Part shown: one piece after another, positions 1 to 64,000 of the stretch
Layout: the number at the start of each line of letters is the position of its first letter
How positions within the stretch are numbered: the stretch's first letter is position 1
Assembly (NCBI RefSeq): GCF_029893825.1
Contig: NZ_JARXXV010000001.1
Span: 558,001 to 622,000, forward strand
DNA length: 64,000 bases
Direction: 5' to 3'
Origin: Aurantimicrobium minutum
GTDB lineage: Bacteria > Actinomycetota > Actinomycetes > Actinomycetales > Microbacteriaceae
Notes under the pieces: generated by a model
What the model was told of the DNA's origin: nothing
Seen by the model: only the letters and a program-made list of their open reading frames with translations
Databases searched by the model: none
Position numbers and translations under genes: made by a program

Positions 1-51
1 AGAAACCGCTGCAGCGACAGCTGCTTCGGTGATTTCAGTAGGTGCAGACAC
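1..51 (-). CDS. pheS: Phenylalanyl-tRNA synthetase alpha subunit, N-terminal fragment
   Basis: Only the first 17 codons lie in the window. Reading leftward from a GTG at 51-49 gives SAPTEITEAAVAAAVS, which resembles the start of actinobacterial PheS (SxPTEIxExAVxAAV). The position downstream of infC-rpmI-rplT-trmH is the usual place for pheS in Actinobacteria. The product would be the catalytic alpha subunit of the tetrameric enzyme that charges tRNA-Phe. The call rests on this short similarity plus synteny. Confidence 0.65.
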   Translation of the reverse strand, partial: MSAPTEITEAAVAAAVS

Positions 52-99
52 AGTTCTCAATTTTATGTGGAGAGGAAGCGGACAGGGGTTCGACAGGCA

Positions 100-903
100 C
101 TAAGCCTTGTTGTGGGCGAAAGCACTCTCATAAATCAGCACTGCAGCAGCGGTTGCAAGGTTCATAGATTCGGCATCACCATAAATGGGCACGGTGATAG
201 CTTTCTCTGCCAAAGCAAAGTGTTCATCACTGAGACCACGAGCTTCATTACCGAACAGCCATGCAGTGGGGGCATCCAAGACACCCTGATTGCGAGCAAG
301 CACCAGATCTTCACCCTTGATATCTGCGGCGAGAAGCTGAAGCCCTGCCTCGCGAACATAGGGAAGAACTGTTTCTAGCTCAACATCTACCGTGATGGGC
401 AGGTGGAAAAGTGAACCGGTGGTGGATCTGACTACCTTGGGGTTGTAAAGATCAACTGAGCGTCCGGTCAAGATGACGGCATCAGCACCAGCAGCATCGG
501 CCACACGGATGATGGTGCCCAGATTTCCTGGATCACGCACCTCTTCCAAGATGACGACGAGCTTGGGATCCTCGGCGAAGATTTCCTTTAGCGCCGTAGG
601 GAATTGGTGCACCACAGCAATGAATCCTTGTGGGGTTACCGTATCCGCCATAGCAGCCAAGACATCTTCGGTGACGAACTCAACATCAACCCCCGCATCG
701 ACAGCGGTTGCTGCGATGTCTTGGTATCTCTCCAACGCGGTTGGCGTCGCATACAGCTCCACAATCAACTGTGGGCGATATGCCAATGCCTCAGAGACGG
801 CTTGCGGGCCTTCCAACAGGAAGAGCCCGGTCTCGGACCGGGCTCCCCTGGTGGCTAGCTTCGCAACCGCCTTCACGCGAGGAGCGCGGGGGTTGTCAAG
901 CAT
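100..903 (-). CDS. TrmH/SpoU-family RNA 2'-O-ribose methyltransferase
   Basis: A 267-residue SPOUT-class methyltransferase predicted to transfer a methyl group from S-adenosylmethionine to a ribose 2'-OH of rRNA or tRNA. The three SpoU motifs are present in order in the C-terminal half: NLGTIIRVADAAGAD, LFGNEARGLSDE and MNLATAAAVLIYE. The N-terminal part (about residues 1-95) fits the small substrate-binding domain of this family. It lies 8 bp after rplT and before pheS, the standard actinobacterial order, so it is probably cotranscribed with the ribosomal proteins. The RNA target cannot be read from sequence, so no gene symbol is given. Confidence 0.9.
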   Translation of the reverse strand: MLDNPRAPRVKAVAKLATRGARSETGLFLLEGPQAVSEALAYRPQLIVELYATPTALERYQDIAATAVDAGVDVEFVTEDVLAAMADTVTPQGFIAVVHQFPTALKEIFAEDPKLVVILEEVRDPGNLGTIIRVADAAGADAVILTGRSVDLYNPKVVRSTTGSLFHLPITVDVELETVLPYVREAGLQLLAADIKGEDLVLARNQGVLDAPTAWLFGNEARGLSDEHFALAEKAITVPIYGDAESMNLATAAAVLIYESAFAHNKA

Positions 904-911
904 GTTGTTCC

Positions 912-1292
912 TTAGGCCTTTGGTGCAGAAGTGTCTGCAGGAAGTGCCTTGCGTGCAGCTTCAACCAACTTGGTGAAGGTTGCAGGATCGGTCACAGCGA
1001 TCTCAGCAAGCATGCGACGGTCAACCTGAATGTCAGCCAAAGCGAGACCCTGGATGAAACGGTTGTAGGTCAGGCCGTTTGCACGGCTGGCTGCGTTGAT
1101 GCGCTGAATCCAGAGGCGACGGAAGTCACCCTTGCGGGCACGGCGGTCACGGTAGCTGTAAACCAGCGAGTGGATGACCTGCTCTTTAGCCTTACGGTAC
1201 AGGCGCGAACGCTGACCGCGGTATCCGGATGCGCGCTCGAGGATGACGCGACGCTTCTTGTGAGCGTTAACGGCTCTTTTTACTCTTGCCAT
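912..1292 (-). CDS. rplT: 50S ribosomal protein L20
   Basis: 126 residues with the typical very basic L20 N-terminus ([15 protein letters not shown]) and the conserved [20 protein letters not shown] segment. L20 binds 23S rRNA and is needed early in 50S assembly. The start is supported by AAGGA a few bases upstream. It is the third gene of infC-rpmI-rplT. In other bacteria L20 represses this operon by binding its leader; no L20 operator could be identified here by eye. Confidence 0.98.
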
Positions 1293-1325
1293 TTTCTTAT
1301 CCTTTTAGTTTTCGCTGAGTCCGGA

Positions 1326-1520
1326 TTACAGACCGAGAAGCTTCTTGATGACCTTGGAGTCAGCTGGAGACAGGACCTGGTCCTGGTTCAGGCTGCGCTT
1401 GCGCTTGCCTGACTTGACTTCGAGGTTGTGACGCATGCCGGCTTGCTGCTTCTTGAGCTTGCCGGTACCAGTCACCTTGAAGCGCTTCTTGGACCCGGAG
1501 TGGGTCTTCATCTTTGGCAT
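1326..1520 (-). CDS. rpmI: 50S ribosomal protein L35
   Basis: 64 residues, beginning [21 protein letters not shown] and ending in the [15 protein letters not shown] helix, both hallmarks of L35. It is a small component of the large ribosomal subunit. An AAGGAGAACC ribosome-binding site precedes the ATG. It sits between infC and rplT in the conserved translation operon. Confidence 0.98.
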
Positions 1521-1570
1521 TGGTTCTCCTTGGTTTTCACTTTCCCGTAAATACGAGAAGGTAAGGGCTG

Positions 1571-2320
<750 letters not shown>

Positions 2321-2577
2321 GCGGAGCTCCTTGTTATTTCTCTAAACCCGTGACGGGGAGAAAGAGGAGTCTTACGCGCAGCACAGACATTAATCCGCGT
2401 TTACACGACACAAGATAAATCTTGTGGCACCCTGACCTACTTACCCAGCGAGCTGGACTAAGCGGAGTGCAAGAACCCAGTAACCTGATGTTGCGGGTTA
2501 CGGGTGGGAGTTTTACTCCTCTTTCAATTTCTTGGCATGAGCTAAGAAACCTGCACAAGCCTAGCAGAGGAATCATT
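2321..2577 (-). promoter_or_regulatory. infC leader / intergenic region with possible SD-masking pairing
   Basis: This stretch separates infC from the divergent DUF1844 gene. On the infC strand, ACTCCTC (2370-2364) could pair with the infC Shine-Dalgarno AAGGAG at 2332-2327, and another GAGGAGT/ACTCC pair occurs further upstream near 2510-2520. That would allow a structured leader. No convincing -35/-10 pair could be placed on either strand. The assignment as an autoregulatory leader is inference. Confidence 0.3.
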
Positions 2578-2934
2578 GTGAGCGAAAACGCCAAGGACGA
2601 GGCCATCCACCAAGCGGTGCTTGATATTGCGGAAGTTCCCGCTATCGAGGTCATTGTTGAGGTCGCGGTCAACCTGATGAGTGCTGCCGCCATCAAGTGT
2701 GGGCTTGCCGAGGGAGCAGATGCTGAGTCTTTGAAGGATCTCGACGAAGCACGCAAACTGATCAATGCACTGGCTGGTCTCATTACTGCCGCAGCCCCGG
2801 ACATCAGTGACTCTCACGCCAGACCACTTCGTGACGGCTTGCGCTCATTGCAGCTCGCATTCCGTGAAGCCTCCCCCATTCCTGATGAAATTGGTAAGGG
2901 TCCTGGCGAGAAGTGGACTGGCCCAGTTAACTAA
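2578..2934 (+). CDS. DUF1844-family protein
   Basis: 118 residues from a GTG start with AGAGGA upstream. The sequence is a small, all-helical, acidic protein without signal peptide or membrane segment. The central stretch VEVAVNLMSAAAIKCGL and the LDEARKLINALAGLI helix match the DUF1844 family as I remember it. In Actinobacteria this family is usually found divergent from infC, exactly as here. Its function is unknown. The gene ends 4 bp into the convergent tetR gene. Confidence 0.8.
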   Translation: MSENAKDEAIHQAVLDIAEVPAIEVIVEVAVNLMSAAAIKCGLAEGADAESLKDLDEARKLINALAGLITAAAPDISDSHARPLRDGLRSLQLAFREASPIPDEIGKGPGEKWTGPVN

Positions 2935-3605
2935 CTTGCTAGTTGACCAATAAGCCCGAGTAGCCGTTGCATAAACAACTGATGAGCAGCTTCTTGGACT
3001 GAATTGCCGCCACGCATGATGGCTTCTTGGAGAGCCGATTCGTAGGTGTTCATCAACACATTAGCTAATTCAACTGAGTTCAATGCTGGCGTGAGTCCCA
3101 CGGCATCGAAAGCGGCGGAAATAATGCTGCCAAATTCTTTGTCTGCGGCGTTCTTTTGCTCGAGATAGAGCTTCCCCACTTCGGAATCACGCATGGCAAG
3201 CAAGCGCAATTCAGATTGGAATAGTAACCACAGTCGGTTATCTCCCTGCTGTTCCAGAAAGCTTGCGACGATGGGTCCTAGCTCAGTGGCACTGAGTTTT
3301 CCCTCCGTAGAACCCACCAACGTAGGCATGATGAGATCTATGTTGGCCACGCTTCCACGAAGCAGTGCAAGGCGTTCATTGTTGCCTCGCTCGGCGAGCG
3401 CGAGGAAGAGTTCTTCCTTCGTGTCGAAATTGGAGTAAAAAGCCCCGCGCGTGAAATCTGCGCGCTCTGTGATCATTTCTACGGTGGCAGCATGGATTCC
3501 CACTTCAGAGAACACCTCAAAGGCAGCATCCATCAAGCGCTCTCGCGTCTTTTGACGGCGGGCGCTTTCTGCAGGTTTGTTCTCTGCTTCGGTTGTGGTG
3601 CTCAT
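2931..3605 (-). CDS. TetR/AcrR-family transcriptional regulator of the MMPL export module
   Basis: 224 residues from the ATG at 3605 (MSTTTEAENK). Residues about 20-70 form a TetR helix-turn-helix (RERLMDAAFEVFSEVGIHAATVEMI, then RGAFYSNFDTKEELF). The rest is the variable ligand-binding domain. It is divergent from the MMPL gene, and two palindromes lie between them at 3615-3647. The second overlaps an alternative upstream start, which favours the start chosen here. The inference is that it represses itself and the MMPL-YhgE pair until a toxic or envelope ligand is bound. Confidence 0.88.
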   Translation of the reverse strand: MSTTTEAENKPAESARRQKTRERLMDAAFEVFSEVGIHAATVEMITERADFTRGAFYSNFDTKEELFLALAERGNNERLALLRGSVANIDLIMPTLVGSTEGKLSATELGPIVASFLEQQGDNRLWLLFQSELRLLAMRDSEVGKLYLEQKNAADKEFGSIISAAFDAVGLTPALNSVELANVLMNTYESALQEAIMRGGNSVQEAAHQLFMQRLLGLIGQLAS

Positions 3606-3614
3606 ATCTTTAAC

Positions 3615-3630
3615 GATACACTCATGTATC
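3615..3630. promoter_or_regulatory. Candidate TetR operator, site 1
   Basis: GATACACTCATGTATC is an inverted repeat (GATACA-N4-TGTATC) starting 10 bp upstream of the tetR start codon. It shares both half-sites with the neighbouring palindrome at 3632-3647. Pairs of such sites in a divergent tetR/transporter region are typical of autorepression. Confidence 0.65.
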
Positions 3631-3631
3631 G

Positions 3632-3647
3632 GATACACCGGTGTATC
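3632..3647. promoter_or_regulatory. Candidate TetR operator, site 2
   Basis: GATACACCGGTGTATC is a perfect 16-bp palindrome one base away from site 1, 63 bp upstream of the MMPL start. The two sites are 17 bp apart centre to centre, about one and a half helical turns. Confidence 0.7.
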
Positions 3648-3710
3648 GAAAGTTTTTATCCCCGCGGCGCCGGCTGATCTCCAGCTGTCGCTAGAAAACC
3701 AAGGACAGCC

Positions 3711-6467
3711 ATGTCATCACTCCTGTATTCACTCGGTCGCTGGGCATACCGTTCTCGTCGATTGGTGCTCGTTGCCTGGCTGATTATCCTGGTTGCCATA
3801 GGTGGCTCGGCCGCCGCCTTCAATAAAGGGCTCGACAACGGTATCTCCATCCCCGGAACCGAATCCCAAAAAGCACTGGACTCACTGACCACTACCTTCC
3901 CGCAGGTCAGCGGAGCGTCCGCCCAGATCATTGTGGTGGCAGCAAATGGCCAATTCATTACAGACCCTGCATATAAAGACGCCTTGAATGCGGCAGCAGA
4001 TGAGATGGCAAAACTGCCCCAAATCGATAACGCCACCTCACCATTCAATGAACGCATCAATGGCGCAATCAGTGAGAACAAGAAAGCGGGATTGCTGAGC
4101 ATTCAGTTCTCTGGCCCCACCGCAACCATTAAGAAGTCCTCCCTTGCAAAGCTAGAAACGGCAACACAACAGCTCACTGATGAGCTTCCTGCAGGTTCTA
4201 CCGTTTCTTTGGGCGGACAGATCTATAGCCAAAGCATGCCCACCGTGAGCGCGACTGAACTCATCGGCGTGGGAGTGGCCCTGGTGGTACTCATCATCAC
4301 ATTTGGTTCATTCCTTGCAGCAGGTATGCCCTTGCTGACCGCCCTCTTAGGGGTTGGTATCTCGATTGCACTGATTTTCCTTGCCACCGCTTTTGCCAAG
4401 GTTACGTCGACCACCCCGATGCTTGCCCTCATGTTGGGCTTGGCAGTTGGTATCGACTACGCGCTGTTCATCATTTCCCGCCATCAAGATGAACTGCGCA
4501 AGGGAGACACCCCCGAAGAGGCAGCAGCACGCGCTACGGGAACTGCAGGTTCGGCAGTGATCTTTGCAGGATTGACCGTGATGATTGCCCTGGTTGGTCT
4601 TGGCATTGCCGGTATTCCTTTCCTCACCACCATGGGTGTCGCCGCAGCTGTCGGCGTGGGTGTGGCTGTGATTATCTCGATCACGCTCATTCCTGCACTT
4701 CTGGGTTTTGCCGGCGAGCGCCTGCGCCCCAAGAAAAAGAAAACTAAGAAAGCTGAAGCAGCATCACACAAGCCCAACCGCTTCTTCCTGGGCTGGGTGA
4801 AGGCTGTCACACGCTTCCCCATTGTCACCATCTTGGCTGTTGTGGCCGTCATCACCATCGTTGCCCTGCCCGCATTGAATCTGCGACTGGCCTTGCCTGA
4901 CGCAGGAAGCAACTCACCAGATGATCGCTCACGTATTACCTATGACCTTGTTGCTGAGAATTTTGGTGAAGGCTACAACGGTCCCCTTCTCGTTACGGGA
5001 ACAATCGTGACCAGCACGGATCCTCTAGGTCTCATGGATGACCTCAAGGCGGAACTAGAGAAAATCCCAGGCGTTGCAGCTGTTCCGCTGGCAACACCTA
5101 ACATGACTGCGGATACCGGAATCATTCAGGTCATCCCCACAGGTGCTCCAGCGTCAGAAGAAACAAAGGCACTGGTGCAAGCAATTCGAGACAAGCATGA
5201 CTACTTCCAAAAGAAGTACGGAGTCGACTTGTCCGTCACTGGATTCACCGCGAGTGGAATTGATGTTTCGCAGCGTTTAGGAAATGCCTTGCTGCCCTTC
5301 GGCATCGTGGTGGTTGGGCTTTCCCTCATTCTTCTCACCATGGTGTTTAGATCCATCTGGGTGCCCATCAAGGCCGCTATTGGATATCTCTTCAGCGTGG
5401 TTGCCGCCTTTGGTGTGGTCACCCTGGTGATGCAAGAGGGTGTCTGGGCGAACCTGATTCACATTGACCGGCCAGGTCCAGTCCTCAGCTTCATGCCAAT
5501 CATTGTGATGGGCATCCTGTTTGGCCTTGCGATGGACTACGAGGTGTTCCTTGTGGCACGTATGCGTGAAGACTTCGTTCACTCCGGCAATGCGCGCAAA
5601 TCCATCGTGACCGGCTTTGTCGGCTCCGCCAAGGTGGTCACTGCTGCTGCCGTCATCATGTTTGCCGTGTTCGCTGCCTTCGTCCCAGAAGGCGATGTGA
5701 ACATGAAGGGAATTTCACTGGCCCTAGCCGTTGGAATCTTCGTGGATGCCTTTATTGTGCGTATGACTTTTGTTCCAGCAGTTCTCCAACTCCTGGGCAA
5801 GAAGGCCTGGTACATGCCCAAGTGGCTGGATCGCGTGTTGCCTCACTTTGATGTGGAAGGCGAAGGAGTTCAGCACGAACTCGAACTCACTGATTGGCAT
5901 GCAGATCCCAACACGGTGATTGCTGCAGAGGGACTCAGTCTCAAAAACGCTGAAGGAACACGTTCCTACTTCAAGAACCTCAACTTCACAGTCCCCACCG
6001 GAACAACCCTGTTTGTCACCGGAAGCGACAAGATTGCCACCTCGGCACTTCTGCTGACTCTGAGTGGACGACTAGACCCAGATGCAGGCAAGTTGAAGGT
6101 TGCCGGAATGGTTCTGCCTGTGCGCTCGGGTGCTGTGCGGTCTCGCGTTGCCCTTATCGATGTAGCCGAACATGCGAACCGCAACACAGTCGGTGCAATT
6201 GAAGATGCGGCATCTGAAAAGCCTCAGATCATCATTGTGGACAACATTGATTTCCTCTCCTCCGAGAGTGAGCGCTATGCCGTTGCCGATGCCCTCAACG
6301 CCGCTCGCGAAGACGCAACCAATGCCGGTCGCACACTCACCGTGTTGGCTGGAACAACTCACGATATGCCGGTAGAAACCTGGGGCCCTTTCCTCAGCGC
6401 CCGGGTGAATTCGGTGGTGCTTGATCTCGATCATGCATCAACTTCGAGCAAGAAAGTGCAGGCATAA
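3711..6467 (+). CDS. MMPL/RND transporter with degenerate C-terminal ABC-ATPase-like domain
   Basis: 918 residues. Residues 1 to about 730 are an MMPL-type RND exporter: two halves of six membrane helices, each with a periplasmic-type loop and a conserved Asp-Tyr motif (VGIDYALFI near 247, LAMDYEVFLVARMRED near 607). Residues about 740-918 resemble an ABC nucleotide-binding domain (AAEGLSLKN, then LLLTLSGRLDPDAGKLKVAG, a normal ABC context). However, the Walker A position reads TGSDKIATS and the Walker B position IIIVDNID lacks the catalytic Glu. The tail therefore looks like a pseudo-ATPase. The start has AAGGA upstream. It is followed 2 bp later by a YhgE/Pip gene and is probably controlled by the divergent TetR protein. 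Proton-driven export of lipids or drugs is the likely role; the substrate is unknown. Confidence 0.88.
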   Translation: MSSLLYSLGRWAYRSRRLVLVAWLIILVAIGGSAAAFNKGLDNGISIPGTESQKALDSLTTTFPQVSGASAQIIVVAANGQFITDPAYKDALNAAADEMAKLPQIDNATSPFNERINGAISENKKAGLLSIQFSGPTATIKKSSLAKLETATQQLTDELPAGSTVSLGGQIYSQSMPTVSATELIGVGVALVVLIITFGSFLAAGMPLLTALLGVGISIALIFLATAFAKVTSTTPMLALMLGLAVGIDYALFIISRHQDELRKGDTPEEAAARATGTAGSAVIFAGLTVMIALVGLGIAGIPFLTTMGVAAAVGVGVAVIISITLIPALLGFAGERLRPKKKKTKKAEAASHKPNRFFLGWVKAVTRFPIVTILAVVAVITIVALPALNLRLALPDAGSNSPDDRSRITYDLVAENFGEGYNGPLLVTGTIVTSTDPLGLMDDLKAELEKIPGVAAVPLATPNMTADTGIIQVIPTGAPASEETKALVQAIRDKHDYFQKKYGVDLSVTGFTASGIDVSQRLGNALLPFGIVVVGLSLILLTMVFRSIWVPIKAAIGYLFSVVAAFGVVTLVMQEGVWANLIHIDRPGPVLSFMPIIVMGILFGLAMDYEVFLVARMREDFVHSGNARKSIVTGFVGSAKVVTAAAVIMFAVFAAFVPEGDVNMKGISLALAVGIFVDAFIVRMTFVPAVLQLLGKKAWYMPKWLDRVLPHFDVEGEGVQHELELTDWHADPNTVIAAEGLSLKNAEGTRSYFKNLNFTVPTGTTLFVTGSDKIATSALLLTLSGRLDPDAGKLKVAGMVLPVRSGAVRSRVALIDVAEHANRNTVGAIEDAASEKPQIIIVDNIDFLSSESERYAVADALNAAREDATNAGRTLTVLAGTTHDMPVETWGPFLSARVNSVVLDLDHASTSSKKVQA

Positions 6468-6469
6468 CC

Positions 6470-8137
6470 ATGGCATCACTGATCACTCGCCTGTCAAAGA
6501 ACTCTGCAAAGACAGAAGGAAAGCCTCGCATCATCACCCTCATTGCGCTGCTTTTTGTTCCACTGATCGTGGTGGGAACGTTGATGTGGGGATTGTGGAA
6601 CCCCACCGACCGTTTGGATAACGTCACCGCAGCCATTGTGAACAATGATGAGCCTGTGACCATCAACGGACAGTTGACTCCCCTGGGTCGCTTGCTCACT
6701 GCTGGTTTGGTGGATGGTGCAGATGGTGCCTCCAACTACAACTGGGTCATCACTGACGAGGCAGGCGCAAAGAAGGGCCTTGAAAATGGCAACTACGTCG
6801 CTGTCGTCACCATCCCCAAGAACTTCTCTGAAGTAGCAACCTCCTCCTTCAGTGATGCCTCAAACCCTCAGCAGGCCATCATCGACGTGACTTCCAGCGA
6901 TAAGTCCCGCTTGGTCGATGACGCCATTACAACAGTCATCACCTCCACTGCGGTGAACATGCTTAACCAGCAATTGAGCGCCAGCTATATCGAAAATGTC
7001 TTGATTGGCTTTAGTACCTTGAGTGAGAGCTTGGGCAAAGCTGCCTCTGGCGCTCACGAGCTCAGTTCAGGTATTGCCTCTCTTGCTGATGGCGCTAACC
7101 AACTCTCTGAGGGGGCAACACAGTTCTCGAACGGAATGTGGGCGCTGCAAAACCAGGCAGCAACTATCCCAGGAAATGCCCAATCACTCGCTGATGGGCT
7201 GGCAGGACTTTCCGCCACCTGCACACAGGTCGTCGTTGCACCAGCTCAAGCACAATTTTGTGGTGGGCTTGCCCAGCTCTCGGGCGGAACCGGTGCTCTT
7301 GCCGGTGGGCTCACCGAGCTCAGCGGTGGAATTACCCAGCTGGCCAACGGCAGCACAGGAATTGCCACCGGTGTTGAAGGAATCGCTTCGGGAACAACAG
7401 CGGTTGCAGGTGGTTCTGCCAGCCTGGCAGATGGCCTCGATCAAGCTGTAGCTAACATCCCGGTCTATACCAAGGATGAAACTAAGAAACTCTCCGAAGT
7501 AGTCACCGCACCCGTGGCTCTCAAGGATGCAAACAATCTCAGCTTCGGCGCAAACAGCACTCCGCTGTATGTGGTGTTGTCGTTGTGGATTGGTGCCCTC
7601 GCTATCTTCGTTGGCCTGCGCACACTCCCCCAACGCATACTTGAATCCACGCGATCATCACTGTCACTGGCAACACGTTCTTTTGTGATTCCTGCTGTTG
7701 TAGGAATTGCTCAGGGCGTTGCCGTTGCCACCGTGATTGCATTCGCAAATGGTTATGACCTAGGCAACTGGGCCACAGTTGCCGCCATTGCGGCACTCAT
7801 CGGTGTCGCCTTCACGGCAACAAACCAGGCCCTCAATGCATTACTTGGTGGCTTTGGCCGCATGATCTCACTTGCTGTGGGCATCTTGATTCTGGTCACC
7901 GGAGTTATTTCAACTGTTCCAGCTCTGCTAGATACTCTCTTGAGTTTCACCCCCGCAAACGATGCTGTCACCGCGCTGCAAGCGGTTATCAATTCAGGAA
8001 ACGTCTCAGGGTTTGCTTCAGCGGTAACTGCGTTGGTGCTGTGGAGCTTGGGCGGTGTGCTGTTCACAGCACTGGCCATCTCACGCAAGCGTCACGTGTC
8101 GATCACAACCCTCAGCAAAGAAACCCAGCCCATCTAG
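6470..8137 (+). CDS. YhgE/Pip-domain membrane protein
   Basis: 555 residues. An N-terminal membrane helix (about 24-44) is followed by the YhgE signature region (VTAAIVNNDEPV...GNYVAVVTIPKNFSE). Next comes a long extracytoplasmic stretch of Gly/Ala/Ser heptad-like repeats (SGAHELSSGIASLADGANQL and relatives, about 190-320). Five or six C-terminal helices (about 365-540) match the ABC2-type permease fold. The family includes phage-infection protein Pip and ESX-linked YhgE proteins. It lies 2 bp after the MMPL gene, so the two are almost certainly cotranscribed and may form one export complex. Confidence 0.88.
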   Translation: MASLITRLSKNSAKTEGKPRIITLIALLFVPLIVVGTLMWGLWNPTDRLDNVTAAIVNNDEPVTINGQLTPLGRLLTAGLVDGADGASNYNWVITDEAGAKKGLENGNYVAVVTIPKNFSEVATSSFSDASNPQQAIIDVTSSDKSRLVDDAITTVITSTAVNMLNQQLSASYIENVLIGFSTLSESLGKAASGAHELSSGIASLADGANQLSEGATQFSNGMWALQNQAATIPGNAQSLADGLAGLSATCTQVVVAPAQAQFCGGLAQLSGGTGALAGGLTELSGGITQLANGSTGIATGVEGIASGTTAVAGGSASLADGLDQAVANIPVYTKDETKKLSEVVTAPVALKDANNLSFGANSTPLYVVLSLWIGALAIFVGLRTLPQRILESTRSSLSLATRSFVIPAVVGIAQGVAVATVIAFANGYDLGNWATVAAIAALIGVAFTATNQALNALLGGFGRMISLAVGILILVTGVISTVPALLDTLLSFTPANDAVTALQAVINSGNVSGFASAVTALVLWSLGGVLFTALAISRKRHVSITTLSKETQPI

Positions 8138-8148
8138 GGCTGGGTTTC
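8120..8148. terminator. Bidirectional rho-independent terminator
   Basis: GAAACCCAGCCC pairs perfectly with GGGCTGGGTTTC across a 5-base loop. The hairpin overlaps the TAG stop of the YhgE gene. It is followed by AGAAGTTTTT on the plus strand and TTTCTTT on the minus strand, so it can end both YhgE and the convergent sseB transcript. Confidence 0.85.
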
Positions 8149-8164
8149 TCCAGAAGTTTTTGAA

Positions 8165-8977
8165 CTAGACAGCTGGAACGAGTTGGAGCCTCATTGAGTC
8201 CACTCGCTCAGAGAAGATAGCCTGCTCTGCCCACTTGCCGGACAATGAGCGGATTACGCGTTCAACATCGGTTTGCTCAAGGCTAGGTGGCAACACCAAC
8301 TGAACCACGAGTTCCTCATCGAAACCACGTGCATCGGGATCTCCGGCTGTGAGACGAATAGCCTTCACGAATGGCTCATCCGCGATGGAGTCATCAAAGA
8401 CTTGCTGCAACATGGGGTCGATGTGATTGGGTGCCCAGGGTGTTCCCTTGGCAATTGCTTCGACGACGGGGCGACGCAACACAATTTCTGTTCGACTTTG
8501 GGGGTCCACCACAATCCATTGTGCACCGTCTGCAGCTGCCGCGAGCGCAGCCCGTCGTGCTTCCACGGGAACAGGGCGAGCTTCTGGCTTCCATCTCTGC
8601 ATTGCTTCAACAGAAGTGAAGACAGGCAATACCTTCTGACCGTTGGGACCTGCAACTGTGACGATGGCAAGTTCTTGGGTTTTGTCGACCACCAGACCAG
8701 CAGCATTGACTCCCACATCCCCTGCTTCGGCAAGAAGAGGAATGAGGAATCGGGAGATGCGAATGGCATCGACGACGTTCATGTGTTGACCTGCGCGCTC
8801 ATCTGAATCCAGAGGCAGAGCATGGAAGGCATCGAGTGCCGACTTCAGGTGTTCTGGAGTCGTGCCGTCATCGGATGCGAAAGGGTTCTCTTCGAACTCT
8901 CTACCTTCCCAGGGCTGGCCTGCGGAATCGGCATGGTCAGAAGAGCCAAACATGTGACCGTCGTGATTGTGAGACAT
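8165..8977 (-). CDS. SseB-family protein
   Basis: 270 residues. The central part (about 60-150) and C-terminal part (about 160-265) carry the SseB/SseB_C pattern, including FLIPLLAE, VLPVFTSVEAMQRW and LPPSLEQTDVERVIRSL. The first 45 residues are acidic and His-rich and probably disordered. Homologues next to hisA are common in Actinobacteria, where the function is unknown. It lies 8 bp after hisA, so it is probably the last gene of the his operon. Confidence 0.82.
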   Translation of the reverse strand: MSHNHDGHMFGSSDHADSAGQPWEGREFEENPFASDDGTTPEHLKSALDAFHALPLDSDERAGQHMNVVDAIRISRFLIPLLAEAGDVGVNAAGLVVDKTQELAIVTVAGPNGQKVLPVFTSVEAMQRWKPEARPVPVEARRAALAAAADGAQWIVVDPQSRTEIVLRRPVVEAIAKGTPWAPNHIDPMLQQVFDDSIADEPFVKAIRLTAGDPDARGFDEELVVQLVLPPSLEQTDVERVIRSLSGKWAEQAIFSERVDSMRLQLVPAV

Positions 8978-8985
8978 GAGAAGTC

Positions 8986-9720
8986 CTAGTTGTAGGCGAC
9001 CGCGATGGCCTGTTCAAGGGTGAACTTCTGAGCATAAAGTGCCTTGCCCACAATTGCGCCCTCCACACCGCTGGGAACGAGGGAACGCAGAGCTACCAAG
9101 TCATCCAGGCTTGAGATACCACCAGAAGCAACCACTGGCTTGCCGGTCTTCTGAGTGATGGCTGTGAGCAAGTCGAGGTTGGGGCCGTTGAGCATGCCAT
9201 CACGAGTGACATCGGTGACGACGTAACGAGCACAGCCTGCATCTTCGAGGCGCGCAAGGACATCCCACAGGTTTCCACCCTCTTCAGTCCAGCCACGTGC
9301 AGCCAGTGTCTCTCCTCGCACGTCGAGACCTACAGCGATTTGATCACCAAAACGTTCAATTGCTGAGGCAGCCCATTCAGGATTCTCCAATGCCGCAGTT
9401 CCCAAGTTCACGCGGGTTGCACCGCTTTCCAGTGCAGATTCTAAGGAAGCATCGTCACGGATACCGCCGGAGAGTTCAATCTTCACACCAGGAACTTCCA
9501 CGATCACACGACGCAGGAGGGCGCGGTTTTCTCCGCGACCGAATGCTGCGTCGAGATCGACCAAGTGAATCCATTGAGCGCCCTGACGAGCCCAGTCGGC
9601 TGCCGCATCGACAGGATCACCAAAGTCAGTCTCTGTACCCAAAGCACCCTGTGTGAGGCGCACAGCCTTACCTTCCGCAACATCAACGGCGGGGAGCAGC
9701 TCAAGAATCGGCGCAGTCAT
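8986..9720 (-). CDS. hisA: Phosphoribosyl isomerase, HisA/PriA type
   Basis: 244-residue (beta-alpha)8 barrel that isomerises ProFAR to PRFAR in histidine synthesis. [18 protein letters not shown] at the N-terminus holds the first catalytic Asp, and [15 protein letters not shown] holds the second. In Actinobacteria this enzyme (PriA) often also performs the TrpF reaction. Whether it does so here depends on whether the genome has its own trpF, which this window cannot show. It follows hisH by 23 bp. Confidence 0.93.
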
Positions 9721-9743
9721 GGTGATTGTTCCTTTAGTGGGGG

Positions 9744-10376
9744 TTAGAGAGTGTCGAGCCAGTTACGCAGCAGTTGAATACCTGCTTGGCCAGATTTTTC
9801 AGGGTGGAATTGGGTTGCAACAAGTGGACCATTTTCAACGGCAGCGATGAATCGCTGGCCATGTTCTGCCCATGTCACTGCAGGCTTCGGGAAGGGCGGG
9901 ATGACGTCAAGATTCCACTCGGTCACTCCGTAGGAGTGCACGAAATAGAAGCGCTCGTGTTCAATGCCTGTGAAGAGTTGAGAATTCTCGCCAACCTCAA
10001 CAGTGTTCCAGCCCATGTGGGGAAGAACGGGTGCTTCGAGCTTGTGCACGGTTTCGTCCCATTCCCCCAACCCTGGAGTGTCCACACCACCTTCAAGCCC
10101 ATTGGCAAACATGACCTGCATACCGACACAAATACCCATCACCGCGCGACCACCTGCCAGGCGGCGCTCAATGATTTCACCGCCGTCAACCTCAGTGAGG
10201 GCTTCCATCACTGCAGCAAATGCTCCCACTCCAGGGACAAGTAGACCATCGGCCTCCGCACATTTTGCTTTGTCGCGCGTGAGTTCGACCTTTGCTCCAG
10301 CGAGCTCTACCGCTTTGATGGCGGAGTGAATATTCCCCGTGCCGTAGTCGAAAACAACGACGGACTTTGAGGTCAC
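9744..10376 (-). CDS. hisH: Imidazole glycerol phosphate synthase, glutaminase subunit
   Basis: 210 residues, class I glutamine amidotransferase fold. The nucleophile elbow is GICVGMQ, and the His/Glu pair lies in [10 protein letters not shown] near the C-terminus. It supplies ammonia to HisF for imidazole ring closure. The GTG start overlaps the hisB stop (GTGA), which implies translational coupling. hisF itself is not in this window. Confidence 0.95.
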
Positions 10377-10981
10377 AGAGCACCCTTAGTGCTGGGGATT
10401 CCCTGCACCAGAGGATCCAATGCCTTTGCCTGGCGGAATGCACGTGCAAAGGCCTTGAATTCTGCTTCAGCAATGTGGTGTGGGTCACGACCGTTCAACA
10501 CAGTGATGTGAGTGGTCAGACCCGCATTGAAAGTAATTGCTTCAAAGACGTGACGAACCATGGAACCGGTGAAGTGCCCGCCGATGAGGTGAAACTCAAA
10601 ACCTGCAGGTTCACCGGAGTGAACCAGGAAAGGTCGTCCAGAGATGTCCACAACTGCCTGAACGAGCGCCTCATCGAGGGGAACAAGTGCATCACCGAAG
10701 CGGGAAATTCCTGCCTTGTCTCCGAGTGCTTCACGGATAGCAAGGCCAAGAGAAATACCGATGTCCTCAACAGTGTGGTGAACATCGATGTGGATGTCGC
10801 CAGAGGCTTTGACTGTCAGATCGGTCAATGAGTGCTTAGCAAACGCAGTGAGCATGTGATCGAAGAAGGGAACAGTCGTCTCGATGTTGCTCACACCCGT
10901 GCCGTCGAGATTGAGGGTGAGTTCAATGCTCGACTCGCTCGTGGTGCGAGAAATGCTCGCAATGCGCGGTGCTGTAGTCAT
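10373..10981 (-). CDS. hisB: Imidazoleglycerol-phosphate dehydratase
   Basis: 202 residues, the monofunctional form without the histidinol phosphatase domain. Metal-binding HHxxED-type motifs are present (HHTVEDIG near residue 70, and [18 protein letters not shown] near the C-terminus). It converts imidazole glycerol phosphate to imidazole acetol phosphate. It lies between hisC and hisH and overlaps hisH by 4 bp. Confidence 0.96.
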
Positions 10982-11000
10982 AAGACCAGTTTAGTAGGGC

Positions 11001-12095
11001 TTAGCGAGCACCATTTATCGAGCCATCAAGCGCAGCAAGTGCATTCAAGAACTCGGTGGTTTCTGCCTCAGTACCCGCAGTTACACGCAAGTGGTTGGGC
11101 ATACCAATGTCTCGGATGATGATGCCTTGAGCTAGGAGCTTCTCGAAGACATTGTGTGGATCCTTCACACCACCAAAGAGCACAAAATTCGCACTCGAGG
11201 GGTACGGGATGTAACCCAGAGCAGCCAGTTCGGTAACCAAGCGGTCACGCTGTATGCGAATGTCATCAACCATGGCCAGCATTTCAGGCGTATGAGCTAA
11301 AGCACCCTCCGCCGCCGCTTGTGTCAGTGCCGAGAGGTGATAGGGCAAGCGAACCAGGCGCAGTGCGTCTGCAACCGCTGGATCACTAGCGAGGTAGCCC
11401 ACGCGAGCTCCCGCAAAAGCAAATGCCTTACTCATTGTGCGCGAGACCACCAGACGTGGACGCCCTTCTAACAAACTCAATGCCGTCGGGGCACCCTCTG
11501 GGGCAAATTCTGCGTATGCCTCATCGACAAATACGATGCCGTCGGTAGCGTCATACGCCGCACGGATTGTTTCTAAGGAAACAGGAGTACCTGTGGGGTT
11601 ATTCGGCGTGCAGAAGAAGACGATGTCTGGGTTGTGCCGTGTAATCGCAGAAACAGCCGTCTCAGGTGAAATCTCAAAATCTGCATCACGTTCAGCGGGA
11701 ATCCAGGTAGTTCCAGTTCCAGAGGCGATGATCGAGTGCATGGAATAAGTGGGAGGGAAGGCTAAAACAGAGCGCCCTGGACCACCGAATGCTTGAAGGA
11801 GTTGCTGAATCACTTCATTTGAGCCGTTAGCTGCCCAAATGTTCTCTGCTTCAAGTCCATGACCAAGATAGTTTGCAAGTGCTACACGGAGGTTTGTGAA
11901 TTCACGGTCGGGGTAGCGGTTAATACGACCCAGTGCGGTGTGCATACGTCCCATGATGTCCATCACTACCGCGGGAGGAACGGGGTGTGTGTTCTCGTTG
12001 ACGTTGAGCTCAACCCGGACATGTTCTTGCGGAGCGCCATAAGGCTTCATTCCACGAAGGTCATCACGTATGGGGAGGTCTTCAAAAGAGGTCAC
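11001..12095 (-). CDS. hisC: Histidinol-phosphate aminotransferase
   Basis: 364 residues, fold-type I PLP enzyme. NVNENTHPVPP begins the N-terminal substrate segment, FFCTPNNPTG and VDEAYAEFA are the PLP-ring motifs, and SRTMSKAFAFAGARVGY contains the Schiff-base Lys. It is the first his gene seen here and is probably the promoter-proximal gene of hisC-hisB-hisH-hisA-sseB. No hisD or hisG is present in the window. Confidence 0.95.
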   Translation of the reverse strand: MTSFEDLPIRDDLRGMKPYGAPQEHVRVELNVNENTHPVPPAVVMDIMGRMHTALGRINRYPDREFTNLRVALANYLGHGLEAENIWAANGSNEVIQQLLQAFGGPGRSVLAFPPTYSMHSIIASGTGTTWIPAERDADFEISPETAVSAITRHNPDIVFFCTPNNPTGTPVSLETIRAAYDATDGIVFVDEAYAEFAPEGAPTALSLLEGRPRLVVSRTMSKAFAFAGARVGYLASDPAVADALRLVRLPYHLSALTQAAAEGALAHTPEMLAMVDDIRIQRDRLVTELAALGYIPYPSSANFVLFGGVKDPHNVFEKLLAQGIIIRDIGMPNHLRVTAGTEAETTEFLNALAALDGSINGAR

Positions 12096-12127
12096 CCTTC
12101 AAGTTTACGGGCGTTAGTGAGACAGAA

Positions 12128-12153
12128 ATGCCGGCCCCTCAAGGGGCCGGCAT
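12128..12153 (-). terminator. Terminator-like hairpin after the LysM gene
   Basis: ATGCCGGCCCCT and AGGGGCCGGCAT form a perfect 12-bp GC-rich stem with a two-base centre. It lies between the end of the LysM gene and the start of hisC, both on the minus strand. Downstream on that strand is ATTTCTGTCT, a weak U-rich tail, so termination is plausible but not textbook. Confidence 0.55.
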
Positions 12154-12180
12154 CAATGCGAAAAGGAAGAGAAGTATGAA

Positions 12181-12633
12181 TTAGTAACCAGTAGGAATTG
12201 CAATCTTCTGCCCAGCTTGTACTTCTCCATGGAGCTGGTTCAGCGACACAATCTCTGCAACGACGTCGCGAGGATCTGCGTTGGGAGCAATTTCTTGGGC
12301 CAGCTGCCACAAGGTTTCACCCTGCGCCATGGTGACGTAGGTAAAGTCGTTTGCTGCTCCTTCTGCAACAGCAGCAGCTCCGCCACTGTTGAGCGCGGCA
12401 ATGAGTGCGCCAATGACGAGAGGCAGCGCAACAGCTGCGGTGAGGACTCGACGTCCACGCTGTGTGATGCGAAGACGGGTCTTAGGTTCTGCGGCGGGGA
12501 GAAAGTTCACGTAAGTCACGTTGTTAATCTGGTGCGACCCACGGACATTGCGATCTGAGCTGCATGGCTCATCAATGTATTCAGGTTCAACGGGACGGTG
12601 AATTGGTGCGGTGAATGCGAGTACTGCGCTCAT
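12181..12633 (-). CDS. LysM-domain membrane protein divergent from lexA, candidate SOS division inhibitor
   Basis: 150 residues from ATG 12633, which has AAGGAG upstream. Residues about 60-85 form one membrane helix (VLTAAVALPLVIGALIAAL). Residues about 98-148 are a LysM peptidoglycan-binding domain (YVTMAQGETLWQLAQEIAPN...GQKIAIP). The layout, a short cytoplasmic N-terminus, one helix, an external LysM and a divergent lexA, is that of Bacillus YneA and the actinobacterial SOS division inhibitors. LexA boxes lie between the two genes. The cell-division role is inferred from this arrangement. Confidence 0.75.
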   Translation of the reverse strand: MSAVLAFTAPIHRPVEPEYIDEPCSSDRNVRGSHQINNVTYVNFLPAAEPKTRLRITQRGRRVLTAAVALPLVIGALIAALNSGGAAAVAEGAANDFTYVTMAQGETLWQLAQEIAPNADPRDVVAEIVSLNQLHGEVQAGQKIAIPTGY

Positions 12634-12706
12634 GAGATTCTCCTTTTCCTGGTGTTTATCTCGAATCGGGCCCTCGGCCGGGAGAACCCGATTCGAAGAT
12701 ATGTTT

Positions 12707-12720
12707 CGAAGATATATTCG
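12707..12720. promoter_or_regulatory. LexA box upstream of the LysM gene
   Basis: CGAAGATATATTCG matches the LexA palindrome CGAA-N6-TTCG and is identical to the box upstream of umuD at 27073-27086. A weaker copy, CGAAGATATGTTTC, abuts it at 12694-12707. It lies about 75 bp upstream of the LysM start. Confidence 0.82.
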
Positions 12721-12780
12721 TATTTCTTCAATGTCAAGTACATATTGAAGGTTTGTTGTGAGAAATACTTCAAGAACCTT

Positions 12781-12794
12781 CGAATATGTGTTTG
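12781..12794. promoter_or_regulatory. Probable second LexA box near lexA
   Basis: CGAATATGTGTTTG differs from CGAA-N6-TTCG at one position of the right half-site. It is 17 bp from an exact box at 12811, which suggests cooperative binding. Confidence 0.55.
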
Positions 12795-12810
12795 TTTTAT
12801 TCACTTTCTT

Positions 12811-12824
12811 CGAATACTCTTTCG
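12811..12824. promoter_or_regulatory. LexA box upstream of lexA
   Basis: CGAATACTCTTTCG fits CGAA-N6-TTCG exactly and lies 81 bp upstream of the lexA start, as expected for autoregulation. The whole 12634-12904 intergenic stretch is AT-rich and contains nothing else recognisable apart from the boxes and presumed promoters. Confidence 0.75.
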
Positions 12825-12904
12825 GTATTGAGAAAAGTTCATCATGAGCCACGGACATTCACGTTCGCAGGATCACGAACTTCCCAACAGAAACGGAAAA
12901 TGCC

Positions 12905-13579
12905 ATGACTGAGACACCAGCTGGCGAAAGCAAACGACGCAAAGGATTGAGTGCAAAGCAGCAACTCATCCTCGATGTGATATCTGCCTATATTGACGAG
13001 AACAGCTACCCACCCTCCATGCAGGAGATTGGTGACGCGGTAGGCCTTTCTTCATTGGCAAGTGTCACTTACCAACTTCAGCAGCTCGAACTCGGTGGCT
13101 ACATCCGCCGCGATCCTAAACTCCCCCGCGCACTCGAAGTCTTGGGCCAGCCCAGCACACCCCGCACAACTACCGTCACCTCTGACAACGTCATCCCGCT
13201 CGGAGATGCCGTCATGGTGCCCCTCGTTGGTCAAATCGCTGCAGGTGGACCAATTACTGCAGAACAACACACAGAAGACACCATGGCCCTGCCCAAGCAG
13301 CTCGTGGGCGATGGTGAGCTATTTATGCTCAAGGTCAAGGGTGAATCCATGATTGATGCCGCCATCTGCGATGGCGACTTCGTTGTAGTACGCCGACAGC
13401 AAACAGCAGAAAACGGTGACATCGTTGCTGCACTGCTCGACGAAGAAGCAACCGTCAAGGTATTCCGTCAGCGCGATGGCCACACTTGGCTACTTCCTCG
13501 CAACAGCAACTACGAACCCATCTTGGGTGATCACGCCACCATCATGGGCAAGGTTGTGACGGTTCTTCGTTCGGTCTAA
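12905..13579 (+). CDS. lexA: LexA repressor
   Basis: 224 residues. The N-terminal winged helix (about 15-80) contains [12 protein letters not shown] and [20 protein letters not shown]. The self-cleavage site is Ala113-Gly114 in GQIAAGGPI. The Ser/Lys dyad is Ser148 (KGESMIDA) and Lys185 (EATVKVF). On DNA damage, RecA filaments trigger cleavage and derepression. LexA-type boxes lie upstream of this gene, of the divergent LysM gene and of umuD in this window. Confidence 0.97.
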
Positions 13580-13590
13580 CCTCACCATCC

Positions 13591-13627
13591 AAAAGTCCCG
13601 CATGCTGAATACAGCGTGCGGGACTTT
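13591..13627 (+). terminator. Terminator of lexA
   Basis: AAAAGTCCCGCA pairs with TGCGGGACTTTT around a partly paired centre, followed by TATTTA. The A/T arms make it usable in both directions, so it may also terminate the convergent VOC gene at 13645. Confidence 0.88.
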
Positions 13628-13644
13628 TATTTACGAGAGACCTC

Positions 13645-14091
13645 CTAACGAGGAAGTAGATCACTCACGATAATCTTCGACATCTTCATCATGGCGGACA
13701 TCGCATAGGTCGAAACGGCAGGGTCACTATTGCCTAGTGCTTCCCCTAGCTGCTTGGGAATAATTTGCCAGGACACTCCGTATTTATCCTTGAGCCAACC
13801 GCACCGGCTCTCTTCTCCGCCATCAGCGGTCAGGGCATTCCAGTAGTAATCAACCTCGTCCTGGCCATCCACCGTCACAAAGATCGAGAACGCTTCGGTG
13901 AAGGTAAACAGCGGGCCACCATTGAGTGCGGTGTAACGCTTTCCTTGGAGTTCAAACTCCACAGTAAAGACACTGCCGTCGGGTCCGTGAGAAACACTCA
14001 GAATGGAGGCATCCGGAAATATCGAAACATAAAACTCAGCAGCTTCTTCAGCTTGAGTATCTAACCAGAGCATGTGACTGATTGAAGGCAT
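13645..14091 (-). CDS. VOC-superfamily (PhnB-like) protein
   Basis: 148 residues with the PhnB-like vicinal-oxygen-chelate pattern: ISHMLWLDTQAEEAAEFYVSIFPDA at the start, then FTFTEAFSIFVTVDGQDEVDYYWN and RCGWLKDKYGVSWQI. This family is often annotated as 3-demethylubiquinone methyltransferase-like, but it is not a methyltransferase and usually has no known substrate. It is convergent with lexA, and no operon partner is apparent. Confidence 0.85.
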   Translation of the reverse strand: MPSISHMLWLDTQAEEAAEFYVSIFPDASILSVSHGPDGSVFTVEFELQGKRYTALNGGPLFTFTEAFSIFVTVDGQDEVDYYWNALTADGGEESRCGWLKDKYGVSWQIIPKQLGEALGNSDPAVSTYAMSAMMKMSKIIVSDLLPR

Positions 14092-14120
14092 GCTGCCCAG
14101 CCTATGCCCTCGATCAGACG

Positions 14121-15065
14121 CTACAGCCGCCCGAGAACGTCTAGAACAGGTCCGCTCTGGTTGAACGCATACAAGTGAATGCCTGGTGCTCCCCCAGCTA
14201 TGAGCTCCTGTGCAAGGTTCACTGCATGTTCAACACCAATTTCACGCTGCCCCTCAGCAGTTGGCTCAATCTCGAGTGCAATCTCTAAATCGCTAGGCAT
14301 TTCTTCGCCAGAAATCTCAATCATGCGACGCAGACGAACCGGGCTGATGACGGGCATGATGCCGGGAATGATCGGCATAGTCAGACCTGCTTCTTTCGCT
14401 TTCTGCGCGAAGGAAAGATAGTCATCAGCATGGAAGAAGAGCTGCGTAATGGCCAGGTTTGCCCCAGCAGCTTCTTTGGCGAGGAGAACATCAATGTCTT
14501 GGGTCTTGGATCGAGATTGAGGGTGCCCATTAGGAAATGCGGCAACTCCAATACGAACGAACTCACGCTTCTGACTCAGCCTCGTGGCACCTGCATGCCA
14601 GCGAGGTTCTTCCTCAAACACAAAGGGCTCTCGTTCGGCCTGAACGCGGTGTATGAGCTGAGTAAGCTCTGCCGCACTGCCAAGGTCTCCTAAGAAGTTC
14701 TCGCCCTCGTGGGTTCCCTCTGGCGGGTCTCCGCGCAATGCAAGGAAGGAGCGCACACCCGCGTCTAGAAAAGTCCTGACAAGTTCATTAGCGCCTTGGT
14801 ATGACTCCGCCACACAGGTGAGGTGTGCCATAGGCTCAACATCGGTGTTGGCGAGGATGAACTTCACACACTCAAGAGTTGCATCACGAGAGGAACCACC
14901 AGCGCCATAGGTCACCGAGATGAAGTCAGGGCCGGTAGCTGCCAGCTCCACAATGGTCTTGTTCAGTGCTTCACGAAGCTCAGGATTACGCGGAGGGTAA
15001 ACCTCAAAAGAAAAGGGCACGCCAATGTTCAGCTCGGTAGAGCTGGAAGTAGAAGCGTTACTCAT
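14121..15065 (-). CDS. metF: 5,10-methylenetetrahydrofolate reductase
   Basis: 314 residues from ATG 15065, which has GAGGATT upstream; a farther start at 15101 is less well supported. FAD-dependent (beta-alpha)8 enzyme that makes 5-methyl-THF for methionine synthesis. Key signs are FSFEVYPPR (catalytic Glu), FISVTYGAGGSSRD, LALRGDPP and PIIPGIMPV. No metE or metH is adjacent and no cobalamin or SAM riboswitch was recognised upstream. Confidence 0.94.
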   Translation of the reverse strand: MSNASTSSSTELNIGVPFSFEVYPPRNPELREALNKTIVELAATGPDFISVTYGAGGSSRDATLECVKFILANTDVEPMAHLTCVAESYQGANELVRTFLDAGVRSFLALRGDPPEGTHEGENFLGDLGSAAELTQLIHRVQAEREPFVFEEEPRWHAGATRLSQKREFVRIGVAAFPNGHPQSRSKTQDIDVLLAKEAAGANLAITQLFFHADDYLSFAQKAKEAGLTMPIIPGIMPVISPVRLRRMIEISGEEMPSDLEIALEIEPTAEGQREIGVEHAVNLAQELIAGGAPGIHLYAFNQSGPVLDVLGRL

Positions 15066-15185
15066 CAGAATCCTCGGGGCACTATTCGCGTGAAAAGACA
15101 ACAGGAAGTTATCCGCGAAGCGTGGGCCGGGCTCGGCAGTCGCTTACTCGCCACAATTGGCGTAATGAAATGTTAGCAGTGCTTG

Positions 15186-16481
15186 TTAGGCAGTGCGTTC
15201 TTCGGGCTCAGTTGAACGTGCTGGGGCGAGACGAGGCACGATCGTGGGAGCTGCATTCTCCGTGACACAGTCTGCGGTAATGATGACCTTGTGGATCTGG
15301 TCTGTTGAGGGAACCTCAAACATGATGGGGCCCAAAACATTTTCCAAGATGGCACGCAAACCACGAGCACCGGTCTGACGAAGCACGGCGAGGTCAGCGA
15401 TGGCATCAAGGGCTGCTGGTTCAAACTCCAGCTCCACGTCATCGAGAGCAAACATACGCTGGTATTGCTTAACCAGTGCGTTCTTAGGCTCGGTAAGAAT
15501 GTCAATCAATGCACTGCGATCCAGCGGAGACACTGTGGCAATGACAGGGAGTCGGCCAATGAACTCTGGGATCAAACCAAACTTATGCAGGTCCTCAGGA
15601 AGTACTTCAGCGAAGAAGTCACGTGCTTCTTCCTTGCTTTGCAGCGGCGCACCAAAACCGATGCCGGTCTTACCTGCACGCGACTGGATGATGTCTTCGA
15701 GTCCTGCGAATGCACCAGCAACAATAAACAACACGTTGGTGGTGTCCAGCTGAATGAATTCCTGGTTGGGGTGCTTACGACCACCCTGTGGCGGGACGGA
15801 AGCAACGGTGCCTTCAAGAATCTTCAACAGTGCCTGCTGAACACCTTCACCAGAAACGTCACGGGTAATTGAGGGGTTCTCTGCCTTGCGGGAAATCTTG
15901 TCGATCTCATCTATATAGATGATTCCCTGCTCTGCACGCTTGACGTCGAAGTCAGCTGCCTGCAGAAGCTTGAGAAGAATGTTCTCAACGTCTTCACCGA
16001 CATAACCAGCTTCCGTCAACGATGTTGCATCAGCAACAGCGAACGGAACATTCAGACGGCGAGCAAGAGTCTGTGCAAGATAAGTCTTGCCACACCCGGT
16101 AGGACCAATGAGGAGAATGTTGCTCTTGGCAATTTCAACTTCGTTGGCCTTCTCCTCTGCCGTCTTGACACCCTCACCAGCGCGAACACGCTTGTAGTGG
16201 TTATAGACCGCAACCGAGAGAGCCTTCTTCGCAGGCTCTTGGCCAATGACATATTCCTCGAGGAAGGTAAAGATTTCGCGAGGCTTAGGCAGATCGAAAT
16301 CTGCAATGACGCCTTCTTCGTTGGCTTCAGCGAGACGTTCTTCAATGATCTCGTTACACAGCTCAACACACTCGTCACAGATGTAAACGCCAGGGCCCGC
16401 AATGAGCTGAGCTACCTGCTTCTGGCTCTTGCCACAGAAGGAGCACTTGAGCAGGTCAGCGCTTTCGCCGATGCGTGCCAT
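15186..16481 (-). CDS. clpX: ATP-dependent Clp protease ATP-binding subunit ClpX
   Basis: 431 residues from ATG 16481, set by AAAGGAG six bases upstream. The N-terminal zinc-binding domain has Cys13, Cys16, Cys35 and Cys38. The AAA+ module follows with Walker A GPTGCGKT, pore loop GYVGEDVEN and Walker [10 protein letters not shown]. ClpX unfolds tagged proteins and feeds them to ClpP1P2. It is downstream of clpP2 but separated by a strong hairpin at 16583, so it probably also has its own promoter. Confidence 0.97.
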
Positions 16482-16582
16482 GGTCAACTCCTTTGAACAT
16501 CTGTTTTTCCAGACATTCGAGCCTAACCCGAACCACAGACGTTCATTGTCACTTGTGGATGTGGCGTCCCGGCGTGCCGAAA

Positions 16583-16618
16583 ATAAGAAAACCCCGACCG
16601 AAGCCGGGGTTTTCTTAT
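16583..16618 (-). terminator. Terminator between clpP2 and clpX
   Basis: ATAAGAAAACCCCG pairs with CGGGGTTTTCTTAT across an 8-base loop. On the minus strand the arm ends in a run of T. It suggests that clpP1P2 transcripts mostly end before clpX. Confidence 0.85.
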
Positions 16619-16630
16619 GAATTTCAGTAA

Positions 16631-17296
16631 TTACGCAGTAAGTGCCGCGTTCTTACGTGAGGTCAGAACCTGGTCAATGAGACCGTACTCGAGCGCTTCA
16701 GTTGCCGAGAGAATCTTGTCACGGTCGATGTCCTTGTTGACCTGCTCAACCGTGCGGTTGGAATGCTTAGACAGAGTCTCCTCAAGCCATTCACGCATAC
16801 GCATGATTTCCTTGGCCTGGATTTCAATATCCGAAGCCTGTCCACGACCAGCGTCGCCAGTGGCGGGCTGGTGAATGAGAACACGTGCGTTGGGAAGTGC
16901 AAGACGCTTGCCCGGTGCACCAGCAGCCAACAGCACAGCAGCTGCTGAAGCTGCCTGGCCAAGGCAGACTGTCTGAACCTGGGGGCGGATGTACTGCATG
17001 GTGTCGTAGATCGCGGTCATGGCGGTGAAGGATCCACCGGGAGAGTTGATGTACATCACGATGTCACGATCAGGATCCTGGCTTTCCAGAACAAGCAGCT
17101 GAGCCATGACGTCATCAGCAGATGCGTCATCAACCTGAACTCCCAGGAAAATAATGCGGTCTTCAAAAAGCTTGGCGTAGGGGTCCTGACGCTTGTATCC
17201 GTATGCGGTGCGCTCTTCAAAGGTAGGAAGTACGTAGCGGCTGGAAGGAGCTTCCTGGCCGTTGAATGCGGTTCCACCAAAGGTTGGGATAGTCAT
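16631..17296 (-). CDS. clpP2: ATP-dependent Clp protease proteolytic subunit ClpP2
   Basis: 221 residues from ATG 17296 (GAGGA upstream). The serine protease triad is visible: Ser in [11 protein letters not shown], His in [10 protein letters not shown] and the Asp in the [17 protein letters not shown] region. The longer N-terminus ([16 protein letters not shown]) is typical of the second actinobacterial ClpP, which forms a mixed tetradecamer with ClpP1. The gene is 28 bp after clpP1. Confidence 0.95.
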
Positions 17297-17324
17297 AATT
17301 AGTCCTCGTATCTTCTTTTGGTGC

Positions 17325-17912
17325 TTACGCAGTCTTGGTTCCGCCACCACCGGTGACATCGCTTGCTGATGCACGTACGTGATCAACAAAGCCGTATTCG
17401 AGAGCTTCCTGTGCAGTGAACCAGCGGTCACGGTCACCGTCAGCGTTGATCTGCTCAACGGTCTTGCCAGTCTGTGATGCTGTGATCTCAGCAAGAGACT
17501 GCTTCATCGAGTTGATCAGCTGAGCCTGAGTCTGAATATCAGAAGCAGTACCGCCGAAACCACCGTGTGGCTGGTGCAGCAGAACACGAGCGTTCGGGGT
17601 GATGTAACGCTTGCCCTTAGTTCCAGAGGTCAAGAGAAGCTGACCCATCGAGGCCGCCATACCGATACCCACGGTGACAATGTCATTAGGAACAAACTGC
17701 ATGGTGTCGTAGATCGCCATACCTGCAGTAATCGAACCACCAGGAGAGTTGATGTAGAGGTAAATGTCCTTCTCGGCATCTTCTGCCGCAAGCAGCAACA
17801 TCTTGGCGCAAATCTCGTTTGCGTTGTCGTCGCGCACGTCAGAACCCAACCAAATGATGCGGTCCTTGAGTAGACGCTCAAATACGTTGTTCGGCATTAC
17901 CATGTCGGCCAT
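17325..17912 (-). CDS. clpP1: ATP-dependent Clp protease proteolytic subunit ClpP1
   Basis: 195 residues. The triad residues lie in [12 protein letters not shown] (Ser), [12 protein letters not shown] (His) and [19 protein letters not shown] (Asp). The start is supported by GGAG upstream. In most Actinobacteria tig lies immediately upstream. Here tig is 7.4 kb away, and an accessory block fills the gap. Confidence 0.95.
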
Positions 17913-17993
17913 GTCAGCTCCATTTCAACAACCGCAAGAGTGTTCACTTGCGATGCTTCGAATCTACTGGAGCAAACACACTCAACACGGCAG

Positions 17994-18011
17994 TGTTCGC
18001 CCCAGGCGGAG
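17994..18011 (-). promoter_or_regulatory. Candidate ClgR-type operator upstream of clpP1
   Basis: The CGC-N5-GCG core (CGCCCCAGGCG, 17998-18008) resembles the ClgR consensus CGCYNANRGCG apart from the fixed central A. It lies about 80-100 bp upstream of clpP1, where ClgR activates clpP1P2 in other Actinobacteria. A nearby GGCGTTCGCC at 18013-18022 may be part of the same region. This is a by-eye match only. Confidence 0.35.
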
Positions 18012-18053
18012 TGGCGTTCGCCTGCAGATGAAAACCTTCACATCAACAGCCGG

Positions 18054-19652
18054 CTACACAAAACGACTTCTGCGGAGATAGATCATCACGCCCCACAACA
18101 AAGAAGAGAAAGCAAGCCAAAAGAGAACTTCGTTCAGAATTGCTGGGTTACCAGTTTCTGCGAGCGAGCTTGAGTTTCGTGACCCAGACGATGTTGATGC
18201 ACCGGACGCTGATGATGTGGGAGTTGGTGTCGACGTGGGGCTCGAAGGTGTCGGAGTGGGGCTGGGTGCAGCAGGCACTGTCATGAGTGGGATTGTAGCT
18301 GGGTAGATAAGTAATGAATCTGAATAGCCAGCACCTGCTCCCAGGCGACCTTGGAAGCTATAGGTGGCTGAACCAACTGCACTGGTCATGGAGTACATAT
18401 CTGTAACCCACACCCCTGGACTTGCTTCAAAACTATTCGTTAGCCAACCCACCCCTGATGAATCAAAATTCAGGCTGTAACAAGTGGAGAGACACATCGG
18501 CGCCATCATCGCATATGAAACAGAAGCAGAAGTAGGAATATTTTGACCATTACGAGTCAAGGTGAGAAAAAACAGTTGGCTTGGCCCACCGGCTTGACTA
18601 TCCATCAGGCTGTATAAATTGCCATCTACAGGGTTAAACCCACTCGCCAACCCACTTCGTGGCAAACCAGATGCCAACAGAATGAGGTCATATTGGTTAG
18701 CAGCACCTCGAGGTTGAGCGTAATAAACAGAATTGTTACGCCGGAAAATATACATGTAACCGTATTGGTCGATTGCCACAGAGTCGATGGTCACCGTACT
18801 GAGAGCGTTTGACAGATAGAACGTCAGTTCCGCCTCTGTGGCGCCAGAAACTGGCGAAATTTCATACAACTTGGACCAGCTACTGTTCCCATCAACTACA
18901 ACAAATTTGTTAGTGATGGGGTTGTAAGCGCCGCCCGAATAACACTTGCTTGAGGCCTCTGGCGAATTAGTATTCGGCGTCAGAGTTCCATTGGAGGATA
19001 GATCAATAAAAGTCTTGGTTCCTGCAGTTGAATCACACGGAAAAGCCAGCATCTTATTATTTGCCGGCAGGGTCGTAGCAGGGGCAAAGGCTTGCACAAA
19101 ATCACCAAAGCGCAGGCTATCTGTACTAGACACCCACGACCCAGCATAAGTAAACAGGTGAGAGCCGTTGACACCCGAAGTTTCGGTGGCAAAGCTGTAG
19201 TAGTTGGACACATCCGCCGAGGTTGTTGTGAAGACAAGTGCGTAAGAGGTTCCGCTGTAAGCCGCTGCGGGATACACAAAGTCGAACTGAATGGTAGACA
19301 TTGACGTAGATACGGCAGAAGCTGAGACCGTCGTATTAGCCCGGGCAGCACCTGTTGCCGGTGAGCCATTGGCAGTATTGACTACTTCGACTTTGAGATC
19401 GCCAGGCGTACCTGTCTTCTGAACATCAACTGTTATTCGGTGAAGAATGCCCGTTCCAACCGCAGTAAATATTTCTGCGACTTTATTTGACGGATTATTG
19501 AGCACAGATGTTGAGAGAGAAGTGCCTGTGACCTGTTGCTCAGGACCACCCGCGGCACGTGCACTTGTTGCCCCAATCATCGCGGCCATAACTAGTGAGA
19601 TTGAAACGATGAAAGACACAGTGAGGCACTTGTGCGTGACAAACCAGGGCAT
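18054..19652 (-). CDS. Secreted surface protein with LAETG sorting signal
   Basis: 532 residues. A signal peptide (about 1-34, ending SARA) is followed by a beta-rich domain (about 38-165) that resembles the one in the protein at 22300. A central region (about 180-450) has a repeated, propeller-like feel (GGAYNPITNKFVVVDGNS, VAIDQYGYMYIF). A Pro/Thr/Ser linker (about 455-490) leads to LAETG, a hydrophobic helix and the basic tail RRSRFV. LAxTG is the signal of class E sortases in Actinobacteria. A 20-bp palindrome lies 39 bp upstream. The function is unknown; it is likely cell-wall anchored. Confidence 0.82.
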   Translation of the reverse strand: MPWFVTHKCLTVSFIVSISLVMAAMIGATSARAAGGPEQQVTGTSLSTSVLNNPSNKVAEIFTAVGTGILHRITVDVQKTGTPGDLKVEVVNTANGSPATGAARANTTVSASAVSTSMSTIQFDFVYPAAAYSGTSYALVFTTTSADVSNYYSFATETSGVNGSHLFTYAGSWVSSTDSLRFGDFVQAFAPATTLPANNKMLAFPCDSTAGTKTFIDLSSNGTLTPNTNSPEASSKCYSGGAYNPITNKFVVVDGNSSWSKLYEISPVSGATEAELTFYLSNALSTVTIDSVAIDQYGYMYIFRRNNSVYYAQPRGAANQYDLILLASGLPRSGLASGFNPVDGNLYSLMDSQAGGPSQLFFLTLTRNGQNIPTSASVSYAMMAPMCLSTCYSLNFDSSGVGWLTNSFEASPGVWVTDMYSMTSAVGSATYSFQGRLGAGAGYSDSLLIYPATIPLMTVPAAPSPTPTPSSPTSTPTPTSSASGASTSSGSRNSSSLAETGNPAILNEVLFWLAFSSLLWGVMIYLRRSRFV

Positions 19653-19690
19653 TCAGCCAGCGTATGGAAATAACCAAAACGTCTTTGTTT

Positions 19691-19710
19691 TCTCATACAT
19701 ATGTATGAGA
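19691..19710. promoter_or_regulatory. Perfect 20-bp palindrome upstream of the LAETG protein gene
   Basis: TCTCATACATATGTATGAGA is a perfect palindrome, with its core 42 bp upstream of the start at 19652. A near-identical site, CATACAGATGTATG, lies at 23107-23120, the same distance from the start of the LANTG protein. The rest of 19653-19820 holds the upstream region of the lysE-like gene and nothing else recognisable. Confidence 0.7.
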
Positions 19711-19820
19711 TTCATTCTGACTGAACTTGGGACATTGACGGACACGGTTCGTCAATATCGAGATGCTTGCTTTTATCGTGTTGAGACATATCTGTTAAAC
19801 AGTAGAAATACACTGGTGGA

Positions 19821-20456
19821 ATGTCTTTACATCTAGCCGCCGCACTCGCCGGCCTTGGATTTGGACTGTCATTGATCGTTGCCATTGGCGCGCAGAACGC
19901 ATACGTTCTGCGCCAGGGCCTGCGCAAAGAACATGTCTTTGTGATTGTGGCGATTTGTGCGCTCTCCGATGCACTGCTGATTGCCGTTGGCGTGGCCGGC
20001 TTGGGTACCATCATTCAGCAACTGGAGTGGTTACTGCTCCTGATTGAACTCATCGGTGGCGGATTCCTGTGCACCTACGGCGTCATGGCAGCCAAGCGCG
20101 CCTGGAAACCCGAAGTCCTCAACACCGACACCGGTGGTGCTGCAATCAGTCTCAAGGTTGCCGTGGGCACCGTGCTTGCTCTCACCTATCTGAACCCCCA
20201 CGTCTATCTGGACACTGTATTGCTCTTAGGTTCTGTTGCCGGAACTTACGAACAGAACCGCTGGTGGTTTGCCGCTGGCGCCATGATTGGCAGCATAGTG
20301 TGGTTCAGCACCCTCGGCTTTGGCGCACGCCTCCTGGCCCCCGTATTCACAAAGCCGACTGCATGGCGTGTACTGGACGCAGTCATTGCCGTAATTATGT
20401 TTACCCTTGGGATGAGTTTGATCGTGAATTTCTTATCGGTTTTAGTCTCGTCTTGA
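19821..20456 (+). CDS. LysE/ArgO-family amino-acid exporter
   Basis: 211 residues with five or six membrane helices. The family hallmark AIGAQNAYVLRQG is near residue 22, and LTYLNPHVYLDTVLLLG is in the middle. Members export lysine or arginine. A LysG/ArgP regulator usually sits beside such genes, but none is seen here. The gene is convergent with the LARTG gene and lies inside the accessory block, yet it looks like an ordinary chromosomal exporter. Confidence 0.9.
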   Translation: MSLHLAAALAGLGFGLSLIVAIGAQNAYVLRQGLRKEHVFVIVAICALSDALLIAVGVAGLGTIIQQLEWLLLLIELIGGGFLCTYGVMAAKRAWKPEVLNTDTGGAAISLKVAVGTVLALTYLNPHVYLDTVLLLGSVAGTYEQNRWWFAAGAMIGSIVWFSTLGFGARLLAPVFTKPTAWRVLDAVIAVIMFTLGMSLIVNFLSVLVSS

Positions 20457-20472
20457 GTGAAAACCCAGAAAA

Positions 20473-22149
20473 CTACTTTTGGGTTGAGAAAATTAAGATC
20501 TTTCGCGAAAAGAAAAGCCCTACCACAAGCGCAATAAATCCCAGTAATAAGGTGAGAGTCATATTTTGACCCGTCCTTGCTAAATCACCGCTTGATTGGT
20601 CTGTTGAGGGGAGTTCTAAAGTAAAACTTCTTTCGGTAAATGCCGACACATAATTTGCAGTGGTAGAAGCAGTTGCACGTACTAGGCATGTTCCCGAGTG
20701 GCTAAAAGTTATTTCACCGGTGGAAGGGTTAACTGAGCATCCCGATACTCCTGCATTGGCGACAGAGTACGTAATCGCACCGTCTCCGGAACTTGTCGCT
20801 GCCACATTTGGAAGTGACGGACTTGCATTCATAGTCAAATTCGTTGGAGACCAAGATACGTTTTGTGTCGGAAGCGCTGTCCAGTGCGCATATAACGTAA
20901 TGTCCCCATAACCCGTTGGTGAATATGGCGAAGTGAGTGCTGTACCTGAACTGGGGGCGGAATACCAGCCATCAAAATGAAAACCGCTTCTAGTCGGAGA
21001 ATTGGGAAGCGTGACAGAACCACCGGTTTGATATGAGCTTGATGAATTAGATGAGCCACCTTGAGCGTCAAAAGTAACTAGATATGTGCCGACAGACCAT
21101 TGCGCATAAAGAGTAAGGTCATTGGCAAAATTGTATGAACTTTGATCGGAATAACCAGTGCCCAAATTGTTTGACTGAGTATTCCAGCCAGTAAATGAAT
21201 ACCCAGGTCTCGAGAACGTATTTGGTGTGAGGTTTGCTGTACTGGAATCAGTTTGAGCTGGCATGGTTCCAGTAACTCCAGCACCGTTGGGCATGAATTG
21301 AACAGATTTACCCAAGACGCTACTGGCGAAAACCAGAGATCCGTCTGGTGTTTGTTGGTTCGTTGAAGTGGTCAAATTATCAAATTCAAAACCTTGTCCG
21401 CTAAATCGAACAGCGTCAACGGCAGTATTTCCTCCGAGAAACAAATTGAAATACGCAAAAACTGAAGTGTCATCAATTGATGAACGAGTATTCGGAGTCA
21501 AGGAGGTGAAACCACGTGGGTTACCAAAATATCGACCTTTGAGATATGAAGAACCATTAAGCGAAGTCAAAGATGCGGAGCCCGGGTATGGACTCGGAAC
21601 ACTGCCGCCTAAAAGTGTCATCATCTGAGATGAGTCATATGAGGCGACGACAGAACCATTGTTGAGAAATTCAACAGTATTTCCGGTATTTCCAGCAGAC
21701 CACCAGAAACCTACGTATTTGACTGCTGAAGGAAAAGTAAAGGTAATTGTTCCAGCTGGATTTGGATCCCGATAAAGAGTTGCAGCGAAGTTTGTACCGT
21801 TGCCGCCATAATTCGGACTGGCGGATTGTGATTCCGCACCCCCGTAGCCTTGTGGGGTTAAGATTCGGCAGGCGCTCAATCCAGCTTGCGCCCCGCCAGT
21901 GAGAGTTGAAGAGGTAATTGTTCCTACTGCAGTATTTGCAGGACAATCCGCTCCAGGCCACGCAGCCCCCGTAAATGAATTGAAATTTTCTGTCTGCGTT
22001 CCCGAACCAGTTACCGAGGAGCCCTGGACTAAAGGCGCGGACAAATACAGCGCGATGCTATCGCCAGGAGCAGCGAAAGCAGAATGAGGAAAATTGAGCG
22101 AAATGACGACAAAAATCGCAGTGAGCGCCGAGAGTAATTTTTTATTCAT
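20473..22149 (-). CDS. Secreted protein with InlB-type repeats and LARTG sorting signal
   Basis: 558 residues. The signal peptide ends near residue 27 (HSAFA). Residues about 30-270 form a large beta-rich N-terminal region. Two Listeria/Bacteroides-type (InlB B, Flg_new) repeats follow at about 315-430, shown by the YSFTGWNTQ...LTLYAQW and FHFDGWYSA...ITLYAHW pairs. An Ig-like segment (about 435-520) leads to LARTG, a hydrophobic helix and a Lys/Arg-bearing tail. The base composition is visibly AT-richer than the housekeeping genes around it. An adhesion or surface role is inferred from the repeats. Confidence 0.82.
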   Translation of the reverse strand: MNKKLLSALTAIFVVISLNFPHSAFAAPGDSIALYLSAPLVQGSSVTGSGTQTENFNSFTGAAWPGADCPANTAVGTITSSTLTGGAQAGLSACRILTPQGYGGAESQSASPNYGGNGTNFAATLYRDPNPAGTITFTFPSAVKYVGFWWSAGNTGNTVEFLNNGSVVASYDSSQMMTLLGGSVPSPYPGSASLTSLNGSSYLKGRYFGNPRGFTSLTPNTRSSIDDTSVFAYFNLFLGGNTAVDAVRFSGQGFEFDNLTTSTNQQTPDGSLVFASSVLGKSVQFMPNGAGVTGTMPAQTDSSTANLTPNTFSRPGYSFTGWNTQSNNLGTGYSDQSSYNFANDLTLYAQWSVGTYLVTFDAQGGSSNSSSSYQTGGSVTLPNSPTRSGFHFDGWYSAPSSGTALTSPYSPTGYGDITLYAHWTALPTQNVSWSPTNLTMNASPSLPNVAATSSGDGAITYSVANAGVSGCSVNPSTGEITFSHSGTCLVRATASTTANYVSAFTERSFTLELPSTDQSSGDLARTGQNMTLTLLLGFIALVVGLFFSRKILIFSTQK

Positions 22150-22299
22150 ATACCCAGAAAAGTCCAGAAAATTGTGCCTTCAGTATAGCTTTCCGCCTCA
22201 TCTAGAGCATCTTGCACCCAACACCAAAATTCAGTTTTGCTCGAAGCTTCCGGAATTCTCAAAAACTTTTGCAGATTAAGTGTCTACGTTTATATCCCA

Positions 22300-23064
22300 C
22301 TAGTTATGTGTGGCGGTTTTTCGCCCAAGCAATAACATCACGAGACCTGCAAGTAGCAACATGAGTCCCGATGACATTAGCGGAAATACATCAGTTTCTT
22401 GAATACCCGTGTTTGCAAGGTTTGGGTCAGAAATTACTGAAGTAGACGCTGAGGGCGAGGGTGAAGGAACTGCTGTTACATATGTTGCAAATCGAAAACT
22501 CGTTTGATTAGGGGTAACACCAGTATCGATGTAGTTTTGCCAACCGACGTTTCCAGAACCTGGTTTAACTCCCTTTGCACCAGCTGGAACAGTGGTCGCA
22601 TTTTCAAAGTGATATTCACCAGAACCAGTGGTGCTGAACACAATTGCGTATGCGGTTCCACTAGCAACAGTTACAGGCGAAGTGAAATCAAACACAACTG
22701 TGGACACTGTTCCTGGAATGAGAGTTTGTGAAACTGAAGCTGAGCTCAATGAGTTACCGGTAGGAAATCCTGATCCATCGACAGCATAAATCGAAGCCAC
22801 CAACGGAGCCGTGGTAGCGCTCTGGAAAGAGTAAGCATCAATAGAAATTCGGTCTAACTGCCCTGACGCTCCAGCAGTGAAAACCTGTGCCAATGGAACA
22901 TTGTTCATGATGTAGTACCAACGAGTACTAGAACCTGTTGCTTGCTGATCAAGTGTTCCTAGAGCTGTTGCTGACAGCGCAGGGAAAAGACCAATGAACA
23001 AAGAAACCACAAGGGCGACAGGGGCAAAAATCCCTGCGCGCGTGCGCATTGCAAGCTGAGACAT
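22300..23064 (-). CDS. Secreted surface protein with LANTG sorting signal
   Basis: 254 residues from ATG 23064. A signal peptide (about 1-35, ending SATALG) precedes a beta-sandwich-like domain (about 38-195: LDQQATGSS, AQVFTAGASGQLDRI, FDFTSPVTVASGTAYAIVF). This resembles the N-terminal domain of the protein at 18054 (choice-of-anchor-R-like, from memory). The C-terminus has LANTG, a hydrophobic stretch and GRKTATHN. ATG 23109 is in frame but lies inside a palindrome shared with the 18054 gene, so 23064 is preferred. It is divergent from the response regulator gene. Confidence 0.78.
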   Translation of the reverse strand: MSQLAMRTRAGIFAPVALVVSLFIGLFPALSATALGTLDQQATGSSTRWYYIMNNVPLAQVFTAGASGQLDRISIDAYSFQSATTAPLVASIYAVDGSGFPTGNSLSSASVSQTLIPGTVSTVVFDFTSPVTVASGTAYAIVFSTTGSGEYHFENATTVPAGAKGVKPGSGNVGWQNYIDTGVTPNQTSFRFATYVTAVPSPSPSASTSVISDPNLANTGIQETDVFPLMSSGLMLLLAGLVMLLLGRKTATHN

Positions 23065-23106
23065 AGCGCCAACAGTAACCAGATTGGAGAGATGTGTTGA
23101 GATATT

Positions 23107-23120
23107 CATACAGATGTATG
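23107..23120. promoter_or_regulatory. Second copy of the CATACA-N2-TGTATG palindrome
   Basis: CATACAGATGTATG differs from the core of the 19691 site at one base and is also followed by AG. It lies between the divergent LANTG gene and the response regulator gene, 42 bp from the preferred LANTG start, matching the spacing at the LAETG gene. Confidence 0.65.
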
Positions 23121-23189
23121 AGTCTGTAAAGGAATACGGCTCTACAGGTATTTTGAAAACTGCGACCTGGTTACGAACTGGAGGACATT

Positions 23190-23873
23190 GTGCGCAATAC
23201 ACGTGTTCTCTATGTCGAAGATGACCCTGCACTTCGGTCGATAATGAGCGGCTTACTCACGAAACAAGACGGTATTGATGTAACGGGGCAAGCAGAAGCC
23301 TCTACTCCTGCGCTTGAACTTGCTCAGAAACAAGATTTCGATGTGGCGCTTCTAGACATTGCTCTGGGCCAAGACAGCGCCAACGGGATTGAACTAGGCC
23401 TACAGTTACGAACAATCCAACCCCATATTGGCATCGTCATTTATTCTCAGCATGCCCAATCAACCTTTCCCCTGAACATGAATGCGCGGATACGAGAGGG
23501 GTGGTCAACGGTGCAAAAGAGTGCATCCATTGACATGCCCTACCTCGTTGAGGTCCTGAGGGCCACCGCGCTCGGGCTCTCAGTTATCGACCCCAAACTC
23601 TCTCAGACTGATCGGGAAGAACCTGCTGCAGACTCAGGGTTGAAGGATCTGAGCCCTCGGCAGCACAAAATTATGGCTCTCTTGATCGAAGGTCTTGATG
23701 TGCCACACATTGCGACAAAACTTGGTGTCTCCGCTGTAACGATTAGGCAGGAACTTTCCCGAATATACAAAGTCTTAGTCCCCCATCCTGGAGCAGGTAC
23801 TGACCTCAGAACAACAGCCGTGCTCAGATACCTCCGGCTCAGTAGAAACTATGCGTGGGGTAATGCTGAATAA
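23190..23873 (+). CDS. Response regulator, NarL/LuxR type
   Basis: 227 residues from GTG 23190, with GGAGG five bases upstream. The receiver domain (1 to about 125) has Asp11/Asp12, phospho-acceptor Asp56 (ALLDIAL), Ser86 and Lys110. The C-terminal LuxR-type helix-turn-helix (about 152-205) reads LSPRQHKIMALLIEGLDVPHIATKLGVS in two conserved pieces. It overlaps the downstream kinase gene. The adjacent divergent surface protein is a likely target. Proteins of this class bind palindromes of about 20 bp, which fits the repeated site nearby. Confidence 0.9.
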   Translation: MRNTRVLYVEDDPALRSIMSGLLTKQDGIDVTGQAEASTPALELAQKQDFDVALLDIALGQDSANGIELGLQLRTIQPHIGIVIYSQHAQSTFPLNMNARIREGWSTVQKSASIDMPYLVEVLRATALGLSVIDPKLSQTDREEPAADSGLKDLSPRQHKIMALLIEGLDVPHIATKLGVSAVTIRQELSRIYKVLVPHPGAGTDLRTTAVLRYLRLSRNYAWGNAE

Positions 23874-24945
23874 AACCGCTTTTGCCCGCATCTTCGACTT
23901 TGTTGCAGGACCATGGCCCATTCACCCCATTGGGTTCGCAATCATCGCTGGGTTCCTCAACCAATTTTCAGGGGTTCGTTTAGCAGTCAGCCATGGTCAG
24001 TCGACCGCAGAAGCATGGATCCACTTCTTACCAAGCAGCATCGCTATGGCTGCGATTCTGTGGGCAGGTTTTGCGCTCACATCTGTCTTGATCAAGCGAG
24101 CACCAACACGTCGACAGAAACAAGCAACATATCTCGGAATCAATTTCCTCATTTCAGGGATATTCGCTGTTCTATTTGGCATCTATGACGGAAGGCCTGT
24201 CATGGATGCCCCACTGAACACACTTCGCATGTATTTGGTAATTCTCACCGTCTCAACAATTTTTGGCATCAGTGAAAATCGCATTAGGAGACAAGCCACT
24301 CGTGCAGAGGATGCTTTGGCAGAAGTAGATCGGCAGCGTTCACTCCTACTCCAAGCCGATGAAGGCACACGACGCGAAGTTGCAGATTTCTTGCATGACA
24401 GAGTTCAAGCAGGCTTGGTCGTTGCGAACATGCAGTTAGGAAACATTTCCGAAAAACTCAGCGACCAACATAAAGCTGAGCTGAAATCTGTTATCGAGGA
24501 ACTCGAAGAAATCCGACGATTCGACGTCAGAGATGCAAGCAGACTTCTCAGTCCCGACATAGCGGTTGTTGGGTTAGAGCGATGCTTGACCGAGCTCAGT
24601 GCGAGATACCGGGATTCTATGAACATAGCCGTGAGTGTCACCCTTGATCCACGCACCATCGATACTCGACGACAACTCGCGATATATCGAATTATTGAGC
24701 AAGGCATCCTCAACGCAGCCGTTCATGGTCACGCTACCCAATGCCAAGTGCAAGTGTTACGCAGTGGAGAACTACTTGAGATAACTGTTCAGAATAATGG
24801 CCGAGTACTTTCTGGGACAGCGATTTCTTCTGGCTCCGGAACTGCCGTTATTGATGCGTGGACATCACAATTCTCGGGCAGTTGGTCGTTGACAATGGGC
24901 CAAGAAAATCACGTACTTCTTCGAGCTTCACTCTTAAGCTCGTAA
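23851..24945 (+). CDS. Sensor histidine kinase, NarL-partner type
   Basis: 364 residues from ATG 23851 (ATG 23863 is an alternative); it overlaps the regulator by 23 bp. The N-terminal half has about four membrane helices (about 22-140) and no large extracellular domain. A coiled segment (about 145-170) leads to a HisKA_3-type dimerisation domain with REVADFLHDRVQAGLV, where the phospho-acceptor is His182. The ATPase domain is short and weak: an N-box-like ILNAAVHGHA is visible, but the G-boxes are only faint. The stimulus is unknown. Confidence 0.82.
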   Translation: MRGVMLNKTAFARIFDFVAGPWPIHPIGFAIIAGFLNQFSGVRLAVSHGQSTAEAWIHFLPSSIAMAAILWAGFALTSVLIKRAPTRRQKQATYLGINFLISGIFAVLFGIYDGRPVMDAPLNTLRMYLVILTVSTIFGISENRIRRQATRAEDALAEVDRQRSLLLQADEGTRREVADFLHDRVQAGLVVANMQLGNISEKLSDQHKAELKSVIEELEEIRRFDVRDASRLLSPDIAVVGLERCLTELSARYRDSMNIAVSVTLDPRTIDTRRQLAIYRIIEQGILNAAVHGHATQCQVQVLRSGELLEITVQNNGRVLSGTAISSGSGTAVIDAWTSQFSGSWSLTMGQENHVLLRASLLSS

Positions 24946-24949
24946 ACAC

Positions 24950-25270
24950 TTATTGAACAAGTTCATAAATAAACGCCTGAAGAACCTCAGTACTTGTCTT
25001 TACCTCAGTGAGCACTCGCTGATAGCCGGGGCCTTCAAAAGAATCTAACCGATCAAAGTGTTCAGCAAGTTCTTCACTCTCGAGAAGATCTACGGCAACT
25101 TCTGGGCCAGCGGAATCCAGAATGATTCCGGGGAAACCTTGCGCAGCACCCCAACCCTCTTCATGCAAAAAGCCACGTACAAAACCTATCGACCAGGTTC
25201 CCTCAATCATCGAAACATGATGATGGTTGGGCTTTCCTGGCCCCAAAGTTCCATACGTGGCTAGACGCAT
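24950..25270 (-). CDS. Gamma-glutamylcyclotransferase-like protein
   Basis: 106 residues of the GGCT/AIG2 fold: YGTLGPGKPNHHHV at the N-terminus (the YGTL substrate loop), and a conserved acidic FEGPGYQR near residue 78 where the catalytic Glu is expected. The family forms 5-oxoproline from gamma-glutamyl compounds, but many bacterial members lack a known substrate. It lies 14 bp past the tig stop on the same strand and may be cotranscribed with tig. Confidence 0.82.
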   Translation of the reverse strand: MRLATYGTLGPGKPNHHHVSMIEGTWSIGFVRGFLHEEGWGAAQGFPGIILDSAGPEVAVDLLESEELAEHFDRLDSFEGPGYQRVLTEVKTSTEVLQAFIYELVQ

Positions 25271-25284
25271 AAAGTTACGAAAAA

Positions 25285-26649
25285 CTAGTCCTTCTTCGCA
25301 GCTGGCTTCTTCGCTGCAGGCTTCTTTTCAGCAGCTGGCTTCTCAGCCTTCGCTGGCTTTTCTGCCTTCTTCTCATCAACAGGAGCGAATGCGCTCATGT
25401 CAACGGTCTTGCCCTTGGTGTCAACAACCTTTGCCTTGCTCAGGATGATGCTCACTGCCTTGTTGCGGGCAACTTCAGCAACCATGGAAGGAATCTGGTT
25501 GTTCTCGGTGAGAATCTTGGCAAACTCAGAAGGATCCATCTGGTACTGCATAGCGCCCTGGATCAGGTACTGAGTGAGCTCGTCCTGGCTAACCTGAACC
25601 TCTTCAGCTTCAGCGATGGTGTCGAGCAGGATCTGAGTTGCGAACAGAGTCTGTGACTCTTCGATAACCTCTGCGCGGTGCTTGTCATCTTCGAGACGAC
25701 CTTCACCCTCGAGGTGGCGGTGAACCTCGTCATCGATGATGCCCTGAGGAACTTCAATCTTTGCTTCTTCAACAAGCTTGGCAACAAGCTTCTCGCGTGC
25801 TTCACGTGCCTGAACAGCAACCTTGCGCTGCTCAGCCTGTGCCTTGAGGCTCTCGGTCAACTCTGCGATGGTGTCGAACTCAGAGGCGATCTGAGCGAAA
25901 TCATCGTCTGCCTTGGGAAGCTCGCGCTCCTTGACAGCGGTCACGGTCACAGCGATCTGTGCCTTCTCACCTTCGTGGTCGCCACCGAGAAGGTTGGACT
26001 CGAAAGTGGTGGACTCACCAGCGGTGAGAGACTCGATAGCTTCATCGATTCCCTCGATGAGCTCGCCGGAACCAACTTCGTAGGAGATGGACTGTGCAGT
26101 GTCTACTTCGGTGCCACCAATGGTTGCAACGAGGTCGAGCTGAGCGAAGTCACCCTTCTTAGCTGGACGGTCAACGGTGACGAGGGTGCCGAAGCGGCTC
26201 CGCAGGTCGTCGAGTTCCTTCTGAACGTCTTCCTTGGAAACAGCAGCTGCTTCAACCTCAACAGTGAGACCGTCGAGCTTGGGAAGCTTCACCTCGGGAC
26301 GAACGTCAACCTCAATGGTGACAACCAGGTCGCCAGAGAAGTCCTTCTCGGCTGGCCAGGTCACAATGTCTGCCTCGGGGCGACCCATGGGGCGCACCTT
26401 CTCGTCGAGAACTGCCTGGCGGTAGAAACCTTCCAGACCCTCGTTCACAGCGTGCTCGAGCACAGCCATGCGACCAACGCGCTGGTCAATCAGTGCAGCA
26501 GGTGCCTTGCCCTTGCGGAATCCAGGAACGTTGAGGGATTCAGAGATGTGCTCGTAAGCGTGCTTGATAGCTGGCTTCAGCTCGTCAGGGGTCACCGTGA
26601 TGGTGAGCTTGGCACGGGTGTTACTGAGTTTTTCGACCTTGGTCTTCAC
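25285..26649 (-). CDS. tig: Trigger factor
   Basis: 454 residues from GTG 26649, with GGAG upstream. An N-terminal ribosome-binding domain contains the signature [14 protein letters not shown] near residue 45. A PPIase domain (about 150-245, [19 protein letters not shown]) and the helical chaperone arms follow. The C-terminus is a low-complexity Lys/Ala/Pro tail, as in other Actinobacteria. It is a ribosome-bound chaperone and proline isomerase. It is separated from clpP1 by the 18-25 kb block. Confidence 0.95.
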
Positions 26650-26689
26650 GAAGGGGTACTCCTGCTTGTGATGGTGATGGATCTGAGTA

Positions 26690-26767
26690 TGGTCGGGGCG
26701 ACAGGATTCGAACCTGCGACCTCCCGCTCCCAAAGCGGGCGCTCTAGCCAAGCTGAGCTACGCCCCG
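26690..26767 (-). tRNA. tRNA-Pro (anticodon UGG)
   Basis: Acceptor arms CGGGGCG/CGCCCCG, D-arm GCTC...GAGC, anticodon loop with TGG and T-loop TTCGAATC are all visible on the minus strand. The discriminator A and the CCA end are encoded (26693-26690). It lies about 40 bp upstream of tig on the same strand. Confidence 0.96.
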
Positions 26768-26896
26768 GTCCTGCAGAGAAGTTATTCACAAAGACAACTT
26801 GCGCAAGGCCGGTATTCGCCGAGGCGAAATGACCGAGTACCACTCTACTATGTATAAGATGGTTCGAGTGCCCACCGACAAACCGGTGGAGTCCAC

Positions 26897-26970
26897 GGGG
26901 ATGTAGCTCAATGGTAGAGCCTCAGTCTTCCAAACTGATTACGCGGGTTCGATTCCCGTCATCCCCTCCA
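26897..26970 (+). tRNA. tRNA-Gly (anticodon UCC)
   Basis: Acceptor arms GGGGATG/CATCCCC, D-arm GCTC...GAGC, anticodon loop CTTCCAA with TCC, T-loop TTCGATT and encoded CCA. Divergent from tRNA-Pro. Confidence 0.96.
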
Positions 26971-26977
26971 AATAGAG

Positions 26978-27013
26978 AAAATCCCCCGGAATTTCGGGGG
27001 ATTTTTCTTTTCC
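26978..27013 (+). terminator. Terminator after tRNA-Gly
   Basis: AAAATCCCCCG pairs with CGGGGGATTTT across a 6-base loop, followed by TTCTTTT. It isolates the tRNA from the SOS-controlled umuDC genes. Confidence 0.92.
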
Positions 27014-27068
27014 CACGACGGGAAAATTCCGACTAGACAAGACCCAGTGTCCGTGGGCTATGCTCAAC

Positions 27069-27090
27069 TATTCGAAGATATATTCGAATA
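27069..27090 (+). promoter_or_regulatory. LexA box upstream of umuD
   Basis: TATTCGAA and TTCGAATA flank GATATA, giving the LexA core CGAAGATATATTCG at 27073-27086. It is the same core as at 12707. It lies 20 bp upstream of the umuD start and just before AGGAGGGG, so bound LexA should block transcription directly. Confidence 0.88.
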
Positions 27091-27106
27091 ACAGGAGGGG
27101 ATCCGC

Positions 27107-27544
27107 ATGGCACAACAACACCTGGAATTAGTGGTCAGACCACTCACCGGAGAATCAATTCCGGCAATTCTGGCTGCCTCCACTGCCGTTCAAGCAGGTT
27201 TTCCCTCCCCCGCGCAAGATTATTTTGATGGTCGAGTTGACCTGAATACTCACCTAATCAAAGACGTGAATTCCACATTCATTGTTCGCGTTGCCGGCGA
27301 CAGCATGAAAAATGCCGGCATTAGTGACGGCGATGAAGTGATCGTGGATCGAGCCCTGACACCTCGCGACGGTGACGTCGTGGTGGCAGTGCTCGATGGT
27401 GAACTAACCCTCAAGCGATTATTCATTCGTTCTGAGCGAGTGCTACTCAAAGCCGAGAATCCTCGTTACCCCGATATTGCCGTGGATAGCTTGAGTGAAC
27501 TGACGATTTGGGGCGTTGTGACTCGGTGTTTGCACCATGTCTAA
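27107..27544 (+). CDS. umuD: UmuD-like S24-family self-cleaving protein
   Basis: 145 residues. Probable cleavage site Ala30-Gly31 in QAGFPSPA, Ser66 in AGDSMKNAG and Lys103 in LTLKRLF form the LexA-type dyad. In Pol V systems the cleaved form joins UmuC to make the error-prone polymerase. A strong ribosome-binding site (AGGAGG) precedes the ATG. The umuC start lies inside this gene (8-bp overlap), which suggests tight coupling. Confidence 0.93.
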
Positions 27545-28826
27545 CCCTTCACAACGCCGCATTGCGCTGGTGGATGTGAACAGCTTCTTCGCATCCTGCG
27601 AGCGTGTCTTTGACCCGAGCCTCGAGGGCAAACCTGTTGTGGTGCTCTCGAACAATGACGGCTGCGTGGTGGCACTGAGCAAGGAAGCTAAAGCACTGGG
27701 CGTGAAGATGGGCATTCCCTGGTTCAAGATCTCGGCCTGGGCACCCAGTGTGGGCTTGGTGGCCAGATCATCCAACTATGAGCTCTATGGCGATCTCTCC
27801 TCACGTGTGATGAGTATCTTGCATGAGTTCTCTGCCCACGTGGAGGTGTATAGCGTCGATGAAGCCTTCCTCGAACTCAGCGGAACACCAGAAGAGCTCG
27901 TTGCTCTAGGCCACGAGATCAAAGCCACCATTTACAACAAGCTTGGCTTACCGGTGTGTGTGGGTATTGGCAGGTCGAAGACTCAAGCCAAGCTCGCCAA
28001 TAGCGGGGCAAAGAAGTCTGCGGGTTTGGGCGGGGTGTGTAATCTCGACCAGTTCACGCCTGAACAGCTTGACCACATCATGGCCGCCTTGCCCGTGGAC
28101 AATATTTGGGGCATTGCCCGGCGTCTGAGTAAGCGCCTCAACAGCATGGGTATCCACACCATCAAAGATTTGAGGGATGCGGACCCCGTGCGCATCAAGA
28201 AGAAGTTTGGCGTGGTGGTGCAGCGCTCACTCTATGAGTTGCGTGGCATCGACTGCATCAAGCTCGAGGGTGAGCGTCTGGTGAAGAACCAGGTGATGTA
28301 TTCGCGCAGTTTTGCCACCCCGGTCACCACACGCAAGCAGATGGAAGAAGTCTTGGCGGTCTATGCCCAGCGCGTGAGTAAACGCCTGCGCAAGCAGGGT
28401 TCTGTGGCGGCAGCATTGACGTGCTTTGCGGGAACTTCACGCTTTGCCAACGAACCCTTCCACTCCCCCTATAGGAACGCGGTGTTCTCCGTTCCGACCA
28501 ACGATCCCGTGGAGATTTTGAAGGCATCGAGTGCTGTCCTACTCGAGTGCATTGAGGACGGTAGGAAGTATGTGCGCGCAGGAATCATGCTCCACGATGT
28601 GAGTCCTAAAACCTCTCACCAATACCTCGACCTGTTCACCCCCATTCACGAGAGCAGGCAGCTTGGTGAAGTACTTGATCACGTGATGGAGAAGCATGGC
28701 GCCTTCAGTATTGGGTTAGGAGCAGCCGGCTTCAAATCTCCACGGCAGTGGGAGATGAAGAGAGAGCTCCTCTCCCTCAGGGCCACCACACGGTGGGATG
28801 AGTTGGCCACCGTTCACGCAAAGTAA
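27537..28826 (+). CDS. umuC: UmuC-like Y-family DNA polymerase
   Basis: 429 residues. Palm motifs are present: [17 protein letters not shown] (first catalytic Asp), [12 protein letters not shown], and [10 protein letters not shown] (second catalytic acid pair). The C-terminal half has the little-finger and DUF4113-like regions typical of full-length UmuC. It carries out mutagenic translesion synthesis together with UmuD'. Its stop directly abuts the stop of the convergent permease gene, with no terminator between them. Confidence 0.94.
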
Positions 28827-29663
28827 CTACTGGGTTCCCGCGGTGATTCCCCGCACCAAAGTGCGCTGGAAGAACAAGAACACGAGCAAGGATGGCAGGG
28901 TTCCAAGCACACTAGCCGCAGCAACAAGCTGACCGGGTGCGCCACCGAATTGCCCGTAGTTCACCGCAGAAATAGCCAGAGGAACTGTTTGGTTGGCGGT
29001 ATCTGGCAAGAGTAGGAGCGTGAGCAAATATTCATTCCAGTTGTTGACGAATAGCAGCAGCCCCACTGTCAGCAACGTGGGCATCATCAGAGGCAACACC
29101 ACGCGGGTCATTACTTGGAACTTGCTCGCACCGTCAATTTCGGCGGCTTCGGAGAGTGAAACCGGGATGTGACTCATCACGTTAGCGAGTAAGAAGATCG
29201 CAAACGCGCTGCCAATAATTCCAAGGGGGAAGATCAGGAACCCGATGCTTCCATACATGCCCAGCATCTTGGAGAGCAAATAGATCGGGAAAGCCACAGC
29301 TTCCAGTGGAAGCAGGAATATCAACACACTGATACCGATAACAAAGGGGCGTAGGCGGTGTCGACCAACACTGACCGCATAGGAAACCGGGAAAGCGATG
29401 ATCAAACTCAGAAGTAGAGCGCTCACACTGATGATAAATGAATTGCCGATCTTCTGGGGCATATTCAGTTCGTCAAAGAACCAGGCATAGTTTGCCCATT
29501 CAATGTGGGTGGGCAGATCAAGGAAGCCCGAGAAGGTGAACTCACGACCTTCCTTGAGTGAACCAATCACAATCATGTACATCGGCAAAAGCCAGAACAG
29601 CGCAGTGGAGAGAACGACCAGCGCCACGACCACGGCTGGAAGGCGTGTAAAGAACTTTCTCAT
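28827..29663 (-). CDS. Carbohydrate ABC transporter permease, MalG type
   Basis: 278 residues, six membrane helices. The EAA loop EAAEIDGASKFQVMTRVVLP (about 185-205) contacts the ATPase. The ATG overlaps the upstream permease stop (TGATG), so the pair is coupled. The family imports sugars or sugar alcohols with a binding protein and an MsmX-type ATPase. Neither partner is encoded in this window. Confidence 0.9.
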   Translation of the reverse strand: MRKFFTRLPAVVVALVVLSTALFWLLPMYMIVIGSLKEGREFTFSGFLDLPTHIEWANYAWFFDELNMPQKIGNSFIISVSALLLSLIIAFPVSYAVSVGRHRLRPFVIGISVLIFLLPLEAVAFPIYLLSKMLGMYGSIGFLIFPLGIIGSAFAIFLLANVMSHIPVSLSEAAEIDGASKFQVMTRVVLPLMMPTLLTVGLLLFVNNWNEYLLTLLLLPDTANQTVPLAISAVNYGQFGGAPGQLVAAASVLGTLPSLLVFLFFQRTLVRGITAGTQ

Positions 29664-30565
29664 CACTTATCACTGACCTTTGCGCGCAGCTTGGCAATAC
29701 CAAATACTGCAGCAACAACAAGACCAATGAGGACGGCCAGCATGGTGGTCACAGCCGAGCCATAACCCACATACTGTCCACCAAAGAAACTGTTAATAGC
29801 GAAGGTGGCTGGTGAGGTTGTACTCGCGCGTGGCCCACCAAAGGTCAGATAGAAAACGGGGGCGAACACTTTGAGTGCCCCCACGCTCAAGAAGAGTAAA
29901 ACCACAAAGACTTCCGGACGCAGCGACGGAGCGATGATCCAGCGGAGACGTTGCCACCAGTTTGCTCCATCCAAGTGTGATGCTTCCACCACAGAAGGAT
30001 CTAGCCGGGAAAGTCCAGCCAAAAACACGACATAGGCAAACCCTGTTTGCAACCAGATCATGAACAACGACAGCGCAATCAGGGCCGTGTTGGGCTGCCC
30101 CACCCAGTCAATAGCCACAGGTTTACCCGTGATGTTCGCCAGTGTCTGGTTGATTACACCGTTGCTCTCATCGAGCATCCACAACCAAATCACACCAGAG
30201 ACAGCAATAGGAACTACCTGAGGGAGGAAGAAACCAGTTCTGGCAATAGGAACAATTTTGCGCAGCCACCGGCCGATAAACGTCTCATACGACGCCACAG
30301 CAAGAACGAGTCCGAACAGTGTTGGAATCAGCGAGAACGGGATGACGTAGTAAAAAGCGTGAAGCCAGGAATACCAAAAATCTTCATTCGTGAAGATGTT
30401 TTTATAGTTGTCAAAACCGATAAATTTGGCAGGACCAAAACCAGGCCACTTGAGCATGCTGATGCCCATGTTCCAGAACAGCATGCCGAAGAAAAAGACC
30501 ACCAGCACGATAAATCCTGGGTAAAGAAACCACCCATATCCTCGGGTACGATGCGATGTGGCCAC
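29663..30565 (-). CDS. Carbohydrate ABC transporter permease, MalF type
   Basis: 300 residues from GTG 30565; a farther start at 30625 would overlap the upstream amidohydrolase. Six membrane helices; the EAA-like loop reads VEASHLDGANWWQRLRWIIAP (about 210-228). It pairs with the MalG-type gene. The operon order is amidohydrolase, MalF-type, MalG-type, with no binding protein and no ATPase. The substrate cannot be deduced. Confidence 0.88.
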   Translation of the reverse strand: MATSHRTRGYGWFLYPGFIVLVVFFFGMLFWNMGISMLKWPGFGPAKFIGFDNYKNIFTNEDFWYSWLHAFYYVIPFSLIPTLFGLVLAVASYETFIGRWLRKIVPIARTGFFLPQVVPIAVSGVIWLWMLDESNGVINQTLANITGKPVAIDWVGQPNTALIALSLFMIWLQTGFAYVVFLAGLSRLDPSVVEASHLDGANWWQRLRWIIAPSLRPEVFVVLLFLSVGALKVFAPVFYLTFGGPRASTTSPATFAINSFFGGQYVGYGSAVTTMLAVLIGLVVAAVFGIAKLRAKVSDK

Positions 30566-30596
30566 GAAGTGATTGTTCCTTATCTCTGTAGGAATA

Positions 30597-32081
30597 TCAA
30601 AGAGCAGAGAAGGTAATGCGTCCACCGTTGAGAGTTAGCGACACAGGCATGTTTCGTAGCTCATCAACAGAGGCAAACAATGGATCAATATCCACAACAC
30701 ACAAGTCGGCAGGCTGCCCCACCGCAATACGTGTCCTTGCAGATGCTTCGAGTGCCGCCTGTGGTTCAATCCGCTGCTCTGGGTGCCATGGAGCACGCTC
30801 ATCACGGGTGCGCTCAACCGCAGAAGCAATGGCAAACCATGGATCAAGCGGCGCAACAGGAGCATCAGAGCCCATAGACAGTTTCACCCCTGCATCGAGC
30901 ATGGTGGCGAAGGGGAAGCATCTATCGGTGCGCCCTGCCCACAACACATCTGCCACATCACGATCATCCATCGCGTGCTCTGGCTGAACAGAGGCCACAA
31001 CACCCAAATCTGCAAAGCGCTGAATGTCTTCCCACGCCAATAACTGCGCATGTTCAATGGTTCCTTCGCAGCCCACTTCCTCAAAGGCGTTCAAGGCAAA
31101 GGTGTTGGCGTCATCACCAATGGCGTGAATAGAACAGTTAATTCCGGCAGCACTAGCTTTCGTCATCAACGAAACTAACTCGTCATAAGAGACGTTGAGA
31201 ATTCCTCGGGCATTCTTACCTGTTAGACCGGGGTATGGGTCATGGCAGAACGCGGTTCTGGTGTTCAAAGAACCGTCTGAGATGAGCTTGTAATTGCCCA
31301 TCCGCAACAGGCCCTCAGTTGAGGCAATGATGTCGCCGGTGCGCAACCCCGTCTCAATAGCGCGGTCCAGGTTCTCGGTGTAAACACTGAATTCAACTTG
31401 GAGATAGTCATTGCCATTACCAATGCGGCGACGCCAGTCCGGCAGTATCCATCCCATTTCGAAGTCCACAATGCCCACAACACCACGGGCGGCGGCAGCC
31501 TTGGAACCTTCAAGAACTGCCTTATCAAGTTCTTCTGGACTGAGATCAGCCAACGAGCCCCAAATGGCAAAGCAATCATCTTCGACTAGGAGACCTGTGG
31601 GGTGACCAGCATGACCACGAGCTTCCAAGGCCTTTGTGTTTAGCCACACACTGTGACCATCACCACTGAAGAGGTAGACCTCTTCATCCGGGCACGCTTG
31701 ATCAAGAACGCTGAAGTGTGGTTCGTGCTCCCACAAACTTCCACGCCAGCCAAAACCAACCATGGTTCCTGGATGGGTCGCGTGACGTGCCTTGACCCGC
31801 TCTCCCACTTCCGCCGCCGAGGCGACGCCTTCGAGGTTCAGACGCTGCAACAGCATGGACCATGAAGTGAAGTGTGTGTGGGTATCCCACATGCCAGGAA
31901 TGAGATAACGACCATCAAGGTCAACAACTTCCCCAGCTGGGTCGAAGTCAAGACTGATAGCTCCGGTCGCTCCCACGAACTGAATGTCAGTGATGACACC
32001 ATCAGTAATCACCACATTGATCAAAGATCCAATAAGTCCGCGCTCACCGGGGATTCGAGCGTTAGTGAGGGTCAGTTGCAT
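30597..32081 (-). CDS. YtcJ-like metal-dependent amidohydrolase
   Basis: 494 residues of the amidohydrolase-3 family. Metal-binding HTHF occurs in PGMWDTHTHFTSW (near residue 65). SIHAIGDDANTFALNAFEE (about 325) and MGSDAPVAPLDPW (about 410) carry the later His and Asp ligands. These enzymes hydrolyse C-N bonds in uncertain substrates. It lies 31 bp upstream of the permease pair on the same strand, so its substrate may be what that transporter brings in; this is inference. Confidence 0.87.
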   Translation of the reverse strand: MQLTLTNARIPGERGLIGSLINVVITDGVITDIQFVGATGAISLDFDPAGEVVDLDGRYLIPGMWDTHTHFTSWSMLLQRLNLEGVASAAEVGERVKARHATHPGTMVGFGWRGSLWEHEPHFSVLDQACPDEEVYLFSGDGHSVWLNTKALEARGHAGHPTGLLVEDDCFAIWGSLADLSPEELDKAVLEGSKAAAARGVVGIVDFEMGWILPDWRRRIGNGNDYLQVEFSVYTENLDRAIETGLRTGDIIASTEGLLRMGNYKLISDGSLNTRTAFCHDPYPGLTGKNARGILNVSYDELVSLMTKASAAGINCSIHAIGDDANTFALNAFEEVGCEGTIEHAQLLAWEDIQRFADLGVVASVQPEHAMDDRDVADVLWAGRTDRCFPFATMLDAGVKLSMGSDAPVAPLDPWFAIASAVERTRDERAPWHPEQRIEPQAALEASARTRIAVGQPADLCVVDIDPLFASVDELRNMPVSLTLNGGRITFSAL

Positions 32082-32084
32082 GGC

Positions 32085-33065
32085 TCAAGTTTGGCACGAA
32101 GGACACCAATACAGCTTGCGGTTAGCCATCTCATCGAGACGAATATTCGTACCGCAGGTTAAACAGGGCAATCCTTCTCGCTTGTACACCCAATGGCGGT
32201 CTGCTCGGTTTGCCATTGCTTTGCGCCACTGCTCGCCCTCAAGCCCATCAATTGTCATCATTTGACCTGTTTGAACACCGATGTCTAACAGATAAACCCA
32301 ATCCCGCCAGAGGTTCCATGCTTCGTCAGTGGTGATCTGTTTGCCGGGACGGTAGGGATCAATTCCTGCTCGAAACAAGATCTCTGCCCGATACACATTG
32401 CCAATGCCAGCAACGACAGACTGATCCATGAGCAATAGCCCTATTGCTGTGTTTTTCTTTGTGATCGCATCCACAAAACGCTGACCAGCAACGTCACTAG
32501 GGTCACGCTGCGGATCAGGTCCGAGCCGCTGCAGCACCACATCTACTTGTTCCCTGCTCAGCACCTCACAGGCAGTCGGGCCGCGCAGATCTGCACAGAC
32601 CGTCTCGGTCAGCAGTCTGACGCGGACTTGCCCGATAGGTTCTGGTGGAAAAACAGTTGTGGCTTCCACAGCAGATTCTTTCTCTGCTTCTGCCATCCGC
32701 ACACGAGTCTTGCGTGGTGCGCCAATGGATGTCAGAGAGTTTTCACCTTCAGCATCGAAAACAGTTCCACGCTGATTGGTCTGCCCCATCCGACCATTGG
32801 CGGAGGCAATTGTGGCATCTGCCTGGATATCGCCGGAGAAATCCCACGCACCATAAATCCCTAGGTGCACGCGAAGCCAGTGATCCCCTGCGAAGCCCAT
32901 GAACATTTGCTTGCCCACAGCCCACACTTCGAGGAGTTCGGTGCCGTTGAGGGTGGCAGCACCCTGAGCGAAACGCCCCTGGGGTGAGCTCACCGCAATG
33001 TGGTGACCCACAAAGTTTCTATCGAACTGCTTCGCAATTCGATGAACGGAGTGACCCTCAGGCAT
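32085..33065 (-). CDS. Fpg/Nei-family DNA glycosylase
   Basis: 326 residues. It begins MPEGHSVHR, so Pro1 and Glu2 of the mature enzyme are in place for the beta-elimination lyase. A helix-two-turn-helix is at about 220-260 (QSVVAGIGNVYRAEILF). A C4 zinc finger closes the protein (CLTCGTNI...YWCPSCQT). The PEGHS start is typical of actinobacterial Nei2-type enzymes acting on oxidised pyrimidines. The middle (about 95-125) has an insertion rich in charged residues. Confidence 0.93.
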   Translation of the reverse strand: MPEGHSVHRIAKQFDRNFVGHHIAVSSPQGRFAQGAATLNGTELLEVWAVGKQMFMGFAGDHWLRVHLGIYGAWDFSGDIQADATIASANGRMGQTNQRGTVFDAEGENSLTSIGAPRKTRVRMAEAEKESAVEATTVFPPEPIGQVRVRLLTETVCADLRGPTACEVLSREQVDVVLQRLGPDPQRDPSDVAGQRFVDAITKKNTAIGLLLMDQSVVAGIGNVYRAEILFRAGIDPYRPGKQITTDEAWNLWRDWVYLLDIGVQTGQMMTIDGLEGEQWRKAMANRADRHWVYKREGLPCLTCGTNIRLDEMANRKLYWCPSCQT

Positions 33066-33085
33066 CGGCAGTGCTGTCTAACTAA

Positions 33086-33577
33086 TTAGTACTTGTCGAC
33101 TTCCTTGCCGGCAATATCTCCGGTGGTTTCGTATTCAGCAAGCTGCGCGATACGACGAACGTGACGTTCATCACCTGGGAACGGCTCAGCAATGAAGGTG
33201 TCAATGAAGCCCACAGCTTCTTCGAGAGTGTGCTGACGCGCGCCGATAGAAATCACATTGGCGTTGTTGTGTTCTCGTGCCAATTGGGCAGTTGCCTGGC
33301 TCCACACGAGTGCAGCACGAATACCGGTGACCTTGTTTGCAGCAATCTGCTCACCATTACCAGAACCGCCAAAGACCACACCGAGTGACTCAACACCTGC
33401 GGCCTGATCAGCTGCCACGGCAGCTGCAGCATTGATGCAGAAGGCGGGATAGTCATCCAATGCGTCGTATTCTTTGGGTCCGTGGTCCACAACCTCATGC
33501 CCTGCTTCGGCAAGGTGGTTCTGAAGGAACTGGCTGAATTCGAGGCCGGCGTGGTCTGTGGCGATGTGAATGCGCAT
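33086..33577 (-). CDS. rpiB: Ribose-5-phosphate isomerase B
   Basis: 163 residues of the RpiB/LacAB family. IATDHAGLEF near the N-terminus, GSGNGEQIAANKVTGIRAALV in the middle and NVISIGAR mark the active site. It interconverts ribose-5-phosphate and ribulose-5-phosphate. The substitution of Cys by Ser/Gly in the GSGNG loop is the actinobacterial subtype. It is divergent from pepN. Confidence 0.95.
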   Translation of the reverse strand: MRIHIATDHAGLEFSQFLQNHLAEAGHEVVDHGPKEYDALDDYPAFCINAAAAVAADQAAGVESLGVVFGGSGNGEQIAANKVTGIRAALVWSQATAQLAREHNNANVISIGARQHTLEEAVGFIDTFIAEPFPGDERHVRRIAQLAEYETTGDIAGKEVDKY

Positions 33578-33641
33578 TCTTTGATTTTAGGGGCGCGTGG
33601 ACCGGGTTAGGCTCTTTACTAAACCGCTGGAAGGAATAAAC

Positions 33642-36188
33642 GTGTCCGGAGAAAACCTCACCCGCCTCGAAGCCATTGAACGAGCGCAGAACATCGCCGT
33701 TCACAGCTATGCCGTGGATCTAGATCTCTTGCGTGGAGCAGAAGTTTTTGGCGCGACGACGAGCGTGAACTTCTCCGCAACAGCCGGATATTCCACCTTC
33801 ATTGATGCAATAACCTCCAGCGTGCACAGCGTTACGTTGAACGGTGTTGAGCTCGACCCCGCACAGGTTTCCGATGGCACACGTATTCAACTGGAGAACC
33901 TGCAGGCAGAGAACACTCTGACGGTTGTGGCAGAAGCCAAGTACACGAACACCGGCGAGGGTCTGCACCGCTTTGTCGACCCCGTCGATGGTGAGGTGTA
34001 CCTCTACACCCAGTTCGAGGTTCCAGACTCTCGTCGCATGTTTGCTGTTTTCGAACAGCCAGACCTCAAGGCAACATTCCAGTTCACGGTAACCGCCCCA
34101 GAAAAGTGGGAAGTCACCAGCAACCAGCCCACACCTGCTCCGGTGAAGCACGGCAACGGTTCAGCAACATGGAACTTTGAACCCACTCCTCGCATTTCCA
34201 GCTACATCACCGCGCTGGTTGCTGGCCCTTATGACGTAGTTCGCAGTGAGCTCACCAGTGCCGATGGCCGCGTGATTCCTTTGGGTGTGTTCTGCAGAAA
34301 GTCCCTGTCTGAATACATGGATGCGGACTATGTCTTTGACAAGACCCGACAAGGCTTCGAATACTTCGAATCGAAGTTCGACTACGCCTATCCCTTCGAT
34401 AAGTACGACCAGCTCTTTGTTCCCGAATTCAACGCAGGAGCAATGGAAAACGCTGGTTGTGTGACCTTCACCGAGGCCTACGTCTTCCGCTCCAAAGTCA
34501 CCGATGCCATCCGTGAACGTCGTGTTGTCACCATCCTGCACGAGCTTGCCCACATGTGGTTTGGTGACCTGGTCACGATGCGTTGGTGGAATGACCTGTG
34601 GCTTAACGAAAGTTTTGCTGAATACGCCTCAACCCTGGCAACAGCGGAAGCCACCGAGTGGCACGAAGCATGGACCACATTCGCTGTCATGGAGAAGAGC
34701 TGGGCATATCGTCAAGATCAGCTCCCTTCCACCCACCCCATCGTGGCCGATATTCCAGATCTAGATGCTGTGCGTGTGAACTTTGATGGCATCACCTATG
34801 CCAAGGGTGGTTCTGTTCTGAAACAACTTGGTGCATGGGTCGGACAGGAGCAGTTCCTTGCCGGGGTGGGTCAGTACTTCAAAAAGCACGCCTACGGAAA
34901 CACCGAGCTCAAGGATCTCCTGGTTGAACTCGAAGCAACCTCAGGCCGCGATCTGACCACCTGGTCCAAACTCTGGTTAGAAACCGCGGGTGTGAACACT
35001 CTGCGTCCTGCACTGTCCACTGATGCAGATGGCACCATCACGGCGTTCTCTATTGAACAGAGTGCCCCTGCAGAGTGGCCCACCATTCGCCCCCACCGCA
35101 TGGCGATTGGTTTCTATAACCTCAAGAACAACAAACTTGTGCGCGATCACCGGGTTGAACTCGATGTTGATGGCACCAGTACTGACGTTTCTGAGCTGAT
35201 TGGACTCACCCGTCCAGATTTGATTCTCATCAACGATGACGATCTTGCCTATGCCAAGATTCGACTCGATGAAGCCTCACTCCGAGTTGCTATCGCCAAC
35301 CTCAAGGACATTGAAGACCCGCTGGCTCGTTCTCTGGTGTGGGGTTCGGTGTGGGATTCGACTCGTGATGCCGAAACCGCAGGTCGTGATTTCATCGACC
35401 TAGTTTTGGGAAACATTGCCACCGAAACCGAGTCGACTGTTGTGCGCACCGTGCTCGGACAGCTCCTGCTCGTTGCATCCAGCTATGTTGACCCTGCAAC
35501 TCGCGATGCTCAGACCGTACGAGTGGCAGATGCACTCTGGACTCTGGCTAACAATGCAGAAGCCGGTAGCGACAACCAGTTCCAGTTCTTGCGTAGCTTT
35601 GCTGCTCTCGCCTCTACTCAGGAGCACCTCACTCACGTGAAAGAACTGCGTGACGGAAAAATCTCCCTGGGCGGTCTCGACATCGACACTGACCTCGGCT
35701 GGGAACTTCTCATTTCTCTCGCCGCAGGCGGCCAAGCTACCGAGGCAGATATCGATGGCTACCTCGCCGAAGACAACACTGCCACCGGAGCACAGTCTGC
35801 TGCCCACGCGAAGGCAGCACTGCCTTCACTGGCACAGAAGCAAACGGCATGGAACTCGGTCTGGGTCGAAGATGACAAGCCCAACCTCATCGTTCGAGCA
35901 ACCGGTCTGGGCTTCAACAAGGCACAAGACTTGGCCGTTCTTGAACCCTTCGTCGCTCAGTACTTTGACTCTATTGAGAAGATCTGGGCCAACCGCAGCT
36001 ATGCCATCGCTGAAGAACTTGTCGAAAGCTACTACCCCGCACCACTAGCTAACGAAGCACTGGCACAGGCAACTCGCGACTACCTGGCGAAGAACAACCC
36101 ACCAGCCCCACTTCGACGTTTGATCGTAGAAAACCTGGCGGGCACTGAGCGCACGCTCGCAGCCCAGGCTCGCGACAAGCAAGGATAA
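33642..36188 (+). CDS. pepN: Aminopeptidase N (M1 metallopeptidase)
   Basis: 848 residues from GTG 33642 (GGAAGGAA upstream), giving the normal actinobacterial start SGENLTRLEA. The GAMEN substrate motif is at 266-270, the zinc site HELAH at 300-304 and the third ligand Glu323 in WLNESF. The C-terminal half is the ERAP1-like alpha-helical domain. It is a cytoplasmic enzyme that removes N-terminal residues from peptides. It is followed 4 bp later by the mscS gene. Confidence 0.95.
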   Translation: MSGENLTRLEAIERAQNIAVHSYAVDLDLLRGAEVFGATTSVNFSATAGYSTFIDAITSSVHSVTLNGVELDPAQVSDGTRIQLENLQAENTLTVVAEAKYTNTGEGLHRFVDPVDGEVYLYTQFEVPDSRRMFAVFEQPDLKATFQFTVTAPEKWEVTSNQPTPAPVKHGNGSATWNFEPTPRISSYITALVAGPYDVVRSELTSADGRVIPLGVFCRKSLSEYMDADYVFDKTRQGFEYFESKFDYAYPFDKYDQLFVPEFNAGAMENAGCVTFTEAYVFRSKVTDAIRERRVVTILHELAHMWFGDLVTMRWWNDLWLNESFAEYASTLATAEATEWHEAWTTFAVMEKSWAYRQDQLPSTHPIVADIPDLDAVRVNFDGITYAKGGSVLKQLGAWVGQEQFLAGVGQYFKKHAYGNTELKDLLVELEATSGRDLTTWSKLWLETAGVNTLRPALSTDADGTITAFSIEQSAPAEWPTIRPHRMAIGFYNLKNNKLVRDHRVELDVDGTSTDVSELIGLTRPDLILINDDDLAYAKIRLDEASLRVAIANLKDIEDPLARSLVWGSVWDSTRDAETAGRDFIDLVLGNIATETESTVVRTVLGQLLLVASSYVDPATRDAQTVRVADALWTLANNAEAGSDNQFQFLRSFAALASTQEHLTHVKELRDGKISLGGLDIDTDLGWELLISLAAGGQATEADIDGYLAEDNTATGAQSAAHAKAALPSLAQKQTAWNSVWVEDDKPNLIVRATGLGFNKAQDLAVLEPFVAQYFDSIEKIWANRSYAIAEELVESYYPAPLANEALAQATRDYLAKNNPPAPLRRLIVENLAGTERTLAAQARDKQG

Positions 36189-36192
36189 AACT

Positions 36193-36837
36193 ATGGACTC
36201 ATTTTGGGCTTGGGCATCTACGGTTTATCACGCCGCTGAAATCCCTTTCAACATTGTCGTGATCGTCCTCATTGCGGTCATTTTGCGAAGCATTCTGCTC
36301 GCAGTGAGTGACCGTGTCATCAAGCGTTTAGTCTCAGACGCTAGAAAAAAGAATGGTGGCACGTCTGACCACACTGGCCCTGTGGGCGTTCCTGCAACCG
36401 TGGTGGCAAGCCGTCAGGTGCAGCGCACAAAGACGATGGGTACGGTATTCCACAACTTCATCACCTGGTCAATTGTCTGCATTTCTGCAATCCAGATTTT
36501 GCAGGTGCTCGGTGTCTCTGTCACCGCCATTGTGGCAACAGCAGGTATCGGAACAGCAGCACTAGGTTTTGGTGCACAAAACATTGTCAAAGACGTACTC
36601 AACGGTATGTTCATGGTGTTCGAAGACCAGCTGGGTGTCGGCGATAACGTCGACCTCGGTCTTGCCGTAGGCAAAGTGGAATCTGTTGGCCTGCGCATCA
36701 CCACGTTGCGCGGTGAAGAAGGCACTATTTGGTTTGTGCGCAACGGTGAAATTGTTCGTGTGGGAAACAAGTCCTATGGCGATCCCAAGCGCATCGCGGC
36801 TAAAACCAAGAAGCCAACCTCGGCACAGAAAGCATGA
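36193..36837 (+). CDS. Small-conductance mechanosensitive channel family protein
   Basis: 214 residues. An N-terminal helix, a second helix (about 85-110) and the pore helix with GIGTAALGFGAQNIVKDVLNG (about 117-137) are followed by the beta domain (EDQLGVGDNVDLG). It is shorter than E. coli MscS and largely lacks the C-terminal alpha-beta domain, ending in a basic tail. It overlaps glbO by 4 bp. Confidence 0.88.
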   Translation: MDSFWAWASTVYHAAEIPFNIVVIVLIAVILRSILLAVSDRVIKRLVSDARKKNGGTSDHTGPVGVPATVVASRQVQRTKTMGTVFHNFITWSIVCISAIQILQVLGVSVTAIVATAGIGTAALGFGAQNIVKDVLNGMFMVFEDQLGVGDNVDLGLAVGKVESVGLRITTLRGEEGTIWFVRNGEIVRVGNKSYGDPKRIAAKTKKPTSAQKA

Positions 36838-37223
36838 GCGAGGAACTTCTCTCCTTCTATGACGAAGTAGGCGGTGAGCCGGTCTTCGCCAAGCTTGCGC
36901 ACGAGTTTTACAAAGGTGTTGCTAAGGATTCAGTGCTCAAGCCGATGTATCCGGAAGAAGACCTGGGTCCTGCCGAAGAGCGCTTGAAGCTGTTTCTCGA
37001 GCAGTACTGGGGCGGCCCCTCAACCTACAGCGACACCCGCGGTCACCCACGTCTGCGCATGAGACACATGCCCTACAAAATCAATCCAGATGCTCGTGAC
37101 CGCTGGCTAGGCCACATGGAGCATGCGGTAGACACACTCCACCTCCCACCACTCCAGCGCGAAACTCTGCTCGAATACCTCGAGCGCGCTGCTTATGCCA
37201 TGACGAATACGTTCGAGGACTAA
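36834..37223 (+). CDS. glbO: Group II truncated haemoglobin
   Basis: 129 residues with the trHbII pattern: FYDEVGGEPVFAKLAHEFY at the start, YWGGPSTYSDTRGHPRLRMRH (proximal His in GHPRLRMRH), and DRWLGHME with the conserved Trp. It binds O2 and possibly NO or peroxide. The ATG lies within the mscS stop region (4-bp overlap). It is the central gene of a tight mscS-glbO-exporter cluster. Confidence 0.93.
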   Translation: MSEELLSFYDEVGGEPVFAKLAHEFYKGVAKDSVLKPMYPEEDLGPAEERLKLFLEQYWGGPSTYSDTRGHPRLRMRHMPYKINPDARDRWLGHMEHAVDTLHLPPLQRETLLEYLERAAYAMTNTFED

Positions 37224-37226
37224 CTG

Positions 37227-37853
37227 GTGTGGGCAAACATTCTCGCCTTTAGCGCGACCGCCTTTTTCATCACCATCATCCCTGGCCAGGCTGTGGCCAT
37301 GGTGCTGCGTCAGACCATCGTCTCTGGGCCCACAGCTGCCAGATTGTCTGTTCTGGGAAACAGCACTGGTCTGCTGATCTGGAGTAGTGCGAGTGCTCTT
37401 GGCCTGGCGGCTCTCTTTCGAGCATCTCCCTTAGCTTTCGAAGTTCTCAAATGGCTTGGTGTTGCATATCTGACATTCATTGCAATGCAAACGCTGTGGT
37501 CTTTACGCAATCCCACAGATGAGTTCGAACTGCGCGGAAACACTGCAGTGAACTACGCAAAGGCCTATCGACTGGGATTGATCACGAATTTGACCAACCC
37601 CAAGGCTGTAGTAGTTGCAATTGCACTACTGCCCCAATTTGTTCCCGCCACAGTTCCTATTGGAGTGGGGACTCTGATTTTTGGTGCCATCTGGACTGTG
37701 ATTTCCGGTGGCAGTTACATGATCATGACGATCATCATTCACCGCACGACATCTCTGCTGACCACAGCCAAAGCTCGGCGCACACTCACGGTCATTTCTG
37801 GCATTGGAATCTTGGTGTTGGCACTTGGTGTCGCATTAAGCCCCAGCCACTAG
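37227..37853 (+). CDS. LysE/RhtB-family exporter
   Basis: 208 residues from GTG 37227, six predicted helices. The IIPGQAVAMVLRQTI segment near residue 15 corresponds to the LysE/RhtB start, and NLTNPKAVVVAIALLPQFV (about 121-139) is the second family hallmark. These proteins export amino acids or related compounds; the substrate is not known. It starts 3 bp after glbO and is probably cotranscribed with it. Confidence 0.86.
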   Translation: MWANILAFSATAFFITIIPGQAVAMVLRQTIVSGPTAARLSVLGNSTGLLIWSSASALGLAALFRASPLAFEVLKWLGVAYLTFIAMQTLWSLRNPTDEFELRGNTAVNYAKAYRLGLITNLTNPKAVVVAIALLPQFVPATVPIGVGTLIFGAIWTVISGGSYMIMTIIIHRTTSLLTTAKARRTLTVISGIGILVLALGVALSPSH

Positions 37854-37869
37854 AAACAATCTTTTAAAG

Positions 37870-38502
37870 CTACTTCACCAAGATGTGACCGCGAGCGGTC
37901 GCAATTCTCTTCCAGGCACCTGACTGGGTCACCTGAGCTATTCCGGTGTCGAAGAAACCTAAGCCAAAACCGGCAAATGCCACACCTGCAGGTACTGTTT
38001 CGTTCTGTTCTGTGCCTTGAACGTTCAGTGCTCTGCGCCAGACTTCTTCACGAACTTTTGTCACAATATTCGTTCCCAAGCCGTTAGCTTGAGCTACTTC
38101 TTCAATACCGGCCTTGGCTGTGAGTTGGAGCTCTATTTCAAGCATCGTTCCCACCGGTGACCAGTGTGTTCGGGGCGGCGCTACCCCTGTCCAAGCAATA
38201 CCTGCCTGCCCCACAGGCAACGGGATTGTCATTGAGTCATGAGCCAATCGATCAAGCATGGCGCGAACCTGCACAACCATGTCCAGAGAGTGAGTTTCCA
38301 CCCGTTCGAAGATGCGCAAACCCAAGACGGTGGGGGCAACATCGAGCAATCCTTGCGGAGTCAACACGGCAACATAAGCCGCCAGAGCATTCCCTGCACC
38401 GACAAGCCAGACGTGTTCACAACCGAGCCGCTCTGCTCGTTCTAGGAAGGTCTTCAGGTCCGCACTGTCGTGCTCACTGGCCAGGGTCACTATGTTTGTC
38501 AT
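37870..38502 (-). CDS. Conserved hypothetical protein
   Basis: 210 residues, not recognised. It has no signal peptide and no clear membrane helix. It contains ERLGCEHVWLVGAGNALAAY near the N-terminus and VGQAGIAWTGVAPPRTHW in the middle, followed by an alternating alpha/beta pattern. The 5' end overlaps the longest possible reading of the divergent thioesterase gene, so they share a promoter region. A cytoplasmic role is likely; I have no basis for a function. Confidence 0.7.
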   Translation of the reverse strand: MTNIVTLASEHDSADLKTFLERAERLGCEHVWLVGAGNALAAYVAVLTPQGLLDVAPTVLGLRIFERVETHSLDMVVQVRAMLDRLAHDSMTIPLPVGQAGIAWTGVAPPRTHWSPVGTMLEIELQLTAKAGIEEVAQANGLGTNIVTKVREEVWRRALNVQGTEQNETVPAGVAFAGFGLGFFDTGIAQVTQSGAWKRIATARGHILVK

Positions 38503-38554
38503 CTCGCAACCTAAACTAGCGAATGTAAGTCAACTCCGGGCGCTCAAGGAAATT

Positions 38555-39445
38555 ATGCATTCAGAACATATGCACGAAAACATCGAGGCACTTCTCGAAA
38601 CCTTGCACCTGACTGCCGAACCTGCGGTCAATGGTGAGGACCGTTTTTCTGCCCCTAGCCAGTTCATGCCCCACGGTCGGGTCTATGGCGGACAAGTCCT
38701 TGCTCAGTCACTTATTGCCGCAACAAAAACACTCACCGATGACCGCCCCGTGCACTCGCTGCACGGCTATTTTCTGCGGGCTGGTGACATTACGAAGCCC
38801 ATCGACTTCTCCGTTGACCGCATTCATGACGGTCGTTCATTCTCCACCCGCAGAACACAGGCCTATCAAGATGGTGTCCCCATCTTTTCGATGATTGCGT
38901 CGTTTCAAACAGAAGATCCAGGTCTGGATCACCAGATTGAGATGCCCACAGACATTCCTGATCCTGAATCCCTCCCAACTGTTGGTGAACTGTTAGGTCC
39001 CATTGACCACCCCGTGGCACAGTATTGGGCGAATCAACGCCCCTTTGACCTACGGCACGTGGAATCGCCTATTTACATGAGCGTTGAGGGGCCCCACGTT
39101 GCCCATCAAGCCGTGTGGATGAAGGCGCTGTCCCCACTTCCCGATGACCCCACTTTGCACCGTGCTGCCCTGGCCTACGCCAGCGACTACACAATCTTGG
39201 AACCGATATTCCGTCGCCACGGAATTCCTTGGGTCCAGCCCGGTCGTAAGACTGCGAGCTTGGACCACGCGATGTGGTTCCATCGCTCAGGGCGGGTGGA
39301 TGAATGGATGCTCTACGTTCAGGAATCTCCCAGCGCCCAGGGCGGACGAGGTTTATCCTTTGGACGTATCTATTCTCGAGAAGGAATTCTTCTTGCTTCC
39401 GTTGCCCAAGAGGGCATGGTTCGTGTACCCGGATTGGATAAGTAA
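38555..39445 (+). CDS. tesB: Acyl-CoA thioesterase II, TesB type
   Basis: 296 residues from ATG 38555, chosen because AAGGAAAT precedes it. Double hot-dog fold: the first domain has MPHGRVYGGQVLAQSL and VHSLHGYFLRAGD, the second has LDHAMWFHR and YVQESPSAQGGRGLSFGRIY. It hydrolyses acyl-CoA thioesters of medium to long chain. The stop overlaps the start of the Rieske gene by one base (TAATG). Confidence 0.9.
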   Translation: MHSEHMHENIEALLETLHLTAEPAVNGEDRFSAPSQFMPHGRVYGGQVLAQSLIAATKTLTDDRPVHSLHGYFLRAGDITKPIDFSVDRIHDGRSFSTRRTQAYQDGVPIFSMIASFQTEDPGLDHQIEMPTDIPDPESLPTVGELLGPIDHPVAQYWANQRPFDLRHVESPIYMSVEGPHVAHQAVWMKALSPLPDDPTLHRAALAYASDYTILEPIFRRHGIPWVQPGRKTASLDHAMWFHRSGRVDEWMLYVQESPSAQGGRGLSFGRIYSREGILLASVAQEGMVRVPGLDK

Positions 39446-39879
39446 TGGCCGCACGCAATCTCACCCCACGGTTCACTCGTCGTGAAGTTATTGGCTTGAG
39501 TGCAGTCGGAGCTGCCGGTGTTGCCATTGCACTGACCGGCTGCTCTACCGAAGCTCAAGCTGGCGGCGCAGGTGGTGTCTTGAAGTCAGGTCTCGAGATC
39601 GGCCCACTCTCCGATGTTCCTGTTGGCGGTGGTCGTAACTTCGAGGTTCAAGGAACCAAGCTGGTTGTCACACAACCATCTGAGGGTGAGGTCCACGCTT
39701 TCAGCGCCATCTGCACCCACGAAGGCTGTGTAGTGGGCTGCCGAGACAAAATCATTAAGTGCGACTGCCACCAGGCAACCTTTGATAACACCACAGGCGA
39801 AGTCACCGGCGGCCCTGCAGATGGTGCCCTCCAGAATTACCCCGTGGTGGTTACTGACGGAGTTATTTACACCGCTTAG
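39445..39879 (+). CDS. Small Rieske [2Fe-2S] protein with Tat-type lipoprotein signal
   Basis: 144 residues. TRREVIG at 11-17 is a twin-arginine motif; a hydrophobic helix follows and ends in the lipobox LTGC33, so it is probably a Tat-exported lipoprotein. The Rieske cluster ligands are Cys90-x-His92 and Cys106-x2-His109, with Cys95 and Cys108 placed for the usual disulfide. No oxygenase or cytochrome b partner is adjacent. It is translationally coupled to tesB. The electron-transfer partner is unknown. Confidence 0.9.
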   Translation: MAARNLTPRFTRREVIGLSAVGAAGVAIALTGCSTEAQAGGAGGVLKSGLEIGPLSDVPVGGGRNFEVQGTKLVVTQPSEGEVHAFSAICTHEGCVVGCRDKIIKCDCHQATFDNTTGEVTGGPADGALQNYPVVVTDGVIYTA

Positions 39880-40364
39880 GAACGTCGCTTAAACGCGATC
39901 CCTTCACCCGTATACGGAGCAATAGCTTCGCGCTCAATCTCGGTGAGGCGGCGAGGCTTGGTTGTCTTTGCATCGACAAGCACAATCGTGGTGGTTGCCC
40001 GCGCATAAAGCTGTTGAGGATTCTCGGCTGTTGCAGTTTGTGTGGGTGAGTAAATCTCGTAACACACATCAAGACTTGCTCCACCAACGTGCCCCAACCA
40101 CATCTGCAGATCCAACGGTTCACGCATGTAGGGAATAGGTGCGAGGTATTCAATCTCTTGGTGTGCAATCAGTGTGAAGGTGTCAGCCGTAGGCCCACCT
40201 TCCAGGATGCGCGTAGCCAGGTGATCATCACCATGACCAGAATCCCCCGCCCAGAAAGCATGAATACGTGCTTCTTCGAGCAAGCCAAACATGGCCGCGT
40301 TGTTCACATGCCCATAGGCATCCAGATCGGACCAACGGATACTGGTGGGGATGTGTAAACGCAT
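39876..40364 (-). CDS. Acyl-CoA thioesterase, 4-hydroxybenzoyl-CoA thioesterase type
   Basis: 162 residues, single hot-dog fold. It has SIRWSDLDAYGHVNNAAMFGLLEEARI at the N-terminus with the catalytic Asp of the YbgC/FadM-like family, and EIEYLAPIPYMREPLDLQMW in the middle. It is convergent with the Rieske gene (overlap of four bases) and lies 8 bp downstream of ettA on the same strand. Confidence 0.87.
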   Translation of the reverse strand: MRLHIPTSIRWSDLDAYGHVNNAAMFGLLEEARIHAFWAGDSGHGDDHLATRILEGGPTADTFTLIAHQEIEYLAPIPYMREPLDLQMWLGHVGGASLDVCYEIYSPTQTATAENPQQLYARATTTIVLVDAKTTKPRRLTEIEREAIAPYTGEGIAFKRRS

Positions 40365-40372
40365 GTTCAGTC

Positions 40373-42055
40373 CTAGTCGCGAGTGAGTTTGCGGTAGGTG
40401 CTGCTGTGTGGCTTGGCCGCATCAGCACCGAGGCGCTCGATCTTGTTAGCTTCGTAGGACTCGAAGTTACCCTCGAACCAGTGCCAGTAGCTGGGGTTCT
40501 CTTCTGTGCCTTCGTAGGCCAGGATGTGGGTTGCGATGCGGTCGAGGAACCAACGGTCGTGGGTAATGACCACAGCACATCCTGGGAACTCGAGCAGAGC
40601 ATTCTCGAGGCTTCCGAGAGTTTCCACGTCCAAGTCGTTGGTGGGCTCATCGAGAAGCAACAGGTTTCCACCCTGTTTGAGGGTCAGCGCCAGGTTAAGA
40701 CGGTTACGCTCACCACCGGAGAGCACCCCTGCCTTCTTCTGCTGGTCTGGACCCTTAAAACCAAAGGTGGAGACATAGGCACGGCTGGGGATTTCAACGT
40801 TTCCAACCTGGATAAAGTCCAGACCATCGGAAACAACTTCCCAGAGGTTGAGGTTGGGGTCAATACCGCCACGGCTCTGGTCAACATAGGAAATCTTGAC
40901 GGTATCACCAATCTTCACTTCACCGCCGTCGGGCTCTTCCAGACCAACGATGGTCTTGAACAGGGTGGACTTACCAGCACCGTTCGGGCCAATGATTCCA
41001 ACGATTCCGTTGCGAGGCAACGAGAAGGAGAGTCCGTCAATCAAGGTGCGATCTCCAAAGCCCTTCTTGAGGTTCTTAACCTCTAGAACGACAGCTCCCA
41101 AACGAGGACCTGCAGGAATCACAATTTCTTCGAAGTCCAGTTTGCGAGTCTTCTCTGCCTCGGCAGCCATCTCTTCATAACGAGCAAGACGTGCCTTAGA
41201 TTTTGCCTGACGACCCTTGGCGTTGGAGCGCACCCAGTCGAGCTCTTCGCTCAAACGCTTCGCCAGCTTGGCATCCTTCTTACCCTGCACTTCAAGACGC
41301 TCGCGCTTCTTTTCGAGGTAGGTGGAGTAGTTGCCTTCGTAGGGGTAGAGGTGACCACGGTCTACTTCTGCAATCCATTCAGCAACGTGGTCGAGGAAGT
41401 AACGGTCGTGGGTAACAGCCAATACGGCACCGGGATACTTGGCCAGGTGCTGCTCAAGCCAGAGCACTGACTCTGCATCCAAGTGGTTAGTGGGCTCATC
41501 CAAGAGCAACAGGTCAGGCTTTTGAAGCAACAGCTTGCACAGTGCAACACGGCGCTTTTCACCACCGGAGAGCTTGTCTACAGGCCAATCTCCAGGTGGG
41601 CAGCGCAAGGCATCCATGGCCTGCTCAAGCTGTGAATCGAGGTCCCAGCCATTTGCTGCGTCGATTTCTTCCTGCAGGGTTCCCATCTCAGCAAGAAGGG
41701 TGTCGAAGTCTGCATCGGGTTCACCCATGGCGGCAGAAATCTCGTTGAAGCGAGTGATCTTGCCCATGATCTCGCCCACACCATCTTGAACGTTCTGCAA
41801 AACAGTCTTGTTCTCATCGAGCTCAGGTTCCTGCATGAGGATGCCCACAGAGTAACCAGGGCTGAGCTTTGCTTCACCGTTAGAGGGAGTGTCCAAACCT
41901 GCCATGATCTTCAAAATGGTGGACTTACCAGCACCGTTGGGTCCGACGACACCAATCTTTGCGCCAGGGAAGAACGACATAGTGACGTCATCGAGAATGA
42001 GCTTGTCGCCCACTGCCTTGCGGGCACGAACCATGGAATAAATGAACTCAGCCAT
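40373..42055 (-). CDS. ettA: Energy-dependent translational throttle protein EttA (ABC-F)
   Basis: 560 residues with two full ABC domains and no membrane part. Walker A motifs are GPNGAGKST near residues 38 and 355. Signatures are LSGGEKRRVALCKLLL and LSGGERNRLNLALTL, and the Walker B motifs end LLLDEPTNHLD and LLLDEPTNDLD. The arm insertion and the P-site linker (DWVRSNAKGRQAKSKARLARYE) identify EttA. It binds the ribosomal E site and gates elongation at low ATP. Confidence 0.95.
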   Translation of the reverse strand: MAEFIYSMVRARKAVGDKLILDDVTMSFFPGAKIGVVGPNGAGKSTILKIMAGLDTPSNGEAKLSPGYSVGILMQEPELDENKTVLQNVQDGVGEIMGKITRFNEISAAMGEPDADFDTLLAEMGTLQEEIDAANGWDLDSQLEQAMDALRCPPGDWPVDKLSGGEKRRVALCKLLLQKPDLLLLDEPTNHLDAESVLWLEQHLAKYPGAVLAVTHDRYFLDHVAEWIAEVDRGHLYPYEGNYSTYLEKKRERLEVQGKKDAKLAKRLSEELDWVRSNAKGRQAKSKARLARYEEMAAEAEKTRKLDFEEIVIPAGPRLGAVVLEVKNLKKGFGDRTLIDGLSFSLPRNGIVGIIGPNGAGKSTLFKTIVGLEEPDGGEVKIGDTVKISYVDQSRGGIDPNLNLWEVVSDGLDFIQVGNVEIPSRAYVSTFGFKGPDQQKKAGVLSGGERNRLNLALTLKQGGNLLLLDEPTNDLDVETLGSLENALLEFPGCAVVITHDRWFLDRIATHILAYEGTEENPSYWHWFEGNFESYEANKIERLGADAAKPHSSTYRKLTRD

Positions 42056-42071
42056 AGCTCAATTCTAGGTG

Positions 42072-42536
42072 TTAGCCCAGGCTCTGAACTTCCGTTCCCA
42101 ATAGACATCCACCACTGGCCAGCACAGGCATAACACGAGAGATAACTTTGGGCGCCACAGGACCAAATTGCCCCACTAAACACTCTCCCCCGAATTGCAC
42201 AGCAACCTCAGAAGTGTCAGCAGCTAAGCCAGCTGCAGTTTGAGAGAAGGTGAATTGAACGGTTGCTGGGTCGAAACCTGCTGCACCAACTGCCTGAGCA
42301 ATTGCATACGAGTCAGCTGCAGGATCCGCAGTGAGCGTCTTTTCAATAACCCAAGTGAAGTAATACAGGTTGTCCTTGGCACTGGCCTCAGGCAAAAAGA
42401 CAGGATCCTTGGTGGGCTTGGGCATTGCCGAAGCAGTCTTCGTTGATGTGGAGTGGGAGCTCGAAGTTCCAGAACACCCGGTCAGCGCTAGGGTCCCAAC
42501 CAAAGCGAGGGCAGTAACGACTGTACGAGTGCGCAC
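42072..42536 (-). CDS. Small lipoprotein, Microbacteriaceae type
   Basis: 154 residues from the second of two consecutive GTG codons, with AAAGGG upstream. Signal peptide with lipobox LTGC (Cys21), then a Ser/Thr-rich linker and a compact domain (about 50-154) containing a Cys pair (GGECLVG and SGGCLLG). I do not recognise the domain with certainty; similar lipoproteins lie beside ettA or ssb in related genomes (memory, not verified). It lies between ettA and ssb. Confidence 0.7.
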   Translation of the reverse strand: MRTRTVVTALALVGTLALTGCSGTSSSHSTSTKTASAMPKPTKDPVFLPEASAKDNLYYFTWVIEKTLTADPAADSYAIAQAVGAAGFDPATVQFTFSQTAAGLAADTSEVAVQFGGECLVGQFGPVAPKVISRVMPVLASGGCLLGTEVQSLG

Positions 42537-42554
42537 CACTTTCCCTTTCTCGCC

Positions 42555-42597
42555 AACACAGAACGCCCCCAAGTCTAAAGGGGGCGTTCTGTGTTTT
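42555..42597 (-). terminator. Hairpin after ssb
   Basis: AACACAGAACGCCCCC pairs with GGGGGCGTTCTGTGTT across a 9-base loop. It lies between ssb and the lipoprotein gene. The T-run follows on the plus strand, where no gene ends; on the minus strand the tail is weak, so the stem may act as an attenuating or rho-aided terminator for ssb. Confidence 0.65.
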
Positions 42598-42620
42598 TGC
42601 TCCATGAGAGCACTCTGATG

Positions 42621-43088
42621 CTAGGCGGCTACTTTCTTGCGAGCCTTTGCAGCTAGAGGCATATCTTCCTCATCGCCGTCTTTATCGGGAATTCCGCCCC
42701 AGTCATCCTCTGCTACGACAACTTCCGATGAGGAGGAATTGCGAGTGTAGGTCGAGATTCCCCAGCACAGGTCATGGCCGAGAGTCTCTGCTTCAACCTC
42801 AACGGTGGTTCCTGAGCGGTCCGTGTTTTCCCAATCGCGAATGCGCAGTTTGCCAGAGACAATAACTCGATCGCCCTTGGAGATCGAAGTTGCCGCATTG
42901 TCTGCAAGTGCACGGAAGCTTGAGACGGTGTACCAATTGGTTTCACCATCAACCCAGCGGTTGGCGCCGCGATCGAAGCGACGCTGGCTAGATGCCAGAC
43001 GGAAGCTTGTGATTGCGAGACCTTCAGTTGTGGTGAGGTGACGAGGCGTGGTGGCAACCAAGCCGGTGAGTGTGATGCTGTCCGTCAT
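42621..43088 (-). CDS. ssb: Single-stranded DNA-binding protein, second-copy type
   Basis: 155 residues, GAAGGGA ribosome-binding site. OB fold at about 3-110: ITLTGLVATTPRHLTTTEGL, TNWYTVSSFRALADNA, KGDRVIVSGKLRIRDWE. The C-terminus is acidic (DKDGDEEDMP) but ends AKARKKVAA rather than the DDDIPF-like tip that recruits replication proteins. It therefore looks like an accessory SSB, perhaps recombination- or competence-related, and not the main replication SSB. Confidence 0.9.
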   Translation of the reverse strand: MTDSITLTGLVATTPRHLTTTEGLAITSFRLASSQRRFDRGANRWVDGETNWYTVSSFRALADNAATSISKGDRVIVSGKLRIRDWENTDRSGTTVEVEAETLGHDLCWGISTYTRNSSSSEVVVAEDDWGGIPDKDGDEEDMPLAAKARKKVAA

Positions 43089-43210
43089 GATGACGTCCCT
43101 TCGTTCGTGAATACGTGAACGAAGAATGCATCAGTGCACCCTAGTCATAGGTGAAACCTCTGAAGTATGTAGAAAACTCAGCAGAAGTGGCTGCTGTGCA
43201 GAAGTAGAAC

Positions 43211-43735
43211 CTAGTCGCGAATGTAGCTGGCGAATGAGGCCCGAACCTTATTCACCTTGGGAACAGCAACAGCTAGGCAATATCCCTGACCAGGGTTACG
43301 AGCAAAGAAGTTCTGGTGATATTCCTCAGCATCATAGAAAACTCCCAGAGGTTCCAGGGTGGTCACTAATCCCCCACCCCAGTACTGGTTGGCACGATCA
43401 ATGGAAGCCTGGAACAGTTCTTTCTGTTCCTCACCCTGGTAGAACATGGCAGAACGGTACTGGGTACCAATGTCATTGCCTTGGCGGTTGAGTTGACGTG
43501 GGTCGTGCAGCGTGAAGAACACATCCAGAATCACAGCTGCGGGAATAACAGCCTCATCAAAGACAACCTTGACGGCTTCAGCATGCTCGGTGGTACCCGT
43601 GCAGACCTCTTCATAGGTGGGGTTTTCTTTCACACCACCGGTATAACCGGCAACAACGTCAGAAACACCGTTCAGGGTGCGATACACCGCATCCAAGCAC
43701 CAGAAACAGCCACCAGCTACTACGAAAGTTGTCAT
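43211..43735 (-). CDS. msrA: Peptide methionine sulfoxide reductase A
   Basis: 174 residues. The catalytic motif GCFWCLDAVYRTLNGV starts at residue 9, and YTGG and YRSAMFY complete the fold. It reduces methionine-S-sulfoxide in proteins. It has no msrB fusion. The 122 bp between this gene and ssb hold nothing recognisable. Confidence 0.95.
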   Translation of the reverse strand: MTTFVVAGGCFWCLDAVYRTLNGVSDVVAGYTGGVKENPTYEEVCTGTTEHAEAVKVVFDEAVIPAAVILDVFFTLHDPRQLNRQGNDIGTQYRSAMFYQGEEQKELFQASIDRANQYWGGGLVTTLEPLGVFYDAEEYHQNFFARNPGQGYCLAVAVPKVNKVRASFASYIRD

Positions 43736-43800
43736 GGCTCTAGCGTAGACAATTTCTGCTGAAGAAAAGCTGACCCTTAACTCGTTAGATTAGAAACGAT

Positions 43801-44760
43801 ATGGGTTACATCATTGGCTTCCTTGCCGCGCTCTTGTTTGGTTCAAACGGAAGCGTGGTCAAACTCGTGCTCTCTGAAGGTGTCACAGCCGCCCAGATGA
43901 CCTTTTTCCGCGCCACAGCAACCATGGTTATTGCTGGCTTGGTACTGCTCTTCACAGATCGCTCAGCCTTCAAAATCAGTTTCAAGCGCCTTCTTGCCAT
44001 GGCAGCACTAGGTGTTTTTGGCGTGGCCATGTTGCAGTGGTTCTATGCCCTCGCCATTGAGCGCATCCCCGTAGGAATTGCCCTGCTGTTTGAATACCTT
44101 GCCGTGCTTGCAGTTGCTGTCATTGCCCGTTTCGTATTCAAGGAACAGGTTCGTGCACGATTGTGGGTTGCCATTGTTCTGGTGCTGATCGGCCTCGGTG
44201 TCGTCGCTGAGATGTGGAACAGCAGCGTGGATCCAGTCGGCATGATCTTTGCCCTCATTGCCGCAGTCTCCTACACGATTTACTTTCTCATTGGTGAGCA
44301 AGCGCTCAAAGGAATGAATGTGTTGGCAATGACCTTCTGGTCTATGTTGTTTGCTTCCCTGTTCTGGGCATTCTTCAGCGGCTGGCAGAACATGGACTAT
44401 TCAGTCTTTAGCCACAGCATCTCGTTGAGTGGCTCACTAGCTGCCGTGTTTGTGCCGCTGTGGATGCCTTTCTTATGGACCATCACCATGGGCTCTTTTA
44501 TTGCGTTCTATCTCTCGTTCAAGTCACTGAGTCTGTTGAGCGCAACCTCTGCCGGAATTATCGCTTCCTCTGAAGTCATCTTCGCTTTCATCGTGGCATG
44601 GCTGTGGCTGGGCGAGTCCTTGAGCTTCATTCAGATTCTGGGTGCACTGATCGTCACCGCAGGAATCGTGCTGGCACAGACTGCGCGAGGTGGCAAGGTC
44701 ATCGACCTTGACCTCGCAACTTCCACTGCATCATTGCCAGTAGTTCATAAGAAGAACTAA
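43801..44760 (+). CDS. EamA-family (drug/metabolite) transporter
   Basis: 319 residues, ten predicted helices in two EamA halves (about 1-140 and 148-290). Typical segments are LLFGSNGSVVKLVLSEGVTAAQ and ALAIERIPVGIALLFEYLAV. The role is export of metabolites; the substrate is unknown. The stop codon overlaps that of the convergent gene at 44757. Confidence 0.9.
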   Translation: MGYIIGFLAALLFGSNGSVVKLVLSEGVTAAQMTFFRATATMVIAGLVLLFTDRSAFKISFKRLLAMAALGVFGVAMLQWFYALAIERIPVGIALLFEYLAVLAVAVIARFVFKEQVRARLWVAIVLVLIGLGVVAEMWNSSVDPVGMIFALIAAVSYTIYFLIGEQALKGMNVLAMTFWSMLFASLFWAFFSGWQNMDYSVFSHSISLSGSLAAVFVPLWMPFLWTITMGSFIAFYLSFKSLSLLSATSAGIIASSEVIFAFIVAWLWLGESLSFIQILGALIVTAGIVLAQTARGGKVIDLDLATSTASLPVVHKKN

Positions 44761-45098
44761 AGCTGAATCTCCAGCACCTGAGGAATTGAACTCTCCAGAA
44801 AGCTGTGAGGAAAAGTCCCCTCATGGTTAATAAGGGCTTCGAGACCTTTAGGTGAAATCATCACAGTTTTTTGTGGACGCGAAAGCAAGAAACCTGATTC
44901 CAGCAATACATCCAGGAATGGGATGAGCTTCGCCTGAGCACGCTCCACAAGTTCAGAAGAGGACGAGTCGTCAATGATGCCGAGTTCTTCAGCAACCATC
45001 TTTGCTGCCGTGTTGCGATGAACTACTTCGCCATCATGGAGGACATACAGATACGTGTGTGTGATCTTGCCCATTACTTCCAGCGTTTCGTTATCCAT
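44757..45098 (-). CDS. Conserved hypothetical protein, possible winged-helix fold
   Basis: 113 residues, not recognised. It is soluble and acidic. The C-terminal half (FLDVLLESGFLLSRPQKTVMISPKGLEALI) has the look of a winged helix with a beta hairpin, as in small PadR/MarR-like folds, but this is weak. It is convergent with the EamA gene, overlapping by 4 bp. Confidence 0.55.
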   Translation of the reverse strand: MDNETLEVMGKITHTYLYVLHDGEVVHRNTAAKMVAEELGIIDDSSSSELVERAQAKLIPFLDVLLESGFLLSRPQKTVMISPKGLEALINHEGTFPHSFLESSIPQVLEIQL

Positions 45099-45159
45099 GT
45101 GTTCAACCCTAGTGAAGAGAAAGTGGCAGTGTTTTTTGACCAGTAAACTTGAGTCTTAG

Positions 45160-45235
45160 CCCTCCGTAGCTCAGTGGATAGAGCAAGAGCCTTCTAATCT
45201 CTTGGTCGCAGGTTCGATTCCTGCCGGGGGGACCA
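45160..45235 (+). tRNA. tRNA-Arg (anticodon UCU)
   Basis: Acceptor CCCTCCG/CGGGGGG (one G-U pair), D-arm GCTC...GAGC, anticodon loop CTTCTAA with TCT, T-loop TTCGATT, discriminator A and encoded CCA. The pair closing the anticodon loop (31-39) reads C-U, a mismatch. Confidence 0.94.
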
Positions 45236-45297
45236 ATAGTCTCCACCGCAGGTTCGTCTAGACTCAGGTTTTAGACACAAACTCGAGGGAGGGCGAC

Positions 45298-46557
45298 ATG
45301 TCGAAGTTATTCAAGATCGTTATCGGAACTTCCCTCGTCCTGCTCGCGCTCTCCTCTGTGATGACAGTGCTAGGTTCATTCCTCGGAACAACCCCTTCAG
45401 CGAATGTCATCTCTGGCCCCATGGGGCAACAAGGAATTCAGGGACCTGCCGGAACTTCGGGCACAAATGGGACACAAGGACCTGCTGGAGAACCTGGCGC
45501 AACAGGTGCTACCGGATCAACGGGCGCTACCGGAGCCCCTGGTTCTACCGGCGCAACGGGAGAAACAGGGGCCACCGGAGCTACAGGGGCTACTGGCCCT
45601 CAAGGAGAAACGGGACCAGCCGGGCCAACAGGAGCAACAGGTGCCACCGGAGCTACAGGCGCAACCGGAGCCTCTGGCTTGAACTGGTTGGGTGTCTGGA
45701 ATTCGGGCACTTCATATGTTGCCAATGATGCTGTCTCCTACAACAGCTCTTCCTGGTTCGCTGTGACGAATACTCCCGCTGGTGAGGCTCCCAGTGTTAT
45801 CTCCACATATTGGGTGCCTCTTGCGCTCCAGGGCGCTACCGGACCGATGGGGCCAACCGGCCTGATTAGTGCGACAGCGCCGCTGATTTACAGCTCTGGC
45901 TCTCAAAGTCTTTCCATTGATCTTGATGCATTTAGCCACTTAGGAAATCTGGATTACCTCCAGTTCAACACCGCTTCTTCAGCAACTGATGCCCCCGGAC
46001 GCCTTGTCTGGAACGATGCAGATGGAACGTTGAACTTACAAGGCAAGAACGCGGGTATTACTTTTCAGCTAGGACAGGAGAATGCCCAGCTGGTTGAAAA
46101 CATCAGTGGATCACAAATCAACGACGGAAAAGTAGTTCGCATCACGGGCGCAAACGACCACATGAGTGTTTCGGTTGCCGATAGCTCTACCGCTGCTGGA
46201 GCCACAGCAGTGATGGGCATTGCAACACAAAATATCGCCAATCTTGGCCAGGGTTACGTCACCACTTATGGAGTGGTTCACAACTACAACACGTCAGGAA
46301 TGACTGCGGGTAGTCCTGTTTATCTGGGTAATTCTGGAAACTTGACGACGACATGGCCAGCTAACGGAATTGTGATTCAGCTTGGCTATGTCTTGATTGG
46401 CAACTCCACTCAAGGAGCAATCTACGTCGAGCCACAGCAAGTACTAACTCCTCCCATTGGGGGTACCTGCTACGTGCCAGGCCAAACCGGCGCTGGAGTC
46501 TACGAGTGGTACAACGTTGGCGGTCGACGTTTTGTTATTGTCTGTAATCTCCCCTAA
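45298..46557 (+). CDS. Collagen-like surface protein with carbohydrate-binding-type and tail-fibre-like domains
   Basis: 419 residues. One N-terminal membrane or signal helix (about 5-30) is followed by 29 uninterrupted Gly-X-X triplets (residues 40-126), eleven of them Gly-Ala-Thr. Residues about 128-180 resemble a CBM5/12 chitin-binding module ([19 protein letters not shown], then YWVPLAL). After a short GxxGxx piece, a beta-rich C-terminal region (about 190-390) looks like phage tail-fibre or capsid decoration domains ([25 protein letters not shown]). The end has two Cys (GTCYVPG, VIVCNLP). No sorting signal is present, so the N-terminal helix may anchor it. It is followed 12 bp later by a membrane protein gene. 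Confidence 0.85.
45415..45675 (+). repeat. Gly-X-X coding tandem repeat
   Basis: 29 codon triplets of GGN-NNN-NNN, many as GGCGCAACC/GGAGCTACA variants of 9 and 18 bp. The third codon positions vary, so the DNA repeat is imperfect. Such arrays change length by slippage and vary between strains. Confidence 0.85.
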
Positions 46558-46569
46558 TTCGAGGTCATT

Positions 46570-47049
46570 ATGAAAATCACAGATCAGCTCGCAGATAATG
46601 AAATTTCATTGAAGATGCTGCGTTACAAAATAGCCAGCTTTGGTGTTTTCATCAGTGCCGTGTTTTTGCTCATCGTGGCAACCTTCCCTTCCTTTTTTAT
46701 CTTTGACCCTGCCCTGATTGACAACAGTGTTCGTCTCGTTATTTTGCTCTTGAGTACTATCGCGTGGCTCTCTATCGCGTTGGGACCAGTGATTGTTTTT
46801 AGCTTGCTTGCCTCGGGCAAGAAGCCTGCAATCCATGCACTTCCTTTCATCGCATTGTCATGGCCAATCATGATCCTGGTCAATCACCTTGAGCTGTGGA
46901 TCAGTACCGGAAATGCCTACATGTCGTATCTTGTTGAATTTCCTGTCTTTGCTATTACGGATATTTTGACGCCCGCTATTTTGATTGTATTTTGGCTGGA
47001 ATATCGCATTGAAAACCACCATCTTTTTAACAGGCTCGCCGCGAAGTAA
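46570..47049 (+). CDS. Hypothetical four-helix membrane protein
   Basis: 159 residues, CGAGGTC ribosome-binding site. Four membrane helices can be placed at about 22-42, 54-75, 85-105 and 120-145. No family is recognised. It directly follows the collagen-like gene and is probably cotranscribed, so it may assist or anchor that protein; this is inference. Confidence 0.68.
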   Translation: MKITDQLADNEISLKMLRYKIASFGVFISAVFLLIVATFPSFFIFDPALIDNSVRLVILLLSTIAWLSIALGPVIVFSLLASGKKPAIHALPFIALSWPIMILVNHLELWISTGNAYMSYLVEFPVFAITDILTPAILIVFWLEYRIENHHLFNRLAAK

Positions 47050-47130
47050 AACGGCTCTATTCCCTAGAACTATTTGGAACCAAACAGTTAGTATCGAAGC
47101 ATCACCATCTAGTGCCACATAGGAGTGGAT

Positions 47131-48501
47131 ATGAGTAAGTACGTCGTTACTAACCCTGCAACCGGAGAATCTGGAGCGCCATACGCCCAGAACACCGATG
47201 CGCAAATTTCTGCAGCTATTGATGCTGCTCACAAGACTCACCAAGGCTGGTCAAAGACCACCACGGTCGCCCAGCGTGCTGAGCTGATTGAGAAGGTTGC
47301 ACAGCTTCACCGTGACCGTCGTGAAAAGCTCGCAGAGATCATTGTGCGTGAAATGGGTAAGCCATATGAGCAGGCTCTGGGCGAGGTTGACTTTACCGCT
47401 GACATCTACTCTTTCTACGCCACCAACGGCGAGAAGTTCCTTGCAGATGAAGCAATCCCCGAGTTCGAAGGTGAAGGCGAAGCCTTTATTCGTCGCTCCT
47501 CCTTGGGTGTGTTGCTGGGAATCATGCCATGGAACTTCCCTTACTACCAGGTAGCTCGCTTTGCCGGCCCTAACCTGGTTCTGGGTAACACCATCTTGCT
47601 CAAGCACGCCTCTCAGTGCCCTGAATCTGCTGCAGCAATGGAGCAGATGTTCAACGATGCAGGCTTCCCTGCGGGTGCTTACCAAAACCTCTACGCAGAC
47701 TCGAAGCAGATCGAAGGCGTCATTGCTGACGATCGTGTTCAGGGTGTTTCTTTGACTGGTTCTGAACGTGCTGGTGCAGCTGTGGCTGAGACTGCAGGTC
47801 GCTACCTCAAGAAGGTTGTACTCGAATTGGGTGGTTCTGACCCCTTCATTCTGCTGAGCACCAATGACATGGATGCCACCGTGGAGGCAGCTATTGCTGG
47901 CCGTAACGACAACAACGCTCAGGCATGCAACGCTGCCAAGCGTTTTGTCGTTATCGAAAGCCTCTACGAGGAGTTCTTGGAGAAGTTCACCGCCAAGATG
48001 CTTGAGATGACTCCTTCAAACCCCATGGATGAAGGAACCTACCTCGGCCCTCTCTCTTCAGCAGGTGCTGCAGACGGCCTCGAAGAGCAGATTTCTCGTG
48101 CTGTGAAGCAAGGTGCAACCCTGCACGCTCGCGGAGAGCGCAGTGGAACCTACTTCTCTGGTGTCGTCCTCACTGACGTCAAGCCAGGTATGGATGCTCA
48201 CCACGAAGAGTTCTTCGGTCCTGTTGCCATTGTGTACTCGGTCAAGGATGAGGCAGCCGCAATTGAGCTTGCAAACGACACTCCTTTCGGCCTAGGCTCC
48301 TACCTGTTCTCCACCGACAAGGACCAGGTCCTGCGGGTTGCTGACCAGATCGAAGCCGGAATGGTTTACGTCAACGGCGTTGGCCTGGACAGCCCCGAGC
48401 TTCCTTTCGGTGGCATCAAGCGCTCCGGTTTCGGTCGCGAACTTGGACGCTTCGGAATCGAAGAGTTCGTCAACCGTAAGCTCATTCGCATTCTGAAGTA
48501 G
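47131..48501 (+). CDS. NAD(P)-dependent succinate-semialdehyde dehydrogenase
   Basis: 456 residues from ATG 47131 (AGGAG five bases before it). ALDH superfamily: PWNFPYYQVARFAGPNL near 134, the Glu motif VLELGGSDPFI near 230 and the catalytic Cys in NNAQACNAAKRF near 270. Similarity is greatest to the GabD1-like branch, which oxidises succinate semialdehyde to succinate. No GABA transaminase is adjacent. Confidence 0.88.
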   Translation: MSKYVVTNPATGESGAPYAQNTDAQISAAIDAAHKTHQGWSKTTTVAQRAELIEKVAQLHRDRREKLAEIIVREMGKPYEQALGEVDFTADIYSFYATNGEKFLADEAIPEFEGEGEAFIRRSSLGVLLGIMPWNFPYYQVARFAGPNLVLGNTILLKHASQCPESAAAMEQMFNDAGFPAGAYQNLYADSKQIEGVIADDRVQGVSLTGSERAGAAVAETAGRYLKKVVLELGGSDPFILLSTNDMDATVEAAIAGRNDNNAQACNAAKRFVVIESLYEEFLEKFTAKMLEMTPSNPMDEGTYLGPLSSAGAADGLEEQISRAVKQGATLHARGERSGTYFSGVVLTDVKPGMDAHHEEFFGPVAIVYSVKDEAAAIELANDTPFGLGSYLFSTDKDQVLRVADQIEAGMVYVNGVGLDSPELPFGGIKRSGFGRELGRFGIEEFVNRKLIRILK

Positions 48502-48518
48502 AACTTTTCTGCACTACC

Positions 48519-48554
48519 AAAGATTCCCTGGCCACCTGTGGCCAGGGAATCTTT
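48519..48554. terminator. Terminator after the aldehyde dehydrogenase gene
   Basis: AAAGATTCCCTGGCCAC pairs perfectly with GTGGCCAGGGAATCTTT, a 17-bp stem with a two-base centre; the real loop will be a few bases larger. A T-rich tail (CTTTGTCT) follows. Confidence 0.85.
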
Positions 48555-48581
48555 GTCTGTGGGCACGCCTAGAATTGAGGC

Positions 48582-49193
48582 ATGGGAACACCGAATGAGT
48601 ACATGGTCTGGATCGACTGCGAAATGACCGGACTCAACCTCGATGTTGACGAACTTGTTGAAGTCGCAGTGATCATCACTGACTCTGAGCTCAACGCCGT
48701 TCATGAGGGTTTCGATATCGTGATCAACCCCAGCCCAGCAGCCCTGGAGAACATGGGTGAGTTCGTCACCAACATGCACACCACCTCTGGGCTGATCGAC
48801 GAGATTCCACAGGGTGTCACACTTGCAGAAGCCCAAGTCCAGGTGCTTGCCTATATCAACGAACATGTTCCTGAAGGCCAGAAGCCGCCAATGTGTGGGA
48901 ACTCCATCGGCACCGACCGCGCATTCATTGTTCGCTATATGCCAGAGGTAGATGCCCGTCTGCACTACCGAAACATCGACGTCTCTTCTCTGAAAGAACT
49001 CTCACGTCGCTGGTACCCCCGGGTCTACTTCAACTCCCCCAGCAAAGACGGCGGTCACCGCGCTCTTGCCGATATTCAAGAGTCGATTCGTGAGCTTGAC
49101 TACTACCGCCACGCTTTGCTTGTTAACGCGCCTGGCCCCAATAGCGAAGAAGCTGCCAAGATCTCTGCAGAGATTGTTTCCAAGCACTCCTAA
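48582..49193 (+). CDS. orn: Oligoribonuclease
   Basis: 203 residues, DEDDh exonuclease. MVWIDCEMTGLN holds the first Asp and Glu, LADIQESIREL the last Asp, with the His in KDGGHRALADI. It degrades 2-5 nt RNA to mononucleotides and is essential in many bacteria. The next gene downstream is tRNA-His. Confidence 0.96.
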   Translation: MGTPNEYMVWIDCEMTGLNLDVDELVEVAVIITDSELNAVHEGFDIVINPSPAALENMGEFVTNMHTTSGLIDEIPQGVTLAEAQVQVLAYINEHVPEGQKPPMCGNSIGTDRAFIVRYMPEVDARLHYRNIDVSSLKELSRRWYPRVYFNSPSKDGGHRALADIQESIRELDYYRHALLVNAPGPNSEEAAKISAEIVSKHS

Positions 49194-49272
49194 GCACTTT
49201 CCACTTACAGTTTTTGCCACCGTGCAGAACGTGTAAGATTATTGAGTTGCCGATTCGTCGGAAGAACAACAT

Positions 49273-49349
49273 GGTGGGTATAGCTCAGTTGGTAGAGCGC
49301 CTGATTGTGGTTCAGGAGGTCGCGGGATCGATACCCGTTACTCACCCCA
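49273..49349 (+). tRNA. tRNA-His (anticodon GUG)
   Basis: Acceptor GTGGGTA/TACTCAC (one G-U pair) with an additional 5' G (-1) opposite discriminator C, as expected for tRNA-His. Anticodon loop with GTG, D-arm GCTC...GAGC and encoded CCA. Confidence 0.94.
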
Positions 49350-49352
49350 AGA

Positions 49353-49386
49353 AAGTTTGGCTCCGCTTATCAGCGGAGCCAAACTT
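49353..49386 (+). terminator. Terminator-like hairpin after tRNA-His
   Basis: AAGTTTGGCTCCGCT pairs with AGCGGAGCCAAACTT across TATC, a 15-bp perfect stem. The T-run after it is short (CGTTAAG). Confidence 0.75.
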
Positions 49387-49449
49387 CGTTAAGTCTGCAG
49401 GTCTATGCTGAAATCGTTCCCTGGAAGAAGCGCCAGAAAGGGGAAGCAC

Positions 49450-50037
49450 ATGTATAGACGAATTGCTGTCGCAGTTATCTCTACTGCGCTGATGACTGGC
49501 TGCAGTGCTCAGACCCGGGTGGATATTTCTCCCAACCCACAGGTGTCAACAGCACCGTTGAGCTCAAGAAACTCCTCTGCTCCAACACCACGTGTCACGC
49601 TTGAACCTGTTCCACCGGTCACGGCGACGGAGCCACAAGAACCACTACCCGAGCCTGCACCTCCAGCAGCAGATCAGTTACAGAACGTCACTCCACAGCT
49701 CCTCACACTCAACATAGCCGGTTATGGTGATCAGCCCGAGATTGATGCATGTATTGGCTGGATTATCTTGACCAGATATGAATCCAATGGAATACAGCCA
49801 ACAATTGCAGAACACAATAACTGTGGCGGAGCCGCAATATTGAATCTTCCCATCGGATCTCGATTGGAACTCACAGGAGGTGGGCTTGATGGACTCTACG
49901 AAATAGTGGACAGCAGAGATGCCCCTCAAAACGGAACAACCCTAGATATTCAGGGAATGGCTGGTGAAATCTTGGCACAGTCGTGTTATTTCAATAGTGC
50001 CTATATGCGCTTCATAGGCCTCGTGAAAGTAGGATGA
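49450..50037 (+). CDS. Lipoprotein with possible sortase-like C-terminal domain
   Basis: 195 residues from ATG 49450 (AAAGGGGAAG upstream). Signal peptide with lipobox MTGC (Cys18), then a long Pro/Ser/Thr/Glu-rich linker (about 20-90). The C-terminal domain (about 92-195) has an order of residues like sortases: His122 in AEHNN, LPIGSRLEL, GLYEIVD, then Cys179 in AQSCY and Arg187 in YMRF. The spacing is close to sortase H-C-R. The similarity is distant, and a double-psi or RlpA-like barrel is an alternative. Confidence 0.62.
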   Translation: MYRRIAVAVISTALMTGCSAQTRVDISPNPQVSTAPLSSRNSSAPTPRVTLEPVPPVTATEPQEPLPEPAPPAADQLQNVTPQLLTLNIAGYGDQPEIDACIGWIILTRYESNGIQPTIAEHNNCGGAAILNLPIGSRLELTGGGLDGLYEIVDSRDAPQNGTTLDIQGMAGEILAQSCYFNSAYMRFIGLVKVG

Positions 50038-50100
50038 CATAATTTCACTCCAGTTGCCTAGAGGTTTGTTTATCCCCTAAGTTACAGGTGTTTTCCCCTA

Positions 50101-50106
50101 TATAAT
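50101..50106 (+). promoter_or_regulatory. Candidate -10 promoter element
   Basis: TATAAT lies 35 bp upstream of the GTG start of the downstream membrane protein gene. No good -35 element could be placed at 16-18 bp. Confidence 0.45.
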
Positions 50107-50140
50107 TAGAGTGGTTTTTGTTTATTTTGGGGGCATCACA

Positions 50141-50641
50141 GTGGCACACATGCGAGATGAAACTCTTGGCGACGATAAGCGCTTAGACCAGCTTCTCGAA
50201 GGCTTCAAGGCTCGTAACGAGTTCCGCTCAGACCCCAACTACGTCCTTGAGCCCGTTGACGTTGCAACGCCAATTACGGATCGATTCGTCAAGATTCTTC
50301 GTGATTCATCTCTGGGCTCTTTTGATGAAGAAATTGAGAGCGTGGAGGAAACTCCAGCAGAGCCAGAAGCAAATGCAGGCCTCGCATTGCTTGCTGAGCA
50401 GTATGACAAGAATTCACAGCAGAAGCTGTCCAGGGCCCGCACATTCAATGCGATTGCTCTAGTGATTCTGCTTACGGCAGTTATTACTTTTGCTGCATTG
50501 ACACAGTTCATTCTGGTGGGAATTGTCGTTGCCGTTATTGCATTAGTTTTCCTCTTATTGAGCAGAAACTCCGCAAAACAATCGGAAGAAATTCAGCAGA
50601 TCGCATCTGCTTTGGCTACTTCAGAAGAAGTCACCGAGTAA
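50141..50641 (+). CDS. Hypothetical protein with C-terminal membrane helix pair
   Basis: 166 residues from GTG 50141 (GGGGG seven bases upstream). A charged cytoplasmic N-terminal half (1 to about 100, acidic stretch EEIESVEETPAEPEA) is followed by two helices (about 108-128 and 131-150) and a short acidic tail. No family is recognised. It ends before a bidirectional terminator. Confidence 0.68.
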   Translation: MAHMRDETLGDDKRLDQLLEGFKARNEFRSDPNYVLEPVDVATPITDRFVKILRDSSLGSFDEEIESVEETPAEPEANAGLALLAEQYDKNSQQKLSRARTFNAIALVILLTAVITFAALTQFILVGIVVAVIALVFLLLSRNSAKQSEEIQQIASALATSEEVTE

Positions 50642-50660
50642 CCACGCTCGCGTTCATGAC

Positions 50661-50690
50661 GAAAGCCCGGAGCTCATGCTCCGGGCTTTC
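50661..50690. terminator. Bidirectional terminator
   Basis: GAAAGCCCGGAGC and GCTCCGGGCTTTC form a perfect 13-bp stem around TCAT. It lies between the convergent genes ending at 50641 and 50711 and ends the long minus-strand gatCAB-to-ECF run. Confidence 0.88.
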
Positions 50691-50710
50691 ATATGTGTCT
50701 TGGGTAACGA

Positions 50711-50971
50711 CTACTCGTTCTCGTCTTCAGAGGTGAAGGTGTCGCTTGCGGGCTCGTTGAATGAGTAACGAACGTGAAGCTTGCCTGCAACTTCGCGGGT
50801 TTCAACAGCGAAGTAACGGAAGATGGACTCAATACCGTCGACGAGGGCAACCTCGCTGAGCTTCTCGTCGTGGGTACCACGAACGAGGACGCGCTCTTCT
50901 GCGGTTCCTGCAAGAGGACCGTCAATGAACTCGGCGGTGAAGTAGACGTCGGTGTGATCTGGTGTAGTCAT
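50711..50971 (-). CDS. Conserved small hypothetical protein
   Basis: 86 residues, soluble, with an alternating beta pattern (VYFTAEFIDGPLAGTAEERVL) and an acidic end (TSEDENE). No family is recognised. It is the last gene before the terminator, 9 bp after the P-loop protein gene. Confidence 0.66.
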   Translation of the reverse strand: MTTPDHTDVYFTAEFIDGPLAGTAEERVLVRGTHDEKLSEVALVDGIESIFRYFAVETREVAGKLHVRYSFNEPASDTFTSEDENE

Positions 50972-50980
50972 ACTTCTAGG

Positions 50981-51565
50981 CTACTCGCTTGCGAACACTT
51001 CTAGCGTCGCAAGGGTGCGTGGGTTGTGAACATCAACAAAGTTCACATATTGGGCATCCCACTGATTCCAGTGCTCAGCAAAGTTCTCACCCTGCCGTGA
51101 CAAAGCCCTGTTTTTGCGCAGTTCAGTTTCTGCATCCAGCCATATGCGCACCTGAGACAGGTTTTCTGAGCCAGAAAACAGCGAACCACACCCTTCAATC
51201 AGCAGAGGCTCACGCGCATCGACCGAGTGCCACTCTTGGAATGCTTCAGCATTCCAGTCATAGCGCTGCCAGTGTGTGTCTTTGCCTTCTGCACGCTCCG
51301 CAAGCATGGCGGCAGCAGTTGCTGAACCTTGAGCCAGGCCTTCCCATCCGGGATAGAGGCTATCCATGTGGACCACCTGCAGTTTCACGGCAGAATTCCA
51401 GTGGGTTTGAATCTCTAATGCAAGAGTTGTTTTGCCTGAGCCACTGGGGCCATCAATGAGAAACGTCGGCGCAGGTGCATGCCGTGTGTGTTTCACTGCC
51501 TCGTCATAGGCAAGTGCACGCTCGTGGATATGTGCTGTGATGTGTGAAAAATCAGGCGATAACAA
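50981..51565 (-). CDS. P-loop kinase-like protein, uridine-kinase-like
   Basis: 194 residues from a TTG start with AGGAG upstream. Walker A GPSGSGKTTLA is at about residues 39-49, followed by VVHMDSLYPGW (a DxD/MDS-type substrate loop) and LLIEGCGSLF as Walker B. The pattern fits the small nucleoside/pantothenate kinase-like P-loop family. It overlaps ecfT by 14 bp. A role in phosphorylating what the ECF transporter imports is possible but not shown. Confidence 0.72.
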   Translation of the reverse strand: MLSPDFSHITAHIHERALAYDEAVKHTRHAPAPTFLIDGPSGSGKTTLALEIQTHWNSAVKLQVVHMDSLYPGWEGLAQGSATAAAMLAERAEGKDTHWQRYDWNAEAFQEWHSVDAREPLLIEGCGSLFSGSENLSQVRIWLDAETELRKNRALSRQGENFAEHWNQWDAQYVNFVDVHNPRTLATLEVFASE

Positions 51566-52310
51566 AGTTCCACGCTCCTGTCATAAGAGCCATCATGACA
51601 GCAATGGCTGAGATCAATGTGGCACCAAGAACAAATACGTAGTCCCGAGCTGTGAACTGGGCTTGGCGTGCCCAACTGCGCTGGATCGGAGCATCAAACG
51701 CACGTGCTTCCATCGCGATAGCCAGCAAGCTTCCTCTGCGGATAGCGATGGTGAGTAACGCCAATGCTTGATTACCTAATCTCTTGAGGCTGCCCCATGG
51801 ACCACCACCATCGGCAACTCCTCGAGCCCTGCGCGCCAGCCGCAACATCTGCCAGTCCTGTCTCATCAAACCAAGCATTCGAATTGCGGCAAGTGCCCCA
51901 ATCACAAAGCGAGCTGGAAGCTTCCATAATTGGGCAAGCGCGTCTGCTAAGTCCGTAGGGTCGGTGGTTGCAAAGAGCACGACTGCAGGAAGTGCGACGG
52001 CAATCACGCGCAGTGTGATCGCCAATGCCAAACTCACTTCCCCTGACGTGATCTGCCATGGCCCCAGAGAAAGTATTACGTCTCCCCCATCGCGCCCATA
52101 AAGCAGAGTTGCCAGCCCAGCAAATGGTGCAGCAATCAGTAGTGGGGTAAGAATTCGGAGAAGTTTTCGTGCGGGCACACCTGCCCACGGCAGCAATGCC
52201 AGCTCGAAACCCAGCGCAACGAGTGCAGAAACAGGATCGAGTGAGAGCAACAACACAATGCCGAGAATTCCTGCTGCACAGAGTTTGGCAAGTGGACTAA
52301 TACTGTTCAC
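51552..52310 (-). CDS. ecfT: ECF transporter transmembrane subunit EcfT
   Basis: 252 residues from GTG 52310 (GGAGG six bases upstream). Five or six helices. The cytoplasmic coupling motifs are visible as ALAAIRMLGLMRQDW and AMEARAFDAP (the usual AxxxRxxxx-type helices that contact the ATPases). It overlaps the ecfA gene by 14 bp and the downstream kinase-like gene by 14 bp. Confidence 0.85.
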   Translation of the reverse strand: MNSISPLAKLCAAGILGIVLLLSLDPVSALVALGFELALLPWAGVPARKLLRILTPLLIAAPFAGLATLLYGRDGGDVILSLGPWQITSGEVSLALAITLRVIAVALPAVVLFATTDPTDLADALAQLWKLPARFVIGALAAIRMLGLMRQDWQMLRLARRARGVADGGGPWGSLKRLGNQALALLTIAIRRGSLLAIAMEARAFDAPIQRSWARQAQFTARDYVFVLGATLISAIAVMMALMTGAWNFVIA

Positions 52311-53742
52311 GGCCCACCTCCAGCGCAAGGACAGAATCTGCAACTGCAGCGACAAAATCTTCGTCATGAGTTATTGCCACGATGGCATGACCACCATCAC
52401 GCAGTTCAGAAATTAGCGAGACCATCTCAGTCCAAGTGCGGGCATCTTGACCAAAAGTGGGTTCATCCAAGATAAGAACCCGTGGCATGGTTGCCAACGC
52501 GGTTCCTACGGACAAACGTCGCTGCTGCCCACCCGACAGAGTGAAGGGATGTGCTTGTGAAAGCTCAGACAGGTGGAGTCGTTCCAGCAGTTCATCCACA
52601 CGAGTATCTACTTCTTCACGAGAAAGCCCCAGTGCACGTGGACCAGCTGCGAGCTCGTCTCTTACCGTTCCTGCAATGAACTGTTGCTCAGGTGCTTGGA
52701 AAACACTGCCCATACGGGAGAGTAACTGCGTTGAGCGCCAGGCGTAGGGCGAGTTCGTGCGGAGATTTCCTTGGAGCTCTGGCGATGCAGATAGTTCACC
52801 CTCGCGGGCAGGAATAAGTCCACCCAAGGTGAGAGCGAGAGCCGTTTTTCCAACACCGTTCGGACCCGTGATGGCCAGCACTTGTCCAGCACGGACATCG
52901 AAGTTTAGGGGTTGACCCAACTGGCCTGCGGGGTATCCAGTGCGAAGATTACGAGCACTCAGCAGAACACTGTGAGCATCTCGTTCATCCTGTCGTTTCC
53001 GACTGAGAATCTTCTTGTCAGGTAACCACACACCTGCGGCTTCCAGGACCTCAGCTGTTTCTGGCGGAAGCAGTGCTGGTGCCCCATCCCACAGCACACC
53101 ATCTGAACCCAACACAATGATTCGCGTGGCAAAGTCCCACCACAGATCACTGCGGTGTTCGACCATCACTACGGTGGCACCTGTTTCGTCAGTCACAGAA
53201 ACAAGCGCTTTCCTCAAGGAGAGAGCACCCACAGGATCCAGATTGGCGGTGGGTTCATCCAGGGCAATAATCTCTGGTTGCATCGCTAAGACTCCGGCAA
53301 GAGCCAAGCGCTGCTTTTGTCCACCAGAAAGCTGTGAGGTGGAGTGAGCGAGGTCAATATCTAAGCCGACAATCTCCAGTGCTCTACTCACACGAGCCCA
53401 TATTTCGTCCCTGGCAATACCGAGGTTTTCGCAGCCAAAGGCAACGTCATCTCCCACGCGTTCCAAGATCACCTGGTTCTCCGGGTCTTGGAGTACAAGT
53501 CCGACTTTTCCACGCGCACGATGAGGCACTACTGCATCAATGGTCAGTGTGCCGTGCTGAGCTCCCTCATCTTCACCCAAAACTCCTGCCACGGCACGCA
53601 GGAGTGTGCTTTTACCCACTCCTGATGCACCCAATAAGAGCACTCGCTCCCCGGCAGTAATCTCACACGAGATGTTGGAAAGCGCAGGTGTGGAGCGGGC
53701 TGCGTATTGCCAGCCCCACTCCTGCACAGACAGAGTTGCCAA
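52297..53742 (-). CDS. ecfA: ECF transporter ATPase with two fused nucleotide-binding domains
   Basis: 481 residues from a TTG start, two ABC domains in one chain. Domain 1: Walker A GASGVGKST (about 38), signature LSGGQKQRLAL and Walker B IIALDEPTANLD. Domain 2: GPNGVGKTAL (about 297), LSGGQQRRLSV and VLILDEPTFGQD. Most ECF systems encode EcfA1 and EcfA2 separately. Here they are fused, which fixes the stoichiometry. It starts one base after the YkoE stop. Confidence 0.93.
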   Translation of the reverse strand: MATLSVQEWGWQYAARSTPALSNISCEITAGERVLLLGASGVGKSTLLRAVAGVLGEDEGAQHGTLTIDAVVPHRARGKVGLVLQDPENQVILERVGDDVAFGCENLGIARDEIWARVSRALEIVGLDIDLAHSTSQLSGGQKQRLALAGVLAMQPEIIALDEPTANLDPVGALSLRKALVSVTDETGATVVMVEHRSDLWWDFATRIIVLGSDGVLWDGAPALLPPETAEVLEAAGVWLPDKKILSRKRQDERDAHSVLLSARNLRTGYPAGQLGQPLNFDVRAGQVLAITGPNGVGKTALALTLGGLIPAREGELSASPELQGNLRTNSPYAWRSTQLLSRMGSVFQAPEQQFIAGTVRDELAAGPRALGLSREEVDTRVDELLERLHLSELSQAHPFTLSGGQQRRLSVGTALATMPRVLILDEPTFGQDARTWTEMVSLISELRDGGHAIVAITHDEDFVAAVADSVLALEVGREQY

Positions 53743-53743
53743 C

Positions 53744-54325
53744 TTAGTTCTGGCGCCCCGCAGCGAAACGGCTCAGTGCACCAGCACGAGCCAAAGCTTT
53801 CACGATGAACCAAGGAATAAGTCCACCCAGAACAGCGCCAGAGATGACACCACAGATCACATAGGTTGCTTGGAAGCCAGCATCAACTCCTGGGTACCAC
53901 ACGACAAGATCGTTGATACTCATGGCAACACCAGCACCAGCCCCAGCAAGAACTGCAGTGAGCACGTTCCAGTTGGCATAGAGGAAGATGGCAAACACTA
54001 ACTCAGCACCCAGACCTTGAACCAGTCCAGAGATGAGCGTGCCAAAACCCCACTGGCTGCCAATCAACGCGGAAACAGTTGCCGCAATGAGTTCGGTATA
54101 AATTGCTGCACCTGGTTTGCGAATGATGAGTGCGCCGAGAACGGCAGCAAAGAGCCAGCCACCGCCCAACAGGGCGGTCAGGCCTGGCGTTGCTGCCAGA
54201 GCAGCAGAAAGTGGACCATATGCCAGGCCCCAGGCCCAGAAGATAATTCCAGATGCGACTCCGATGACACTCGCTACGACGATATCGACGGTGCGCCAGC
54301 GGAACTTAGATTTTGTTGCGTGCAC
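53744..54325 (-). CDS. ykoE: YkoE-family ECF substrate-binding subunit (thiamine/HMP type)
   Basis: 193 residues, about six helices. The start RWRTVDIVVASVIGVASGIIFWAW and the segments IIRKPGAAIYTELIAA and ALIGSQWGFGTLISGLVQGLGAELVF are the YkoE pattern. In Bacillus this family imports hydroxymethylpyrimidine or thiamine. It begins at a GTG with AAAGGGG seven bases upstream, a site that can be masked by the hairpin at 54329. The TPP riboswitch just upstream supports thiamine-linked use. Confidence 0.92.
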   Translation of the reverse strand: MHATKSKFRWRTVDIVVASVIGVASGIIFWAWGLAYGPLSAALAATPGLTALLGGGWLFAAVLGALIIRKPGAAIYTELIAATVSALIGSQWGFGTLISGLVQGLGAELVFAIFLYANWNVLTAVLAGAGAGVAMSINDLVVWYPGVDAGFQATYVICGVISGAVLGGLIPWFIVKALARAGALSRFAAGRQN

Positions 54326-54328
54326 TTA

Positions 54329-54358
54329 CGTGCCCCTTTCAGTAGAAACGAGGGCACG
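54329..54358 (-). promoter_or_regulatory. Shine-Dalgarno-masking hairpin for ykoE
   Basis: On the minus strand CGTGCCC (54358-54352) can pair with GGGCACG (54335-54329). The downstream arm overlaps the AAAGGGG ribosome-binding site of ykoE. It probably forms the expression platform of the TPP riboswitch and acts on translation initiation. Confidence 0.6.
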
Positions 54359-54374
54359 GGATTATTCGTTGAGA

Positions 54375-54472
54375 ATGCCTCCCTGCGCTGGCATGATCCA
54401 GATCAGGTTCGACGGTCGGAAGTTACGAAACTTCCCTCTCAGCCCGGTGTACCGGACTCCCGTGTGGGTTCA
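54375..54472 (-). ncRNA. TPP riboswitch
   Basis: The THI-box conserved parts are all present in order on the minus strand: GGGCTGAGAGG, ACCTGATCTGG, ATCATGCCAGCG and CAGGGAGG. A variable P3-type hairpin (GGAAGTTTCGTAACTTCC) lies between the first two. The 5' half (54439-54472) is also the end of the dinB coding sequence. Confidence 0.92.
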
Positions 54473-55632
54473 ATCTTACGCAAGAACGAGGCTGGACGGA
54501 CAGTATCGGGACCAAACTTATGGTCAACCTGGTCCATCACGATTTCGGCATCCTTCCATGGATCAACATCGTCATCCCATAACGAGAGTTGCTGCCCACC
54601 TGCCTCAACCAAACCTGCAGAACGAACACCGATCAACCGAATGGCGCGGGAGCCAATACGTAGATCATCTAAGAGCTCACAAACAACTTTGTAAATCTCT
54701 CTACCCACGCTCGTGGCCTCAGGCAGGGTGCGACTGCGTGACAGCGATTCAAAGTCAGAAAAGGTTACCTTGAGGCCGATTGTTCGAGCCTCGAGCTGCG
54801 CTTTGCGCAGCTGGGCTCCAACATGGTCGGCCTGAAATAACAGCGTGGCCTTGAGCTTGTCCGGATCAGTCACATCTTCTGTGAAGGTGTATTCCTTACC
54901 AATGCTTTTATCCACCTTTTCGGTGCTGACCGGACGAGGGTCACGAGCCCACGAGAGTTCATACAAATGCTTACCGGCGGCTTGACCCAAAGCAGATATC
55001 AGACTGGCTTCAGGTGAATGTGCAACATCTGCCACGGTGTGTAAGCCGCGCTTGTGGAGTACTTCCGCCGTCTTCTTTCCCACACCCCAGAGTGCATCAA
55101 TAGGCAGTGGATGCAAGAAAGCGAGAGTGTCTTCCTCGGGGATAACCAGCAGGCCGTTGGGCTTAGATTTTGTCGATGCCAACTTCGCCACAAACTTGGT
55201 GCTCGCCACACCAACAGAACAGGGCAATCCTGTTTCTTCAAACACCCGGGATTTGATCTGGGAAGCAATCTCTTGGGGCGTGCCGAAGATTTTGAGAGCT
55301 CCAGAAACATCGAGGAATGCTTCATCAATGGAGAGCTGTTCAACCAGAGGAGTGAAGTCGTTGAATATCTTCATCACCTTGCGCGAGTAGTGACGATATT
55401 TCTCGAAGTGGGGCTCGAGCACGATGACATTCGGAACCAAGCGCTTGGCTTGGGTCAACGGCATTGCAGAACGAATACCTAACGCACGTGCTTCATAGGT
55501 TGCGCTGGTGACAACCGAGCGCGGAGAATCGTGCGCAACAACAGCAGGCTTGCCAACCACATCTGGTCGGTCTAGTACCTCCACGGATGCGAAGAACGCA
55601 TCCATGTCGACATGAAGTATCGAGGAGGTAAT
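54439..55632 (-). CDS. dinB: DNA polymerase IV, probable AUU start
   Basis: 397 residues if it starts at ATT 55632. The first ATG in frame (55605) begins MDAFF and would drop the catalytic Asp and the conserved SILHVD segment just before it, so a farther start is needed. No ATG, GTG or TTG exists upstream in frame; ATT 55632-55630 overlaps the stop of a small upstream gene (TAATT) with GAAGG nearby. The palm has VDMDAFFASVEV and LSIDEAFLDVS; HhH and little-finger regions follow. The last codons lie inside the TPP aptamer. No LexA box was seen upstream. Confidence 0.83.
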   Translation of the reverse strand: MTSSILHVDMDAFFASVEVLDRPDVVGKPAVVAHDSPRSVVTSATYEARALGIRSAMPLTQAKRLVPNVIVLEPHFEKYRHYSRKVMKIFNDFTPLVEQLSIDEAFLDVSGALKIFGTPQEIASQIKSRVFEETGLPCSVGVASTKFVAKLASTKSKPNGLLVIPEEDTLAFLHPLPIDALWGVGKKTAEVLHKRGLHTVADVAHSPEASLISALGQAAGKHLYELSWARDPRPVSTEKVDKSIGKEYTFTEDVTDPDKLKATLLFQADHVGAQLRKAQLEARTIGLKVTFSDFESLSRSRTLPEATSVGREIYKVVCELLDDLRIGSRAIRLIGVRSAGLVEAGGQQLSLWDDDVDPWKDAEIVMDQVDHKFGPDTVRPASFLRKIEPTRESGTPG

Positions 55633-55805
55633 TATGCCTTCAGGAAGCGACGAACTGGAAGTCCGAATGCCAATGCGGTGAGGATGACGCCTGCACCGAA
55701 TGTGACGAGCTCGTATCCAGCAAACTCAGGAGTGAATGCAGCAGCGTATGCCCAAAAAGCAGCTACCAACAGAGCAAATGAAAGAAGGAATTCAAGAATG
55801 CGCAT
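55632..55805 (-). CDS. Small membrane protein between gatB and dinB
   Basis: 57 residues, MRILEFLLSFALLVAAF at the start, then FTPEFAGYELVTFGAG and a second helix ILTALAFGLPV, ending RRFLKA. Two membrane helices with a short loop and a positive tail. The start is 10 bp after the gatB stop; no clear ribosome-binding site is seen, so expression may be coupled. Its stop overlaps the presumed dinB start. No family is recognised. Confidence 0.6.
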   Translation of the reverse strand: MRILEFLLSFALLVAAFWAYAAAFTPEFAGYELVTFGAGVILTALAFGLPVRRFLKA

Positions 55806-55814
55806 AGCTACAGT

Positions 55815-57317
55815 TTAGAGCGCTTCTGCACGTTCTAACACGAGTTCACGAACGCGTGCCGCATCTGCTTTGCCCTGCATTGCCTTCATAACTGCGCCAA
55901 TTACAGCACCTGCTGCCTGAACCTTGCCGTCCTTGATCTTCTCGAGGACATCCGGCTGAGCGGAAAGAGCTTCATCAATTGCGGCAATCAATGCACCGTC
56001 ATCGCTGACTACAGCTAGACCCTGAGTCTCCACAATCTCGCGAGGTGAGCCTTCGCCTGCGGCGACAGCCTCAAGAACCTGGCGAGCCAAACGGTCGGTC
56101 AGTGTTCCTTCATCCACCAGCTGCTGAAGTTCAGCAACCTGTGCTGGAGAAATATCAATACCAGCGTCGCCTTCGGCAGCGTTGGCCAGACGAGCAATTT
56201 CACCGGTCCACCACTTACGTGCTGCCTGTGGGCTTGCACCAGCAGCAACGGTCTCGGTGATTTCACTGAGCAGACCAGAGTTCACGACGTCTTGGAATTC
56301 CAAGTCGGTGAAGCCCCACTCTGCCTTGAGGCGACGACGACGCTCTGCAGGCTTCTCCGGAAGTGCAGCACGCAGTTCTTCAATCAATGCTGGGTCAGGC
56401 ACGACCGGTAGCAAATCAGGCTCTGGGAAGTAGCGGTAGTCATCAGCATCGGACTTGGGTCGCCCGGCACTGGTTGCACCCGTGTCTTCGTGCCAGTGAC
56501 GGGTTTCCTGAATGATGGTTCCGCCATCAGCCAAGATCTGGGCCTGGCGCTGGATTTCGTAACGCACTGCACGCTCAACTGAGCGCAAAGAGTTCACGTT
56601 CTTAGTTTCGGTGCGCGTTCCGAGCTTGTCCGAGCCGCGGGGGCGCAGCGAGACGTTGGCATCACAGCGCAGGTTTCCGCGCTCCATCTTGGCGTCAGAG
56701 ATGCCAAGTGCCAGAACAATGTCACGAATGGTTGCCACATAAGCTTTAGCAAGTTCAGGGGCATCGTGTTCGGCGCCCTCAATCATGCGGGTCACGATCT
56801 CCACGAGCGGAACACCGGCACGGTTGTAATCCACGAGGGAATACTCAGCACCCTGAATACGACCGGTTGAGCCACCGACGTGAGTGAGCTTTCCCGCATC
56901 TTCTTCCATGTGAGCGCGCTCAATGTCCACGTTAATGATGCGGCCGTTAGGCAGTTCAACTTCCACGTTTCCGTTGATCGCGATGGGCTCATCAAACTGA
57001 GAGATCTGGTAGTTCTTGGCCAGGTCGGGGTAGAAGTAGTTCTTACGAGCAAACGAAGAAGACTCTGCAATGTCGCAGCCCAAGGCAAGACCCAGGCTGA
57101 TCGAGTAGCGAACAGCTTCTTCATTGACCACAGGCAATGAACCTGGAAGACCCAGACACGTAGGAGTGATGTTGGTGTTGGGTTCAGAACCAAAGTTGTT
57201 CGGTGCTGCTGAGAACATCTTGGTCTTGGTGGAGAGTTCCACGTGAACTTCAAAACCGAGCACGGGTTCGTAGAGTTCCAGAGCCTTGTCGTAATCCATG
57301 AGCTTTGCTTTAGCCAT
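55815..57317 (-). CDS. gatB: Asp/Glu-tRNA(Asn/Gln) amidotransferase subunit B
   Basis: 500 residues from ATG 57317, overlapping the gatA stop by one base (TAATG). The catalytic cradle domain carries [27 protein letters not shown] and [10 protein letters not shown]. The C-terminal YqeY-like tail domain binds tRNA. Together with GatA and GatC it converts misacylated Glu-tRNA-Gln (and Asp-tRNA-Asn) to the correct amides. Confidence 0.95.
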
Positions 57318-58825
57318 TAGCGCTGCCCTCCCTTGAGTTCTGGTGCTTGGCTCAGAAGTGTGTGACCCCACTGCTGCTCCAGCAGAGCTTCGAGTGCACC
57401 ACCGACGTTGTAGAGACGTGCATCTTCACGAGCGGGTGCGAGGAACTGGATGCCGACAGGCAATCCGTCCTCGTCTGCGAGACCAGCAGGAACACTAATT
57501 CCTGGAATACCAGCCATGTTTGCTGGGATGGTTGCGATATCTCCACGCCACATAGCCACAGGGTCATCCAGTTGATCGCCGAGCTTCCACGCAGTAGTGG
57601 GAGCGGTGGGAGATGCAAGAACATCAACCTTGCTAAACGCATCAGCAAAGTCACGCTGCACAAGAGTGCGCACTTTCTGTGCCGAGCCGTAATACGCGTC
57701 GTAGTAGCCAGCAGAAAGTGCGTAAGTACCGAGGATGATGCGGCGCTTCACTTCAGCACCGAAACCAGCTTCACGGGTTGCCGACATAACCTGCTCCACG
57801 GTTCCGCCACCTTCTGGCTGAACGCGCAGACCAAAACGAACAGAGTCAAACTTAGCCAAGTTGCTGGATGCTTCTGCAGGAAGAATCAAGTAGTAGGCAG
57901 CCACAGCGTGAGCGAGGCTGGGCAGTGAGACGTTCACAATCTCAGCACCGTTTGCTTTGAGAAGTTCCAGAGCTTCGTGGAAGCGGGATAGAACACCAGG
58001 CTGGAAGCCTTCACCATCAAGCTGCTCGATTACGCCGATCTTCAGGCCCTTGACGTCTGCATTCTTCACAGCATCTGCAAAAGATGGCCATTCGTCCTTC
58101 AGTGAGGTGCTGTCGTGCACATCGTGACCCTTGATCACGTCGTGCAAAAGTGCAGAGTCCATCACTGTCCTGGTCACCGGACCGATCTGGTCAAAGCTCG
58201 ATGCCAGAGCAATCGCGCCATAGCGGGAAACACCACCGTAGGTGGGCTTCACACCCACTGTTCCAGTGATGTGAGCAGGCTGACGGATAGACCCACCAGT
58301 GTCAGAACCCAATGCCAGTGGCGCTTCAAAAGCGGCTACTGCAGCTGCAGATCCACCACCAGAACCACCAGGAATACGGTCAAGATCCCATGGATTACGC
58401 GTAGGACCGAAAGCCGAGTGCTCAGTAGAAGAACCCATGGCAAATTCGTCCATGTTGGTTTTTCCAAGTGGAACAAGTCCTGCTTCGCGCACCTTGGTCA
58501 CGACTGTGGCGTCGTAGGGAGACATCCAGCCTTCAAGGATTTTCGACCCCGAAGTAGAAGGCATATCTGTCGTAACGAGAACATCCTTGATAGCGATGGG
58601 AACACCGTCAAGTGGGCTCAGTGGAGCACCAGCAGCACGACGAGCATCAGATTGCTTGGCAGCTTCCAGTGACACTGCAGCGTTCACGTGGAGGAAAGCG
58701 TTGAGGTCACCATCAACCGCAGCGATGCGGTCGAGGTGAGCTTGAGTAATCTCAACCGAGGTAGTGGTTCCAGCGGCGAGCATGTCTGCCAGCTCAGCAG
58801 CGGTTTTGTGAATGAGGTCAGACAT
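57317..58825 (-). CDS. gatA: Asp/Glu-tRNA(Asn/Gln) amidotransferase subunit A
   Basis: 502 residues of the amidase-signature family. The Ser-cisSer-Lys triad is visible: Lys in [10 protein letters not shown], and the two Ser residues in [27 protein letters not shown] (listed in two parts: GGSGGGS and SDTGGS). It hydrolyses glutamine and passes ammonia to GatB. It lies 2 bp after gatC. Confidence 0.96.
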
Positions 58826-58827
58826 GA

Positions 58828-59127
58828 TTACTGCTCCTCACCCAGAATTGCCGAAACCTTGAAACGTGAACCATCGTGTTCAGGAGCAGATGCCAAAGCC
58901 TTTTCGGTAGGAATCACATCAGCAACGACGTCTGGACGATAGACGTTCTTGAGTGGAATGGGGTGGCTTGTTGCTGGCACATCAGGTGTGGCAACGGCCT
59001 GCACAGAAGCAACAGCTTCCATGATCTGGCCCAACTCAGTGGTCATCGTCGCGATTTCCGCGTCGGAAAGGTCAATACGAGCCAAGTTTGCCAGGTGGCG
59101 CACCTGCTCGGCAGAAATGTCAGACAT
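58828..59127 (-). CDS. gatC: Asp/Glu-tRNA(Asn/Gln) amidotransferase subunit C
   Basis: 99 residues from ATG 59127. [19 protein letters not shown] at the N-terminus and the [17 protein letters not shown] segment are typical of GatC, which wraps around GatA and GatB. It is the first gene of gatC-gatA-gatB, followed by the small membrane protein and dinB. Confidence 0.95.
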
Positions 59128-59191
59128 AAGGCACAAGTTTACCTGCCCAAACCAGCACAGATGTTCCCCGAGTAGAGCTTTACGAAAAGGG

Positions 59192-59788
59192 TTACAGGCT
59201 ATTTACGTATTTCACAACGCCTGAATATTGCTCACGGGTGTAGCCAATTTCCTTAGCGAACAACCACAAGACTCGCTCCCCCAGGTCAGGAGTAGCAGTA
59301 CCGACGAAATAGTGCGCGAGGACGTTTTGATAGGCGCCAGAGATGGCGATAACGAAGGCTTCAACATCGTCGATCTTCGCCGCCCCCTTGTCGACGCTTT
59401 CTTGGATAGCGGCAGTTGGTGCTTGAAGATACTCTGTGAACTTTGCAAAGCCCACAGGCCCCATCGTCACAATGATTCGTGCTGTTTCTGGATCAAACTC
59501 AGGTCTCTTGCAGGCGTAGAGACATGCTGCAATAAATCCCAGAGCTGGATCTTCGACACCCAACGCAACTTCTTGAAGTGGGCCATAACTGAGAAGAAGT
59601 GCTTCGTTTGCCGCTATCTCGAAGAGATCGTTTTTGTCTTTGAAGTAGGTATAAACCGACCCGACGGACACATCCGCAGCCTTGGCTATTTCTTGAATAG
59701 AAACATCAGTTTCTCCACGACCGAGAAAGCCTTTAGCCACGTCAATGAGCGCTTGACGGGTCTTGAGTCCGCTTGCGGGAGATGGCAT
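59192..59788 (-). CDS. TetR-family transcriptional regulator
   Basis: 198 residues. HTH at about 8-55: KTRQALIDVAKGFLGRG, SIQEIAKAADVSVGSVYTYFKDKNDLFE. The remaining helices form the ligand domain. It is divergent from the LPNTG surface protein gene, and the 78 bp between them hold a probable promoter. It may control that gene; no clear palindrome was found except a short GAATATTC at 59815. Confidence 0.87.
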   Translation of the reverse strand: MPSPASGLKTRQALIDVAKGFLGRGETDVSIQEIAKAADVSVGSVYTYFKDKNDLFEIAANEALLLSYGPLQEVALGVEDPALGFIAACLYACKRPEFDPETARIIVTMGPVGFAKFTEYLQAPTAAIQESVDKGAAKIDDVEAFVIAISGAYQNVLAHYFVGTATPDLGERVLWLFAKEIGYTREQYSGVVKYVNSL

Positions 59789-59810
59789 ATTTCTACTTTA
59801 GCTTTCTATT

Positions 59811-59840
59811 TTGAGGAATATTCAAAAAAGCTTGTATTCT
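59811..59840 (+). promoter_or_regulatory. Candidate promoter of the LPNTG protein gene
   Basis: TTGAGG (59811) and TATTCT (59835) are separated by 18 bp. A GAATATTC palindrome (59815-59822) overlaps the -35 box and could be an operator for the divergent TetR protein. Confidence 0.5.
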
Positions 59841-59866
59841 AAAAACACCTAGGAAAGGTTGTTGTT

Positions 59867-60943
59867 TTGCTCTTTAAGCCAAAGTTTATGAACCGAACGT
59901 TTGTCATCGCGTTGATTGCAGTCCTGAGCTCTGCAATGGGAACAATATTCGCCGCAACCTCAGCTTCCGCCACAGGTGAAAACATTCTTTATTGGGTCTC
60001 CGATGAAGGCCACACTTCAACCGGTGATAATCGTGTGTTTTCATCACCAATAACTCAAACTTTGATCAATTCCCCAATTTCAGGAAACACTGCTTCAACG
60101 TTCACTAGCCGTGCCCTCGCAACTGACGGTACGTACCTTTACTTCAACGACAACAACAACTCTGGATCCTGGGATATTGTTCGCACCAATTTGGATGGAA
60201 CGAACAAGACAGTTATCGCTACTGGGGTAAGTGAAGCTTCTCAACTTGTTTCCAACTCAACTTTTTTGTTTTATTCAACTTGGAATGATGGAGTTTTCGC
60301 TGTTTCAAAAACCCCAGGTTCAACCCCAAACAGGATTGACAACATCTCAGGTTCCGGCTTCCAAGGCCTTGCTGTTTGTGGCACTGACATCTATGCCGAG
60401 GTTTATTCAGATGGCCTTTACAAAGCAACAAGTAATGGGACAACAGCCGTATCTTTCACCAAAAATACTGCGAACGCCGGTTCGTTCAATGCGCTTTCCG
60501 TAACATCCCTTGCTTGTGACTCAAACAATTTGTACTTGGGACAGCTTCAGGGAAATGGCGTGATTTACAAGACTCCACTTTCTAGCTGGAACGCGAATCC
60601 TTCTACTTGGACGCAGCTCAACATCTCAAGTGTTACAAACTATTCGTGGGGCATCTTCTATTTCTCGGACTCGATTTATTTCAGCGATTCCAACGGAAAA
60701 ATCGGTTCTATCACTTCTACCGGAACTTCTCCGACTCTCATGACTACTTCCGGTAGCAGCACGTGGAACGTAGCCGTGACTGCAGGACCAACACCAACAC
60801 CGACCCCCAGCCCCTCAAATTCTTCAAATACTCTCCCCAACACCGGTAGCAACGGTGAGAGCTTGATTGGCTTTGCAGGCCTTCTACTCATGGGCGGAAT
60901 CTCTCTGCTGGCATATGCCATCATCAGACGACGAATCGTCTAA
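59867..60943 (+). CDS. Secreted surface protein with LPNTG sorting signal
   Basis: 358 residues from TTG 59867 (AGGAAAGG upstream); ATG 59888 is an alternative. The signal peptide ends near residue 36 (SASA). The mature part (about 40-300) has repeated YLYFNDNNNSGSWDIVRTNLDG-like strands (shown in part: LYFNDNNN, DIVRTNLDG, and NLYLGQLQGNGVIYK), which suggests a beta propeller of the LVIVD/NHL kind. A Thr/Pro/Ser linker (about 302-318) leads to LPNTG, a hydrophobic helix and RRRIV. The signal class differs from the LAxTG type of the 18-23 kb proteins. Confidence 0.82.
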   Translation: MLFKPKFMNRTFVIALIAVLSSAMGTIFAATSASATGENILYWVSDEGHTSTGDNRVFSSPITQTLINSPISGNTASTFTSRALATDGTYLYFNDNNNSGSWDIVRTNLDGTNKTVIATGVSEASQLVSNSTFLFYSTWNDGVFAVSKTPGSTPNRIDNISGSGFQGLAVCGTDIYAEVYSDGLYKATSNGTTAVSFTKNTANAGSFNALSVTSLACDSNNLYLGQLQGNGVIYKTPLSSWNANPSTWTQLNISSVTNYSWGIFYFSDSIYFSDSNGKIGSITSTGTSPTLMTTSGSSTWNVAVTAGPTPTPTPSPSNSSNTLPNTGSNGESLIGFAGLLLMGGISLLAYAIIRRRIV

Positions 60944-60947
60944 ACAG

Positions 60948-60980
60948 AATGATCCCCACGTTTATTACGTGGGGATCATT
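60948..60980. terminator. Bidirectional terminator between the LPNTG gene and ligA
   Basis: AATGATCCCCACG pairs with CGTGGGGATCATT across TTTATTA. T-rich sequence follows on the plus strand (ACTTTAAGTT). It lies between two convergent genes. Confidence 0.85.
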
Positions 60981-60996
60981 ACTTTAAGTTCAATAA

Positions 60997-64000
<3,004 letters not shown>

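Follow-up and report, generated by a model that had tools for sequence, protein, structure and literature searches.

Some NarL-type response regulators both activate and repress, and the site of one regulator of this type, EvgA, contains TACA-N2-TGTA. The NarL operator is described as two 7-base arms 2 bp apart, and one such site a short way before -35, for example at -44.5, serves for activation (PMC7419079); EvgA is described as binding inverted repeats and activating (PMC3720670), and LAXTG is given as the class E sortase signal in soil and freshwater actinobacteria (PMC5148588).

In the window, i.e., the whole 64,000-nucleotide stretch of Aurantimicrobium minutum DNA that was analysed, a palindrome occurs in two copies close to genes for surface proteins and a response regulator. 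Judged from the sequence, this palindrome is very probably the dimeric operator of the regulator encoded at 23190-23873, part of a NarL-type system that would activate itself and lineage-specific surface proteins. The features concerned are as follows.

19691-19710, no strand: operator copy 1 (predicted), 14-bp core at 19694-19707, in front of the gene for the LAETG surface protein
23106-23121, no strand: operator copy 2 (predicted), 14-bp core 23107-23120, common to the divergent LANTG and response regulator genes
18054-19652, minus strand: target gene 1 (predicted), 532-aa secreted protein, N-terminal domain common with target 2, C-terminal LAETG anchor
22300-23064, minus strand: target gene 2 (predicted), 254-aa secreted protein, LANTG anchor, choice-of-anchor R scoring under its cut-off (25.8 of 30)
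23190-23873, plus strand: NarL/FixJ-type response regulator, Response_reg and GerE domains
23851-24945, plus strand: probable cognate histidine kinase, UhpB/NarX-like, hydrophobic N-terminus, HD-x2-Q motif

An earlier sequence-only reading had placed both copies correctly. Copy 1 (TCTCATACATATGTATGAGA, 19691-19710) is a perfect 20-bp palindrome while copy 2 (CATACAGATGTATG, 23107-23120) is symmetric except for its 2-bp centre and, when a further pair is counted, spans 16 bp (TCATACAGATGTATGA). The same reading held that the copies shared 13 of 14 core positions, that each lay about 42 bp from a gene start and that copy 2 was within the divergent promoter of the regulator gene; indeed, the 14-bp cores differ by one base, core 1 is 41 bp from the ATG of 18054-19652, core 2 is 42 bp from the ATG at 23064, and copy 2 is situated as described. 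The start at 23064 was our choice, since the mechanical open reading frame list starts this frame at GTG 23232, in which case copy 2 would fall inside the frame. Both window copies have the full 7-2-7 arrangement (two 7-bp inverted arms, 2-bp spacer). Among all 8 exact sites in the five regulator-bearing genomes, 5 have it, while the other three, in G159 and G098, have C instead of the outermost T in the arms. Likeness of the N-terminal domains of the two surface proteins, also claimed earlier, was evident as 32% identity over 152 aa (E=2e-14), and their ends, read from the sequences, are LAETG and LANTG anchors. The genome encodes one PF04203 sortase (83.7 bits, cut-off 26.6).

A search of the whole 1.67-Mb genome for exact CATACA-NN-TGTATG, as the sequence-only reading had proposed, returned only the two sites in the window, each 41 or 42 bp before one of the homologous wall-anchored protein genes, and so did not reveal many copies at random places; the reversed-pattern control returned 0, and 0.08 exact sites are expected per genome from the base composition of the window. 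With up to one mismatch, 5 places were found versus 1 for the control, and with up to two mismatches, 23 versus 18 for the reversed control. Among 13 of 21 near-matches inspected, 12 were within open reading frames of at least 173 aa and one was within a 70-aa frame. A wider regulon in this genome was rejected as background, given the 23 versus 18 count and the location of all 13 inspected near-matches inside reading frames. The LARTG gene at 20473-22149, between the two targets, has no CATACANNTGTATG-like site before it and was not counted. In the literature, CATACANNTGTATG had 0 occurrences among the matches listed.

The association of site and regulator was examined in 398 family genomes, including 9 with a close relative of the regulator, 7 with the exact site and 5 with both. 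The exact site was present in 5 of 9 carriers of a close regulator versus 2 of 389 other genomes (Fisher p=3e-8, which takes no account of kinship and is optimistic since the genomes are related, with nearly identical regulators in L067/L069 and G159/G098), a distribution that, at the level of sequence, supports the earlier suggestion of this regulator as likely owner of the site. In all five genomes with both, a site starts 83-91 bp before the regulator gene. Among the eight genomes of the genus, a close regulator (69%) was noted only in the present genome and G004, the same two that carry the exact site, in 2 copies each; those of G004 are before the regulator gene and before two anchored-protein genes related to those of the window. 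Of the six remaining genomes in the genus, 5 have other NarL-type regulators and no site. In two genomes, G022 and G379, an exact site with full symmetry occurs with no close regulator, and the exact palindrome is absent from four of the nine close carriers (G020, G208, G211 and G017), with TAACANNTGTTC instead in G020 and G208 and AACANNTGTGAC in G211.

Predicted promoter elements in the window are listed below.

19659-19664, minus strand: TACGCT as predicted -10 box; it begins 30 bp beyond operator 1, and the ATG follows 6 nt later (leaderless)
23072-23077, minus strand: TACTGT as predicted -10 box; it begins 30 bp beyond operator 2, and the ATG follows 7 nt later (leaderless)
23149-23154, plus strand: predicted -10 box TATTTT of the regulator promoter, starting 29 bp past operator 2
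23180-23184, plus strand: GGAGG, likely ribosome-binding site of the regulator gene (leadered, in contrast to the surface genes)

An actinobacterial -10 box (TANNNT) begins +29 or +30 past the palindrome in 11 of 11 promoters that face a surface gene or regulator gene, as opposed to one match within 28-31 (at +28) on the 9 other, non-facing sides; none of 20,000 shuffles reached 11 matches (maximum 6), the spacing rule having been tested on the 11 promoters that first suggested it. These positions would put the operator centre near -48.5, a location typical of an activator. No conserved -35 box was seen in the 11 promoters, best matches being 1-4 of 6. Five of six surface genes start 6-7 nt after the -10 box and are therefore predicted to be leaderless. 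A hairpin or terminator was considered and dropped because the palindrome has a centre of at most 2 bp and lies upstream of the transcript according to the predicted -10 positions. The composite pattern TACANNTGT-N31-33-TANNNT-N6-7-ATG, built from these promoters, matched 5 surface genes only in the five genomes, with 1 match for the reversed control. A relaxed form (AACANNTGT core, -10 box and ATG) was applied to 16 genomes that have variant operators or none known, and matched in 2 of them. One match, in G017, is 30 bp before a -10 box near an 867-aa secreted-protein gene behind the kinase and lends weak support; the other, which was not retained, is in G460, a genome that also had a control match. 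In G461, a control match alone was noted.

Both domains of the regulator were recognized, i.e., the receiver (Response_reg, 53.1 bits, cut-off 30.2) and the C-terminal helix-turn-helix (GerE, 28.8 bits, cut-off 23.5), and D12, D56 and K110 are invariant across 21 aligned sequences. A profile of 21 orthologues covered both domains of NarL (1a04, E=2e-19); its best matches among solved structures were VraR (E=4e-20), NarL, DevR and DesR, with two-domain matches to NarL, VraR and DevR chains. For the regulator, no match to the 25 NCBIfam models listed out of 42 reached the cut-off of the model, and for the kinase none of 7 did so. The HD-x2-Q motif and a C-terminal Asn (N288) are invariant in 10 aligned kinases; HisKA_3 and HATPase_c matches are below Pfam cut-offs, as are those to the UhpB (E 9e-12) and NarX (E 8e-7) models below theirs.

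In the mechanism that we propose, the membrane kinase adjoining the regulator would phosphorylate it at D56, and the regulator dimer would bind TCATACA-NN-TGTATGA (a 7-2-7 inverted repeat) with its centre some 48.5 bp before the start of transcription. Bound beside the usual place of a -35 box, the dimer would bring RNA polymerase to promoters that have a TANNNT -10 and lack a recognisable -35. The site at 23107-23120 would drive two back-to-back promoters, for the regulator and kinase and for the LANTG protein, which implies positive autoregulation, and that at 19694-19707 would drive the LAETG protein gene; the surface-protein mRNAs would be leaderless. Sites, spacing, co-occurrence and gene content were read from the sequence, while binding, phosphorylation, activation and transcription starts are what we infer.

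Orthologous loci were compared after 46 of 59 (L073-L118, E 5e-9 or worse) and L060, a duplicate of G177, were dropped. Of 22 orthologues, 18 (0.81 expected) have the inner core ACANNTGT at most 160 bp upstream of the regulator gene; G017, G436, L071 and L072 have no core there. TANNNT at +29/+30 was kept in 4 of 13 orthologues with a variant core (G020, G208, L061 and L062) and absent in 9, among them the TGTGAC clade (G211, L066-L070); distance alone does not set these apart, L063 and L064 being 48-50% identical. In L067/L069, TANNNT is at +15. In L061 there is a separate core for each of the two divergent promoters, and TANNNT follows each core at +29/+30 in the direction of its own gene. 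A near-match before an 864-aa secreted-protein gene in G208 is without a -10 at +29, and no secreted-protein gene was seen beside the system in G020 and L071. Core flanks seem, from these alignments, to change together with the recognition helix. Tentatively, and with slightly less than even confidence, we suggest that in freshwater and related actinobacteria one previously undescribed two-component family, whose operator has the conserved core ACANNTGT and flanks that co-diverge with the recognition helix, controls the large secreted protein of each lineage (leucine-rich, Listeria-Bacteroides-repeat, fibronectin III, Ig-like or choice-of-anchor), the switch being kept and the cargo exchanged.

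The palindrome could be an operator of the same regulator that represses the surface genes and the regulator gene, as a dimer directly upstream of -35 can also hinder polymerase. This is unlikely, however, since the site is clear of the predicted -10 and +1 in 11 of 11 promoters, none of which has a good -35, an arrangement that fits dependence on an activator; moreover, NarL itself needs no more than one 7-2-7 site shortly before -35 to activate, and also activates from -44.5 (PMC7419079). Chance similarity, or carriage of the copies with a duplicated surface gene, is hardly credible. Targets 1 and 2 are paralogues, so a site could have been inherited with the gene, but the low number of exact sites expected per genome argues against chance, and in G159, which belongs to another genus, a second site lies at the same spacing (41 bp) before a gene for an unrelated 944-aa secreted protein, 1.15 Mb from the first site on the contig, or 0.18 Mb the other way if circular. 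Likewise, the G177 target has no significant match to the targets of the window. These two cases already contradict the reading.

Binding by another transcription factor, for example a BlaI/CopY-type copper repressor, is highly improbable in our estimation. The published CopY operator is TACANNTGTA (PMC7253601), which the inner 10 bp of the palindrome match in both window copies. In addition, G159 has a gene for a heavy-metal P-type ATPase (L052 5275-7425) at roughly 2 kb from the site, and G177 has one for CopC (L050 13633-14280) at roughly 5 kb. Against this, the site does not front those copper genes (in G159 another gene intervenes), and 0 of 19 neighbouring open reading frames scanned, a part of all, match a BlaI/CopY-type Pfam family at E<=0.001. 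In addition, the site tracks this regulator and not other NarL-type regulators of the genus, its centre is not over the core promoter, and its flanks appear to vary with the recognition helix of the regulator.

Activation by the adjacent regulator, as preferred here, offers a testable regulon composed of an operator, a kinase-regulator pair, two surface targets and autoregulation, and the strict spacing of operator to -10 box with no -35 would make a clean model for the action of an activator at leaderless promoters of the TANNNT type. The exchange of cargo, if true, would connect one conserved sensor with cell surfaces that change quickly, plausibly with a bearing on grazers, phages or attachment. 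Among the matches listed, no such system in small aquatic-type actinobacteria was described in titles and the beginnings of abstracts.

Compared with described systems, the regulator resembles VraR, DevR and DesR of the Gram-positive NarL family, which are among its best structure-profile matches, and the kinase weakly matches LiaS (24 bits) of LiaR-type systems, but both proteins are below the cut-off of all NCBIfam models listed (25 of 42 and 7, respectively). EvgA of the E. coli acid-response system EvgA/EvgS is also a NarL-type regulator; the present regulator scores 32.3 of the 251 cut-off of the EvgA model, and the kinase and targets are different. From NarX/NarL of E. coli, the system differs in the letters of its operator, in scores against the NarL and NarX cut-offs (49.5 of 250 bits for the regulator, 28.1 of 578 for the kinase), in its predicted surface-protein targets and in its leaderless promoters with no recognisable -35, while the architecture of the regulator and the 7-2-7 layout of the operator are the same.

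A sequence-only reading had placed two palindromes upstream of two related surface-protein genes, and both were confirmed in the window sequence. The elements concerned are as follows.

18054-19652, minus strand: gene of a protein with an LAETG anchor
19691-19710: palindrome copy 1
22300-23064, minus strand: gene of a protein with an LANTG anchor
23106-23121: palindrome copy 2 (14-bp core, 23107-23120)
23190-23873, plus strand: response regulator gene, divergent from the LANTG gene
23851-24945, plus strand: gene of a probable histidine kinase

The 20 bp of copy 1 are fully palindromic; copy 2 spans 16 bp and is symmetric except at its central 2 bp. As claimed earlier, the 14-bp cores differ by a single base, the cores lie about 42 bp from the start codons (LAETG, 41 bp; LANTG, 42 bp) and the two downstream proteins are alike in their N-terminal domains (32% identity, E=2e-14). 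The genome-wide search that had been proposed found CATACANNTGTATG exactly twice in the whole genome (1,674,829 bases, 2 contigs), both times at this locus, compared with no occurrence of the reversed control and 0.08 sites expected per genome from the base composition of the window. With up to one mismatch there were 5 places versus 1 for the control, and with up to two, 23 versus 18. Thirteen of 21 near-matches were inspected, and all 13 were within open reading frames.

By four comparisons, the predicted binder of the site is the response regulator whose gene adjoins copy 2. Among 8 genomes of the genus, the regulator was present in 2 (the window's own and G004, 69% identity) and the exact site in the same 2, in 2 copies each; the remaining 6 contained neither, and 5 of these carry other NarL-type regulators (31-35% identical). 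Among 398 genomes of the family, 23 matched the regulator at E<=1e-28, including 9 close carriers (at least 41% identity, E<=1e-42), the 14 matches at no more than 37% identity being counted as non-carriers. The exact site was noted in 7 of the 398, 5 of which have a close regulator as well (Fisher p=3e-8, uncorrected for kinship among genomes, which all statistics here ignore), and the reversed control in one (G075). The distance from the start of a site to the regulator gene is 83 bp in the window's genome and in G004, 84 bp in G177, 90 bp in G159 and 91 bp in G098. In the genus of G159 (67 genomes), the regulator was found in 5 (E<=1e-40) and the site in 2, both among those 5.

Twenty-two orthologues were then compared, namely the 9 close family carriers, G436 and loci L061-L072 (L065 and L072 being from the same metagenome bin); apart from G436 and the window's own, they are 35-68% identical to the window regulator. 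In 18 of the 22, the 160 bp preceding the regulator contain the core ACANNTGT, versus 0.81 expected from base shuffles, core and search width both having been picked after inspection of the sequences; no core was found within this distance in L071, L072, G436 and G017. By eye, each type of operator flank seems to be paired with its own recognition helix: CATACA..TGTATG with VTIRQ(E/D)LS (5 orthologues), TAACA..TGTTC with VTVRQELSKCY (2), GAACA..TGTCT with GVVRQELSR (3) and (A/T)ACA..TGTGAC with YVRK(E/Q)LSR or, once, YVRAELSR (6), while the pairs of L061 and L062 each stand alone.

In each of 11 promoters, those of 6 surface genes and 5 regulators, a TANNNT -10 box begins 29 or 30 nt beyond the 14-mer in the direction of the target gene; the rule was noticed and tested on these same promoters. 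Such a box was within 28-31 nt on only 1 of 9 other, non-target sides, and 20,000 base-shuffled sets gave at most 6 boxes in any 2-nt window. In G022 and G379, the two genomes that have a site without a close regulator, it is single and fully symmetric, and TANNNT is absent from +28 to +31 in both directions. Among 13 orthologues with variant cores, the box was kept at +29/+30 in 4 (G020, G208, L061, L062) and absent in 9; the former are partial out-of-sample support for the rule and the latter partial counter-evidence. At L061, each of two divergent promoters has a ACANNTGT core, and the cores (5842-5919) are separated by 64 bp. On one side is the regulator gene and on the other that of a leucine-rich-repeat protein (more than 1,900 aa), and each core has TANNNT at +29/+30 in the direction of its gene. 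In G017, CGAACAAATGTATG with TACTGT at +30 precedes an 867-aa secreted-protein gene behind the kinase. At L056 and L066-L070, a variant (A/T)ACANNTGTGAC ends 41-42 nt before the conserved regulator ATG, with no TANNNT at +29/+30 from it; in 5 of these 6, the regulator may in truth start 15 nt upstream of that ATG, at an in-frame ATG or GTG.

The 8 exact sites in the five regulator-bearing genomes face regulators and genes of surface or secreted proteins. Those in G004 face two adjacent anchored-protein genes (30-36% identical to the window targets over aligned parts), and that in G177 an LAQTG protein gene. The strongest single case is the second site of G159, a genome of another genus, which at unchanged spacing faces the gene of an unrelated 944-aa secreted repeat protein. 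On the 1.34-Mb contig, 1.15 Mb separate this gene from the regulator, or 0.18 Mb in the opposite direction should the contig be circular. In G098, only the regulator is convincingly faced, the secreted-protein gene opposite being further off and without a -10 box. A sortase (PF04203) is present in the three genomes whose targets bear LxxTG anchors (the window's own, G004, G177); none was found in G159 or G098. Between the window targets, a third anchored protein (LARTG; 20473-22149, minus strand), without an operator, carries an Npun_F0296 surface domain as well as Listeria-Bacteroides repeats, which share about 40% identity with the repeats of the G159 target. A transposase-like ORF (HTH_38 and rve integrase core; L020 7032-8483, plus strand) adjoins the tandem G004 targets and is a possible source of rearrangement there.

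Beside the system, genes of secreted or repeat-rich proteins (signal peptides judged by eye) lie on the regulator side, in divergent orientation, in G211, L061, L062 and L066-L070; in G208, G017 and L063-L065 they follow the kinase, and none was seen in G020 or L071. In a Pfam scan of 7 such proteins, 6 had leucine-rich, Listeria-Bacteroides, Ig-like, TIG, DUF285 or fibronectin III domains and 1 had none.

That a CopY-type regulator binds the palindrome instead is very improbable, although marginally less so given that the inner core equals the published CopY operator TACANNTGTA (PMC7253601) and copper-linked genes are near sites in 2 of the 5 regulator-bearing genomes. In G159, the gene of a heavy-metal P-type ATPase (L052 5275-7425, plus strand) is some 2 kb away from the regulator's site; in G177, the distance between the site and a CopC gene (L050 13633-14280, minus strand) is about 5 kb. 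Also near the window locus (27107-28826, plus strand) are a Peptidase_S24 (UmuD/LexA-like) gene and then an impB/mucB/samB (UmuC-like) polymerase gene, of SOS mutagenesis type; the same pair was read next to the G004 locus (L020 14246-15980).

For the adjacent regulator as binder, promoter layout bears on mode of action. When promoters were aligned on the box, which fixes its T, A and T by construction, all columns between operator and box were at or below 0.7 bits except the base immediately 5' of the box, and the best -35 matches were 1 to 4 of 6. The ATG is 6-7 nt past the box in five of six surface genes (about 70 nt in G177), and these five are therefore predicted to be leaderless, unlike the window's regulator gene, which has a GGAGG ribosome site. 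In Mycobacterium tuberculosis, promoters with TANNNT and no -35 motif have been documented, as have many leaderless mRNAs (PMC3898074). Were the first base of the ATG the transcription start, the operator would be centred at -48.5 (LAETG gene) and -49.5 (LANTG gene). For NarL, activation has been described from one 7-2-7 site lying immediately upstream of -35, and also from position -44.5 (PMC7419079). Given this precedent and an operator upstream of a -10 box without a -35 motif, activation is the best-supported mode; from its position at the shared copy 2 operator, the regulator would activate the divergent LANTG gene and, by positive autoregulation, its own.

The regulator is of NarL/FixJ type by both domains and scored below the cut-off of every one of the 25 NCBIfam models listed, out of 42 matched. 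HD-x2-Q is invariant in the kinase and its relatives (10 of 10 aligned sequences), and the matches of the kinase to HisKA_3 and HATPase_c do not reach the Pfam cut-offs. No account of such a system was found in the titles and opening abstract lines of the papers listed. By analogy, this is a system that would work like NarL but is not NarL.
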